The notes under the pieces were generated by a model that was not told the origin of the DNA, did no database searches, and saw only the letters and a list, made by a program, of their open reading frames with translations. From the NCBI GenBank assembly GCA_963971405.1, contig OZ020484.1, positions 19,964,001-20,028,000 on the forward strand: a stretch of 64,000 nt of DNA. Reading direction: 5' to 3'. Positions 1 through 64,000 of this stretch are shown in pieces (the stretch's first letter is position 1; each line of letters starts with the position of its first letter). The translations under genes and the position numbers were made by a program. This stretch comes from Psococerastis gibbosa (lineage: Eukaryota > Arthropoda > Insecta > Psocodea > Psocidae).

Positions 1-26
1 TCTCAATTTGTTTTTCCAGGTAAGCG
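1..26 (+). other. Recursive-splice-like site RS-1 (AG|GT at 19/20)
   Basis: A pyrimidine-rich tract (tttgtttttcc) runs straight into CAG and then GTAAGC, so a 3' splice site and a 5' splice site abut with no exon between. This is the arrangement known as a ratchet point in long Drosophila introns. Upstream sequence, including any branch point, lies outside the window. Two further sites of this kind on the same strand (14867/14868 and 40850/40851) strengthen the reading. It could be chance, since CAGGTAAG alone is expected about once per strand in a window this long. Confidence 0.5.
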
Positions 27-2102
27 GATTGTCAAAGTGATGTTGTCTACTCCAAGCCGCACTAAGATTTTATTGTGAGTTCTCTTTTTATTTTACTGGA
101 ACAAGACCATTTTCCATTTGCCAAATCTGAGATTTAGTTAGAGAGAAGCATGAGTAAGTTTGAGACTGTCACAAAAAGAAAACAAAACCGTGTCTCTTAA
201 CATCAAAATGCTAAATGAAACGTAAAGGTAACCGTATACTTATTCACTTGCGAGCTTTAGCTACAAAACGTTTTGGAAACGAGAGCTGCCGGCTAAAAAG
301 GCGGATTGTATTCCTTTCCTTTTTTTCGCTGAGATAATTCGCGTCTTAATGGGTTCTCTCTTTTTCGTAAACCTTTCGTTTCTTAAAGTGACAACTATTA
401 ATTTTTTCATTAAATTAATGGTATTAAGTATTTCTTAAGTTCTTGTTTTCGGAGCTTACCAGTAAGCATCACTCTATCGTGAGTGTTTCTTATTCATGTC
501 ATTTTATATTTCTTATTTAAAGCGTTTATCGTGTATTTTTTTTAGAATTGGGTAACAGGTCTTTTTTTTAATTACGTATAGTGGGCATTGTGGTACAGTA
601 CCTAGGCATATATCGTACATAGGGCACATGCATACTATAGCTTGCCCGGATTTCGATTTATACTTTATGATGCATGGGAAGATAATGGTTAATGATAAAT
701 TAATTTGCTTCATGCCACTAGAAAATATTAAAGTATATCCGAAGAACCTGGATCTGCAATAGATACAGCATGTTACGGCGGCAATAAGGGGGTGGAGTAG
801 GTATAATATCCAATGAAGTTATGAACATAGTCTCTCCAACAATTGCAGCTGGGATGTTCAATCTTCAGTGTTGTTTTAGTTGCAACCCGGGCGGTTATGC
901 AAGTTATTATCAAAGTCAACTTCATGTTATATAATATTGGAAGATGTGCGACTCAATAATGATCCGTCAGATGCAGTGACGTTTGCATTTGTGACGTTTG
1001 AAGCTTTCTGCTATGATGCAGCTAAGCAGTACTAGGGAAGTCTCAGGAAGTGGGGAGTCATATCAAAGACATAATTTCGGAAGCAGTCTTGCTGTGTTCT
1101 CGCGACAGCTGTTTGAATGGCGGCATTCGCGACTTCTGTCAGTTGTCTGGCATCAGTGGAGGAGGATAATTAAAGAGATGCAAAATTATGCTGAAGAACT
1201 GTCATGAATTTGGCTGTCATCCGCTAATATTGTTCTTCGTGGTTAATAACCAGTAACTAATTTTGTTCAAAAATTCTAAAAGTTGATGCGTAGTGCAAAG
1301 CTTGGAATCATATAAAAGAATTGACCACACGATTACATGTGGGGAATGCTATGTACCTCTGTTATTAAACGTTTTTATTGATAAGGGTCTGCAATGATGA
1401 AAGGAATAGGGTTTAAGTGGAAACTTGTGGTAAATGTCTATTTTGAAGAGAAAATCCATTTTGATTTGATTTTCCGAACGTAAAAGAAATTAATATTGGG
1501 AAAATGACAATTGGAAAGCGTTGGACTGTTGAGGGGAATTACCTCATTATCGAGACTCCTTCCCCTTCGCCCTCCTCTTCTTCCCCCTGGCTCTTTCAGA
1601 GTCCTTCAATTTTACCTCAGATGGTTTTCAGCTTCCGCCGGTCGAGTCTTCATCGTCGTCGACCCATTTTATTGGACTATTGGCAATATCTTTTGTTGGT
1701 GAAGGTCATTGGGTTGGATCCATCTAAGAAGTCATTGATAATGGTTTTTGTTGAGTAGTTTTGAGAGAGGGGGGGGCTAAAATTATTATTAAACCATCAG
1801 TTTGTAGTAGTTGATTTGTCTGCTGTCGACAAGACTGTCCACAAATAACATGGTGTTTTGAAGCTGTACCTATTCATAAGCAAGCCTATATTATTAACTA
1901 TTGTAGTTGACGAGGGAAAAGTTCCGACCATAGTGAAGCGATTGAGGGCTTAATTAGGGAAAGAGCATAAAAGCAAATAGCCGATAATTAGCAGTTCTGT
2001 TTGCCAAAAGTTCAATTAGGCTGCAGTGGTCCAGCCCCTAGCCCTTGTCTCTAACGTAACCTGGTGCATTGATTAAAAAAATTACAAATTAAAGGCTTAA
2101 AG
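27..2102. other. No gene recognised; unique AT-rich DNA
   Basis: Nothing recognisable as an exon, RNA or repeat. A CT-rich patch at about 1558-1620 gives a Pro/Ser-rich chance frame. No frame is longer than 84 codons and none shows a family motif. Confidence 0.5.
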
Positions 2103-2196
2103 TATATCCGAAATTGGAGGATATAGAAAAAAACTGAACTTTGCGTCAGTCAGTGTTATATCGTATATACCATATAATACTGCAATATAATTTATA
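2103..2196 (-). repeat. SINE-2 copy 1, internally deleted
   Basis: Shares the end signature ccgaaattggaggatatag plus an A-run with the copies at 49927 and 63268. Its other end (atatcatataataatgcaatat type) also matches the distal end of the 63268 copy. The tRNA-like middle part, including the B box, is missing, as if deleted. Read in the minus direction the A-run region is the 3' end. Confidence 0.6.
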
Positions 2197-3525
2197 AAGG
2201 CTGAAGTTATAACAATTAATTACTGTAGTTCATTTCGTCTGACTGCTTTTATAAACGAGTCCGTATGTGGAGAAGCATAATATTACGATCAGGCGCCTCC
2301 GTACATACACATGGGCAATTAATAGCTAACGCAATCAAGCCCACAACGAGTCTGCTGTTGAGCGTCAAGCGCCAACTAGAGTCTAATCGCTCAGACAGTA
2401 AGTGACGCACCCTACTTTCTCTGGCTGGTGAAATTAGGGCAGGTTCTAATACACTCCCTATAACGTGATAGTTTACTTTATGTCCATTATGCCAAGTGCC
2501 CGATTCGACCAATTTGCATGTAAGCTCCCTGCTCCTTATATCAAAGTCGTTCCGTGTTATATGGTTGCTATAGCCATTTTTTTTTTTAATTTTTCACAAG
2601 TCTGCTGATCTGTGGATCATGTACCTATTTATTGTGTAAACTACGTTATAGATATTAGTTCTTGAATAAAATTACACTTTTATCCCTATTCCCTAAGGTA
2701 ATTTAATCTTTTTTTAAACAATTTAGATCAAAAAATCCAATCATATATGGTAATAAGTACTTATGTTTTTTCTAAACTCTTTTTTTTAAATAAATAAATG
2801 CATAAACTTGGTTCAAGGTTAGAGTCTCCGGTAAGTGTTATAAGAAAGTTGAAATGTCAGATTCTACAAGTTAAAGAAGACTTTGCCGACGAGTTTAGTG
2901 ACCCGTGCAGAGATCTAAAGAATACTTTACTGGTCTAATTCTAGAACCGGCCCTTAGTCCAATTACTTTGACGTGATGAGGAAGATAACTTAGCTGAAAA
3001 GAAGGTTGGGTTCAAAGGGAGTTTGCTGCCTTAATTTAACATTGACAGTTATAGCCGCTGAATTGAGATAGATGGATAGAAAATCCGTGTTTTACCAAAA
3101 ATAATAGGTAAAACGTGAATTACCAAGCTGGGCCCCTTCAAGCCGAAGCGTGTGAAGGTGGAACATTATCTAGTGAAAATATTTCAATTTTCAAAACATA
3201 GTACAATCTCCGTAACTTAACTAGTTTACGTGTACTTTGTGGGACTGTGAAGTATATCTCCAAACTGATAATATTTTCCCCTGTAACGTTTCGCACATAC
3301 TGTATGTGTACTATCAAGAAGGCAAGAAGTGGTCCCAATAATACAATATTAAGTCCATATAGGCTCCAACCCAACCCTATTTGCTTGTAAGGTTTCACTT
3401 TCCTGCGACCCACCTTCCAATTTACTCTCAGAAATTTTCCATTTCCTTTACCTTTTACATTTTGCAGAGCTGCGAATAAGTAGGTTTGGCTATTTTGTAG
3501 GTTGTTTAAAGGATTTTCATGCAAG
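2197..3525. other. No gene recognised
   Basis: Contains a short T-run near 2580 and a 128-codon minus-strand frame at 3138-3524 with basic and hydrophobic stretches. The frame has no motif I recognise, lies in AT-rich sequence and is probably chance. Confidence 0.45.
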
Positions 3526-4262
3526 AAAATTGTTACAGTACCTAAAAGCGTGTGAAGCAGAAATTTATGAACTTAAACAACAATTGACTGATTCGGACTG
3601 TATATTGTGTTGAAACTCCCAAAAAAACCTCCAGGATGATATTTCCTGGTGAGGAATTTAACTGCAATATGAGCCATCGGCATAGCTTGTGGAACCACAC
3701 ATCAGTGATTCTTGTTGGAATCTGACTTGCAGCAGCTTGTCAAAGTGAACAATCTGAATCTGTGCATCCTACTGTTGCGTCGTTCGATGGTCTCAATGGC
3801 CGTGTACAAGATAGTGACTGCCCAAAACCTGTCAGAATGTGAAGACACTTACTAGTAGGTGTTGGAAAGTTTGTGGGATGGTTGTTGTGTGGCTCCGCTA
3901 CGGGGACGAATGAGACCCGGACTATAGCGAAGCAACTTAATTCAGGGGCTATCACTGCAGCTATTTGACCCGGGAAGTGTAACCAGAGGAACACAATGTG
4001 AAACCTCAGGTTACAAAAAGGAGGTGAACCTGGTTATACTAAGCCGAAGGCTGCAGTAAGGGGTAACGAAAGATAACTAAAAGAAGAAGTGTTTATGCCA
4101 TGGCTCATGTTGTAGTTTAATTCCTCGTGTATCATCACTCCAGGAATGTCATCCTGGATGTTTTCTTATGACTTTCAAGTCCCAATATACAGTACGAATC
4201 AGTCTTGTTTAAGTTCATAAATTTCTGTTTCACATGCTTTTAGGTATCGTAACAAGAATTTT
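3526..4262. repeat. Large foldback with about 165-bp arms
   Basis: The left arm (3526-3685) and the right arm (4092-4262) are reverse complements at roughly 80-85% by eye, with a few small indels. Landmarks present in both arms are cctaaaagc, gcagaaatttatgaactt (acagaaatttatgaactt in the right arm), ccaggatga, gaggaatt and gagccat. The two arms meet at the gccat..ggcata segment, so the original element was an almost loopless hairpin of about 330 bp. The present 400-bp loop is occupied by another repeat (Rpt-H, 3686-4091). The class is unknown; it is a foldback or MITE-like DNA element. No target-site duplication was recognised. Confidence 0.75.
3686..4091 (+). mobile_element. Rpt-H copy 1, inserted in the foldback loop
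   Basis: Matches 23560-23880 over its length. Shared landmarks in order are ttgtggaa.caca, cttgcagcagctt, aatctgaa, the ctcaatgg..gtacaag block, a gtgtggctccgct-type segment (ccggcttcgct in copy 2), and the aacttaattcag-type block. It ends with aactaaaagaagaag, a trinucleotide tail like those of RTE-type elements and the SINEs they move. The insertion point coincides with the centre of the surrounding hairpin. No coding capacity was seen: the 84-codon minus frame here is not recognised. Confidence 0.6.
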
Positions 4263-5397
4263 ATCAATATTTCAAATAATTAAAATAATATTGGATTTCT
4301 TCTGGCGTGTTCAAAAATTGTCTTTAAATATGCCACGAGCCATAATCCGAAACTGACATTCTGGTAGTTCCGTCCAAGGTGTAGACTGATAATTTGAATG
4401 CAAAATTAAATATTTTCAAACTGCATTTACCTCGACCCTTTTTTGAAATTAATTTTGGTAAGATTTTAATAATTCAAAATCAAAAGTTTATGCAATAGTA
4501 CTGTAGCCTTTGTTTTAAATCAATCGCTAAAATGATTTTGAATTTGGATGAATTTACAAGTCAATTGAGTTTTTCTTGGGGAACGGCAATTTTTCGCTAT
4601 TCATTAAATTTACGTTCTATTTTAATTATTACCGTGAATAATTAAGCAGGCACTATTATCCAAGCCATCGAATGTTTAATCCTGAAGGCGCTTTTCATAA
4701 TTCATTTCTCTCAAATTTCTATATCTTTTGTCTAGCTTCTCTGGATGAAATAATACCTCGAGTTGAAGTCAATTCTGTATAGAACGATTGTATCAAATAG
4801 CTTTCTGGAGACTGAACCTTATGACTAACTGTAATAAGTTGTCTAATAACTTACAACTGTTGGCAATGTGGTGAAATATGGGGCTGTGCATTGCACTCTT
4901 GCTATTTTAATGTGTTTTAAGCAGTAAATGACAAAACATTTTTAAAATTGCATTGAGTCATTCGTGACAAAATAGCCAAACATGTCAAGAGGGCAATTTA
5001 TGTTGTTTTTCCTTTAATCTGGACTTGCACCTATAGAATAATATTGGGAGAATAAAAAACAGCTTCCTGTAGCCAATGACACTATCTATTAAATTTCATT
5101 TCTCTATCCAAAACGGCTCTAGAGACAATATGCGTCGCATGTTACCTCCGTAAACAATGGTAAATGTATTACTAAACTTAATGATGAGTTATGTGTAAAG
5201 TGCTATACTTTGCGATGCTGAGCAATTTCTGTGTTTCTGTCATTTCTCATTCACGATAACGTTGTGTTGTGTTTTTGTTCCAACAATACAGACCGCTTCA
5301 CGAAGATGAACGCGTTACCCACTCTGTGTACTTTAACTTTAGCTCCCGTATATTCTCCCTGCCAAACAATGCTATCGTGGAACAGGGTAAGATCGGT
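4263..5397. other. No gene recognised; unique AT-rich DNA
   Basis: No repeat-family match, coding signal or RNA-like structure was found by eye. A chance frame begins near 5231. Confidence 0.45.
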
Positions 5398-5561
5398 TCT
5401 GACGTCATTTGCTTAGGATTGTCAATTAAGAAGACTGGGTCTGTGTCAGTGTGGCATCCGCTACAATGTAGAGTTCTACTTATTTGCCACACATCGATAA
5501 TATAGAAGACTCCTACTTCCGTGGACCCAGTGTTATCGATCCTAGGCAAATGATGTCACAT
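5398..5561. mobile_element. MITE-G, about 164-bp hairpin element
   Basis: The terminal arms 5399-5441 and 5522-5559 are inverted copies: tgacgtcatttgcttaggat on the left, and on the reverse complement of the right tgacatcatttgcctaggat. Both are followed by a shared actgggtc further in. There is no coding capacity. It is a single copy in the window, so class and target-site duplication are unresolved. Confidence 0.65.
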
Positions 5562-7820
5562 CCATTCTTACTGTGATCCAACCTATTACTGTAGGGGCAG
5601 ACGTTTTGTTGCGTTACAGTGTTATACTAGCATTTATGACTGCTTCAAGTCTATCAATTCCTCTCTGAAAGTTTAAGTTTGTTGAAAAAGTACAGGTACA
5701 GCAGCCTTACAGTAATGTCCCCTATTGAGCCCTAGGAAGTTGCGATTGGGTTCGAGTTGTTTATGTGTGGATATCGTATTCCCCAGGAACGGTAACGGGA
5801 AATGTGACCCAAACTTGAGCGTCTACAAGCCCCTTAAGGGTTTACTTCAAGTTTCGAAACTTGGTCGCTTCTCGTAACATTGATTTCAAGTTTTCCATAT
5901 CATGGTTATCACAGGGGACGAGTCCTCATAGGGGAACCATGGGTAATTTTCCAAAAATATTATCAAAGTACAAAATACGCCTTTATGTGGAAAACATACT
6001 GAATTCAATGCAGTTAACAATAACGACTGTCAAAGAAATGTATGCGGTATAGTCATATTGCTATTACCCCAAAGGGGAGGGTCTTTGTCTCCCAACGTAT
6101 TAGCGGGGCCTACCAAGGGTCGAAATGGCGACAGGGAAAGCAAGGAACTCAGTCATACATAGGTATCCCATTATATTGTATAAGTCAAAATATTTTTCCT
6201 TTATGGTGGTTGTATTACATTTTATTTTAGTTATGATTATATTTTAAGTTTTCACTATATTTGCTGAAATCGCGTATACGCTAGAGCTAGCCCAGAGTCC
6301 AATTGCCCCCTGATTTGCCCCTGAGTTTGCGGCTGTGTACTTACTGTTGAACTGTAAATTTTTACAGTTAATTTTTGTGTCGCGAAAAATATGGTTATTA
6401 ATGTTCGAATGTCGTAGCAACCTAGTGCATACGTATTGCTTTTTTTTAATAACATTAAATGGTTTTGCATGTTACTTTCCATTCAATATAGTTTGAACCA
6501 ATCGCGAGTAACCGTAATTTGGTTTTAGTACTATAGTGCAGGAAATCAGATCTCATCAATTTATTTCGTTGTAGATAAAGTTTACTTACAGGTGTCGATT
6601 GGAAAAGTTTACCGTCTGAAATAAAGCTGGGAAAGGAAAATTTCCATTTAAAAGAGACGACTTGTTCTTTATCTTAGGAGCGGATGAGCGGAAGCGTTCT
6701 GTAACAGTTGGCGGAAGACTTTGATGGATCAATGGCTGCATAAATCTGTATGATGACTGATGGCAGATTGGTAAATTCTTCGATCTTGCCGGTGGGGACA
6801 CGTGATTTTCTTCTTCGGTGCTGAAGCTGCTTTGGATTTTGAAATGAATGGCCATCACTTAGATAATATTAGTCATTGACGACATTGACGAAGTTGGAAG
6901 TAAAGAAGTATCTTCTTTAAACACGTTATCTTTTTTTACGTCGGTAATTCATTAGACCTTCATAATTAGAGCCAAAAAATACATATTTCCAGGTTTACAT
7001 TATACACTTCACTTTATTGCAATTAAGATGTGTAACAGTTGTATACTTTCAATCATTTGTTGATGTTTGCGTTGTAGTGGTTTTAATTAGTCATAAATTT
7101 CTTCTAAATTCTGGAAGCAGCGGTCGATACGAAGTTGAATGATTCCCATTACAATTGTCATCTTATTTATTCATCGCTCCTCTCATGTAAAAGGGCGGAA
7201 ATGAGAGGTAAGTGGTAGTAACCCTTTACTCTTGCCACCAAAACATGCATAAGTATCAGTACCACTTGCCATGCGAAACAGTTACAGTTACTTCCCTGGG
7301 TAGTAATAAAGCGCGTTTTATCGCGAATTCTGATGCCAATGCCTAGGTAACGACCGGGGGGGATGGGGACTCGTATATTTACTATTCTTTTGAATGACAC
7401 TGCAAGATAGCAGGTAGAGAGCTTTGTGCTACCCATCGGATTTCCAAAGAGTCCGATAACCAAGACTGTTATTCGTTATTGTTCGCGGGAAAATCGAATG
7501 CGAGACGGAATCGTAAAACTCAGGTGAACTATTGCCCCCAGATGCCTGATTATGCCTTTTTGTTTTGCTGTTTTTTTAGTCGATACTCAATCCGGCTCTT
7601 CTGGTTTTTCAGTTTATTGCGTTGTAATAATCACGATAATTTTCATTTTGTGTCGTTATTTTGGTACTCCTCCTATTTCCTTGATTTAACGTCGAATTAA
7701 TACATTTTTGAGCTATTTTAAGTGCTTTTGGAATATTGGCTTCAACAATGGTGCTGGTGCCCACCAAACATTTGCCGTCCTCAAAGAAGGGATTTCGGAT
7801 GTAGCCTACTCCTCTGAATA
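5562..7820. other. No gene recognised; mostly unique DNA
   Basis: Short frames at 6586-6858 (minus) and 7167-7463 (minus, 98 codons) have no recognisable domain. The 7190-7460 stretch is somewhat richer in G+C than its surroundings and could be an unrecognised old repeat. Otherwise I see nothing. Confidence 0.4.
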
Positions 7821-7917
7821 GGATGACATTAATTTTGGAACACTTAGCTTATACGAAAACTTGCATAAGCGGAACACAGAGTTTATTTGATTTTAATAAG
7901 TGTTCCAAATGTCATCC
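7821..7917. mobile_element. MITE-B copy 1, 97-bp hairpin
   Basis: The left end ggatgacatt(aa)ttttggaacactta is inverted at the right end as taagtgttccaaatgtcatcc. The element is flanked by TA on both sides (gaaTA ... TAtc), which fits a Tc1/mariner-type TA target duplication. It is non-coding. The same terminal sequence recurs three times at 17361-17619. Confidence 0.75.
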
Positions 7918-8107
7918 TATCATATATAGTGGATGATCACATGTTTTTGTCAATATTTTTGTTGTTCATTTTTCCTGTTTTTAGTTAATATCCGAAGTAC
8001 CTTAACCTACCTGTAGGTCGCTTAATCAGACTCATATTGATTTCATAATGTTGTCTCTACTCAATTTGTGTTTGCAGCGTACCATGAAAGTTGGGGTCCA
8101 ACGCGAG

Positions 8108-8264
8108 GCATCTGCGGGCCGTTTAGAATTAACTTAACCTGGGATTAAAAATGTTAACAAGATAATTTTAGGATGGAAAGTGTTTATCAAAATTGTTGTG
8201 TTTACATTTTTAACCGATTAACAGATTAATATTAATACTAAATGGCACAGTAGGCCCGCTGGTG
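8108..8264. mobile_element. MITE-A copy 1
   Basis: Ends are catctgcgggccgtttag on the left and ggcccgctggtg on the right. Internally an inverted pair aaaaatgttaacaag / tgtttacatttttaa flanks aattttaggatgg. It belongs to a family with five further copies at 17967, 33459, 38134, 57259 and 62040. There is no coding capacity. Confidence 0.7.
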
Positions 8265-8867
8265 ACTGAAGGCTGAAAGGGGCTGTGGGTTAGCGTGAAT
8301 GGTAATAAGAAGGCCGTGGGAAGGGTGGCGACCTTGTCCTCCTCACCTGTCCTGACCTAGCCACCATCTGCCCCATCTTACCTTACTACAATTAATATGC
8401 TTCCTACTTGTAATCCCATTAATACTGGTCTGTCTCCTTCTCATGCTGCAGCCCTCACTCCTATGTTTTGTTGAGAGCATCCCTTTGTTGTCTGCCGGAG
8501 TGCCTGCTGTTCCGTATTTTGTAATACCATAGACTAAAGAAAAAATACCCTTGTCAGTTTTGCCTGCTTTTCACATTCTCAGCTACCCACTTTTGTCGAG
8601 GAAGTCCATTGAAATGCTTCGATCTCGAACGGGAAAATTTCATCTAGTGAATTTTTTCAGTCATCAAGAGGTCGTTCCAGTTCCGAGGCTTGTTGTAGAG
8701 TTTCCGAACAGTTGGATTTTTCGTTAGAGGGGACTGCCCCCTAACCCTCAGGGGTGGGGGAGTTAGCCCCACGCCCCAACCTTCCCCATTTCTCCAGGCT
8801 TAGGACTGACTGGGCTTCAACGGTGACACATAGACCCGTAGGCTTCACCTCCACCAAGGCTGGGTTA

Positions 8868-8954
8868 AAAATCGGCAAAGATGGAGGGAAATCGTCAGAG
8901 CGGCCAAAAGTCCCCCTGGGCTGATCGCGCCTAATTTAGAAAGTCAAGAATTTT
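8868..8954 (+). pseudogene. LINE C-terminal remnant (AAKSPPGL family)
   Basis: The frame reads NRQRWREIVRAAKSPPGLIA, the end of a non-LTR retrotransposon polyprotein (the usual D-R-x-x-W-R motif appears here as N-R-Q-R-W-R). Both the protein and the DNA (gcggccaaaagtcccc) match the element end at 49447-49656. Only about 25 codons survive, and it is 5' truncated. The region just upstream (8690-8860) is locally G+C rich but I could not read it as the same protein. Confidence 0.65.
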
Positions 8955-9601
8955 TCAGTTGCCTATTTCATTTAGTTTAGTATTGAAATGAGTAGTGCCT
9001 GTAGAAACTGTTAACTGCGCATAGACGACGTCGCAGGTAATATTTCACACGAGTCAGAAATATTAAATTCGCCAAAAACCGCGAGAATGCTGGAAATGTC
9101 TTGCTGAAGGAAATTTCCATAATTCCTCTCCCGAAAAAAACAAAGGCTGTCAAATTTAGCAGACAGAAGAGTATGTAGAGCGACGAACGTCAGCTGGTGA
9201 CATATGACTCGGTGACATGCAACAGCAGTAGCAGTGCTCACGTCCTTATACCCAACTCGGGAAAAGTTGCAAACAAGGTTTACTTATCAGGCGTCGCTAA
9301 TCGTGACTTTGCTGCGTATTCGTCAAACAGGAACATGATGACTGTTATCTTCACGTATTTTGGCTCCGCGGCGGGTCTGATTCATAAACAGGCACCACGC
9401 AGGCTTCCGAGAAGATAAACCTTATACATGAACCATACAAACAATTCCACTTCTATTACTTAAGACAATATTACAAAATACTATATAGAACCTACACAAA
9501 TCACTATAGTTTATTGAAGAATTGCTTGTATTTCATTCTTCTTTTGTTTTCTTTTTATATATTTTTTTTTTTTTTTTAATCTATAGGCTACTGGATGTTG
9601 G
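8955..9601. other. No gene recognised
   Basis: A 76-codon minus frame (9011-9241) and a 73-codon plus frame (9197-9418) overlap and have no recognised motif. A T-run lies at 9560-9579. No repeat match was found. Confidence 0.4.
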
Positions 9602-9690
9602 TTAGCTTAGTCAAACAAAATTGTACCAAGAAGGAATATATTACCTGATCATAAACATAGATAGTGGGTTCGAGTCCCGCAGTGTCTGAG
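9602..9690 (+). repeat. tRNA-like sequence, possible SINE head
   Basis: A box-A-like ttagcttagtca is followed about 60 nt later by a perfect B-box/T-arm, gggttcgagtcccgc. The middle does not fold as an anticodon arm, so this is a tRNA-derived pseudogene or a SINE head rather than a working tRNA. It abuts SINE-1 copy 1 but points the opposite way. Confidence 0.4.
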
Positions 9691-9720
9691 TTATTCTATT
9701 TTCTAATTCCCAGGAATTTA

Positions 9721-9908
9721 ATAATAATAATGACTTTTTGTTCTATTACTAAGCCAACCTAGCGGAGTTAGGGCTATTAAGCCCTCTCTTACACTCAACT
9801 AGGACCGCCCTCCGAAGCATGGCCAGAAAATGAAGGAAGTGTAGGACTCGAACCAACAACCTTTTGGGTGAAAGTCAGAGACCGTACCACTACTGTACAT
9901 GTCGCGAC
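9721..9908 (-). mobile_element. SINE-1 copy 1 (tRNA-derived)
   Basis: Read on the minus strand it has a tRNA-like head (agtggtac..., then ggttcgagtcc as the B box), a body containing ctggccatgcttcggag, and a tail ending tagtaatagaacaaaaagtc followed by an (ATT)n run. The same order is present at 24979, 25861, 30965, 57122 and 61607. The A and B boxes suggest RNA polymerase III transcription. Confidence 0.8.
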
Positions 9909-10086
9909 TCGACGAATTTATTGATAGGAAAGCTACTATTACGCCACATCCGTTATTAGAAGTATTCTGCTACTGGTCACAGTTTTGGAACTTGATTAGG
10001 CGGGGATTCCACCGACCGGCTAGGGCTAAATACAAAAACGGTGACGTGGTAGCAGACAATCAAGACTTAGGCGGGGTTTCTACTGA

Positions 10087-10305
10087 CCTCGCATTGCAGA
10101 ATGCAAATGACATTGACGGAAATGTTTGTTTTCCTCTATGCCATAGTTAAAACTGATCAATGATCATTCAGTAAAATCACAAACAAACAAACTAAAATTA
10201 AAAAATGGCGTCATGGGATATGTTAAGTACAAACCTTTTAATAGATTTCTATAAAAAGAAAAATTCTAATTTCCGTCAATGTCATTTGCATTCTGCAATG
10301 TGAGG
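10087..10305. repeat. Inverted repeat with near-identical 37-bp arms
   Basis: 10087-10123 (cctcgcattgcagaatgcaa..., through atgacattgacggaaat) is repeated in reverse complement at 10269-10305 with about one mismatch. The spacer is 145 bp and AT-rich. Upstream at 10042-10058 lies a 17-mer, tgacgtggtagcagaca, identical to an arm of MITE-C at 63058-63074. It is probably a foldback DNA element. Each arm contains an ATGCAAAT octamer, likely coincidental. Confidence 0.7.
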
Positions 10306-11018
10306 TTGTAATATATATACCTAATTAAAGATTGATGTTTAAAAAGACAATTTGTCGAAAAAAATTCTACGATGGGCCTATATTTTTTTAAAAATATTTT
10401 CAATGAACTTCCTGTTCGATTTCTGAAATTTACGATAAGTTTCTGCTTTGCTTACATTTCACGCAGATTACTTACTTTGTTTCAGTAGAGATAAGCATGT
10501 GGATCAGACAGTCAATTGACTAAACGCTTATAATTATATTTTCTTATCTAATAAGAGACGCCAAGAGCACTAACCGCTTAATCGGTTAATTCAAGCGTTT
10601 AGTGGGAAATTTAATTATTGCTACATTGCAAAATACTCCACCACAATTTATATAAAAATGGGGTGCACTCAGTAGGTAAAATATTGGGTTGATATTTTAA
10701 AAAAATTGAAAAAATATATTTTGCATAATTTCATTTATGAAAGTTTGCAAATGATAGGGAGGAAACTCTGGAACCTGAAAAACTGTTTTTAATTAATGTA
10801 GATAATGAATTCTCCCCGACCTGGAGTGTGGTGGTAAAGTTTGAGAAGAAAACTAAATCATAGCTGGTCAATATTTGAACTTCGGCCTTGTTATTTTTTA
10901 ATTTAAGGCTCTGTCATCAACATAGCACACTTATTCTCATAATTTTTCTACTGTTTTAAATTATCCTGTTGTGTTTTGTAGCTTATGAGATTACATTGTA
11001 TTGTTCAATGTAATCGAT
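10306..11018. other. No gene; AT-rich with one stem-loop
   Basis: A perfect 10-bp palindromic stem (gattacattg / caatgtaatc, 10989-11015) lies just before the Helitron-like end. Otherwise I see nothing. Confidence 0.45.
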
Positions 11019-11450
11019 TCTATTATCTTAATATATATATTTCGACTGTCCGTGTTTATGAATCCAAACTCCTCTCAAGCGACTGGACCGATTATGATGT
11101 ATATTGTTGTGTGTGTTCAAGGAGATTCGAGGATGGTTTAGATTAACACTTTCGTCCACTGGAGAATGTCTTTATAATTTGATTTTGGAATATTTTACAT
11201 TGGATCCCGCAGACTGCCGACAACAACCGACATCTAGTGGCAAACTCCGCTACATTTAATTTTCGTTTATCCCGACAGTTGGCGCTACCACCGCCAACCG
11301 ACATCAACTAACATCTAGCGGCAGACAGTTGGTGCTACGTGTGTGTGTTGTGTGTGACCACAATTAATTTACATGAGCAGTGACCGCGAGGCCGAAGGCC
11401 GAGCTGCCGCCCGCGGCAGGCGCAAGTGGCGCCGGGATCCGCTTGTTTAT
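11019..11450 (+). mobile_element. Helitron-like non-autonomous element, 5' part
   Basis: It begins TCTATTATCTTAATATATAT, resembling the TC-starting AT-rich 5' ends of many insect Helitrons. This is followed by the actcctctcaagcgactgg / accgatt block common in such elements. Towards 11390-11430 there are G+C-rich palindromes (gaggccgaaggcc, ctgccgcccgcggcag) that could be the 3' hairpin region. I did not find a clean CTRR 3' end, and the flanking base before TC is T rather than A. The assignment is from pattern memory. Confidence 0.4.
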
Positions 11451-11983
11451 TTTTATATTTCAATACGTTCATTTTGACTATTGACGATTTCCTCGGTGTT
11501 CTTATGTATAAATGTTGCAAGAGAATTGAAAATACCATTGTTACGGAAAGTTTTTGAAACGAATACGAGTATTATCTCTGTTTTTCGTAAGTTTTCCGCA
11601 TTTAATTTTCCACATTGTTGAGATTAACGATGCTCAACCGAACATTATTTTCCCGGAAGGCCGGAGCTTAACATTTATAAGGAGTAGAATTCGGTTAATT
11701 AGGTAGTAATTTTGTTATTTATTTATTGTTTTAAAAAATTTCCAAGCATACGCCGAAACTATTTTCCTCATGAGGTCGTTTAAAATCGTCTGGACTGTGA
11801 GATTCGAGCTGTCGGCGCCTTCTTCAACTCTTTCAGCATAAGACCCTGTGCCAGCAATATTTTTGTCATCCTTCTGCTGCCAATACTTTAGTCATTGTTT
11901 TCTTTACAAAGATGAGTGGACACCCGTCCCTTACTCAAACCCAATGAGGTCGTCACTCTGCAATGATGGCGAGGTCCCCTTAT

Positions 11984-12120
11984 ACATACAACTGAATGAA
12001 TACATCCGGATAACCTCACCAATCGCCTGTTTGTATACCTGTGATGAGTTACGACATGCCTACTATCGCATGTAGCATGTGTAATTCGCACAAGCACGAA
12101 TATGCTATAGTCTGTTCACG
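11984..12120 (-). repeat. Rpt-G copy 1 (SINE-like)
   Basis: On the minus strand the order is gtgcttgtgcga, then catgtcgtaactcatcac, then gattggtgagg, then atccggatgtattcatt. The same order occurs at 28988 (minus), 46926, 49162 and 53160 (plus). There is no coding capacity. This copy is the most diverged of the five. Confidence 0.6.
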
Positions 12121-12126
12121 TATTTA

Positions 12127-12375
12127 GTGGTTACAGGATGGGTCTTGTTACACGTTCTAAACAACGGCGTAAGAATGTCAGACGACCGCATGCCGAAAAA
12201 GATGTACAAAGCAAGCATGACAGGAACAGGACGTCCTCGAAAACGCTGGAAGGATGAGTTGGAAACTGACCTTTGCGAGTTTGGAGTCCGTATATGGTGG
12301 TGCGTTGTACAAAACCGAGAGGAGGAGCAGGCCAAAGCTCATCAGGGGCAGTAGAGCCAGGAGAAGAAGATGACG
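12127..12375 (+). pseudogene. LINE reverse-transcriptase C-terminal tail, copy 1
   Basis: The 75-codon frame contains RMSDDRMPKKMY, then GRPRKRWKDELETDLCEFGV, then WWCVVQNREE. This is the typical end of a LINE polyprotein: a G-R-P-R-x-R-W-x-D box followed by W-x(6)-R. It is 5' truncated, with the catalytic reverse transcriptase motifs absent. After the stop comes a short 3' UTR ending aggagaagaag, an RTE-like trinucleotide tail. It is homologous in DNA to 13372-13577. Confidence 0.75.
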
Positions 12376-12401
12376 GATGCGCCTTTTTCCAAACAACCAC
12401 A

Positions 12402-12515
12402 TTATTAGTTGACCTTTCACTACTTGAAAGGGTTGGCAATCACGGGATCTTTCTCTGGGAAAAAAGATGACCGTGCGGTTGTAAACCCCTTCAAGTAGTG
12501 AGAGGTCAATTAACA
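12402..12515. mobile_element. MITE-F, about 110-bp hairpin
   Basis: The left arm ttgacctttcactacttgaa (12409 on, through ggttggcaatcacgg) is inverted in the right arm (12470-12509), whose reverse complement starts ttgacctctcactacttgaa. Only 25 bp separate the arms. It lies 25-30 bp downstream of the LINE tail at 12127-12375. Single copy here. Confidence 0.7.
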
Positions 12516-13371
12516 GTATGATTGTTAAGAGCGTTCAACAAGGGCGTATCATGCGGCCGTTAAATATTTGAGCGCACCACTTTTCTGTTGGATTATCCGA
12601 ATTATAATGTAAATTTCATATGCAGCTGAATCTTATCCTTATATTTGCCCTAAATCAATTGTTCGTGACTTTTATACCAATTCCCAATTTGCGGGCATTG
12701 CTTAGGTTTATTACTCAGGATACGAACGCCTGCAGATGGTTCCAAACCTAATCCATTGTAAGCCTGGGCCGTAAAAAATGACGGTTCTCTGTGGGGCAAA
12801 TCTGATCGAATTTTAAACCGCGCGGCTCGTAAATGCCTCGTCGTAATCTCACCAGTAATGGCGGCCGGGATTAAAGTTTTGCTGGACTCAGTCATGTTTC
12901 TTCGGCTATAATATGACTTGCGACCATTCTTCTCCGATCAATGGGAATTTCTCAGTAATACGGTTGTTGAAGAGAGCAGTATAGACAGCCAATTTTAAAA
13001 TATGGCGATGCTGTGGGACGTTTCTGTTACGATGTTCGGTCGAGAATTTTTGCATTTTTCAAATGAGAATATTTAATCCAATGTAATCAATAATGGGAAT
13101 ACTATAGCTGCCAAGTTAGTTTTGGTTATTTATTGCATGGAATATTAATATAATTATAATTAAACTATAAACAAAAATTTCCTTTTCTAAAGTATAAATA
13201 AAGCAGATGAGGGTGATAGGTATGAAGGCCATAAATAATTCTATTCTATTGGATTGAAATTTTACACACACCAAAGTTTTATGAGTTTTATAAGAGAGAA
13301 TTCCGAAATTGACGCAATTGTCAATGGAGAAGAAATAGTATGATTTTTAAAAGTGCAGGCTGGGACACGTC
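12516..13371. other. No gene recognised
   Basis: An 81-codon minus frame at 12650-12895 has a fairly even, protein-like composition but no recognised motif. It may be part of an unrecognised element. The rest is AT-rich. Confidence 0.4.
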
Positions 13372-13577
13372 GTATGAATGTCAGAAGACTGCTTGCCGAC
13401 AAAATAAGCAAGCTTGACGGGAAGCAGAATACAGGACTGCTGGAATGGCGAATTAGAAACTGACCTCCGAGAGTGAGTTGGGCGTCCGTAGCTGGTGGAC
13501 CGTCGTACAAAACCGAGATGACTGGGGGACTGTTCAGCTGGCCAAGACCATTATGGTTCAATAGGAGAAGAAATTTT
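13372..13577 (+). pseudogene. LINE C-terminal tail, copy 2, frameshifted
   Basis: It aligns with 12127-12375. WNGELETDLRE is followed by a frame shift (the original frame runs into TGA) and then ELGVRSWWTVVQNRDDW and QLAKTIMVQ. It ends with taggagaagaaa, the same tail as copy 1. It is 5' truncated, lies on the same strand as copy 1, and starts about 1 kb downstream of it. Confidence 0.7.
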
Positions 13578-14841
13578 TGTAAATCTACTTCTTCAACTAA
13601 GCATATAAGATTTCTAGCTTCTGCTTAATTGATTAGCTACACAAACCTACAAATGCTTCCAAACCTGAGCTTTTCCTCCCATGACCATGAAAGACGAAAG
13701 CGTAAAATCATAGCTGTAGGGAGTAGAAGTAGTGAATAAGGGAGGGGGGTGGAGGTTAGACTACCTACCGTTTTCCCCTGGCGCCCACTCCGAGATTCAT
13801 GGCGTCACACATATAGTTTCATAAATATGTCAGAAATATTTCTAAATTGTAGAATCCCATTCCGGGTGCCCAATAAATTACACTTACCTTTCCAAATCGA
13901 TGAAAAACCGCCGACTAGTTTATTGCCTCCCTCCCCAGAATCGACGTTTAGATCCCGCTCTATTTTTTATTTCTCGTTGCTGATGCACATGCCGCTGCCG
14001 GCTTAAACGGAAGATGTGGATTATCCTTATCATCAGCATACTCATATTTATATTTTGCTTTATTTATTTCAGCGTTGCTGGAATTTATTGCGATTTAGTA
14101 AGCGAATCCTTACCGATTTTTTGCTCTGACTTCTGAGGCAGGTTATATTGGTAAATTGTCCTTATTCGTTGACATCAAGTGTTGAATAAAAATTGCTGGG
14201 GTTTCATCGATTTGATTTAAAGTGATAAAGCTTTAATCTTAATCTTGGCATTAAAATAAAGCCTGTGTCATATTTAATTTTGAGAATATACTAAAATTTA
14301 CTTAAGCTAAAGTGCTATGCAATAATTTCAGAAAATAACAAAAAATCTTTTTGGTAACACGGCTTTTTTTCTAGGAACATAAACTTTGCAGAAGCGATAA
14401 AAATCTGTTCTATACCCGCAGCCCCAATTACTGCTCTGCTATGCTTTCGGTTACTTTCAACTGAGTTCTCCTATTCTTAGAAACTTTTCTCGGCATGAGG
14501 CCATTACGAAACACATGGAAGGTAAAAGATCTTGCCAGGATATTCTTTTAGTTCAGTATATTATCTATTTTCTATTGTATTTATTGTTTCCTGTTTTTGT
14601 TATTCATAGATTGTTTCCATTTCTTAATTGCTTATACTACACGAGTTATGGTATGTTGTTTAATTTGAGTGATATGCTGTATGAAAGGAGATACAGTGAA
14701 TTATATGGAAATGGGATAGTTTTGTACATCTACCATACAATGCACCGGGATATTTAATCTGATTTGAAGTTAATAACTGAATATTCCCTAATGAACATTA
14801 ATGAACGCTGACCAACGTCTATTAAATATCAATAATGGCGT
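13578..14841. other. No gene recognised
   Basis: 13740-14010 is more G+C rich than its surroundings and contains an 85-codon plus frame without motifs. The minus strand has a donor-like aaggtaagtgt at about 13880-13892. Not assignable. Confidence 0.4.
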
Positions 14842-14873
14842 ATACTAATTTAAATGTATTGTTGCAGGTAAGG
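14842..14873 (+). other. Recursive-splice-like site RS-2 (AG|GT at 14867/14868)
   Basis: A strong branch-point-like tactaat (14842-14848) lies about 20 nt upstream of ttgttgCAG, which is immediately followed by GTAAGG. The pyrimidine tract is weak. It has the same layout and strand as RS-1 and RS-3. No coding exon adjoins it. Confidence 0.45.
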
Positions 14874-15084
14874 ACATAATTGCTGATTCTATTGTTGATA
14901 TTATCATTCTGAGCGTTGGAATCGAATGGAGAAAATAAAATATACTCATAGCGAAACCAGTCATTAGATTTGAATTAAAAATTTTCTTACTTTGTGTAGT
15001 CAAAACATCAGAAGAAAATTTGAGCCCAATCAGTCAATATGGAAAAATTTAATTTAACTTTTAGCTTGCCTATGAGGCCTTCGT

Positions 15085-15123
15085 CTCATCTCTTTTCAGG
15101 TGCCTGCTAATTGAAGGTAAGTT
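15085..15123 (+). other. Possible 17-nt microexon (15100-15116)
   Basis: The acceptor-like tctcatctcttttcag ends at 15099, and a strong donor AAG|GTAAGT starts at 15117. Only 17 nt lie between them, with a stop (taa) in one frame. The two splice signals are individually good, but spacing this short is unusual, so the call is tentative. It sits 230 nt downstream of RS-2. Confidence 0.25.
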
Positions 15124-17360
15124 AGTTTTTTTATTGTGTCTAAATCACTTAATTTCCATCATAGTTTTTTTTTGTCGTCATAGCAACTAAGTTCAGAATG
15201 TAGAGCACCAAAGGCTAGAACGGCCATTGCTTTGTGTTCTCCAAATGGAAATTCTGGTCCATGGGCCATAATGGTGATGATGATGAGTCATTATCCTTGA
15301 TGACACACCCGATGTCCTGATCTGCAGATAGACATTATGGCCGCTGCTTCGGACAAATCAACTTTGGTACAATGGCGAATTTACTGATTTTTATCGTCGA
15401 CCGCTATTGCATTAGTGTGGCTCGCGAAATTTTGGCATTGGGGATTGGGTGAGGGGGAAAATGCAGATAGGATTTTAGAAATTCAATTGCAAGTTAACAA
15501 AATTGTGAAAACCCCAGGGGGCGGGCAGAGCTAGATTGATTTCATCACAGCTTAATTACCTCAATACCACTGCCGCATATTCCCGCCATTTTTTACTCCA
15601 TAACTCTATAACATTTTGTATCTCATAGCTATACCCTCTGGTCTAGTATGATGCTGCACATGGTAAGTACTGTACATATTTGCTTTATTAACTTATCTCT
15701 TAAATATTTTACTTGTGGGTGTAGAAAGGTTTTGAATAACTGCTATTGTAACATACAAAGCAGCGGAGTCGTTCATTTTCTGGTCCAGTACTTGTGTATT
15801 GTGAATTATAATCAAAATTAAACTACAGACAGTATATAGGGGTGGTGTAGGCGGGTGAAATCTGCATCCTTAGCGTAAAGAATGAAGCGGCAAAAATTGT
15901 GACTGAGATTATGCTTGGTGGTTCTTGCCAACCTGATGACAATCACAATAAAGCTGTCAAGATTGCGACTGAAGTGCATAGAAAGTTGTTGTGCCGGTTC
16001 TGTTGGCAAGCCTGCCTGCTCGATTGTACATACATTTGCTCTTCATTTGCCGCGATTTTTTTTTTATTTTTATGATGGAACCAGGTAAACTGAGTGACAA
16101 CTCTTTTGGCAACCTTTGCCATTTCCCGTTCTGTTTCACCGTTATCGACCTAACTTACCTTATGGATAGGCGACATCTATTGTATTATATGTTATATCTT
16201 TGGGGTTGTGCGAGTTCAAGCCTCATCTGTGAATACGACTAAAGTCAGTATGCTACTCCTAGGTTGCGCATTAATATGTCTCCAATTTTATGAAATTTTG
16301 CAGCTACGTTCGTTCGTAGTCCTAAAGATTTATTTATTTTACCTATTTGATCCCGTGGTATGTGTCCTACATTTACCTTGGGTAGTCGTTTATACCCATT
16401 AATCAAGTTCTTGTGTTTTTTTTTTTTCGTGCAGCTGTGTCGTAATTTTCAATTTCAGTATAATTTCGTAATAAAACGGATGTTGTTTTATCATACCATA
16501 AACTGCGAACTCTACCTGGTTTCTTGCAAGTCGATTGGATAAGTTCAAAAAGAGCAGTAAATAAAACGAGGAGTAGTTGTCCTGGCATTTAAAAGTCGTG
16601 GCACGTTCCTCGAGGTGAACACAAACATATGAGTCCCCTTAGCTTTCCCCGACCCCCCCCCCCCCTCCCCTGACTGTCCGCCCGTCTTTCTTTCCCCTGC
16701 CTTCATGCCTTCTTTCATTTCACTTACGGAAATTCCCGCTTTTTTTTTCTTCGGTAGCGATTTCTCTAATGTTTCGCTCATTTCTCAATTTTAATATTTT
16801 ATGTCACGATTTTAGCATGGTTGTTGTGTGCATGTATGCCAATATTTTAGGGGCTGAAGTCCATTGTATACAATTCATCTTTATCTCTAAGCCTTCATCG
16901 CTATTTAGTTTTCAAATTTTTTTACTTGTTGAGCCACACCGTTATTATTTATCAAAGTTGTTTCGATAAAAATCTCTCCATGTGGCATGTCAAATGCCAT
17001 CACAATGCCACAATCCCTATTGAATTGCATAGATTGTTAGGGGAGTAATAGCCATTGTATGGGTTTTTATAGGACCCATCCCGAAGGAGCTAACGTATCT
17101 TTCTGGAATTCAGGTTATGTCGGATGGCTTTGAAAAGGTTGTGACACACAAAAGGGGTGTTCTGCGGTCGTGGGATGAGGTAAACGTGAGCGTTCGTCAT
17201 TGCGATGGTAATTTGAGTTCTCTCTCCGGCTTTCAGAACCAGATGGTCTTTACGTGAACGAGTCTTGACGATAGTTTTTAACCGGATCAAATGAATTATT
17301 TCTAATTAAAATTTATTGTGGTATATGTATAATTTAATAATATACTACCTGACCACGTGA
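15124..17360. other. No gene recognised
   Basis: Holds several T-rich tracts, a C13 run at 16653-16665 and short chance frames (at most 83 codons). No repeat-family match was seen. Confidence 0.4.
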
Positions 17361-17619
17361 GGATGACATTTGGAACTTACTTTTTACTTTTTCCTCACTT
17401 TTATCCCTTAAGAGGGGTCAGCGATACGGCATGTTCTCTTCAACTCCTTGCGATTTTGCGCTTCCTCTGCGGTTGCTCCTACAATCCTGAGGTTTTGGCG
17501 GACTTTTGCTTTTACCGCGTCAGCCTGGGCCGTCCTCGTCTTATTCTCTCGGCTTCGATGTGACATGGATGACATTTGAAACACTTTTAAAAATAAGCAA
17601 AGTGTTCCAAATGTCATCC
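17361..17619. mobile_element. MITE-B composite with three terminal copies
   Basis: The MITE-B end ggatgacatttggaact occurs at 17361 (direct), again at 17567 (direct) and inverted at 17599-17619 (agtgttccaaatgtcatcc). 17567-17619 alone is a complete 53-bp hairpin. The 17361 end is separated from it by a LINE fragment. A TA follows the right end, but none precedes either left end. It may be a MITE broken by a LINE insertion, or two insertions side by side. Confidence 0.6.
17408..17570 (-). pseudogene. LINE C-terminal remnant inside MITE-B
   Basis: The minus frame reads TAQADAVKAKVRQNLRIVG, then ATAEEAQNRKELKR, then TCRIADPS and stop. This matches the R-P-R-x-T-W-x-D .. DR-x-W-K/R .. ADP-type ending of some LINE polyproteins, with the usual D-R-x-x-W changed to N-R-K-E-L. 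It is 5' truncated. The sequence downstream of the stop runs into the left MITE-B end. Confidence 0.55.
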
Positions 17620-17966
17620 TATCGTTATGGGTTGTATGTAATATAAATAATGTACTGTATATAATTTAATTTTTACTTTGCCTACAATTGACAGTATCTT
17701 TTAAATGGCATTTACTGTAGTTGATGGAAGAGTCTCCGTTGGTATGGTTTTTTCAGTTTATTTAAAAAATCAGAGCCATTGTGCATATTGCTAGGCTGTT
17801 GCACTGAATTCCACTTGTTATTGGTGCGTTATATTGAGTGTCACTTTCCATGGCAACATGGGCAGACTGTGTAAGTCAAGACATGGATATTTTTCTGATT
17901 TTGGTCCATCGTAAGAAGAATTTTTGTGACTGAAAAATTGAGTATCACCAACATACGGGTTTGGTT

Positions 17967-18137
17967 CACCTGCGGCCCGATCATGGCGATTAGTATTAAC
18001 TTACTCCTGTGATTAAAACTGTAAACAAACAAATTTTGAATAGCAATTTACATTGTAAAATTATCTTGTTTACATTTTTAATAACAGGGTATTATATTAA
18101 ACCCGGTATTAAAATTGCCATGATCGGGCCGCTGGTG
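17967..18137. mobile_element. MITE-A copy 2, full length (171 bp)
   Basis: The best-preserved copy. The left end cacctgcggcccgatcatgg is inverted at the right as ccatgatcgggccgctggtg, and the next inner pair (attagtattaa / ttaaacccggtatta) also inverts. Inside are gtaaacaaacaaattttg and cttgtttacatttttaat. There is no coding capacity and no convincing target duplication. Confidence 0.8.
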
Positions 18138-18812
18138 TACTTAAACGTTGAGACGGATTCCATGCACAATACAGTATGTTGAAATCAATTAATTAGCTTT
18201 CAACAGGGAATGTTATATCATATGTTTACTGACGTGAATGAGTTGACATTGTCAGCTTCCGATGGCGTGTTAGGGGGGCTAGGTGGGGAGTAAGGATGGA
18301 GTTGCTTAAGTCCGCGGATTGGGGGCAAGGATTGCGGTGCATTGACATAGAATCTCCCTTAACCGGTTTTGCCTTATAAGCTGCTTTAGATGCTATCTTA
18401 CGATGTGGTGTGCAGGGGCTGGGGTTGAGCTATAGCAAATTTTCCAGAATTTGCACGGAAATGGTTTTTCCAGCTATAAATGGAACTATAAAATTGCCCT
18501 ATTTGTCTTATTTACTCATGGGTGTTAGGTTACACTCCGATTTGTTTTGGTTTTAGTTCCAAGCTTGTTGCAAAAGGGTATCCTTGCTACCTCACTCAGA
18601 AAGTTAGCCATAGAGCACTGGTTTCAGCGTTAAAAACATTGATAACATTTACATGAAGAAAAATAACATCAACATTGATATAATTGTTACAGTTTTTGTT
18701 TAATTTAGATGTAGAACTGATTGCTGAATCGATCGCTTTGTAAGGCAACAGTTATTTTATTCAGGATTCACTTTAGTTCTGTCCCTTTTGCAATGATATG
18801 GTTACATGATTC
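18138..18812. other. No gene recognised
   Basis: A moderately G+C-rich patch (18240-18350) followed by AT-rich DNA. No repeat match. Confidence 0.4.
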
Positions 18813-19612
18813 TTCTTCTTCTTCTGGGGTTACAATCTATCGATTGGTTTGCAGCAACTTGACTCTTCTTCTCCACTCCTCCCTGTCTTCCGCGATCCTT
18901 TTCATTTCCCAGTAGGTCCCGCACTCCATGTCCGCCATTACATCCTCCATGTGCTCCTTTCTCGGCCTGCCTCTGTGATTTGTGCCCTCGACTGAGCCTT
19001 CAACAATGGTGTTTAGAAGGCTTTCATGCCTGATAAGGTGCCCCATAAATCTGGCCCTCCTCGTAGATATAGCTATCGTTAATGTTCTTTTTTCGTTTAG
19101 CCTACGAAGCACCTCCTCATTCGCGATATGGTCTCGCCATGAAATTTGCAGCATTCTCCTGTAGCACCACATCTCAAAGGCCTCTAGTTTCTTTTTGTCA
19201 CTTTCATGAATGCACCAAGTTTCGCAGCCATACAGCAGTATACTCCATACCAGTGTTTTAAGCATTCGTTTTCTTATTTTCATGTCAATATTATTTGATT
19301 CAAATATTTTGGATTTTTTGTTGAATGCCACTCTTGCAAGATGTATTCTGGTAGAGATTTCTTGTGCCGATTTTCCATCTTGTGTAATCGCACTACCAAG
19401 GTATGGGAAGGACTTGACGTTCTTTAGAGTTACCCCCTCTAGGACGACATTGGCTAGGGTTTCTTCCCGGCTGGCCACCATAGTCTTCGTCTTTGCCTTG
19501 TTTAGCTTCATATTGTATTCTTTCAAAACATTCTGCATTGTAACCAAAGATTCAAGCAGTTCTTCTTCTGATTAGTAGAGTAGCCAATACGTTTGCATAT
19601 GCATATTATTGT
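18813..19612 (-). mobile_element. RTE-type LINE, 5' truncated
   Basis: The element is read on the minus strand. It starts near a decayed reverse-transcriptase YADD box (read as YANV, about 19597-19608), carries the C-terminal 236 codons, and ends after the stop with ttgtaaccccagaagaagaa, a (GAA)n tail typical of RTE elements. The YADD region and the long frame are out of register, so the copy is dead at its 5' side although the C-terminal frame is open. Further 3' ends of the same family lie at 43741 and 56829. Confidence 0.85.
18837..19547 (-). CDS. RTE-clade reverse transcriptase, C-terminal part
   Basis: The fragment, 236 codons, would belong to an endonuclease-reverse transcriptase that copies element RNA into the genome. 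The frame continues past 19547 to an upstream stop, so no true start exists. Visible in order: the FPYLGSAITQDG block with EISTRIHLARVAFNKKSK (about residues 47-78), LVWSILLYGCETW (about 100-112), AFEMWCYRRMLQISWRD (about 123-139), RRARFMGHLIRH (about 161-172), GRPRKEHMEDVM (about 190-201) and DREEWRRRVKLL (about 221-232). These match the connection and C-terminal regions of RTE/BovB-type LINEs. The endonuclease and catalytic palm are missing. The intact frame suggests a fairly recent insertion. It is a transposon relic, not a host gene. Confidence 0.85.
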   Translation of the reverse strand: MVTMQNVLKEYNMKLNKAKTKTMVASREETLANVVLEGVTLKNVKSFPYLGSAITQDGKSAQEISTRIHLARVAFNKKSKIFESNNIDMKIRKRMLKTLVWSILLYGCETWCIHESDKKKLEAFEMWCYRRMLQISWRDHIANEEVLRRLNEKRTLTIAISTRRARFMGHLIRHESLLNTIVEGSVEGTNHRGRPRKEHMEDVMADMECGTYWEMKRIAEDREEWRRRVKLLQTNR

Positions 19613-20456
19613 CTCTAACGACTGGATTTATGTCACCTGGCACTTCTAACACCTGGAACTATTAACGAAAGGTTGGATAATGAATCTGCCCTGCCACTCT
19701 CTCTCTCAGGGGACATAATTCCAAAATCAAAGTTTGAGGAAAGAATATTTAACTTCATTTGCCGCAACCTGCAGTCGCTTCCAGTCTGGAAGACCGCAAG
19801 GAGTGGATGCGCTCAGTGTGTACCTAGACGAGAGAAAATACGTACTTTGGATTCTCATCTCGTAAAATACGTAAACGTCTCCGACGGGTTTTCCCGGAAT
19901 TGTTTTGTATCCGAGATAAGGGGAAAGTTTATTCTTCAATTTAGTTGGCGTTTTGAGCACATACAGTAACTGCGAACAATTGAATCGATAAAAAACACTT
20001 TTCCGCACTGTCGTCCCGGACATTTTTATATTTCAACAAACACGTCTGTCTGAGACTGAGAGGGTGGAGGGGGGGGGGAGAAGAAAGTGGCAGAGAAATG
20101 GGGGCTTAGAGAAGCCTTGAGACTAGGAATAAAATCGGGACGTGGATCGACGAGGGGTCGCTAACTCTCCTGAAACTTGCTTCAATTGGAGGCCAGATGC
20201 ACAAGTTCCCTGCCCCAGTGCGCTTTTTCGTTGTTACCGAAGAAAGCGAGCTGGCTTTTCTCTTCAATTGGGAAAATTTTCTCTTTTTGAATAGATTTAA
20301 ATTTTTAAGTGAAAATCTTCCCCTTTAATGCTAGGGTTCATATCCTACATGTGTGTGTAAAAAAAATCATAATAATTGCAGTTTTTTATTGGATCCACGT
20401 AGAACTGATGAATGGCTTAGCGGTGACGTCTCCCCAGTTTTTTTTAAATAACTTAG
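19613..20456. other. No gene recognised
   Basis: Two overlapping 98-codon frames (19673-19969 plus, 19727-20023 minus) without recognised motifs. A G11-type run lies at about 20070 in a purine-rich stretch. No repeat match. Confidence 0.4.
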
Positions 20457-20612
20457 TCAAGTATTGCTAAAAATATATTTACAGCGACCGGTTTCGGCAC
20501 TAGGCCATCGTCTACTAATATATTAATTTATGTAGGGTTTTTTGAATGTCTGTAGCCTGACGAAGTGTCTAAACCGGTCGCTTTAAACATATTTTTAGTA
20601 ATACTTGATTAT
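20457..20612. mobile_element. Foldback with hammerhead-like motifs in both arms
   Basis: The arms 20457-20517 and 20552-20612 are inverted at about 80%. Each contains gcgaccggttt when read inward. Read outward on the minus strand, the left arm gives a GGC-loop-GCC stem, GAAA, CCGG and UC (20512-20486). On the plus strand the right arm gives CTGACGA, a short stem, TAAA, CCGG and TC (20557-20580). This order (CUGANGA - stem II - GAAA - stem III - UH) is the hammerhead ribozyme core. Hammerheads with a tiny palindromic stem III are known from the terminal repeats of Penelope-like retroelements, which also show inverted repeats. Each copy carries substitutions, so activity is doubtful. No Penelope reverse transcriptase is present. 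Confidence 0.55.
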
Positions 20613-21554
20613 GGTTTTTTATTTTTGACTAGCGCGTAGCTGGATGATAGGCTCAGAAAAAAAAACTGAAAGAACAAAATATTTTTTCTATTTTTTATGA
20701 AATTTTGTGCACTCTGAATAGGCATCATACATAACAATTACAGCTAATAAATGAAAAATGTCCAAGACTTGTTCCGAAGGATGACGTGAAAATTTAAACA
20801 AATATTAAATTGTCGATAAAAAGAGATGGAACTCAGAAATATGAAAATAAATTTAAATAAGAGAGAAAAAGAAGTCTTAGTTATTGGTTTAATGCATTTG
20901 CTGACCAGTCAGGATCCAGTTGAAATGTGGTTTTCATACTTTTATAGCTCTAATAAAATGTTGCAAGTGAATGGGTACTTTTGGCAGGACGTTGTTAAAA
21001 TTTGATGGATGTAACTGGGGAAATCGTAAAGCACAATAATTTACTGAATGTACACGTGCAGGGAAGCTTTCTTGCTGCCATTATGTGTTATGGAAATCAG
21101 GACGGAAGTAAGGCAGGTATTAACAGTAATGGCGTCTCTTTACAGGAAGCGTATAATACCTTGCATTAATGCGATACCTATTTAGTTGAGATGACTGTTT
21201 CTGTCACATAAAATTAATGACATTATCAACTCCTATTCTACTTGATAACCGACACATTATCTCCATTTACGGTTTATGAATTTATAATGTGGCTTATGGC
21301 CGTTAAGCTATGTAGCGATATACTAATATTATGATAAATTGACAAGATAACAAGTCTACGACAACATGTATATAGCAACTGGTGTGGTGATACCCAAAGA
21401 AATGCTCAGTTGAACAATTGAAGAAAAAAACAGACACAGAGTTCTAACTTTTGGAAAAGATTAACGATTCTACATGAAAGTAGAGGAAAATTTCAAATTC
21501 ACACTGGTATCCAATGATTACTAGTTAATTTATTTAAAAAAAATTGACAAATTT
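20613..21554. other. No gene recognised; AT-rich
   Basis: No long frame, repeat-family match or RNA-like structure seen. Confidence 0.45.
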
Positions 21555-21752
21555 GCGAAGTTGCAAAAAAATGCGCCATATTATTGATGACGTCACTCGT
21601 GCATAATTTCCTCAAAATGACCGCCTTATCCCCAATGCTTAGCCCGGATTCCGCGCATCCTTTAATTGGCTGAGGTGGCCATTTTGAAGAAATTAAGCAT
21701 ACGTCACGTATGCGTAATACAATATTACTGGCGCGTGTTTCTTGCACTTAGG
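21555..21752. mobile_element. MITE-H, about 195-bp hairpin element
   Basis: The left arm (21555-21634) has gcaaaaaaatgcgccatatt, then gtcactcgtgcataatttc, then ctcaaaatgaccgcc. The reverse complement of the right arm (21669-21752) has gcaagaaacacgcgcc, then gtgacgtatgcttaatttc, then ttcaaaatggccacc. A G+C-rich loop of about 35 bp separates them. It is a typical non-autonomous DNA element with extended inverted repeats. Directly followed by Rpt-T. Confidence 0.7.
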
Positions 21753-21759
21753 AAAATCA

Positions 21760-22010
21760 GTGTCTTTTTGCTTTCCAATTCATACGTAGTATAAGGAAAG
21801 CTTTGTGACGGTAGAAATTTTCGATTCCGAGATTTCAATGGATTTACACGTCCCAGGAACCCAAAAAAGTGTTTTTTACGAAATGTCTGTCTGTCTGTCT
21901 GTTCGTTGATTTCCGGGCAAACTACTCGGTCGATTTTGATGAAATTCGGCATGTAGGTTCACAAAAATTATACCTCGGGACCACTTTTTTTTATTTGGGG
22001 CTAACTCAAT
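21760..22010 (+). repeat. Rpt-T copy 1
   Basis: Shared in order with the inverted copy at 47790-48030: ttgctttccaatt, ggaaagctttgtga, aaattttcgattccgagatt, ggatttacacg, tcccaggaacccaaaaaa, cgaaatgtctgtctgtc, gatttccgg and cgattttgat. A (TGTC)4 microsatellite lies at about 21884-21903. The class is unknown. The unmatched continuation to about 22160 may belong to it. Confidence 0.7.
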
Positions 22011-22560
22011 TTGGGGGGTTTTATTCTCAAAAAACTCCAAAAAAACGTCAAAAAAATTATTTCCCGAAAACGGCTCCAACGATTTCTTTTAAATTCACAT
22101 ATATTGTAGTTATTATTAATATTGATAAAATGCGGGGGTCGCTTGCCCCTCGATAGTTTGCTTCGGGGGGTAAAAAAATAAAAATATGTAAATTTAAAAT
22201 GATTAAAAAGTAATTTTTCTGTGAAACCTTTCTATCGATGATTTCTACCTTCAGGTATGTTTTAGGTGTTAAATTAAGTAACGAAACCGGATAGGTTGCT
22301 TTCCCAATTTGGCTTTGCACAAAAAATTATTTTTTGAAAAAATGTTAGAAAATTCGCGCTCAAATGCATTGTGTGCCCTGCAATTATTGCTGTGTGGCAA
22401 TTAATGTGTTGGTCTGACCTTTCTAAAATTTATCTCACTTCCAGTGACGTCAGGTGGACAACTCCCCCCCCCCCCCGAAGTAACGGAAATTTAACCACTG
22501 GAAAATTATTTACCGTGAAATTACTCATATTCTCTATCTACTAATGTGCGTAAAATGGCC
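22011..22560. other. No gene; C13 run and weak AG|GT site
   Basis: ttctaccttcag|gtatgt at 22254/22255 has the AG|GT layout but may fall in the Rpt-T continuation. A C13 run lies at 22464-22476. Confidence 0.35.
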
Positions 22561-22592
22561 TACCAGCCAAGGACGGGCGTTGGCTGAAGAAG
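22561..22592 (+). repeat. RTE-like 3' tail fragment
   Basis: gccaaggacgggcgttggct followed by gaagaagaag-type sequence. The first 20 bases match the 3' end at 51596 on the other strand. It is a minimal 3' end insertion or remnant. Confidence 0.5.
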
Positions 22593-23394
22593 AAGATCTA
22601 CTAATGTTGAAAAATTGAAAAGCATGTTCGAGTAAACTCGGACCGGTTCTTTTTTTTTGTAAATAAACTTTACATTATTCGATGTAATTGTAAATTTGAA
22701 AGTTTCCTCTTTCCCTTAAGTAGAATCAATTTCAACAATAAATTTTTGTTTGCTTACTACTCTATTTTCATCGTGTATAACATTTAAAATTCTATTGTTA
22801 CTGCACAAGAGAAATCTTTTAGTACCATTACACTAAACCCGTTCAACAGTATACTCTGTTGATTTATTAGTGTGACATTTCTATTGTAAAAAAGTAATTG
22901 AAAGCAGTGTTGTCTGAAAATGAAAATTTCCAATCGATTAGTTTGAAAACAATTTTAAACTTCTCATTTCTCGGCTGCAATAGACTTGCAGGTCAGACAT
23001 TAGTGTTTATTTGCTGTAGTTTTCTATTGCATGGGAGTCGAAAAGGGAGAGAGAGAAAATACTCGTTCAAGTTTTGAAACATAACAATTTTCACCGCCTG
23101 AGTACTTCGCTTTGAATCATCTCCTTGACCTTATTTCGCTATTTCTCTCTCCTTCGATATTTTCGCGAGAGAAATTGATTTTGATAAAAATGCATTTCCG
23201 CTAAAAGGAGAAGTGATAACCGTAGAGTAATGGAAACGCAATATGCATAAAGGTGTGTGTGTATAGCGTGCTGCTTCTATTGTAAATGTTTGCGCCCCCA
23301 ATACCTCTTTATTCATGTTTTGTGTGGGTAACCGTTTGCGAAGAATGTTGAGTAATATCATTGTATTGTTGGTATTATAACATTTTGGGATCTT
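22593..23394. other. No gene recognised; AT-rich
   Basis: Nothing beyond short chance frames. Confidence 0.45.
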
Positions 23395-23935
23395 CTGCTT
23401 TACATGGCTCTTCTAGCAAAGATTGGCATTCATCGTGGCAATTTCGAAATTGCTGCTGTTCTGAAAACCGCTGCCCCAGTTTTTTGAACCAGTATGCTCT
23501 TCTACCGGGAGCCCTCAGTCATTCTAACTTCTCGTGGATTATAACATGCTGATGGTTTGTGGAAACACAGCGCTTCATGTTGGTAATAATATTCACTTGC
23601 AGCAACTTGCAGTCCGACTAATCTGAACACTGTCCCCAGTATACTGTTATGTTCGAGGCTCTCAATGATCTTGTACATGGTAGAGATTGATTAAACCTTT
23701 CGGAAAGCAAACACTTGCTGGTCTGATGGGAGTTAGAAATTATGTGAGACGGTTGTTGACCGGCTTCGCTATGCTAAGTATAGCCAAGAAAATAGTAGGA
23801 CTTAGTTCAGCTGCTAAGAAGTTAAGAAAACTATAACTTGAAAAGGGTCGAAATCCAGCAAGATCCTAGCCTCTCGTTGAGGTTTGTTAAGGGAAAATGT
23901 CTTTTGGAATAAGTAGTAGTAATAGTAGTAGGGGT
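23395..23935 (+). repeat. Rpt-H copy 2, longest copy
   Basis: Its 5' half has tagcaaagattggcattcat, cgtggcaatt, tttttgaaccag and ctaccgggagccctc and matches 48795-48925. Its 3' half has cttgcagcaacttgcag, the gttcgaggctctcaatgatc block, cttgtacat, cctttcgg and ccggcttcgcta, and matches 3686-4060. So it links the two halves into one repeat of about 500 bp. It ends with an (AGT)n-type trinucleotide tail at about 23908-23932. No coding capacity was recognised. Confidence 0.65.
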
Positions 23936-24978
23936 ACTATAGGCCACAAAGCATACACAAAAACGTACCCCAAAATAGGAAAGCAAAATCGTGAACTATT
24001 CCTTCTTAGTTGAGACATCGCAGCAATCGCCTTGCTTTGTTGCCCGGTGATTTCCAATTACATGTGCAGTAACAAATTTACAAAATTTGTGTTGTACCCG
24101 TCTAAAAACGCGGCTTTAACTGATGGCCTAGAGGTGCCTGTGAATATCAAACCATTATAAGCAGTCGTGCCCTGCCATATCACGTCAAGTCACGATGCTT
24201 TCAACTTGAAGACACGCGCCTGAAAGTCCCGTCGCGGTCTTATGGTCTTTGTGGCCCACGTTTTACGCAGCCGCATCGTTGTTCCTATCTGTTGGTAAAC
24301 ACTCAATAAGTTTCTGCTTGCCGAAAGGCAAATGGATATTTAAAGACAGCGAGGTCAACTTCTATTTGCTTAATGAAGTTATTTCGGGGAAAACAATTCA
24401 GCAATTCACCAAATTCTCTACGGAAAGTCTGGGGGGGGGGGGGAACGCGATAAAGCCATGTTGTCTGAGAATGTGGTGCTTATCAAGCATTGTGTTATTA
24501 TGAAATCATAAAGACAGTCGCATGATGAATAACAATTGTGGCTATGTACAAATAAACACGCGACACGGGCTTGTTGAGCTGACAGACAAACTTGTAAGAC
24601 TTCGCGGAAGGAAATTTTTAGCGTAGTTTTTATTTGGATTGAACACGGCGGAGCTTGATTTAGAATAGGAAGATGAATATTATTCGCTTAGTAAGATAAA
24701 TGTTTTTAGCACGTCCGTTATTTTCTGCTACTGACGTATGTGTATAATTTTTTCTTGTCTTCCTAGTAGACAATGCTGGATTACCCATAAGTGGGCTGCA
24801 GTCCAAGCCTCGTTGATCCCGGGGCTTCCAAAGAGAAAAGAAAATAATATAAAAAATTAACTCATATAAGATGATCGTAATGAATTAGAAAACTGTCTTG
24901 AAACTTTATGTAACTTTTAAAAACTACAAAAAATTGGTAGTACGTGGCAGCAGACAATATAATATTGTATTAAATTAA
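23936..24978. other. No gene recognised
   Basis: A G13 run at 24431-24443 within an 84-codon chance frame. 24170-24380 is relatively G+C rich and unassigned. Confidence 0.4.
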
Positions 24979-25092
24979 ATAATGACTTTTTGTTCCATTA
25001 CTAACCGCTACCCAGCGGAGTTAGAGCTGTAAAGCCCTCTCTTATTACACTCGACTTCCGAAGCATGGCCAGAAAATGTAGTAAGTGTATTA
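24979..25092 (-). mobile_element. SINE-1 copy 2, head truncated
   Basis: Contains the tail (aatgactttttgttccatta on plus), the gcggagttagagct body and gaagcatggccagaaaatg. The B-box part is replaced by tattacaatg, so the tRNA-like head is lost. Confidence 0.75.
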
Positions 25093-25860
25093 CAATGCCT
25101 TCAAGTCCAATTTAATCTGGCGGCACTGCTAATTGAGTTTAGAGCCTTATTCCCCTGTGATGGCAGGCTTATGTTTTTTTTGTCTCATAAAAGTCAATAA
25201 ATAAATTTGGTGGTGTTAGTTATCACCGAAAGAGTTGTCACGTGTAGTGTATTTGTATTTGTGGAAAGTTGTGCTTTGATATAATTAAATTATTCTAGTA
25301 TTTTTTGTGAGGTCTTCAAGGTAGGCCAAGACAATAAAGTAGAATTTTCATCCTAGTAATTAACGACTGTCATAAATTGAGAGACAACTGAAGTTGGGAG
25401 TTGGGTGACGTACGAAAACTCAATGCTTTTCAATTCGCTCACAATGACTACATCCAAAGAAGTCAGATAAGTTCTATTTTTATAGTGAAAAAGGGAGCGA
25501 AGAAAAGCATGACCCAACACAAGCTGTAGATGCGGTAAAATTTCCCAGCGTGGGACCTCCCCCGGAAATTCATATTGACGTAATACATGTATTGGTCTCG
25601 CAGCATATGCTGTTAATGCGAATGAGGTTCACATCGGAATATTTCAGTTTATTCCACCTTTTTCCTCGACCTGGGGGGGGGGGGGGTTCGTTTTGAATAC
25701 TGAATGGTGTCATCTCCATATGATTCGTGATATTATTGTGCCAAGAATTAATTTTAATATGTGTCGCTCACTTCAGTTGATGAAGTACTCTTTTGCTCAA
25801 CATTCGCGGTGATATTGGTTATACTGATTTTACTGCCTTTTTCATAGCGATTAAATAAAC
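25093..25860. other. No gene; G14 run
   Basis: A G14 run at 25673-25686. Otherwise AT-rich without features. Confidence 0.45.
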
Positions 25861-26000
25861 TTTTTTTTGTTCTAATACTAAGGCAACCGATGCCAACCAA
25901 CAATGCCCTCCGAAGCATGGCCAGAAATGTAGCAATTGTGGGACTCGAACCTATAACCTTTCGGGTGAAAGTCGGAGTCACTACTCCACATATCCTGACA
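25861..26000 (-). mobile_element. SINE-1 copy 3
   Basis: Tail (tttttttgttctaatactaa), ccgaagcatggccagaaat, then the B box as gggactcgaacct and the gggtgaaagtcggagt head segment. A deletion removes part of the middle. Confidence 0.75.
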
Positions 26001-26092
26001 ATGATTACAATGTGGCTGACTGTAAACAGGTAAAAACGTTGCAACAGTACAATTTCACTGCAGGCCTTTTTTGCATAAGTTTGCCTCTTTAG

Positions 26093-26160
26093 TGTTGAGC
26101 CTCGAACCTCGGCCTTCCGTTTCAGAGTCTAGTTCTCTACCAACTGGACTCTTATAAATA
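26093..26160 (-). repeat. tRNA-like pseudogene or SINE head
   Basis: On the minus strand: a D-arm-like ccagttggtagagaac, an anticodon-loop-like ctagactctgaa (loop CTCTGAA would give CUG, glutamine), then a T arm gaggttcgaggctc. The 3' half of the anticodon stem (acgga) no longer pairs, and the acceptor stem is not seen. Unrelated in sequence to SINE-1. Confidence 0.45.
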
Positions 26161-27119
26161 AACCTCAATCATTATTTGTCTCAGAAACTTTGATTGCCCT
26201 TTAAAGGTGGCCGTACACCCGTGGATCACCGCAAAATAGGTTGATTCATGTTAAGTTATATAGATTTGTTCCACTCAATTGGTAGAGGACTATTTCATGA
26301 ATATTAATGTGACGAATTTTTCAGCCAAATCTTTAATATCTTGCTTTTTGAATTAAATATAAAATAAGGAGTCTGCAACAACAACGGAGTTTGGGGTACA
26401 TATTTCCTACGGGACGTACGCTCTTAAGCCTACTAGAGTCCGCAAATGAGCCTTGGTATAAGTGATTGTTATGTTTGGTTAAATGAGTCTTGCAACCCTG
26501 GGATGTTAGCAGTAAGCTGACTGAACTTGCGATGATAACGAATTGTTTGGGCGCAGGTGCTTTATTATGTGGTGACCCAATCAATGCAACAGGGTCTACG
26601 CCCTGCAGCCATGAATAACTCATTGTTCTCCGGTGCTGACAGGGCGCAGAGGTCACTGTCGGACAATAGGGAATTACTTCTTACAAGATGCATGACTGCT
26701 CACTGCCTCTCCATTGGAACCCAAAAGCCAGGGTATTTTGGTGTGTTTCGGATGCAATTTATGACGGAAACCTTTAGAATCCGAGGGCTCCTAATTCTTC
26801 GGTTATGCTGGTTTAGTTTGAGTCGAAAAAATGAGTTAATTGAGGAGCTTGGTTACAAACGCGGACATCTCCATTTATTCAAAAAAATGGGGTTTTGATC
26901 CGACCTTGCAGAAACTTTTAATGTCCACCTGTACGATGTAAAATAAAGTGACAAATGCAGCCAGATTGCGCACAGAAGCGCTGAGAAGTCTAGGGTTAGC
27001 TATAAACTTAATGCAATTTTCAACAGAAAATCCGCTCTCCTGAAAAATTCTACAACTTGGAATTGTCCGTGTTTGTAAACAGCCTCCTCAATTAAAGTCA
27101 CCTATTGAAGAACCAGTAG
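26161..27119. other. No gene recognised
   Basis: Overlapping 107-codon minus (26333-26656) and 113-codon plus (26557-26898) frames without motifs. ggtggccgtacacccgtgg at about 26206 resembles DNA-transposon terminal repeats, but no partner end was found. Confidence 0.35.
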
Positions 27120-27295
27120 AATCTGTTGTCGCTGCTGAGCCTCCGAGATACAATCTTAGAAGTCTACGCAGTTCCACTGAAGATGTCGACCGCAGATGTT
27201 GACGAAACGTTTGGATGTTCGCTTTCATTTCGACCACGGCCCATCAGCCCGGTTCTTCATTCGACTCCGGCCGTGAAAGCCTTTGCTGTTACAAA
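27120..27295 (+). repeat. Rpt-C copy 1
   Basis: gttcgctttcatttcgacca, cggcccatcagcccgg, then ggccgtgaaagcctttg. This corresponds to 31530-31615 and, in both orientations, to 38005-38095. The upstream block with gaagatgtcgaccgcag may belong to it. Class unknown. Confidence 0.5.
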
Positions 27296-28987
27296 GTCAC
27301 CTATTGCCTATTACCATTCGTGGGCTTTTTCGTGCCAGCGATCCCACTTGGAGGTGTACCTGCAGCAAGATGCCAATTTTTTTAAAGTGAAGAACTCAGT
27401 TTTGCTCGCACTGTGGTGAATTTTTCAGCTTGATTATTTTTGTTGTTGAATTTGATTGTATTGATCAGTAAAAGATTAACGTAATATTTCCACTATTATA
27501 ACTTTTAGACATTATAATATGTTTTTCGTTTCTTCTTACATCATGCCATTGCTGTACGTGTATGTGTCCCAACTCTCAATTAAGTGAACAAAGCTCCATG
27601 CCCTGCAATTTTATGAGTTGATTGTTTGTGATGACAGTGTAAAAGCAGTGAACAGCCATTACGGATTTTATTTGGGGTGTCTGGCATTGTTTTAAAAGCA
27701 GCCAGCAGAGGGTGTTAACTCAGCAGTCAGCAGTGGCGACCGCTCGTAAACGACAAGGTAAATATTAGTAAGGTTGTAAACTCAGATGAAAACTTTATTG
27801 TCGACTTTGTATTACCCCTTGCTGTTCGCAGGCCTTTGCTTCCCTTAATGTTGTTGCTATTTTCAATTTTTAGGGCTTCCCAGCATTTGTATAAGTCTTG
27901 CTGACCTGCGCGGTCTACGCTGGCCGCAGAGCCCATCTGCCGCTTTCTTAAACCCAGCAGCACCTGCTCTGCATTGACGAGAAGGTCATATTTTTCTGTC
28001 TGGGGGCTGACAACAACCTGAGCCCAGCCCAGCCGGGATGTAATGTTATTTAACTTATTTAATTTTCAAGCCCCCCACAATAAGCCAAAAAAACAATTTA
28101 TAATTAATATTGGTATCCCACTAGGGGTAAGTTAAGATAAATGAAAACAATTTTTTCCGCGTTTCCCGGGAAAAGTCCATTACGGTGGCTCTTCATGCAC
28201 ATTGTGTAAACCTGCCCAAGCTTCGGTATTCAGCATTCGCCCAAAACCCTGCTTCGTGGCATCTTTAATATCGATGTAAATATTTAGCTTGTGCGCAAAA
28301 CCGAGGTTACTATGCTATAGATAGCCTTTATACAACAAAAAGTTCCTTTATTGCATGTTGTTTTTTCTCATACTGACAAACGAATAAATTGGGGTAAAAA
28401 ATAAAATTACTCGTAATGCCTTGAGGAATAAGGATGGTAAACAGACGACTGTCGAAATTGCCAGTCAAGAGGGAAATCAATTGCTTTTCGCATAAGGTGC
28501 ACAAAAGAACTTGTTGACGACATAATGTATGAAATTGGGAAAATGACAAGTGGTAGCATTATCAAAAGTGAACGAATAAAAGAAATCACGACATGGAGTG
28601 ACGTAGAGTACACTAGTTAGACGTTATCTGACAAACTGAGTAAGCTGCCATTTCGAAACGGTCACCACCCTCCCCTGACCTTTGCTGTTCGATTGATCGA
28701 GGTAATGACCATTTCGAGCTTATTAAACTTCCTTTTAGCAGACCCGACGCGTTAAGTTTAGTTCAGATCGATTAATGTAAAATTGCCGGACTCTGGGTGT
28801 TCTGACCTTATTTTAATATCGACTTTTAATTTCAGTTTTTACTTAAGCTGGAAATTTGTAAAGGCATTTTTTTCTTCAAATTTACTGTGTTTGTTCGAGA
28901 ACCTGTCGGGAATAGTTGAATAATATAAATAGGCATTGCTTAGATCAGCTTATGTTTTTTATGTTTTTATGTTTTTTTTTAAAAAAG
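27296..28987. other. No gene recognised
   Basis: 27950-28050 is G+C richer (cagcccagcccagccgg) and unassigned. Overlapping minus frames at 28328-28613 lack motifs. Confidence 0.4.
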
Positions 28988-29165
28988 GTTAATAGCATAC
29001 AAACAATTTAATGAATGTATCCGATTGACCTCTTCAGTCGCCTCAATGAGTAAATTAATACTTGTGCTGAGTTACGACACGTCTCCGATTGCATGGCGCG
29101 CAGAGACTTGCACAAGTACAAGCACGCTACCACCTTGCCATCGAAGCCGATAGCTAGTCGCGTGT
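28988..29165 (-). repeat. Rpt-G copy 2 (SINE-like)
   Basis: On the minus strand: gatggcaaggtggtagcgtg, cttgtacttgtgcaagtctc, atcggagacgtgtcgtaact, cagcac, then gaggcgactgaagaggtcaa and tcggatacattcatt. The longest and clearest copy of the family. The tail (tgtatgctattaac) is shared with the 53160 copy. Confidence 0.7.
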
Positions 29166-30964
29166 TCACCATAAATGTTTTAATTAAATCGTTTTTAAAA
29201 TAACATCTTATTACTTGTCACTGTCACTCATTTTCACTACTCTCTGAGTTGGAAGTTCGCGTAATGGAGTTTTTTTTTAAATTTATTTTACTCCTCAGGA
29301 AGCCTGTGTGTCCAATCAAAAGAATTTCATTTAATTCCCTCTATTAAATAATTTTCAGATCGGGCCAAACGAATGGAGATATGGCAATCTGGTCATCTCG
29401 GTACTATTTTTTTATTCTCAAACTGAAAGCTTCTAAATCCTCTACGTGATATTTTCCTATCTTGCCGCTTGATTGAGTTTTGAAGAAGAAAATAAAACAT
29501 TTCGTCTCATGGAATGCTCAAAATTAGTCATCCGAAATGACTGAGGCTCTGAGAGTTTGTCAGTAGAGAGGGTAGTTTCAGAATCCTTGGATTCGTACAA
29601 GAGAAAGGGTGGCTTACCGCAAAGGTTGTCATCAGGCAAGAATCCCATACGAGGGGGGTTAAATCTGTGAAGAAGGCTACAAAACTTTGCCCTCGTCCCC
29701 CACCCTCGCTTGCTTGGCCTCCCCAGAAAGTTTTTCCGCTGTCTTAAACTCGCGCCCATCTTAGTGACGCCTGCTCCCCTTCTTTTCCCCTCTTACCTTA
29801 ACTCAGCTGGGGGTAGTAAACAACTGCCTCTAATTTCAAGAAGGGACATGTGCTGTTTTTTGGAAAGTTTTTTTTGCAGTTTGCTCTAGATTTCTGGCTA
29901 AAACTTATATTGAAGGGTGTAGAGGGCAAACTGTGTGTGGCCGGAGTGGCATTTTCTACTTCTTTGCCTCAATTCTTGTGAGGTCGATCTGATTGACTTG
30001 ACATCGAAGGACATGACTGTCTTTTCTAACAAGGTTGAGCTATTGTTTTTCAAATGGCTATAGAATGAACGATTGGGTTTCACTGCTGTAATCTCAATAC
30101 TTATGCTGTTAAACGGGTACCAAAACCTACGTCAGTTTCAACTATCTAAATAATACTGTAGTAATACATTTCATAAAAATTATTGGGGACTAAAATTTAA
30201 ATTTAAAACTACAACACCGTAAAGTAAAAACAACCGATTATATGATACACGAAGTAGTCTTCTGTAACTTAAATGAGTCATTTTAATAACTTGCTGAGTT
30301 CATGAAATCAGAAATTAAAAGTATTTAATTCTGGGGCACCAATTTTCTACTTCTTCTCCTCTTAAATGAACTTATTAGTAAATATATACGATTTATTTAT
30401 TTATTTGTACAATCTTTTTAGGAGTATTCTCGTTCTCGTGGTAGCCTAAATGCTTTAGTATAAATGGTCAGACGGGAGCTCAGCGCAAATGGTTAATAAT
30501 ACCGAGCTGGTGGCCGAACGGCTAATTCCATATCTTATTTTGAAATTCAGAGAAACTGAAAATTAACGACGTAGAGCGGAATAATGGGAGCGCCCCAAAC
30601 AATTTGTCTATTCGAAGGGTAGCTCACCTTGCCCGACACCAAGATAAAGCCTAATAATAACATGGACATGGCTCACTGAGCTGGAAGAGCCGAGTTAGCT
30701 AAATCCCCAGTACCCCTCAACCTGAAAAATGAAAATTTTGGAACCAGTGGAGCGAGAGCCTGGGATACCTGTTATTTTCACTCGTGTCAGCAATGCTGCG
30801 CTTATACCTTGTTTACTGGGCAAACAGCGTGCTCTCCTATTCATGAACTCATTTTAAAGCTGAATGAGTGTGAGATCTCGTTTTAATCATTTATGACACG
30901 AGCTGTATTTTATAAAATTATTTTTGAAGATTTCTGAAAGGTTTTAATATTCGTGAAAAAAATA
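29166..30964. other. No gene recognised
   Basis: 29457-29759 carries a 100-codon minus frame in G+C-richer sequence with no motif. A tRNA-Ser-like D-arm fragment (ggtggccgaacggctaa, about 30510) has no B box. Otherwise AT-rich. Confidence 0.35.
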
Positions 30965-31168
30965 ATTAATATTGACCTTTTTTGTTCTATTACTAAGCCA
31001 ACCTAGCGGAGTTAGGGCTATAAAGCCCTCTCTTACACTCAACTAGGATGACCCGGGACCGCCTGTTTTACATGACCTCCGAAGCATGGTCAGAAAATGT
31101 AGCCTGCGTGGGACTCGAACCTTTCGGGTGAAAGTCGGAGTCTGTACCACTAACCTACATGTCCTGAC
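30965..31168 (-). mobile_element. SINE-1 copy 4, full length
   Basis: The most complete copy. Minus-strand order: agtggtacagactccgac head (A-box region), tttcacccgaaaggttcgag with the B box, a body with cattttctgaccatgcttcg, tcctagttgagtgtaagaga, then the tagtaatagaac tail with an A-rich end. Head plus body is about 200 bp. Confidence 0.85.
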
Positions 31169-31239
31169 GTTATTGAAGCACTCAGTGTTCTCAAACGTGG
31201 TTGGGTGCATTCTATGCGATTCTTATTCATCTTTATATG

Positions 31240-31425
31240 CCACTTCTAGCGATCATCATGGCAATGCTCCTACTGAGGAGGCTTTCAGGTGAAAAACCTG
31301 AGACAGCGGTTTGCGAGAGCACGACTTTTCTTTTCCGAGCAGCAGTCTTCAAGGTCCAAATTGCCATGATGATCGCCAATCTTCGAGAAGAACCAGGATG
31401 TTCCCCTTCTGCCAGTCCTTCTATC
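31240..31425. repeat. Rpt-H copy 3, rearranged inverted
   Basis: gcgatcatcatggcaa at 31250 is inverted at 31363-31379 (ttgccatgatgatcgc). The minus-oriented part matches the Rpt-H 5' half (gattggcgatcatcatggca, atttggaccttgaagac). A plus-oriented piece, accaggatgttccccttctg, follows at 31388. So pieces of both orientations are joined. The 146- and 149-codon plus frames across here are shadows of repeats. Confidence 0.55.
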
Positions 31426-31504
31426 TTCCTTGGGATTATGCACGCAATCACCAAATCAGAATTAATGAATTCATATACATACATGTATATACAGTCTACT
31501 CAAA

Positions 31505-31625
31505 TTCCAAACGTGCTGTTGGGCGTACTTTGGAATGTACGCTTCCAAATCGACCACGGCTCATCATCCCGGATTCTACTGCTTCATCGTCAGACTATGA
31601 CCGTGGAAGCCTTTGTAATTATATC
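31505..31625 (+). repeat. Rpt-C copy 2
   Basis: gtacgcttccaaatcgacca, cggctcatcatcccggattc, tactgcttcatcg and ccgtggaagcctttg match copies 1 and 3. A short palindrome (attccaaa / tttggaat) lies at its left edge. Confidence 0.6.
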
Positions 31626-33458
31626 AAACCTGATTATTTAATGGACAGATTCATAATGCATCCAACCATACATAGATCGTCTATGAACGTCTTAGTAATG
31701 AAACATATCAGCGAGTCATTGCTGATCAGCACCATCATATTTGGTCCACATTCTGCCTGAGAAGCATTGATTTATTGTATTGTCTAAGTTTGCAATAACC
31801 TTGATCTATTTCTACAGAAATGGTACAAAGTAATAACATAGAAATATCTGTGGACATAAAAATTACTTGCTATCTATCACAGTTCAGTGAAAATGATGCA
31901 ATAGCGTTGAAACTTTTTGAATTCATCTTTTTAATAAATATTGAGCTAGCAAATCATTTATTAAAAGGAAGCGTGAGCAAAAAGCATTTGAATAAAAGTG
32001 AAAAACATTTTGCTCCGGATAAATGATAAGTGGTGAATTGTTGATGTACCCTTGTTGACGCTATTTCCAAGATCACCCCCCCCCCCTCCCCTCAAACGTT
32101 GTGTGACAGACTTTATGATCATATGTGCAACCCTCCATTGTATTTCTCTGCTATTATGGAGATAGACCGAAGGGTCACAAATCTTGACTGTCCATTTACC
32201 TTCATTCCTTTTTGAGTTTGGAAAAGGGTGAGGCAGATGGGGTTGGGATGTTTTCAGAAACATATGATGTTATGTGTTAGAAGTGCCTGATGTCAGTGGG
32301 AGAAGAAAACACATTTTCTTCCAGTTCCTTAAAGTCAAGTCGATTGAGGGCATATTGTTTCAGAATAAAATTACAGTATTTGCCGGAACATTATTAGCGA
32401 ATGATGTGATCTATTGAGTTTATTTATTTATTTTCTCGGTAAATATTCCTTTAAAACTTCCACTGTATTAAATGGTATTATTGTTGGATTAAGCCTACTT
32501 CCAACATACTCGGATTACAAAAATTATCATGACAACAAACGGCCATTTATTTGTTGTTCTTGTTTTGGGGGACAATCTCTGTTTTTTACACTATAGAAGT
32601 CGAGATTTATGCACCAGAGAGGAAATATAAGTTACTTTATAAAAATATTGAAAGCTTTGAATGGCAGGCTATGATGTAGAGTAGCTCGGACCACCCGTAG
32701 TTAATTATATTAGCAAAGTTATCCAACCTTATCGTGGAATGATCATTTAAAGGTCTCCTATGCACGTATAAATATGACCGTAATGGTATTTTGCCTGTAT
32801 CTCGGAACACATTTCATGGATTCTCGGGTTACCCTAATAATTCAATATTCATTTTGCGCTGTTGCACAAACTCATTATTCGAAAAGGGATACAAAAAAAA
32901 GTAGAGGATGGTTCCCGACTCGAAGCCTCGCTGACCCTGTCTCGAAGGCAAATAGATTTTGGGTTTATGAATGACAGGCCGGCTGATTTATGGTAATAAA
33001 ATTAAGCCTTCCCTTGATCTCCACAGTGAAGAATGTGGAATGTGAATGGCGTTAATCAGACCTCGATGATTCAGATTGGATCCCTGTCGGTAACGCACGC
33101 CTTTTCAAAAGGATCACCCCCCCCCCCCACTCCTTATCACTTGGGAATCCGTTGCACGTCTTAATTGAATATCTGGCATTCTTCTCCCCGGTGCTGATTC
33201 CACTTCCCTTGTTTTGGACTTGTGGATCTCAGATATGCCGAAATGAAGTGTGCTGGATCAGCGCTTGGTTTATTATTTGAGGAGAGGGGGAGGGTCTTTG
33301 ACAGAGTTGAACTTGTTTGAACTCGGGGGTTGATTTTTATTATTGTTTTAGTTTTTTTTATCCGGTTTCGTTGACTGTCTTGGTTACAGTATTACTATGT
33401 GCAAAATTATTGCTACTGTTAAAATAATGTATTCGCAGTTTATTTTAAGTCTTTTACA
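31626..33458. other. No gene; two C runs
   Basis: C11 at 32076-32086 and C12 at 33117-33128. 33000-33110 and 33150-33300 are mixed-composition unique DNA with no frame or repeat match. Confidence 0.4.
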
Positions 33459-33612
33459 TCTACCTACGGGCCTTCTATGCCGTTGGATTTTACCGTAATC
33501 TGAGGATTAAAATTGTAGACACAACTATTTTGATTGGCATTTTCCATTCTAAAATCGTCTTGTTTACATTTTAATACCAGGTATATAAGTTAATTCTAAA
33601 CGGTATAGTATG
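33459..33612. mobile_element. MITE-A copy 3
   Basis: Left end ctacgggccttctatgccgt; inner ggattaaaattgtagac; ccattctaaaatcgtcttgt, ttacattttaatac; right end ttaattctaaacggtatag. Same order as copies 1 and 2 but reduced at the right terminus. Confidence 0.65.
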
Positions 33613-34040
33613 ATGAAATAGTCATTACTGCCAGTATTACTCAGCATCTTGAATGCATTATTGAATCTACTAAATTGCAGTGTACTCCAATATTCTCCAA
33701 AACTCTCGAAGGAATCTTGGCTAAAAAAAATCCTTTATTAAAGTGTGGCAAACTGTCATTTAATTATTTATATATATATATATATTGCGCTTCATTGTGC
33801 ATTTATATGTACAGTATATTATAGAACTTCTTCATATTTAATTTTATTTACATGCTCAACTTCTCATATCTAAAAAAATAAATTACACTATAAACTGATA
33901 AACAACGAGCAGATCATAGTTGCTTATCTGTTACTCTCTAGTGATCAGTAGTAAAAAACAAGAAATTGTGTGCTTCTTTACCCGTGAGATAGTAATCCCG
34001 GCTCATCGGATTAAACTCTTGGTATTTTACAAGTACCTAC

Positions 34041-34045
<5 letters not shown>
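33613..34045. other. No gene; (TA)n
   Basis: Short (TA)9-type microsatellite at about 33768-33785. Otherwise AT-rich. Confidence 0.5.
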
Positions 34046-34076
<31 letters not shown>

Positions 34077-34862
34077 CCTTCGTGGGGCCCTACTCGTTTG
34101 AGTTCCTATAAGCGTCGACCTAGAAGGTCTTTTGCTTCCACGTTTGCCGTCTACGCCCATCTTATAACACCAGTCTTTTTGATAAATTCTAGTGTTTTCG
34201 TGATGGGATTAGATCGGATGGTTTCCTCTTCAGACCTAGGGTGGCCAAGAGCTTGGTATCGAGTTTGTCCCAGCGCTTCACATTCAAAGAGAATGTGTTC
34301 AGCTGTTTCTTCTTCAACTTCACACAGTCTGCATCTACTGTCGTTTTTCACGCCAACCCTATGCATGTGTTTGTTGAAGTGGCCGTGGCCCGTAAGCGTG
34401 CCAACCACCCTTCTAGCTTGCTCTCTACTTAAAGAGAGAAGCTGATCGGTGAGCTTCTTACTAGGACCCGGAATAACCTTCTTAGCAAATCTGCTTTCCG
34501 GGACTTTCTTCCATTCCTCTGCAGTTTTTCTCTGCACCCATTTTTGTACAGAAGTACGGGCCTGGCAATAAGCCATCCCGTACTTAGGTTCTGCACCAAT
34601 GAATGGCGTTTCTGCACCTTTTCGAGCCAGCTCGTCGGCTCTTTCATTCCCATCAAAGTTCGAGTGCGCCGGGACCCAAATCAGCGAGACTGAGTTTTCC
34701 CGACACACCTTTATTAGGAGGTTGGTGCAGTGCCACACCATTTTTGATGTGATCTTTATAGCCCCCACAGCCTTAATCGCTGCCTGCGAGTCTGTATAGA
34801 TAATAATGGTTTTGCCCTTGCATTCCATTTCCATACACTCCTCTAGGCACTGAATTTACGGG
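34046..34862 (-). mobile_element. RNase H-bearing LINE, poly(A) end, 5' truncated
   Basis: On the minus strand the open frame is followed by a 70-bp 3' UTR and a poly(A) tail, seen as about 32 T at 34046-34078 on plus. The sequence similarity stops upstream at about 34858, where an in-frame TAA precedes IQCLEECMEME. The insertion is therefore 5' truncated at about 0.8 kb. I could not identify the target-site duplication. The long uninterrupted tail suggests a young copy. Confidence 0.8.
34151..34834 (-). CDS. LINE RNase H domain and C-terminal zinc knuckle
   Basis: The frame encodes 227 residues from the end of an I/Jockey/R1-type polyprotein; the RNase H would remove the RNA template during element copying. 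Visible: TIIIYTDSQAAI (about residues 9-20) with the catalytic Asp, then LIWVPAHSNFDGNERADELA (about 51-70) with the conserved His and last Asp, then LLSLSREQARRVVGTLTGHG (about 132-151), then the Cys-His motif CRLCEVEEETAEHILFEC (C-x2-C-x12-H-x4-C-like, about 167-184). The first RNase H strands and the whole reverse transcriptase are missing. No disruption is seen within the frame. It is a transposon fragment with no functional start expected. Confidence 0.85.
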   Translation of the reverse strand: MEMECKGKTIIIYTDSQAAIKAVGAIKITSKMVWHCTNLLIKVCRENSVSLIWVPAHSNFDGNERADELARKGAETPFIGAEPKYGMAYCQARTSVQKWVQRKTAEEWKKVPESRFAKKVIPGPSKKLTDQLLSLSREQARRVVGTLTGHGHFNKHMHRVGVKNDSRCRLCEVEEETAEHILFECEALGQTRYQALGHPRSEEETIRSNPITKTLEFIKKTGVIRWA

Positions 34863-36624
34863 AGGAAGTTCTATAGGCTTGATTCACCTTGTGGCCGGAA
34901 AATTATATTCTTCCTAAACACCGGATTGAATTTTTTTACGGTATATTGTTAATGCAGGTTGTCTGTAGGGAAATAACCTATACGACCTGACCTAAGCGAC
35001 CTGTTGATGGTACAAAATGTGTCGGGAACACCATTAATAATTCTATAACAATGTGGTCTATTGATGGCCCGTGATGCGCTCTGTGTCCCAAAAAGATCTT
35101 CATTTTTCACCGCGGAACACATAAACAAAGACTTCTCTAGATAGATTAGTGTAGATTCTCCATACTGGCCTTGTATATTACTCAGTGTCTTGAAATTATC
35201 GGGGCTCCACATAATTTTTTTTTAATTGAAAAGAATCTATGAGGTCAATATCGCCAACTGCTGCTTTGACCAGTAGAGCCAGGCAACCTGAGATGGAAAA
35301 ATTAAATCTTCCATATTACATAATTGAATATTGTTCCAATATCCGATCCAATAAATATTTAAGTGTGTAACCAGGGCCAATTAATAATTAGTTCTGACCA
35401 TTTTCTATGAAAAATTTATGAATATATTTCAGATTTGCAGCCACACTATTTATTAATATAAATACATTTTTGTTAATTATGACTGCTGATTTGCTTGCCC
35501 TAAGTTTACTCACGGTTTTAAGTAAAGTCAGTAAAATATTTAAACCTTTCGGACCACCAAATAGGCAACTAATTACTGAATTTCCCCAGTAATTGTGTAC
35601 ACATCTTTTGGGGGCTAATTCATGGGATTCTCCGTCGCGTTGACTGCTTGAGAAGGCGGAAGCAAAAGCTTTGTTGCGGCGCCCTCAGTAACCGAGTGTT
35701 CCTGGGAGGCAGGAAGGGTGCTAACCACATTTCATCCCCACTGCCGTGAAGGACACTAACACGCCCCGTATGAGGGTGGCACTTCTTCCCACTTGAATCA
35801 AAGGAACAGAAAATATCAATTAACCGGGGGCTAAAGCTCTCGGGGGTAGTTTTCACCCTTCCTACCCCCCGAGACTTCGTATTGTTCATTTGGAAGTTTC
35901 TTTTGTTCAGCTGCGTTTCCCATGGAAAATTGCTAACTACTATCATTTGTCAGTTCGCTGGCTACTGATTGCTATTGATGTCTTATGCGGTTTTGCGTGC
36001 GGGTGAGAGTTTTCCAGCAGCAGGCCTAGCACCAATGGAAAAGTATATTTTATGCGTAAATTACCCTAATAAACCTCCAATTAATTTAAATTGATAATTA
36101 AAATGGATAATGATTAAATTTTTAAGTTGTTTGTGAACATAGATTAATTGTTCATTGTTATATATTCTTGTATGTGACGTAGGTGAAACATTATTGGGCA
36201 TAACAAGAGAAAACAGTTAAATGTCGTCTCCCTTGCTTTTTAACCGATCGGGTTAGTATTAATGGTTTCGGTTCACGCTTGTATACGATCATTTTCTTCT
36301 GGACCAGATTTTTGTTTTCTCTTAGGGGTAGAGTTACTTACCCTTCGTGTGCGGGTTAGTATTCGGCAGTTTAATATTAATGTTTTTTGTTCAAACAACT
36401 AGCATCACAAAACATGCGTAAGTACGATACTTAGCAGTAAATTTGCATTTTTGCTGCGGAATTCTTATTGCTATAGAAAAACATGATAAAATGTAATAAA
36501 CAGATACAACCCAAATAAGAGATTTTATTTTCTATTTACCGGTGCCCAAAGCCGCAAGATATGAAAAAGAATCTGCCGTGTCGCTGACTTCACCTAAGGA
36601 CAAAGCGAAGAAAAAGAAACAGAT
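34863..36624. other. No gene recognised
   Basis: A 108-codon minus frame at 35620-35946 lies in a G+C-rich island (35630-35880) but has no motif. A short hairpin (aattactg / cagtaatt) lies at 35570-35593. The rest is AT-rich. Confidence 0.35.
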
Positions 36625-36775
36625 TTCATAGAATAGTCGTAAACCAGACGGGTAAATAGTCTGCTTTTTAGAAAGCATGTATTTTTTTACGAGTTTTTCA
36701 TAAGACCATTTTCATAACTTTGCTGCTGTAAAACAAAGAATAAATTAATTTAGTCAAAAATAGCCAGGCTAGATT
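36625..36775 (+). repeat. Rpt-S copy 1
   Basis: acagatttcatagaatagtc, the ttagaaagcatgtat-like block, gtttttcata.gac.attttca, attaatttagtcaaaaata. These align with 60745-60905 in the same order. Class unknown, no coding. Confidence 0.6.
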
Positions 36776-38004
36776 GGTTCACAAAATATTGTAAAGCTCT
36801 GCCTTATACTTAATCCTTTAATTTTACTGCTCATCTTTCGTCTAGTCAATAGTGTTAATTGTAGCTATAGAAAGCCAAATGATTCATACATTATTATTTG
36901 TCAAGGCAGGTCCTCAAAAATGTGTTTTACATTAACTTCTCTTATATCGTATCTTACGTTGCATTCTAGCCGATATTAAACAAAAAAGTTCGAATTTCTA
37001 TGTTATTTGTTCAGGTTGCGTTCATAACAATGTAATGGCGTGTTTAAGAGACAATGTCGTGTTGGCAAATGCCGAATGGACTCTTTCGTTCTTGTTGCAG
37101 CAATAAATAATTAAATAATTAGGCTTTATGGCAATTAGAAATAAATAAATATAAATAATAATAAATATTTATTCACATATTCACCATAATATTCGGAGCA
37201 GCAAGTTGAGCGAATCTCGATTTTATTTCAAGACCAAGACCGTTCATAGACCGAGAGGGTTGTCATTTAGCTAAAAGTAATTGATACTATGGGTACATTC
37301 AACGGTGCAGTAAAATGTTTTGCCAATGCCTTCTTTACACTAGTTAGTTTTAGAAATCAAAATAAACATTGGTAGTGTGGGTGACGTGTCCGAGGTAACT
37401 TTCCTAATTAAAAATCATTTGTGCAATTGATTACTTGTAACTTTGAAGTTATTGTACCGATAGCTATTATACTTTTTATACCTTCGAGATTATAGCATGA
37501 ATGATCATTTGCATAATAATTTTTGTATGTAGTAGTAACTGCACTAATCAAAGTACCCAATTTCGATGTTTGAAGCGTGTTAATGATAATGATGTTACAA
37601 ATAAAATTTATACCGTAGGAATATATAAATTAGAATAATTCATACACCGTAGAGAACAAAATTATAATGAGCCTACAGTGGTATGGGGGGGGGGGGGAGG
37701 GGGAGGCATACAACCACAATCAAATTAACATAGGCTTGCTGAGTTATATTGGAGATCATTAGCCTCTACCCCTTGTATCACATTTGAGTAGTTTGATTAA
37801 TCGTCATGTAGGCTAACCTAGTCATGATCGTCATAGCTGCCCTGATAGTTTATCGGACATTATTCGAGTGAGTCCTAATCTCAACTTTGTCATTTCAGAA
37901 AGTCCTGCAGCAAAGTCACAAAAACCAGCTAATTAAATCTATTAGTAATGGTTGAAGGCAATGGTGAAATGCTATTTAACAAAGGGTTAGTTGGACATAC
38001 ATTG
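36776..38004. other. No gene; G14 run
   Basis: A G14 run with flanking purines at about 37685-37705. Otherwise AT-rich, no repeat match. Confidence 0.45.
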
Positions 38005-38095
38005 CCTGCCGAAGCAGTAGAATCCGGGATGATAGGCCGTGGTCGTTCTGAAAGCGTACTTCCAATCATACCGGATTCTACTGCTTCATCTCGTC
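38005..38095. repeat. Rpt-C copy 3, palindromic
   Basis: gaagcagtagaatccgggat at 38010 is inverted at the right (ccggattctactgcttc, about 38071-38087). Between them gccgtggtcg and gcgtacttcc match the Rpt-C core in minus orientation. The two half-copies head to head make a natural hairpin, so Rpt-C may itself be a foldback element. Confidence 0.6.
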
Positions 38096-38133
38096 ATCAT
38101 GTAGTAGGTATAGTTCCCTATAGAATAAAAACC

Positions 38134-38256
38134 CCGAGTGGGCCTACAATGGCAATTATTTTTTTATCTTAACCTGGGATGGAAAATGTAAATATGATAA
38201 TTTTAGAATGGAAAGTGCTATTCAAAATTGTTTTGCTTAAATTTTTAGCCGCCCTT
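38134..38256. mobile_element. MITE-A copy 4, right end lost
   Basis: gagtgggcctacaatggcaa, cttaacctgggatgg, gataattttagaatggaaag, gctattcaaaattg, aaatttttagccg. The right terminal repeat is missing. Confidence 0.65.
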
Positions 38257-40821
38257 GATCTAATTTATGAATTTCAGACTATAGCTACGATAATTCAATG
38301 TTTTGTTTTGCTATAAAATTCGTCAACAACTTGAGTCGACGATAAAAGTGTAAATACACGTAAATCATTCATTATCTAACGCTTCACTTCTTGTACAAAT
38401 ATAGTTGGAGAAATGCAAACAGGAGCACACTTTAATGTTTAATAGATTTCAAACCATTGCTTCAGTCATACAATGGATTCTGAAATAATAAAATGTTGAC
38501 TTGACCCGAACAAGTCAGAGCTCAGAGTTTGTCGAGTCCATTATTGAGTGATCCACCCACTGTCAATTTGAATAATGCTGAGCAAGACATTCAATTACGG
38601 ATTCGTAGACAACTCTTTTGTAGATTTTTTTCCATTTTTCCGGGTTTTCTGTCAATGCTATTGACTTATTGTTCATATACTATATTATTATATTTCATGC
38701 AGATTTATGATTGAAATGTACCTCAACAGTTTGATTATAAAACCCATGTACAAAATATCTAGTTGTTTTGCTAGTTAGTTACAAAGAACGACTGCGCTGA
38801 ATTTTATGATATTGGACTTGTCCTCGTTCCTAATAACAAAATCAAAATCAAAACATGGAAAGAAAAGAAAATGGAAGTGGGTCGCCACCACTACCAGGCC
38901 ATTCATTACTGATTTGTTCTCAGACATAACATTGTAATGAAGCACCCCATTCACGAACACAATATACTGTATATTGCAGCTTGAGTGAAAGCCAAAATTC
39001 GGCTGCCAACAGCAATAATTGAAGAGTAAGTAGTAGTACAATTAAATTGTAACGAGGCTACACTAAGTTCAAACAAATTATAAAGTGACACAACAAATTT
39101 ATTGTTGGGTAAGGGTTTTAAAAAAAGGAGAGGAAGACACGAAGCTGGCCAGGATCCAGGACTGTGGCCGATCCTGTTGCAGTGACCATGACTTGGCGGC
39201 GACCTCCGCTAATAATGCCTCCCCATCATAAAAAGCTCACATTTTTTGGGGATATGAAATTAAGTGGAATCCAATAAATATTTCGGGCACTCGCCTTCCA
39301 TAGGCTAAGACAGATCGCTGGGGGGATGGTGGGGTGAGATGAGGGGGGGGGAGAAGTTTGGGAAGTGGACCTCACGCTGTTGAGCACGGACAATCCCCCC
39401 TTCTGCCCATATCCTCTCCGGCAAACTTGCCCTTTAGTTTGTCCGACTTTTCTCTTTCAACTGTTGGTGTCTCCGATGTGGAGTTTATGCCCCACTTCCT
39501 GTTCACCCTGTTGTGCCTTCGCCTTCTTTTCCAGTGTTTGCTTCCACAATTAAGGAAAATTTTCTTCAACTTGCAGATGGTGCTGAAATTTGGCACTACG
39601 AAATAATGTCGTTTCCACTAAATCTTTGTACCGTACGTACGTAAAAACTTAGGTCAATCTATGTTAGAAGAATGATTTGATTTCAGATCTTTCCGTCTAA
39701 ACTGTCGTCCCTCGTTTTGCGGCTTTTGAGTTCGTAATAAACCTTCAAAGGTTAGTCAGAGTCACAATAATTTGTAGTAGTAAGTATTGGACTCTAACAA
39801 CAACTTTTCGGGAAAAAATTCACCGTAAAGAGTCATCGCCACTAAACATTCTGACAATATATTATTTCCGGTATTCCAAGAAGCCAGCCCTCAAAAGGAT
39901 CATACTCTTTTACTAACTTGATTTACTGTTCATACAAAATTATACTAATTACCATAAAACCTAACAGGAAATTAAACGTATTCCATTTTCAGACCGATTT
40001 TCATGTTATTGTCTAGAGATAATCCAATCATGATTGTATATTGACCAGTAGGGAGCCGTTTGGTGAACGAGTGTTGATCTGGGCTTTTGCTGCGGCGAGT
40101 TTGGCTAATCTCTGCATGGTAATCTGCTTCTAACACACAAGCTAATAATCTCACCGAAATTGACTAGCTTTCAATTTTGGCATTAGTGGGTATATTACTG
40201 AAACGCAAACGTTCATCCTGATGAAGTATTTCATGTTAGTCGGGGAATTTCTGGGGCTAGTCCTTCCCGATTTTAGTTCATTTGTATTGAATTACTTGCT
40301 TGCCTCCAGCTTTCAACTGGAAGATCTTCTCGTTCATTTGCATCTTCTTCCTCTTCCCTCTTAGTGCCGAGTGTGCAGCGTTCATTTGCCATTGCATATA
40401 TTCCGTCTTTTTCCACTAATATGGAAATGTATACGGTATTGCGTAAAATATAAAAAAATAGTTAAGCATTAGTATCGGATTATTATTCATGTATTGGCAT
40501 ATATTCTTGGTGGCGTCTGTTTACTGTTGAAATGCAAATACGGTTGCCGCACATTTTATCAGCGGTGACCTGGCCGTGTGTGTTTACAATGCACACGTAT
40601 GCTCTCCAGGCCAAGGGTTTCCATATTGATTTACGATTTCCGTCTGATTCGTTTTGTTGTCTTCGGCTGGGGGGTTTATTTATGATTCGGGTCTGGTCGA
40701 GTGTTTGCTGCCCTTTATCAAATCTTGACGTTATCGATTTCGCTTATTGAGGCCAGGTGCTTTCTTGTTGCTTCATGTTAAATCGATTTGATTGATGCTC
40801 AACAGTCATAATACCTTTTGT
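38257..40821. other. No gene recognised
   Basis: 39345-39560 is C/T rich with a G9 run and shadow frames. 40500-40760 is a G+C-richer stretch with an ATGCAAAT octamer at 40532-40539 and no coding signal; it could be regulatory DNA (weak inference). Confidence 0.35.
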
Positions 40822-40856
40822 ATTATTAAATTACTTTTTTTTCCTTTCAGGTAAGC
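40822..40856 (+). other. Recursive-splice-like site RS-3 (AG|GT at 40850/40851)
   Basis: The best example in the window: ttactttttttttcctttCAG runs directly into GTAAGCC, with an attaaat branch-point candidate just upstream. A possible downstream donor (gccag|gtattt at 40901/40902) would define a 51-nt recursive-splice exon 40851-40901. Consistent with stepwise removal of a long plus-strand intron. Confidence 0.6.
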
Positions 40857-41033
40857 CAGCACCCTCGTGGATTTTGGTTTAACGTACCTATTTCTTGCCA
40901 GGTATTTATGTAAAAATTGTATAATATCTACTGTACGTAATGTATATTTTTTTTTGTCGAAAGAATGCATTTGAAGTATTTCTGTCTCGTACACAGTACA
41001 CATACACCCTTATATGTGGAGGTAGTAGCTTCA

Positions 41034-41244
41034 GGCTGGAGTTCGGACTCAAAGCCCAATTTATACTGTGACTAAATCGCATATATACATATATTGTAGC
41101 GTTCGTAGCGCTAGTTTATAAATCATCTATGTTACCTTGGCTGGAGTTCCATTCGGACTGAAAGCCCAATTTATACTGTGACTAAATCGCATATATATCG
41201 TAGCGTTCCGTAACGCTAGTTTATAAATCTTCTATGGTACCTTG
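41034..41244. repeat. 105-bp tandem duplication (two units)
   Basis: Units 41034-41138 and 41139-41244 share ggctggagtt, aaagcccaatttatactgtg, actaaatcgcatatata, gtagcgtt, cgctagtttataaat and accttgg. They differ by a few substitutions and two small indels. No frame is conserved across the units. Confidence 0.85.
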
Positions 41245-41575
41245 GTACTGCTGAGGGGACCCGATGTGCTAAAAGCTAGTGCTAAAATTCTCCAGGCGTG
41301 AAATCTGAATAAGCAGAAACTTGCACGGGTAGTTAACCTTTACACCAACGACTTATTGCGTTTCTAGTTTCATCAAAGTTACAAATTAAACACATTTTAA
41401 TTAAAAATGGGACGTTTTTCCTCAAACACTGTGTTGCTCCTTTTATCTCATACCCCAACCAGTTCAGATGCAGTTTTTAGTGTAACAGAGAACATTCCTC
41501 CTGATTCTTGAAGTTTTTTTTGTAAAAAGTCTGGCGTATGAACTTTTTAATAATAGGTTTCCCAAACCACATTTA
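41245..41575. other. No gene recognised
   Basis: AT-rich unique DNA between the tandem duplication and MITE-E. Confidence 0.5.
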
Positions 41576-41953
41576 GGTCCTCCACACACGGAGCTATTGA
41601 AAAAAAAAAAAGATTAGTGACTCGAATTACTTGTTCAGTTTGAGTAAATGCCTGTCTTGTGTGACGAGACGCCACACACTGATCACGGACGCGTCTGCAG
41701 TGGTCACAAACCGGTTAGTAACCAATCTGCTCGGCATATCGGGTCGCCTGGTGATTTCAATTTCCAGTTTTCTGATGAACGACCTGTTTTTAGTAGTAGT
41801 CATGACAACAATGGGTGAACTAAAGATTCTGATCACTAGCAAGTAGCCTCGTGTGTGAAGCCAGGTCACTAATGAGTCAGTAATAACTGGTTAGTGACCC
41901 AAGTTACCAACCAGTTCAGTTATTTTTACAGTAGCTCCATGTGTGGGGGACTT
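41576..41953. mobile_element. MITE-E, 378-bp TIR element
   Basis: The left end ggtcctccacacacggagct and the reverse complement of the right end (aagtcccccacacatggagct-type) form about 24-bp terminal inverted repeats. TTA lies immediately outside both ends (41573-41575 and 41954-41956), fitting a PIF/Harbinger-type TTA duplication. The inside is non-coding and has internal ttagtgac repeats in both orientations. Confidence 0.65.
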
Positions 41954-41956
41954 TTA

Positions 41957-43740
41957 GAAACGCCTTAAGGGGGTCAGTCGGAATGTCTGTCAAGCCAATC
42001 CGTAAAAAATTTGGATGGAACGACAGTTAAAATTGCTTAGTTCTCCTGACTAGTGAGACCGCGACTTTACTCTATCATAGAGATGCGTCATGCGAACCTT
42101 ACGAGCTATCCAGCAGTGGCTTGGTAACCTACATGTGTAGGATTGTATCGCATGTCGGCCGTGTGAAGCCCTGTGAGCGTGTCTTGTAGGGTATAAATGC
42201 GAAATAGTCTCGTGAAAGTTTTGAATATTGCTGCAACACGCAGTCTTTTCCTGTCTTCGCTCACAAATGTTTCACTTCGATATTAATAAGTGGAGTAGGT
42301 ACCCCTGGCTGTGGCTGTGGTCGGGATTTTCCGTGTGCGTTGCAAACTGAAGGCGGAATATTTTATTAGAGGATTTAAAAACTTTCTCCGTCAACATTTT
42401 GACTGCCTGATCTAAAAAAGTTGCAAGGCAGAACTTTTCGCATGACTCCCGTCAGCCAACCCGATTTTTGTCGGAACTGTCAAAAAAATTTAAACGCTAT
42501 TTGCATCATGTACACTATAATCCTGATTTGCAAGCTGTTTAGAAATAATTGCAAGACAGAGAACGACTAGCAATCTCTGTTCGTTCACATATCAGGCAAT
42601 TAGGTTTTGCAACCAAGTTAGGTTACTTACTAGGGACATTTTCTATTTAAATTACTTAGCGTAATCTAATTTCTAATAATATGAATATGAATATTATAGG
42701 TGTGTGTACATTTTTAGTGGGTGGTGGGTATTTTTATAAATCATCGACCATCAAAAATTGCTCGTGAAAATTTTCATCCCTGTGAAAATACAAAGAGTGC
42801 ATAATAATCGTTGGAGTCCTCTCTATCATTTGGTCGTAAGCTAAGCACTGCCCTGTCTACTATTTTGATAAGACAGTGCGTCTTGCAAAAATGCACGTCA
42901 TGTGGTTGAAATGAATTTATATCTTGCCTATGTGGAGTTTCAATGGTTCCGCCCAAAATCCCCAGGGGAACACGCTATACTTCGTTTCTTCCTCCACTTC
43001 AGCCCATACTAATGTTATGATAATATAATATATTTCCCTCGCTTGGTGGAGTAACCAGTGAGGACAAACATACCAAAAAAAAAAATAATAATAATTTCGC
43101 TATAGAAAGGCGTTCTTGTTGAACATGTGGTATATATCACTAGACGTGCAGTACGAATGGCTTTTCAACAAAGCAAAAAAAAAAGTAACAAAATTCAATA
43201 TTACGACTATTCTATAACCATTATTTTGTTTGAATGACTGCATGTTTTATTAATATAATTTGAATATCACAAAGTTTACAGGGATATTGTTTCATGGGGG
43301 TCATTTGCTTACATTATATTTAATCAAAAGCATCCGCTGCCCGTAATAGTGCTTACAAAGGACAATTTTTCAATACCAATGAAAGCGCTCCTGCTGCTTT
43401 TAAGTTTCATTATTTAATATCCTGTGACGCTACACTTTTTAAAGAATATTGTTTTCCTAGTCATACTTTGAGGACCGGTGCAAGTGACATGGAGTAGGGT
43501 TAACAGCAAATTCCCACTACGAGGTTTTGTACAGATCCGAATTGAATAGGAAACATCCTTTGTAGGGTTATAAAAAAGGTCGCATCCCTTAGACGAAATA
43601 CTCCTCTACTTTTTGATGTATGATATGTGACTGTGTCACTGATGGGTCCGTTTTTTAATTCCTTCCTCACCAAGAAAACGCTCAAATGAACTTCAATAAT
43701 TGTGGCCAATTGGTCTTGTAATCTGGTACATATTATACAT
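41957..43740. other. No gene recognised
   Basis: 42000-42360 has mixed composition and no motif. The remainder is AT-rich. No repeat match. Confidence 0.4.
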
Positions 43741-43885
43741 GCGTACGCAGAAGACCTCAAGAACGATATGAGATGCGGAACCTACTTGGAACTCAAGAGA
43801 ACGGCCCAAGACAGGGAGGAGTGGAGAAGAAGGTGGAAAGATTTGCTGCAAACCAATCGCTAGATTGCAACTACAGAAGAAGAAG
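43741..43885 (+). pseudogene. RTE-type LINE 3' end, short copy
   Basis: The open frame AYAEDLKNDMRCGTYLELKR, then TAQDREEWRRRWKDLLQTNR and stop (ends 43863) is the very C-terminus of the RTE element at 18837-19547 (DMECGTYWEMKR, DREEWRRR, LLQTNR). The tail gattgcaactacagaagaagaag matches the tail there. Only 40 codons remain. The frame is intact, so truncation at insertion is the likely reason for its size. Confidence 0.85.
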
Positions 43886-46800
43886 ATTATACAAATTATA
43901 AGGTAGAGCAGCATTTCTGCTATAAGTGATGTGATATTTCTGACATCTCTACGATCGATATGTTATGGGATATTTGATTTTGTATACTTGCAAGCCACTT
44001 TCCCTCCGATTATCTCTTAATTTCTTATTTAAAAGACCCGTTTTTGCTCAGCTCGACTAAACATTCCAGCCCCATTTCAAATTCTTTGCCTTGTCCATTG
44101 GAAGGCACGTTGATTGTAGATTTTAAAGTTTTTACTGCTATAGTAAATGTCACCTAAATAGTAAATATCAATTCCAGACCAGGTTTTAACGGATGCTGGT
44201 GAAATGCTTAACGACTCTACCATCACCATCATGTTTACGGCTCCTGTGTCTCCTCTTTTTCCTATTGAACCAATTTACGGCCTCTGGCTTGTCCTTTAGC
44301 TTAATGTCTTGGAGTCCCTAAAGGAGTTTTTTGTCGCCCTGTCATTAAAATTACTCTCTTACTCGGTCTACTTCCTTGGAGGGCTGTTTATTTTATTTGA
44401 GGTATAGTATAACAACGCTATATCCTTCGACGTTTGTTTTAGTAGTTATACATCGGACGTGACCCGACGTTCTCTTGCTTACTGAGCCCTTTTGCTGGTC
44501 AGACGAGTTTACGTCTTATTGTTACTATATGCTGGAACTACGATTGTATTGTCATCCAGGCACACTGTCGTACATGAGTGACAAACATACATTACCATTT
44601 CTATGAAAAAAAAAAACCAACATGTTCCTTTTTATGTTACAATAATTACAAAATTTACGAATCAACTGAAACTACAAGGAATCTTATTGTAGAAATAATT
44701 TAATTAATTCATGATGCTAATTCTATCGGCATCGGGCTATGGACCTAGCAATCTCCCATGGCACTAATCAAGTTCATACATTTTTCTAGAGGAACTCTCT
44801 CTTGTATGTTCTTTTGCTACAAGCTTTATGTCTTCCTCGTCTAGAGAAACTTTAACATACTTTCTAAAATGCATAAATGCCCGAAGAAGGATCAGACTAT
44901 TCCTCATTAATTTCTTAAAACACATTCAAACTCTTAAAAAGGTAGCAAACTTTAAGTTCTCCTCGTTTCATTATAGTTAAAAGACCAAGCTTGCTTATAA
45001 AATCATTGGCAAAGGAATAGTTATGGCGAAGTACCATACGAAGTCTCTTGGACGGGAGTTTCTAGAAATGTTAAAAAAGTTTTAAATCCGTCGTTTGAGT
45101 TGCCGCTCGTTATTCTGTTAACATACAAAGCACTACTCCTTTAAGCAGTTGCAGATGTATTTCATTAGAACAAAGTAACTAGCTTCTCACTGTACCGGCT
45201 TGTTCTCATGTCTTCCAGCCCTTGTCATTAGACTCTTAAATGGTGTGAGAAAAGAGAGTTAAGTATATTTTACGAAATTAGTTTTTAATTGGTCCGTTTG
45301 GTATTCAACATGTGAAATGAATGCAGAGATATTGGCGTAAGTTTCAGTTTCAGTCCGGTTACTACCATTGCTTCAAAAGTATTAGGAATACTTTAAAAGC
45401 GATGGTGGGGCGGGACCTTATTATAGTTGTAAAACAAAAACAACGCGTTGGCGGAAGCGCTAACCTATTGATCCCAAATGAAAGCTAAAATGGAAGGTGT
45501 CGAATTAAAAGTTTTACGACGTAATGAAGTGTGTCCAATGCTTTTTAACGTTTTGAGTTCGGGTTTCAGATGAGTTAGAGGAATAAAAAAGTTTTTCTTA
45601 AATCTTGAATGAAAGCGTTTTTTAAAATTTTTTATTTTTTCAAAGTTATAAAAAATTACACTTTAATGTAGAACATAGCCTATGTTTTGTCAATCTAAGA
45701 GACCTCTAAATATTAAGTAAACAATAAGTTTACAGTAATTAAAAAAAAAAATGTTCGCTTTAGGGTTCCTCCAACACCCCGCGGCAACAACAGCTCATTC
45801 AAGACTTTTTCAAATACTCACAGTATGAAGAAAGAAATGTTAACCAACGCATAGGCCGAAAAACTGATAATCTCGAAATAGAACAAAGATTATGAAAAAC
45901 AAAACAGGCTTGAAAAACAAAACAAAAAAAAAGTTTTGTTTTCATCGACATCCCTGATAACATTCTGGCTTTGCAGAGCCATGCCACGGGCCATAAAAAC
46001 TTATTGGGCCCATACGAATTAAGTTAGATAAAACTGTGAGCGATGCGTCAGTGTCCCATCATTGTCAGTTAATCAAATAGACGGTTATCTCGAATAGACC
46101 CTTACTAGGCTGGACGGAGTCATCTGTAATAGGTCTGTGACTTATGTGTGCCACTAGTTCTGACAATCCGGATATTATCTAGCCTGTACTATTTTGCAGA
46201 AAATGGTTATGCGAAAAATATTTAACCGATATTAACGGAATCTTCTAAAAGGCTCCCATCCCATGTGCATAGTAGTATTTCTTAATTATATATTCGAAAA
46301 ATGCTTGTAAAGTACGACAAAAAAAAATTATTATGGCTTTCCGTTGAGAAAGCCGTCGTTTTGCAGGATAATTCCTTGTTTTTCATAGAATTTATGGAGG
46401 GAAATAGCCGTGAGAGCTTTCTAATTGCAAACCTGTTAATGTCGATGCTGATTACTCGTACGTTTCCCAGTGTCTGGCGGTTTCAGCCGTGACATTGCAA
46501 AAACTGAAGAGAGAGGAAAGAGGTGTCGGGCGGGTGCCTGGTGCCGCCACATGCCTGTCAAAATGGAAATCAATGCTCAAATTGTAAACATCGGCGGCCC
46601 CCACTTCCGTGCCAGCCCGCCTAATAATACATCAGCCTCGAATAATTAGGGCACACCAAGTGTTGAGCTCTCCGTACTTTGAGCTGGCCAGAGCTTTGAT
46701 AACAGTCGATTCAAAGCACACTCTCATTGTATTGACATAGTAAATATTGCTGTTGTCTGTCAAAGTTGTTAGGATTGTCATTACAAGTTGATTTTATCCA

Positions 46801-46925
46801 TGTTTGCTAAATTACAAAAGTATATGCCCGGTTTCTATTGTATCTATTTTTGTCAACGCGACACATGAAAGGTATTGCTATGGGAAGGTATTTTTGTACC
46901 ACGGCTTGAATAGTGATAATAATCA
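43886..46925. other. No gene recognised; longest repeat-poor stretch
   Basis: No family match in 3 kb. 46480-46640 is a G+C-richer block (with gtcgggcgggtgcctggtgc) unlike its surroundings and without an open frame; possibly conserved non-coding DNA. Confidence 0.35.
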
Positions 46926-47062
46926 TCGACTTAGGTGGCATAGTAGTAAGCGTGCTTGGGCGAGTCCCTACAAACTAGGCGATCAGACGTGTCTTAACTC
47001 AACACAATTAAGAATTTAATAAGTGAGGCGACTGAAGAGGTTACTCGGTTTCATTCACAACT
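46926..47062 (+). repeat. Rpt-G copy 3
   Basis: ggtggcatagtagtaagcgt, gcttgggcgagtccctacaa, gatcagacgtgtcttaactc, gaggcgactgaagaggttac, tcggtttcattca. Same order as copy 2. Confidence 0.65.
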
Positions 47063-47789
47063 AAGTGTTGACTTCAAAGTTTGCAACAGTTGGATTGGGT
47101 GGTTATGAATTGGCCAATTCGTGAGTGAGACATAACGTGGACAAGAACAATACTTCGAAAATACAATAAGTGCTCCTATGCAGACACAAATTAGCAACAA
47201 TAACTTTTCTCCGTCTACAGTTCAGCTTAAGAGCCTCTTACAACAGTGAAATGATATTTTCCTCTCCCCTACTCGTGATTGGTTCAGTTTGCATTGATGG
47301 GAAAGGTAGCTATGTTAAATGTTTTATTAGTGAGTGGCTAATGCAACTTGTACTTTCCCTAAGTATTTGTGTTGTTCCAGACATGTCATCACAGGGGTTG
47401 TGCATTCCGCTAGAAAGAAAAATATAAACAGGTGTTAAATAGAAATTCTTATCTCTTCATCATTAAGCCAGCCAATTGAGGCCGTACATGTTACTTCCCT
47501 CTTGAACATGCTTGATTTTAACCGGTCGACAGCGGCAGGCAAAGGGAAAGACTGACTGCTTGTTTATCATCTCTGCTGTTGATTGGCGGCGATTTGGAAC
47601 TGGCCGCGATGTATTAAATCACTAACTGCTCCTGACGGCCCGTTGGCTATCATAAGGGTTTAGCTTTAGACGGTTTACATTTGATGGGGGTTACTGGAAC
47701 TGAAGGCTCTGACCGCTAATGTTAGGTTTCTCTTGATATTAGTATTGCCTGTATGTGCAATGGGGCAGCTTGGTTGACAGGTTCCCGAA
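47063..47789. other. No gene recognised
   Basis: An 85-codon plus frame (47170-47427) without motif. 47520-47650 is G+C richer and unassigned. Confidence 0.4.
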
Positions 47790-48030
47790 AAAAAACCTTT
47801 ATACGGGTGTGTTGGATTCTGATTTAGGCATCTACAAATTTTATCAAAATCGATCCAGTAGTTGGTCCGGAAATCGATGAACAGACAGAGCGACAGACAG
47901 ACATTTCGTAAAAACATATTTTTTGGGTTCCTGGGACTTCAAAACGTGTAAATCCGTTGAAATCTCGGAATCGAAAATTTCGACCATCACAAAGCTTTCC
48001 TTTTACTACCTATAAATTGGAAAGCAATAA
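47790..48030 (-). repeat. Rpt-T copy 2
   Basis: Inverted relative to 21760-22010. The gacagacagacatttcgtaa, gggttcctggga, cgtgtaaatccgttgaaatc, tcggaatcgaaaatttcgac, acaaagctttcc and aattggaaagcaa blocks match in reverse order. Unlike copy 1 it has only a short (GACA)3-type run. Confidence 0.7.
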
Positions 48031-48794
48031 ATTTATATTTCTGTTAAAAAAGGTTAAAGTAATCAACATAAAAGTATAGAGTAAAATCGTCAAAATATCG
48101 TCAAAATCAGGTAGTTTCGTCATTATCATTGTGCTAGTGCCTCAGTGACCGTTTAAAAAGCTTTCTCTAAGAGTTGGTCTCTAAGCAATTTACTAGCATT
48201 TCTCGCCGCTCTCAATTCCTTCAGGAGTTTTCTAATATAGGTGAATCCTTGCAGTATAGGATCCATTCGCTCATACTTGGCTGTGCTTACAAGGTCTCCC
48301 CTTTGTCTCGTGTTGTCCCCATTTTGTATAAATTTCCCCCATGCATGCTTTGCCGGGAAACTTGCCGTTTCTCTCCCATGCATAAAGACTGCTGAACGGT
48401 TTACTCGCTGGAAAGTAGGCAACAGGTGAGGAGGCTGTTGGGGAGGTGGCTCATTTTCCCATCGCTGACTGCTGATTATTGCGTCTATCTCTCGATAATG
48501 TGGGCACGTGTTTATTACGTGTCGATTCGTACAGGTGGGCTGTTTGAACTTTTCATTTTACGATATGCTTTCTCCAATTTTTGCTTTTATGTCATTACTG
48601 ACATGACATTCCCCGAGAAAAACCAGAAGTTTGAAATTTTTTTTATTGATTAAGGTTAATGGTAATGGTAACAAAGGGTTTGTTGAACTTACATTGTCTA
48701 CTGTCAAAAAAAATACTAAAACAGGGCTTCTTGTTGGAAATATTGACTTTCTACAACCTACATTGTACATGTTCTTCTTCTTCTCCTTTAAATG
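48031..48794. other. No gene recognised
   Basis: An 89-codon minus frame at 48153-48422 reads evenly but has no recognised family; possible old element coding piece. Confidence 0.35.
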
Positions 48795-49062
48795 CCTCTT
48801 CTATCTAAGATTGGCGATCATCATGGCAATTTGGACCTTGGAGACTAATGCTATGAAAAGGGAAGTCGTGCCACTGCCTCCGGTTTTTCAACCAGGATGG
48901 TCTTCTGCCAGGAGCCCTCTATCATTCTTTCTTTCTTTGTATTATTATATTATGCAGAATGCGATATTTTTCGTTACTCATCTCATGGAAGAGGTTAGAT
49001 GATCAAACCTTTCAGAAATCAAAATACTTGCTAGAGTGATGAAAATTGTATGAGACCTGGAC
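48795..49062 (+). repeat. Rpt-H copy 4
   Basis: taagattggcgatcatcatg, gcaatttggaccttggagac, gtttttcaaccaggatggtc, ttctgccaggagccctc, then after a gap gatcaaacctttcagaaatc and acttgctagag match copy 2. The 3' end is shortened. Confidence 0.65.
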
Positions 49063-49161
49063 TATGAAATGCATAAAAGTGTCGAATTCCCTGAAGATAC
49101 TACCCCTAATTAAGGAAAAGAGTCTCCAGGAAGGAACAAGTACTGGGAATACTTAGCAATT

Positions 49162-49285
49162 GAATTAATGACATGGTGGTAGCGTGTTTGTACTTGTGCG
49201 AGTCTCTACACACTATGCGAACGGAGACGTGTTGAAACTCAACACATGAACTGGGTCGACTTTGGAGGTTATTCGGATACATATA
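49162..49285 (+). repeat. Rpt-G copy 4
   Basis: catggtggtagcgtgtttgt, acttgtgcgagtctctacac, ggagacgtgttgaaactcaa, gtcgactttggaggttattc, ggatac. The 3' end is cut short. Confidence 0.7.
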
Positions 49286-49446
49286 TAGATATTAAATTTA
49301 TAACAGACCAATATATGCAGTACATATTTCTTCACCTTCTATTAAATCGGATTCTCCAGCAACAGTTGGAACGAACCAAGAAATTCACCAACTCTTCGGC
49401 TCGCCAGACGTCACACAAATACTACGAAGCAGAAGGCTCCAGGGGA

Positions 49447-49670
49447 TGAGGCCAGCAGAAAGAACAGCACAAGCAGTATGGGTGGCATGCCCCAACAGAA
49501 GAAGACCTTTGACGCTATGACCACCAGCTAAAGGAAGATGTGCAGGAAGTGGGCCTTCGGGCCGATGAGTGGCGTGGCCTGGCGAAGGACTGGATTCGTT
49601 GGCGTGGTGTTGTGAATGCGGCCAAAAGTCCCCCAGGTCTGACAGCGCCAATTTAAGTCAAGTCAAAGTC
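49447..49670 (+). pseudogene. LINE C-terminal tail (AAKSPPGL family), frameshifted
   Basis: A first frame (RPAERTAQAVW..) shifts near 49510 into RYDHQLKEDVQEVGLRADEW, then RGLAKDWIRWRGVVNAAKSP, then PGLTAPI and stop at 49654-49656. This is the usual LINE ending, with the D-V-x-x-V-G-L and W-x-x-L-A-K-D-W/R-x-R-W-R boxes. It shares its last 60 bp with the fragment at 8868-8954. The plus and minus frames called elsewhere across it are shadows. Confidence 0.75.
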
Positions 49671-49926
49671 TATTAAATCGAAAAAAATCATACTTCTACA
49701 TATGATAACACAAGGTGCGGCATTGACAGTCGTTCCTTTAATTAAAGAATTCTTCAAGTCAAGTTAGAACTGTTTTCCAATACACTAAAAGCTCCTCATT
49801 ATTATTTCCCAATGCTTCAACTTTAATTTTAAAAAGGTTTTCAAATCGGGAAGTTCGTCTCAATGTTTTTACAGTTCCTACAATAATATAGGGATACTCA
49901 CTTACCTGTAGTAAATGCTGTTCAAG

Positions 49927-50005
49927 AACCGAAATTAGAGGATATGAAAAAAAAAATGGACTTGGCGGGATTCGAACCCACTATATACGCCCCACCGCTG
50001 TTCAA
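49927..50005 (-). mobile_element. SINE-2 copy 2 (tRNA-derived)
   Basis: On plus: accgaaattagaggatatga, an A-run, then ggacttggcgggattcgaac with the B box in reverse. The head side ends at about 50005 without a recognisable A box. Minus orientation. Confidence 0.7.
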
Positions 50006-51595
50006 GAAGTCAGGGAAAATAGAAATTGGACAAAGCGTAAATAAATAAACAAAATTACGATTTTAATTTTTATTTTTCCAACTTACCTCATGTGAGTGCC
50101 CATAATGTTTAAAAATTACTTGTAAACCTACATTTTTGACATTTTAATATACATATATTTTGGTATACTGTTTCCTTATATTAATTTTAAAAATAGGCCA
50201 TGAAAAAATCCTTTCAAGTTTCTAGCATGGAATGGAATCGTCACCATATGCTTGCCTTAGCTCCTCATCAATTCTCTCTCGCAGGATTTTTTGTTGGGTG
50301 GTTTGGCAGCGTGCTATATGGTCCAAATCTCCCTAAATTTTTTATGCCCATTTTATGTGATTTAGTATCTAAGGACACGGGACGCTGGGCGCTCCCCTTG
50401 TAACTACTGTTTTAATAGGAGGCTTTTTATGGGCTCACTACTTGACACGTTCCCATTAAGCTGGGAGACCCCTTTTTCACCGGGAACCTAAGTTATTGCT
50501 TTGCTAGTGCCTTAGTAGTGTTCTTAGGTTAAATGAAATCTGACATTATTTTAACAGATGTTGATGCTTCCACAGTTGATTTTGTATTAGTGGGAAACTT
50601 TTCCGCTCTCGTATTTCCGTAGGGGATATTTATGATGTTTTGTCACTTGATTCAGAGTTTCTCAGCATGAAAGATTTTTTTGTTTCTAATCTATTTTCTT
50701 CTTTATCTTCAGCATTGCGCTTGGGAACCTTTTTTCAATTTCATTTGAGAATGGGCCGCATAACAGATTTGATCGAATTTTGCTGTAATTTTTGTACCAG
50801 TGTTTTGACTGCCCATCCCTAGTTTGCCGCTCGCTGTTAACGCACTGTGGAATAAAAGTTTGAATGACTGTCCCATCAGCCCTGTGGTAGGCTCTGTCAA
50901 CACCAACCGAGCTAAAATCCTGGCTGGAAAAAAATATTTCGTCTGACAAGGCGAGCCTTTTGACCAAAACAATGCTGGGGGACCTATTGTCGAAATAACA
51001 ATTAGGCCAGCTAAAACCATTCAAAGCCTTATGATAACGTGAAAAGACACGTGTTGCTTCCTTTTCTCCCCGGCGCATGAAATATTGATGTAGATTCCCT
51101 GAAATCTACAAAATGTTTCCCAACAATGATGAATGATGGTTTTACGCTGGAAGCAGTGAATAAAATAACTCTGTTAGTTCAGCTCTGATTTTTTTTATTA
51201 TTATTTCTTGTGTGAAGAAATACTCCGAATATATTGAATAGAGGAAATAAGGAAGGTAAAATTCTTGGTGCGTCTTTGATGGGAGCAGAACGTGTCGAGA
51301 TACTTTTTTTAACTTTTTCTCACAGTGCTTCGAGCAGATTGCATGTAAAAGTTAAATTAATAACAACACCCAACTTTGTCGTGTCATGTTTTTTCAACGA
51401 GTTTTTTTACGGGGAGAGGTATTTTCCTTCATTTATTTTCTTAGGTTCCGTAGAAGGTTTTATATGAAGTGTTAGCAGAAATTAAAGCTAACTCAACGCT
51501 GAGTTTCTTTGATTTGATCAATGTTAGGCCGTCAACCAGCTGTAACTTATGAAGGATGTTTATGCAAATATTGGAATATTGAAATTACTTACTTA
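50006..51595. other. No gene recognised
   Basis: Overlapping minus frames of 130 (50686-51078) and 103 codons. The larger has a protein-like run (residues about 60-90, with VGVDRAYHRADGTVIQTF) but no family I can name. It may be an unrecognised transposon piece. Confidence 0.35.
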
Positions 51596-51720
51596 CTAGC
51601 CAACGCCCAACCTTGGCAGTTTCGTCATTTGGTGACGCGCTGACCAGTATCTCATTGCTGTCTCCCGAAAGATGTCGTCCGTTTGGTCTTCTACCAGGGC
51701 TGGGCACTCGGGTAGATGTT
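51596..51720 (-). repeat. LINE 3' end with (TAAG)n-like tail
   Basis: On the minus strand the sequence ends gccaaggttgggcgttggct followed by agtaagtaagt. The first 20 bp match the element tail at 22561-22592, which ends in gaagaag instead. A short upstream frame (RETAMRYWSARHQMTKLPRL) may be its C-terminus but is not a motif I recognise. Confidence 0.45.
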
Positions 51721-52572
51721 CATACTTTACTTGTGTCTTGCAATCGAAATTAATGGACAGGTATCCCATAGGCTATATCAGACCAATTAGACTTAGTGGG
51801 AGCTGACTCATCTGAGTCTGTGAATAATCCAATGAGCATGAGCTGAGCCCAGTCATGGAGGTCTTCGAAAGTTTTGACAAAGGACATGTCCTGACACGAG
51901 CAGCGATTTGAATGGGGGCCCAAACAAAAACAGACAACATCACCTTCCTTTGAAAAGAAGGAGCTTTCAACAAAGGGGCAACCGTTTAGAATTAATTGAA
52001 GGAGAACGATAACGCAGTTGATGCACAAAGGACCGGTCGCGGGGCTGGCAGTACCAGCATCTTTTTCTCCTCCCTTTCAGCTTCTGCTTTTTTGTTTCTT
52101 TAATATCAACTCTACTGAAAAAAACCTTTCATTGCATTTCATATAGTTAATATACCCATCTACTGGTTCCGAAATATCTACTTTGTATTTTTGTTAACAG
52201 CATGAGCGCAAGATAACATGATGGGGGCTTTTGGGTTGCCTAACAAAGCCGGTAGCATTTTTTTTTTGCGCGTGGGTCGCTACTGGGAATTTGCACTAAG
52301 TATGTGGAAGACCATTTTGACCAAGAACATTTTGGGTTTGGTATTAATACACGAATTGTCTATTTCTGTTAAATTCTTTGTATCTCAACTTGTTTTATTA
52401 ATCAGCACTCTGACAGTTCAAAGTACAGTACTGCAATATTACGTCAGACACGCTCCGACCTGATGTGCTTGTATACTCTACAACTGGCTTAAAATACAAA
52501 TCTGTGTTCATAGTATGCACTTGTTTATGCCAGTAAAATGAATTCATCAGAAAACACTTCTTTTAATATGTA
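51721..52572. other. No gene recognised
   Basis: A 92-codon minus frame at 51750-52028 (Cys-rich, with NRCSCQDMSFVKTFEDLHDW) has a protein-like look but no known domain. Confidence 0.35.
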
Positions 52573-52665
52573 CTCCGTACAAAACCCTCTCGGGTGGCTA
52601 TTAATGTTAGACACGGTCGATCCGGCTCTGGCTGGTCAGGGACTCTAATTTTTGTATTGTATTGT
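52573..52665 (+). pseudogene. LINE 3' end, (TTGTA)n tail
   Basis: The frame QNPLGWLLMLDTVDPALAGQ, then GL and stop, is followed by ttgtattgtattgtattc. The same peptide end (QNPLGWLFAFDTVDPALAGQ) and the same pentanucleotide tail occur on the minus strand at 55420-55800. Minimal 5'-truncated copy. Confidence 0.75.
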
Positions 52666-53159
52666 ATTCTACTATGTACAAAACGTAGTTCCTTACAAAA
52701 ATATCCTCATTTTATTCTCTCACCTCATTGGCCAGTGTACCCTGGACTTGGTTGCGAATCCATCCAAAAATGTTGAAAAATAAGCACCAATCAACAGTTT
52801 TTTTTTTAAAATGGGTAATCTGCTGCTTGGCGTTAGTGAGCTGCGCTGCTGACGTCGCTGTCTCAATTAGGACATTGAACGTCACCAATCAACCTGTCGG
52901 CAAATGGCGGGCGGGAAGGGGTGGCCCATTCCTCATTCCTGCTGCCCCAAGCTCTTAATCCTGAATTACATCATCGCGAGCTTTATTGGTTAACTCGTAA
53001 TTTCAACTGTTATTGCAGCATTTTTGGGTAGTTTCCTGCAGCTGTTTAGCTATGATTCTTATTATGATTCTGTTAGTGGTATGAAGGATTAAGATGCAGG
53101 TATTGACGATGTGTTAAATAAATACCAATTTGTATTTCTAGTTGCCATTATAACAATAA
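52666..53159. other. No gene; G+C-richer block
   Basis: 52820-52960 is unusually G+C rich with CpG-containing sequence. No frame beyond chance; possible conserved non-coding DNA. Confidence 0.35.
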
Positions 53160-53310
53160 TATTAACTTTGATGGCAAGCTGGTACTTATACGAGTCTCTA
53201 CAAGTCATGCGATCGGAGACGTGTTGTAACTCAACACGGGTGCTAGCCTACAGAGGCGGCTGAAGAGGTAAATCGGATACATTCATTAAAATGTTAGTAT
53301 GCTATTAACC
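53160..53310 (+). repeat. Rpt-G copy 5
   Basis: gatggcaagctggtacttat, acgagtctctacaagtcatg, cgatcggagacgtgttgtaa, ctcaacac, ggcggctgaagaggtaaatc, ggatacattcattaaaatgt, agtatgctattaacc. Shares both ends with copy 2, so it defines the family limits at about 150-170 bp. Confidence 0.7.
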
Positions 53311-55419
53311 TTTTTTAAAATAGAAAAAAAAATACAATTACAGTAATTGAAGGTAAATGCTTCAAAAAAGTTATCTAAGCACTGACATTAGCATCTTGGA
53401 ACGTTTTCCTTATTCTACGATATTGTCAAATAAGTATTGCTATTTTCGTGGTTTATCGAAACGTGTGCCTAACAGACTCATTTAAAATTGATTGGCTTCG
53501 TTGAAACGTATAACTGTAGTTATTAGTATTTAAGACAGTTTTTTTTAAATAATATATTTGATTTAATTTAGTTTTACTTATTGTTAGGGGGACCCTCGAA
53601 ATCACTATGATTATGCTTCATGTAAATTGCGACAATCACTGCTAATTGTACTACATATTACGATATTGATTATTCAGACGAGTTCCTAGTGTCCATACAT
53701 TTTAACAAAGGACGTGATTAGTGACTTCGTTTATAAAATTACATCTGCTTGTTTGTTTAGCAGACGACAACCGTGTTGAATTTATTATATACGCAAGACA
53801 TTATTAAAAATTACGCAAATGCGTGAACCTCGGTAATATTTTTACGAAGTTAGCGTAAACGGGGGGAGGGGGTTAAATAGATTAAATGTTATGCTTCTAT
53901 TGTAAATAAAATTAGGCCCTGTTTTTCGAGGCATACTATTAAGCAGGGCGGCTATCAAATATTAAAACTGTCACGCTCTGCGTGATATTCAGCTAAACAG
54001 ATTAACTAGAGTGAGCCATGTTTTTGCAGTGCAGGGTTTACAAAGTTTTGTTTACCTTAAGCGTACAAATTGTTTTGCAGTAGAGTTATGTTCCCACACG
54101 AATCAAAAATGTTAATTCATTTCCAATCACATTATTAGAAATTGGTAGCATGTTCATTGGTCTGATCTTGATAATAAAAATAAACACATTAGCTAGGCAA
54201 TATTCCGCACGCAAATGTGGCCTATGAATTATTTAATTTGATGCTGATGGGAAAATCTCTTGGGGGTTAAATTGTTATGGATTTTCTTGTCCCTGGACGC
54301 AGTTCATCAGCATGCCTGCATGCATGATACTCTGCTTGTTATTTATTATAGATTCATACTTATTGATTAGTTGTCAGGGATGACTCTTTCCTGTACATTG
54401 ACTGTTTGGTGTAAGATAAATTATTTTGTATTCAAAGGTAAGCTAAGGTAGGTTGGAACTGCAAATAACTTCAATTTCAGTTTGAGAATGGGGTTGATCA
54501 GCCTTTTAGATTCTACCTTTATCGTTTTCTTACGCGAGAAGTTTGTTGGTGTAGATTTAGATAGTGTTGTAAGTCCTGGAAAATACTCGCGCGTAGTGTA
54601 GATTGAGGGTACCCGAAACCCATTAACGAATAAGGAAACTTAGAATGTTAAGAAAAAGGAAGATTTGAAATTGGGTGTTGCTGGCAATTTGCATCAGAAT
54701 TATTTTGGAAGTAATTTCTCCACCACGGCACTTAAGTGCTATTGACTTAATTTGTTTTTCTTTTATCCTTGACATAACGTCAGATAATAAATAAGTTTAT
54801 TAGGCTACTAGAAATAAACTTTCATTTTTAAGCAGGAATTGAAAAAAAGACGCGGAAAATGTTTTTCGTAGCAATCCTGCAAATTTATGATTATGTAACC
54901 TTTCTGATTGTGCGCAAGTTTTTATGGGAATCCCCCTGCTGAACTTGTAATGCTTTTGAATTTTGGCGATCACTGGCTTTAAAGGGCACGCTCAATGAAC
55001 CGGCGCCTGGCTGGGGAGCTAACCCCGTTACGGACAGAAAACTGCGGAGATATTAGGTAATAGAATCAACTTGATTCCAATTCCATTTGCCGGCCGTTAA
55101 GCAAATTAACTCGAACGCCCGGCGTTTTTTGCTGGACATTGCCGGATCATTGCCTCCTCCTACCTTGCGTTCTGCGCTCTTTTATTTGATTTTGTGATCT
55201 CTTTCATATTTTATATTGAATTATTGTACTGAATTTCTGGAGTTTATCGTTTATATTAGGGCATCGTCATAAGTTCAAATTTCCTTGCTTGTGATTTTTT
55301 TTTTTCGTGCTGTGAAAGATAATTACCCAGAGTGATAATCAACTGTGCATTCTCAATAACCAGGCTGCATTCATGAATTTATTTATTCTCTACGTAACGC
55401 TGTTGAATTCAAAGGCAAA
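53311..55419. other. No gene recognised
   Basis: Mostly AT-rich. 54990-55160 is G+C richer with a short palindrome-like ccggcgcctgg / gccggccgtt region and no frame. No repeat match. Confidence 0.35.
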
Positions 55420-55800
55420 TACAATACAACATAAAATTATAGTCCCTGACCAGCCAGAGCCGGATCGACTGTGTCAAATGCAAATAGCCACCCAAGAGGG
55501 TTTTGTACGAAAAAAGGAGGAGGCACATAAATAGTCCAGCTCCTGGGGTCGTACTCATCCAAATTATATAGTGAGGCGTCAATAAGTCTGCTCTTAATGT
55601 ATGTTCTGAAACAAGCTGGATCCAACTGACTTACTAAAAATGGTAGCTTATTGTAAAGCCTGTGCAAGTATCGGATAAGAATCCCTCAACCAACTTATTT
55701 AGACGACACCTAGGCATATCAAACTCTTTCGCCGATCGTGTATTATAAGAAAGCACTGTACACCGAGCTGGCAATCCAGGATTCATCTTAACATTCATGT
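55420..55800 (-). pseudogene. LINE C-terminal tail, (TTGTA)n family, frameshifted
   Basis: On the minus strand YNTRSAKEFDMPRCRLNKLV, then EGFL, is followed after a shift by RLYNKLPFLVSQLDPACFRT, YIKSRLIDASLYNLDEYDPR and the FDTVDPALAGQGL end. The TRS..F..PR.RLN .. LYNKLP .. FYSLDEF-like pattern is the standard end of many LINE polyproteins (CR1/Jockey-like). The tail reads tgttgtattgtattt after the stop. It is 5' truncated near 55800. Confidence 0.75.
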
Positions 55801-56369
55801 CTATTTCACTTTCTGGTGAGTGGAAACATCTAGCGGCCTTTCACCACCGAGAAGAGACCACATGGACTTCCACGACCTTTGGGTGTGCACCAGCTGTGGC
55901 GTCAGTTTGGCAGAATACTGGGCCCAGAAACTATGAGTCTCTACCCCGGTCTCGAAAAACAAACAAACTTCTTGGTATTATATATTGTTAGCAATTGCAT
56001 TTTCAATAAAAAATTCATGGTCACATTTATTTGTCTGAAACGTGTGAAATAAATTTCTTGAAAATGAAATCAGTTAATTTTCCTTGAAATAAGTTGTTGG
56101 AATCTTGTAGGGGGTTGAACCAAGTGGTGGGAACTCATGCAAACTGAGCAAGATTGCGTGTAACTGGTAGGCAGGCAATGCTTGGGACGCGTCTGGGGAG
56201 TCGCTTCATTAGCCCGCAGTTAAATCAAGTCCCACTTAGCAGTAATTAGCCCGTTTAAGTATAATGCAGCCAGTCAGGCGACCGCCGTCTACCTACGAAC
56301 TTCTCCGCACAGTCTAGTGTTTGGCCTTGAACTTGGTACAGTCTATGTAAAAATTAATATATATTTATT
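55801..56369. other. No gene recognised
   Basis: 55810-55960 reads as mixed-composition DNA possibly belonging to the LINE beyond its visible end. The rest is unassigned. Confidence 0.35.
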
Positions 56370-56824
56370 ATCGGTGCCGATGAGCTCGCCCGTGAAGGAT
56401 CAAGCAGTTGAACCAGCCTTGGGCGTCTCAGGAGCCACAGTGAAGAGATCTGTTAACAACTATCTGCAACATAGATTCGAAAGCTTCTGGACGCAGGTGC
56501 CGAGGCAGACCCACTCCAAAGACAATATTGCTAGACCCTCGGAACACTCATCTAAAGTGCTACTTTCTATGAGTAGGTTTAGTATAAAAACAGTAGTCGC
56601 GCTTATGACAGGCCACGGACTGTTCCTAGAGCACCTATCAAAAATAGGCGTCCGGCAGCCATTGGAGAGCAGACTGTCACCGTTGCAGCTTGGAGGAAGA
56701 AACAGCCACGCACATCCTCAAGCACTGCTCATCTCTGTGTCGCCTTTACATTAAATTCAACCTATTCCACGTCCGCGAGGTGCATGGGTTCGCAAAAGAA
56801 GCCCGTCTGATGGGACATTTCTAA
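56370..56824 (+). pseudogene. LINE RNase H/zinc-knuckle tail, two frameshifts
   Basis: Three frames in order: GADELAREGSSS (end of RNase H), then PALGVSGATVKRSVNNYLQH and the LLSMSRFSIKTVVALMTGHG / LFLEHLSKIGV block, then CHRCSLEEETATHILKHC (C-x2-C-x12-H-x3-C) ending ARLMGHF and stop at 56822-56824. It is the same domain series as 34151-34834, but a different and more decayed family member. 5' truncated inside RNase H. Confidence 0.8.
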
Positions 56825-56828
56825 AACT

Positions 56829-56878
56829 TTTCTTCTTCTTAGGGTTACAATCTTAGCGATTGGTTGGCAGCAACTCCC
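56829..56878 (-). repeat. RTE 3' tail remnant abutting the LINE stop
   Basis: ttcttcttagggttacaatc, gattggttggcagcaact matches the first 50 bp of the RTE element at 18813 (minus orientation). It begins 5 bp after the stop of the preceding LINE fragment, which points the other way. So it is a tail-to-tail junction of two elements. Confidence 0.65.
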
Positions 56879-57121
56879 TGCATATCGTCCTTTTAGATAA
56901 GTGTTAAATGGTGCTCTATGGACTTCATGCGGTCTGCGGTCACCTATTTGTCATAATAATAATAATATTATCGGTGTTGAAGTTACGACCCCAGCCACTG
57001 GGTTTTGTACAGCTGTGAGATTAAGGCAGATGCCAATGCTCTGATTGGCTTGTGATTACCAAACCTTGTCACTGTGAGCCTGAAATTTCTATTAAAAAGC
57101 CTTTAGGTTACTGTATGTACT

Positions 57122-57250
57122 GGAAAGGTAAAGCAGTGGTATGGACTCCGACTTTGACCTAAAAGGTTGTTGGTTCGAGCCTACACTATAGCTTCATTTT
57201 CTGGCCATGCTTCGGAGGGCATGGAAAGCCGTCTGAGTGAAAGAGAGGGA
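57122..57250 (+). mobile_element. SINE-1 copy 5
   Basis: The only plus-strand copy: agcagtggtatggactccga (A-box region), ggttgttggttcgagcc (B box), ttcattttctggccatgctt, cggag. The tail part is missing after gaaagagaggg. Confidence 0.75.
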
Positions 57251-57258
57251 CGTTGCAA

Positions 57259-57390
57259 TTACGCATAATCTAGGGTTAAAAATGTAAACAAGACAATTTT
57301 AGAATGCTAAGTGCTACTCTAACGTTGTTCTGTTAACATTTTTATCCCCCAGTTAAGTTTTTATTAAACGGCATAGTTCCCCTGCGGTAT
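57259..57390. mobile_element. MITE-A copy 5
   Basis: ctagggttaaaaatgtaaac, aagacaattttagaatg, gttaacatttttatccc, attaaacggcatagttcccc, tgcgg. The left terminus is short. Confidence 0.65.
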
Positions 57391-58016
57391 ACTCGACCTT
57401 ACATCCACAACTGCTGAATTTGACGTGATATACCGTAAGAATACAACAGAAAAACGGTCTACAGCTTACGAGTTTTATGGTGCAGATTGTAGACGGCTTT
57501 GTAGATGCTGATAGTATGCACGATATACGATCTGTAAGTCAATGGCCTTCGCATATCTTCCAATTTAATGATTCTATCAATTAATTAAATGCACATGTTA
57601 GAAGTTAAATTAGGTCACAGACGCTGTTGTAAGACTGGGAGGTTATTGTTATCCTGTGTACCAGAAAAAAAATAAAACTGTTAATATCATGCTAGTATTA
57701 CTTCAGTATTATTCAGCATACCACAAGTTCAGCATTATTATGCTACTAGGTACATAGATATACAACCGCTACAATCACCCTCACGAGGATTTTCTCATAC
57801 TTGGTTAAGTCGAGCTAACACCGGTTGAAATGTCATTGGTAAGTATGTCTGAGCTTGTCCATTGGCCCTTGTAGTCGGTGTGGGTTGACATCGAGGAGTG
57901 AACCAGTTTGCCAATGGCTAGAAACTCAATCGGAAACAATCATTTCCAATTACCGATGGGGTCTTTGACAGAGCAAGATTCAATTCAACTACAAGTGGGC
58001 CTCCGTCCATAAAAAG
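57391..58016. other. No gene recognised
   Basis: AT-rich unique DNA. 57830-58010 has mixed composition and no match. Confidence 0.45.
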
Positions 58017-58043
58017 TTCTTCTTCTTCTTCTTCTTCTTCTTC
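58017..58043. repeat. (TTC)9 microsatellite
   Basis: Perfect trinucleotide run. The trinucleotide matches the (GAA)n tails of the RTE family in minus orientation, so it may mark another 3' end, but the adjoining sequence (gtccggtactcctctgc) does not match the known end. Confidence 0.8.
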
Positions 58044-59429
58044 GTCCGGTACTCCTCTGCGCCGAGGAATATATTTATAAATTAAAAATTATACCCTTGT
58101 AATACAAATAACCTGTGTCGGGGGCTCGCAGAGTAAACGCTATAGATGATGCAACATGTTTTCTATTTCTCGTCTGTGTTAGCAAAAAAACTAAGTTTCA
58201 ATTTCAAGTAAGTTTCACACCATTTAAAATTATAAGTTAACGTAAAAAGTAATTATAGTAAAGTAAGTTTTAAAGATAAATTTTAAAGCGATGTATTTTA
58301 ATTAAAAGCCAATTTTTATTTTCGTTTTTATTTCTCCTATTTTAGTTAATTTTTTAAGTTGTATGGGAAATTCATTAAAATCAATCTTAATAATAATAAT
58401 AATAATAATACCTCCCGAGACTGACATACCGTACGCCCATTACAGTACATACAGTACGCATTTTAACAGTCTTCCACGAGACATCCAAAGAATATAGGCA
58501 CATCAACTGAACATATTTCAGAGACGTTTGAAGACACAGTTTGATGCAATAGCACCGACAAGTGTAGACTAGACAGTTACATATAAAATACAGCAGATTA
58601 TCTCACAATATTCAGATACTCATAGTCATAGGCTATGTTAGGACAGATTTTCTGATTGTAGAACAAGGCCCTACAGCATAGATTTTTTTTTTTATACACG
58701 GCAATAAAGGTGAATTAAAAATTGTTTGCTACTCTATTACTGCTGATATTAGTCATGCTGATTGACATGACCTGAAATTTTTAAATTGAAATGTCCTGCT
58801 GCCAATACTGCCTGGGTGAATTAATTAGTTAAGAGCTAATCGGAATGTTAAAAATTCGTCCGAATATTTATTCTAATAAGAACAATTTCCTTTATAACTT
58901 TCTATTTATTAAAACAATTTTATGCTGTAAAGTTATCTTGATAAACCGAATATCCGAAATAAAAAATTTCAATTAAATTATAATATTAGGGTCGAGGTTA
59001 GTTCAAATTACAAAATGACTCAGAGAGGAAGAAGGGTTGCTGATGAAGCTATCGATGGGGTGCGGAGAAGGGCTGCGGCCTTCTCGAATTACGCACATAA
59101 AAATGGGGCAATTTAATTCACAGACAGGTTGCTTCCCCCCCCCCCTCCCCCCTCCTTACCAGTCAGTAGTAAGAGCTTCAACCCCTGTGCTGTGTCAGAT
59201 GCAAACTGGAGATATGGTAAAACGGGTTCGATTAATTTTGGATTGGTTGTTGTTTTAATTTAAAATTGCAAGTAAAGCTGCCTACGTGACGTTACCCGAA
59301 CCCTTTCAAACCCCTTTCTATTTTTCTTTTACCTGTTTAATTGTTTTTCAGTTTTCTTTCACTGTCCTTTTTAGTCGCATTGATATCAGTTTTAATTTTG
59401 ATTTCGCGATAAAAACATACTACTTATTA
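58044..59429. other. No gene; (AAT)n and C11 run
   Basis: (AAT)8 at about 58388-58411 and C11 at 59135-59145. No repeat-family match. Confidence 0.45.
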
Positions 59430-59541
59430 TATATTTTATATTTTGTTATATATTATTTATATATATATATTTTATAATATTTTTATATTTTGTTATATTT
59501 ATATATATTTATATTTTGTTATATATTTTATTATATATATA
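59430..59541. repeat. AT-only tandem repeat
   Basis: About 110 bp of nearly pure A/T with repeated ttatattttgttatat-type units, at least three occurrences. Partly self-complementary. Confidence 0.75.
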
Positions 59542-59744
59542 CTTGGCTTGTTGGTACATCATAGGGAGGCTCTTCCCCCGTGGTGAAACTATTATCAATT
59601 TTGACACTTGTTATTTTGAATTGTGTTTGTACTGAATATCTGGTGTGTAAGCTTCGAAGGTTAGTTCTATATGTTAGCGTTAGATGATCCTGATATCCCG
59701 TAGACCCTATGGTAGTGTCCAATTTCCCATCGTCCCTACACTTG

Positions 59745-59812
59745 TAGAGCCTCATACCAACCGTCTCCAAGGTACAAATTGCCATAACAATTGCCAATCC
59801 TCGCTGGAAGGC
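59745..59812 (-). repeat. Rpt-H copy 5, short
   Basis: On minus: gaggattggcaattgttatg, gcaatttgtaccttggagac. Only the 5' half-core of Rpt-H is present. Confidence 0.55.
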
Positions 59813-60744
59813 TATGAAGGTTTCATTTATTCTTCAAATTCATGGTATACAGTATGTATCGTCAGTTCAAATAGTATATCTAGCAGCACAAAAAGTCTCT
59901 GAATTTGCAAAAGTTGCAAAATAACTAGGCATAATTACAACGTTCATGGTATTTCCTTTCATCCGACTAAATGAAAGTTAAATTAATTTTAACTTGCTAG
60001 AAGTTCAAAAGGTTGAAACGTATTATTCATATTTTTCTGCATGCTTACAAATTACAATAGCGATGAAACGCTTCGGGGACTCATTTATGTCTTTGTAACC
60101 GCTATTTTCCTTCATATGGAAAACATTATTTCCCCCCGAATTTTTGGGCATTGGGTTAAAAATGGTGAATTTTTTGGAGTTTATTGTTAGTCTGAGATCG
60201 TTTCAAAATGTTAAGGGTTAAAAGTGGCTGGAGTATTAATAATAATAATTGGGAGGACAGCCACGTTTTACGTTTTTCTAGAGGACAGGCGCCCAGAACT
60301 TAATTAGCAACTTCTGACGTGGAACTGTGAGAGCAAGTGTGGAAACACATTTACCAGTGTCGTCTCTCTTTGCCATTGCCTCAGTATATTTATTAATTTC
60401 GTAAATTGTTCAAATTAAACTCGTCGGTTAACTTAACTAAAATATTCATTAATTGTCGAATCCTATGATTTTTGCTTCTCTGTAGGTGATAAATAAGTTA
60501 GCATTAGAATTTTTCCACAGAAACAGACTTAATGTCAAAATTTATTGCAAACAGTGTAGACCTGGGTAATTTTCCTCTTAACTGTAAGTGCGTGTGGGGT
60601 TCAGATGTTTTTAACTAATCAATTCCTCGTGGTACAGCCGCAAAGATATGAAAATATCATATAAATTATAAATTTTTGTTGTAACTTTGCATTTTCGCAC
60701 CTGAAATATTATTACTCTGTAAGTTATAAAAATGCGATAGAGTG
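59813..60744. other. No gene recognised; AT-rich
   Basis: A weak AG|GT site (gcttctctgtag|gtgata, about 60485). Nothing else. Confidence 0.4.
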
Positions 60745-60905
60745 CACTTAACAGATTTTATAGAATAGTCGTCTTGTAGATCATTCGGATAATTAGTCTG
60801 TTTTGTTTGAAAGTTTGTATATTTAACACATTTTTCATATGACTATTTTAATTGAGGCTGTGGAACGAAAAACTAATTAATTTCGTCAAAAATACAGGGG
60901 CATCA
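60745..60905 (+). repeat. Rpt-S copy 2
   Basis: acagattttatagaatagtc, gtctgttttgtttgaaag, catttttcatatgactattt, actaattaatttcgtcaaaa. Collinear with 36625-36775. Confidence 0.6.
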
Positions 60906-61606
60906 TTTTTTTTTAAACAGAATATTTCGAATTCTCTGCGTGTAACAGCCACATTTAAAGGCTCCGATTGCTAATTTGAAAAACAAACTCTTCTCGTAAA
61001 CAGCGTCATACGCCCGAAGTTGGTTCAAAGAAATTAGTAGAGTAAATAGTTTGGTAGCCTACAGGGATTTGTGTCACTCATTTTCTAAAAAGGCTTGACA
61101 TTTTTTTAAAAATGAAAATTAGGATACTTTATTTGATAATTTCAGAAACAACAGCCTGCCTTTCATGCGATAATAGAATCACACGTGGAGGTCATAACTG
61201 CTTAAATTGGGTAGAAAGGTTTGAAGCTGCCTTTCCCAATAACAAGTCTTTAGACAGTAATTTGTACTGTTTGCGGTTCACATGGCTGAATGATATTAAC
61301 TCTCAAGTTTCTGAGCATTGAAAGTTTTGGCTTAGCTGAAACTCTGAGCCAACGGTTGTAGTTTTGATTCTGGTAGATTGCTTGGTGGTTAATGCATGAT
61401 CGAAGGCTTCCCTGGAGGGCGTATAGCACTTCCTGTCTTCTCCAGTTACTCCCCAGTGCAGACCTCCTGCAAATGGATTTGCCTTTGGGGATGTTGAAAG
61501 TATCCTATTCAGAACCAGTCGCTTCACCCTTATCAAATCAAAAGTATTTGTTTACCTACACTATTTAATAAAGTGGTTATGATTGTTGCTTCAGTGAGTT
61601 TAGTAA
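60906..61606. other. No gene recognised
   Basis: Two motif-less frames (61112-61321 plus, 61303-61536 minus). 61380-61510 is G+C richer. No family match. Confidence 0.4.
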
Positions 61607-61740
61607 ATAAATAATGGCTTTTTGTTCTATTACTATACCAACCCTCTCTTACACTCAACTAGGAAGGCCCGGAACCACCTGTTTTACATGCCGTCCGAAA
61701 CATGGCCAGAAAATGTAACGCGTGTGGGACTCGAACCAAA
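61607..61740 (-). mobile_element. SINE-1 copy 6, head truncated
   Basis: ataatggctttttgttctat tail, ctctcttacactcaactagg, ccgtccgaaacatggccag, then gggactcgaacc. It stops at the B box. An internal deletion removes the agcggagttaggg segment. Confidence 0.75.
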
Positions 61741-62039
61741 AACAACCTAAATATAAAAGAATAACTTGTCCCAGAATAAGTGTAAATTATCCTAAACAAA
61801 CCCCAATGAATGCATGTAAATTGACATGCAATAATAATAGCGAATTAAAAATTAAAGTCTAAAATTGTTTGGCAACAGAGATTAATTGCTGTTGATTGTT
61901 GCATATGCTAGACGCAGGCGGAACATTTTTTTATACTATTGGGTCCAACAGTTGAATGTTGTCTGCTTCGCAGCAGGTTAGTTTCATTACCGTATTTGAA
62001 TGGTTTAAATAATTCCGTGGGTAAGTTATTAATTTCCGT
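61741..62039. other. No gene recognised
   Basis: AT-rich spacer between SINE-1 copy 6 and MITE-A copy 6. Confidence 0.5.
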
Positions 62040-62212
62040 TGGTGCTAACCCTGCTATTTTGCCGTTTAATAATAACATTTTATTCGGTTCAAAATATAGA
62101 CATAATAATTTTAGAATAGCACTTAGCATTCTAAAAAATCATTTTTTGAAATGTTTGACCCAAAATAAGTTTTTCTTTTAAAATTAAATGCCATAGTAGG
62201 CACGCTGCAGCA
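62040..62212. mobile_element. MITE-A copy 6
   Basis: ggtgctaaccctgc and ttgccgtttaataataaca on the left; aataattttagaatagc; then aattaaatgccatagtaggc and acgctgcag on the right. Diverged. The 73- and 80-codon frames over it are shadows. Confidence 0.6.
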
Positions 62213-63008
62213 AGTACTAATTTTTAAATAGAATTTATTGTTCTACCAATTTTGGGCAACTTCGACCATCCGTCGGACGATCGAAATACAGAGAATTGAG
62301 TTAGCCTGTTCTTTGGGATAGGGTAAGGGCGGTATGAGCAAACCGTTCCTTTAGCGTGTTTAGTTTGTGGACAATTTTTAAAAATTCATTTTAATGATAA
62401 TCCATTAATTAACTAAAAGTTTTCAATTATAAAATTCAACTTAAAATGAAGTTAAAGAGAATTCTATTGTTTTATTTTATTAACAGGCAGGGATTGATGG
62501 GAAATTGCTAAGTAGCATAATATTGATGGGGAAACATTTCACTGGGTCATTTAGCAGTCAGTTTATTTCGTGAAAATATTTTGAAATCAGTTGACGCAGG
62601 CAGGCTTGTGCTTTGTGATTTTATAAAGTGGACTGCCCAGAAAGGAGATCAAAGTAGCTTTTCAATCTTGAAAGTTTTAATCGAGCAGCTTACATCAGAC
62701 GGTTTTTCTGCTCTCGCTGTCCTTTGACTGCTGATCCCATTGTGCCTTGTCAGCTGCAGGGAGCCGTTGGCACTCGAGCCTCGGGGGTTAGGCTGCACGC
62801 TACTCCCCTTTGCTGGCTGAATTATTAATGGCTTATCGTGGAAGGGGGTGTTTTCAGTTTGTTTAGAACGCTTTGCTATTCTCTTAGCCGTTCTCAGCAA
62901 TTTTGATGCTTGCTACTTAATCGGTGATGACTGTGCCTTAAAAGTTTTTTTTTATACTGTACAAATTACCACCTCTACTACTAAACCATGATTCAGGCTA
63001 CATTATAT
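62213..63008. other. No gene recognised
   Basis: 62640-62880 is G+C richer with an 83-codon minus frame lacking motifs. No repeat match. Confidence 0.4.
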
Positions 63009-63160
63009 TAAAAGGGCATATTCCACCTACGTCAATAGCGAATAGTAAATGTGGTATTGACGTGGTAGCAGACATTTTTAGTATGTCTTTAATGTCTGAT
63101 ACCACGTCAGTACCACATTTACTATTGACTATTGACGTAGGTGGAATAAGCGCCTTAACA
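63009..63160. mobile_element. MITE-C, near-perfect palindromic element
   Basis: The left arm ttccacctacgtcaatagcg (63021 on, through agtaaatgtggtattgacgt and ggtagcagacatt) is inverted in the right arm (63090-63146) with only about four differences in 56. The outer edges continue (ttaaaagggcat / gcgccttaac) at lower identity. The loop is about 12 bp. Non-coding, and the high arm identity suggests a recent insertion. Shares a 17-mer with 10042-10058. Confidence 0.8.
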
Positions 63161-63267
63161 CTTAAAACGTGTCAATACTGTAATGTTTTGCAAAGCATAC
63201 TTCGTTGATATTGACAGGCAGGGGTGGGTGGGCTGTTTATTCCCAATTCTGTTAGGCAATCTGCTAT

Positions 63268-63460
63268 TAGGAGCCGAAATTAGAGGATATAGAAAAAACT
63301 CGACTTGGCGGGATTTGAACCCACGATCTACGCCTATCCGGGGCGTCGTTTTAACGGCTGGAACACAATCCCTTTCGGTTATAACGAGGAGGTTCCCTCT
63401 TCAACTAGAGTGAATTTAATGTCAGTTGTGTATATCATATAATAATGCAATATATTGCAA
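63268..63460 (-). mobile_element. SINE-2 copy 3, longest (tRNA-derived)
   Basis: On minus: a decayed D-arm/anticodon region (ccagccgttaaaacgacgcc), taggcgtagatcgtgggttc, aaatcccgccaagtcg (B box/T arm), an A-run read as T-run, tatcctctaatttcggc. The distal end (atatcataaataatgcaata type) is shared with the deleted copy at 2103. Confidence 0.75.
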
Positions 63461-63505
63461 TTAGAAGCTCATTGTACAACGAGGTTGCCCAGAGGCCGTC
63501 TAAGG

Positions 63506-63766
63506 CCCGGTACACACGGACGATTCGAACGCCGGCGATCCGCTGAGAGATTTGTCATAGGAGCAAATGGGCTGGTGATTGGTTGGTGCAAACAGTCTAG
63601 TTCTGAACGCACTACAGCAGTCGTGTGTCGAGGGGGAAACTGTGCACCTGGGACAAGTCAGCGACAGGACTTAGCTGAAGTAGACTCTTGGGTTTTGCAC
63701 CATTCCATTTGCTCTCATTACCTGTATTTCTCCGTGGTTCACTGGTGTATGTACTGTTGTACCTAA
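63506..63766 (+). mobile_element. Possible DNA-transposon end
   Basis: ggcccggtacacacggacga resembles the terminal repeats of hAT/Harbinger-type elements (GGCCCGTACACACGG style). No clear opposite end was found; cagtcgtgtgtcgag at about 63620 is a weak candidate. The 103-codon frame over it has no recognised motif. Confidence 0.3.
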
Positions 63767-63871
63767 CTCACACTTACGACTGATCTTGACCAGAAACCGA
63801 TTGAATGTGGTGTTAATACCTCCTTGTCCCGTTCCTGGAGTATGTCAGTATCGGAGATTAAAGAAAAATTG

Positions 63872-63911
<40 letters not shown>

Positions 63912-64000
63912 GTGAAACGGAAATTTGAAGTTTTGGTATTTTCAAATACCCTGCGGGTTCGGTTAGGACACCGTGTTATCTTGAATTGTTTGTTTTCAGT
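63767..64000. other. T32 run and window end
   Basis: T32 at about 63877-63908 could be the poly(A) of a minus-strand retroposon lying to its right, but that sequence is unrecognised. The window ends in ttgtttgttttcag|t, an acceptor-like string. Confidence 0.4.

Follow-up and report, generated by a model that had tools for sequence, protein, structure and literature searches.

A foldback in Psococerastis gibbosa as a probable relic of an endonuclease-bearing Penelope-like element and the head-to-head pairs of its genomic relatives

Minimal hammerhead ribozymes with a poor stem III have reportedly been described in Penelope-like elements (PLEs) by Cervera and De la Pena in 2014 and by Lunse, Weinberg and Breaker in 2017. 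As far as the available parts of PMC7761336 and PMC6155905 go, the hammerheads considered here are like the minimal PLE ones in their type I order, the absence of a stem III hairpin, the dimer-pairing palindrome and the PLE context. Head-to-head pseudo-LTRs (pLTRs) with a tail on one arm belong to the published anatomy of PLEs in the accessible portion of PMC3846280, in which the endonuclease-containing PLEs of Adineta vaga have inverted pLTRs, as do the pairs in the present genome. Poseidon of Anolis carolinensis (PAc) is also alike. It carries reverse transcriptase (RT) and GIY-YIG in one ORF, a hammerhead at the pLTR/ORF junction and two RT start sites that bound the tail, and its targets are AT-rich (PMC11167929). 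PAc differs in that its ORF starts at stem II, with the cut 26 bp within the ORF, whereas the tail ATG of the elements in this genome sits downstream of the ribozyme.

The window, which is the whole analysed stretch of 64,000 nucleotides, contains a foldback with two 56-nt arms at 20446-20501 and 20564-20619. The arms are 84% complementary and 62 nt apart, and they lie where a sequence-only reading of this DNA had placed an inverted repeat. Against dinucleotide shuffles, the folding z-scores of the two strands are -10.0 and -9.5, about 10 SD below. We compared the arms with an nhmmer profile of 479 positions made from 17 genomic copies of the unit, and both matched as 5′-truncated PLE 3′ ends. 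The left arm (20445..20515, minus strand) covers profile positions 319-393 with 74.9 bits, and the right arm (20522..20632, plus strand) covers 289-407 with 77.1 bits. The arms diverge, the 3′ end of the left arm pointing left and that of the right arm pointing right.

Comparison with 24 other aligned copies indicates that both hammerhead cores are broken. The plus-strand core at 20557..20579 reads CTGACGA AGTGTC TAA ACCGGT C, with CTGACGA at 20557-20563, TAAA instead of GAAA at 20570-20573, ACCGGT at 20573-20578 and C17 at 20579; the 5′ strand of its stem II is deleted. The minus-strand core at 20486..20514 reads TAGACGA T GGC CTAGT GCC GAA ACCGGT C. Its stem GGC (20506-20504)/GCC (20498-20496), intact GAAA (20495-20492), ACCGGT (20492-20487) and C17 (20486) are present, but box 1 (20514-20508) is TAGACGA for CTGANGA, having lost C3 and U4. 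The sequence-only reading, which saw hammerhead cores in both arms, had the box order right and also the GGC/GCC stem, GAAA, CCGG and TC of the minus arm, for which it listed no CTGANGA; each arm nevertheless misses one essential box, and neither core holds CUGANGA and GAAA together in one motif. The two cores appear to be inactive relics descended from the hammerhead family, not working members of it. Because neither ribozyme would be able to work as it stands, we regard the locus as a fossil.

Both arms of the window pair are tailless, ending at profile positions 393 and 407. A target duplication is not recognisable around the pair (best 3 bp), and the pair contains neither coding sequence nor RT, since both arms are truncated short of the ORF. 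Compared with the Adineta vaga PLEs in the accessible portion of PMC3846280, the window copy thus consists of the pLTR part of each arm, lacking tail and target duplication. The earlier remark that no reverse transcriptase is present is true of this pair, but not of its relative L181, which carries RVT_1. The proposed Rfam covariance search returned no hammerhead in the whole window at gathering thresholds, in 900 bases around the foldback at E<=10, in 7 loci carrying repeat copies or in 5 loci where copies of families A, C and D (defined below) are intact. This silence says little about the window, because Rfam is equally silent on loci with intact copies. The G+C content of the window is 36-41%, and LINE-like fragments are present; LINE-type open fragments at 18837-19571 and 34151-34855 (both minus strand) show a weak RVT_1 match (19.2 bits, below the cut-off) and RNase H with zf-RVT. 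Other inverted repeats occur at 63011-63156, 12392-12526 and 3530-4255, with arms of 48-66 nt that are 81-92% complementary.

We searched the genome (409 Mb, 68 contigs) for relatives of the foldback, which we call family A. The 22-nt hammerhead core matched 311 times with at most 2 mismatches and its reversed-pattern control not once, a count that excludes chance resemblance. Searching with 61 nt of the minus arm produced 185 candidates, of which 40 were scored, and these contained 41 matches. The family A set comprises 49 distinct loci, namely 20, 8 and 20 from three samplings plus the window. The first two samplings were chosen by query similarity, and 8 of the 12 loci of the second were kept, as L149, L153, L155 and L159 repeated L139, L139, L151 and L132; the third was the top of the core-pattern list (14 exact, 6 with one mismatch). 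The aligned copies read GCCTGACGATGGCCTAGTGCCGAAACCGGTCGC. A genome-wide lack of the CUGANGA and GAAA boxes had been named as the finding that would count against the ribozymes; instead, the aligned copies elsewhere in the genome retain CTGACGA...GAAACCGGTC, with CUGANGA, stem II, GAAA, A15.1-U16.1 and H17 in order. The intact copies that the sequence-only reading asked for therefore exist, and it was right to take these for hammerhead-type sequences whose palindromic stem III is of the kind reported from PLEs. Scanning 281,901 bases for CTGANGA, a stem of 3 bp or longer and GAAA gave 22 hits. Sixteen of them belong to two families, 13 to family A, with one of these lying in a repeated locus, and 3 to family B; ten Markov controls gave 1-5 hits per set. 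In viral contigs, a 14-mer pattern had many matches among those listed, mostly expected by chance, and the fuller hammerhead motif had none.

This genome contains four or more repeat families whose cores are of the hammerhead type. Their cores are AGC CTGACGA T GGC..GCC GAA ACCGGT C GCT in family A; CCA CTGAAGA T GTCGAC..GTTGAC GAA ACGT T TGG in family B (window 27177); CAC TTGACGA T GGC GTGA GCC GAA ACCGGT T GTG in family C (L181, L182, L186 and L190); and CAC TTGAGAA T GACA ATC TGTC GAA ACCGGT C GTG in family D (L185 and L189). All four have one extra unpaired T ahead of stem II. The canonical hammerhead core has no unpaired T at this place, and the extra T may also set families A-D apart from the minimal PLE hammerheads. 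Family B lies in the window at 27156-27305 (plus), with fragments at 31529-31615 (plus) and 38019-38065 (minus); an intact-looking core, CTGAAGA T GTCGAC..GTTGAC GAAACGTT, occupies 27177-27208. The family D pattern was found at 185 places with at most 3 mismatches (control 0). The listing covers 100 of these places, 52 of them exact matches; U3 and A8, both favoured by the pattern itself, are retained there. U3-A8 replaces the C3-G8 of the ribozyme core in many near-identical copies of this family (for example L185 and L189), a difference from the minimal PLE hammerheads. The swap is known in nature, and the accessible portion of PMC3088659 already reports natural occurrence and in vitro activity of U3-A8 hammerheads.

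The predicted fold was examined in 13 chosen intact sequences. As the MAFFT alignment misplaced family B, we used hand-trimmed pieces of equal length, and the counts lean towards the model. In this set, which was trimmed to the model, not blind and poor in independent events, the hammerhead pairs including the tertiary 3-8 pair formed in 92.3% of cells against 73.3% in shuffled sequences. Covariation over the four families was 0.567 against 0.204 when shuffled, a value reached by 0 of 500 shuffles, and slid partners gave 0.016-0.278. The 3-8 pair is C-G in 9 sequences, U-G in 2 and U-A in 2. The covariation of stems I and II and the 3-8 pair supports the predicted hammerhead fold. In dimer folding, the L181 pair adopts the dimeric hammerhead shape unconstrained, with A14-U17 additionally paired, and the pairs of families A and B do not take this shape.

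The repeat unit runs, from 5′ to 3′, from the end of a GIY-YIG endonuclease ORF through a pseudo-LTR with the hammerhead to an optional tail of about 50 bp. In longer copies, the translation immediately 5′ of the ribozyme consists of pieces of the PLE endonuclease, such as RYVGQTGR in L158 and ALAQHTNLSGHLCNFNNFKI and KAMNSGKNVFNDVTYMKRSPLLELAANFP in L156. A 75-aa composite endonuclease probe yielded 1902 candidates, and all 150 that were scored matched (weakest E 8.4e-18). L181 is a younger relative, 58% identical in the stretch upstream of the ribozyme. Its 520-aa open frame contains RVT_1 (E 7e-10) and GIY-YIG (E 3e-4; 21.4 bits, slightly below the Pfam cut-off of 22.6), and a homologous ribozyme lies downstream. 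RT and a C-terminal GIY-YIG in one ORF are found in L181; family A shows endonuclease pieces only, and the window shows none. The link to the PLE endonuclease, as read from the sequences, is seen for families A, C and D, and the assignment of family B rests on its ribozyme and pair form.

The 3′ ends of the profile hits also fit PLE anatomy, in which a pseudo-LTR with an optional tail occurs in direct or inverted order. Out of 75 hits, 57 end at two positions (386-418 in 32 and 444-475 in 25), 4 end at 419-443 and 14 at 385 or before. The tail is the stretch between the two end positions, and its ATG opens a frame, which in L182 begins ATG AGT GAC AGC CAG TTT TAC. Three copies, L148 4441-4491 (minus), L163 786-819 (minus) and L180 728-821 (plus), end at profile 354-356, 2-4 nt beyond the predicted cut after position 352, as if cut RNAs had been the templates; 3 of 75 hits are too few to claim this. 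L150 also stops at 354 but resumes after an insertion. In L184, the plus-strand arm (849-977) misses 17 nt of the ribozyme, from stem II to GAAA, which is whole in the other arm.

Inverted partners within 600 bp occur in 18 of the 49 family A loci (L129, L130, L133, L134, L138, L139, L140, L147, L148, L150, L151, L161, L166, L167, L173, L176, L178 and the window), and the 3′ ends point outward in all 18. The pattern-list sampling alone gave 6 paired loci out of 20. The other 31 loci have no inverted partner, and a search for hidden short inverted partners in them found no excess (1 of 31 against 1 and 0 in controls, at score 28); 8 of the 31 start at profile position 19 or before, and their flank may still be element sequence. 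Outward polarity also holds for 5 of 5 family B pairs (L136, L137, L171 and two in L139), for 9 of 9 neighbour pairs closer than 2 kb in the endonuclease listing (by eye, 150 of 1902 candidates listed), and for 7 of 7 pairs in the family D listing (100 of 185 places listed), one of which is common to both listings. With the pairs of L181 and L184 included, 40 of the 40 distinct inverted neighbour pairs seen are outward. Past 2 kb, the matches listed contain one convergent neighbour pair in the endonuclease listing (C13, 4.5 kb) and one divergent pair in that of family D (C12, 3.7 kb). Same-strand neighbours in 7 loci read as consecutive pieces of one interrupted copy, except in L130, which has a partial direct duplication.

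The two arms of a pair commonly differ in the tail. Among the old family A pairs, 13 of the 15 scorable ones have one tailed and one tailless arm, the exceptions being the window and L167 (428/427), which have no tail at all; L138, L140 and L148 were left out, as one arm stops early. Seven younger pairs were chosen (L181 for its long frame, L184 for a shared deletion, the others as pairs in the endonuclease listing), and each has exactly one tailed arm by a probe taken from the right arm of L182 itself (L181, L182, L184, L186, L187, L188 and L190). We fetched 7 of the 9 endonuclease-listing pairs, with family D L185 and L189 left out of tail and duplication scoring. Target duplications of 11-13 bp flank all seven younger pairs, and none of 42 mismatched flank combinations exceeds 7 bp. 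Short target-site duplications are thus present as in endonuclease-bearing PLEs, and the length of 11-13 bp is a difference from the Adineta vaga PLEs as given in the available part of PMC3846280. The single duplication around each young pair indicates that the pair entered as a unit. In the old family, L147 (10 bp) and L161 (11 bp) are the sole loci with a clear duplication; L139 has an 8-bp duplication away from the edges, and mismatched flanks in this family reach 8.

The relatedness of the two arms was also compared. Variants private to both arms of a pair number 1 in L187, 1 in L190 and 4 in L188, the sole member of its subgroup, and L182 and L186 have none. In the old family, where 25 or more columns were shared in 14 of the 18 pairs, shared deviations are mostly not in excess (1 in the window against a control mean of 0.3). 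The arms of L151 are slightly in excess (9 against a control mean of 2.8 and maximum of 8.7), and L139 is confounded by overlapping profile hits. The left arm of L182 is 99.0% identical to L181 and 96.2% to its partner, largely owing to a 12-bp deletion in the right arm. The exact deletion variant occurs at 2 places, the other being L184, an older copy, and CTG repeats lie at the break.

The window feature is very probably an old, heavily 5′-truncated insertion of an endonuclease-bearing PLE with two 3′ ends head to head. The sequence-only reading had taken it for a separate, non-autonomous foldback or MITE-like element with a ribozyme in each arm, as the hairpin without RT and the recurrence of pairs in 18 of 49 old loci might suggest. 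We consider this very improbable, as 31 of the 49 loci lack a partner, the arms differ in length and in their 5′ ends, 3′ ends alternate, longer copies run into the PLE endonuclease, and the candidate coding relatives number in the thousands (1902), one of them, L181, showing RT and GIY-YIG with a homologous ribozyme. Fixed inverted ends around a short unit free of an autonomous element's coding sequence, which would mark a MITE-like element, were not found. The earlier interpretation was half right, since the PLE-type hammerheads stand and the separate foldback element does not. Short non-coding repeats with hammerhead motifs in an animal also recall retrozymes, whose short tandem units bear type I hammerheads and propagate as small circular RNAs (such elements appear in the available part of PMC7229834), but stem III has no hairpin and the 49 loci contain no tandem array of two ribozymes in direct order, apart from the partial duplication in L130, making a retrozyme most unlikely. 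That a hairpin merely resembles a hammerhead by chance, or that it yields a small RNA, is scarcely credible. Rfam's highest-scoring model for the region is indeed one of a miRNA (44.7 bits against a gathering score of 140), but the genomic core matches and the covariation over four families speak against it.

For the PLE insertion itself, we propose the following course. Transcripts of the living element would carry a ribozyme in each pseudo-LTR, and, because stem III consists of nothing but the palindrome ACCGGU, cleavage would require the pairing of one ribozyme with another. The pair would arise in one insertion: the GIY-YIG endonuclease would make one cut in each target strand, the two cuts lying about 12 nt from each other, an element RNA would be reverse-transcribed with each target 3′ end as primer, and the resulting short cDNAs, two in number, would then be joined at their 5′ ends in the middle of the insertion. 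In Anolis, both target strands are cut and extended in vitro, two RT start sites bound the tail, and the hammerhead cuts only when the protein is present (PMC11167929); a limited literature search on head-to-head PLE insertion by both-strand target-primed reverse transcription returned, among PLE work, only this paper. The outward 3′ ends at two set positions match one priming event per target strand from two RT start sites. We somewhat favour priming on both target strands as the origin of the head-to-head pairs. Double priming would not be universal, given the 31 single loci and the absence of hidden partners in excess. The rival is self-priming, with the same PLE identity, in which an antisense template or cDNA folds back and copies itself. 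The antisense-template form is the model of PMC3846280, where, in the part available, its inference draws on intron retention and on palindromes found at the inverted junctions. Self-priming predicts pair-private variants, as seen in L187, L190 and L188, but such variants are absent in L182 and L186, and the L182 left arm is closer to L181 than to its partner. The private variants are ambiguous, as the combination would fit either self-priming or the use of two RNAs with a single source. Copying back alone would not be expected to halt at the inner site, yet the outer ends lie at two defined positions, one tailed and one tailless, that correspond to the two RT start sites of PMC11167929. Self-priming is thus rather unlikely, though a serious contender. 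Beyond double priming, we tentatively suggest, at somewhat less than even confidence, that PLE integration is two-ended with a built-in asymmetry, in which the outer RT site leaves the tail, the inner site does not, and many insertions become one-tailed head-to-head pairs.

The nature of an odd hairpin is settled here as a dead PLE fossil, and the window locus is an ordinary dead member of a known PLE insertion form. Of wider interest is the pattern that its relatives form across the genome, with 40 of 40 pairs outward, 20 of 22 scorable pairs one-tailed and 7 of 7 with target duplications. The pairs in this chromosome-scale genome record PLE insertion, a question left open between models in the accessible portion of PMC3846280. 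Scoring every pair, tail and target duplication in a genome of this kind could put double priming to the test with no new bench work. If two-ended asymmetric integration is true, the footprint of pair, tail and duplication would decide between double priming and self-priming.
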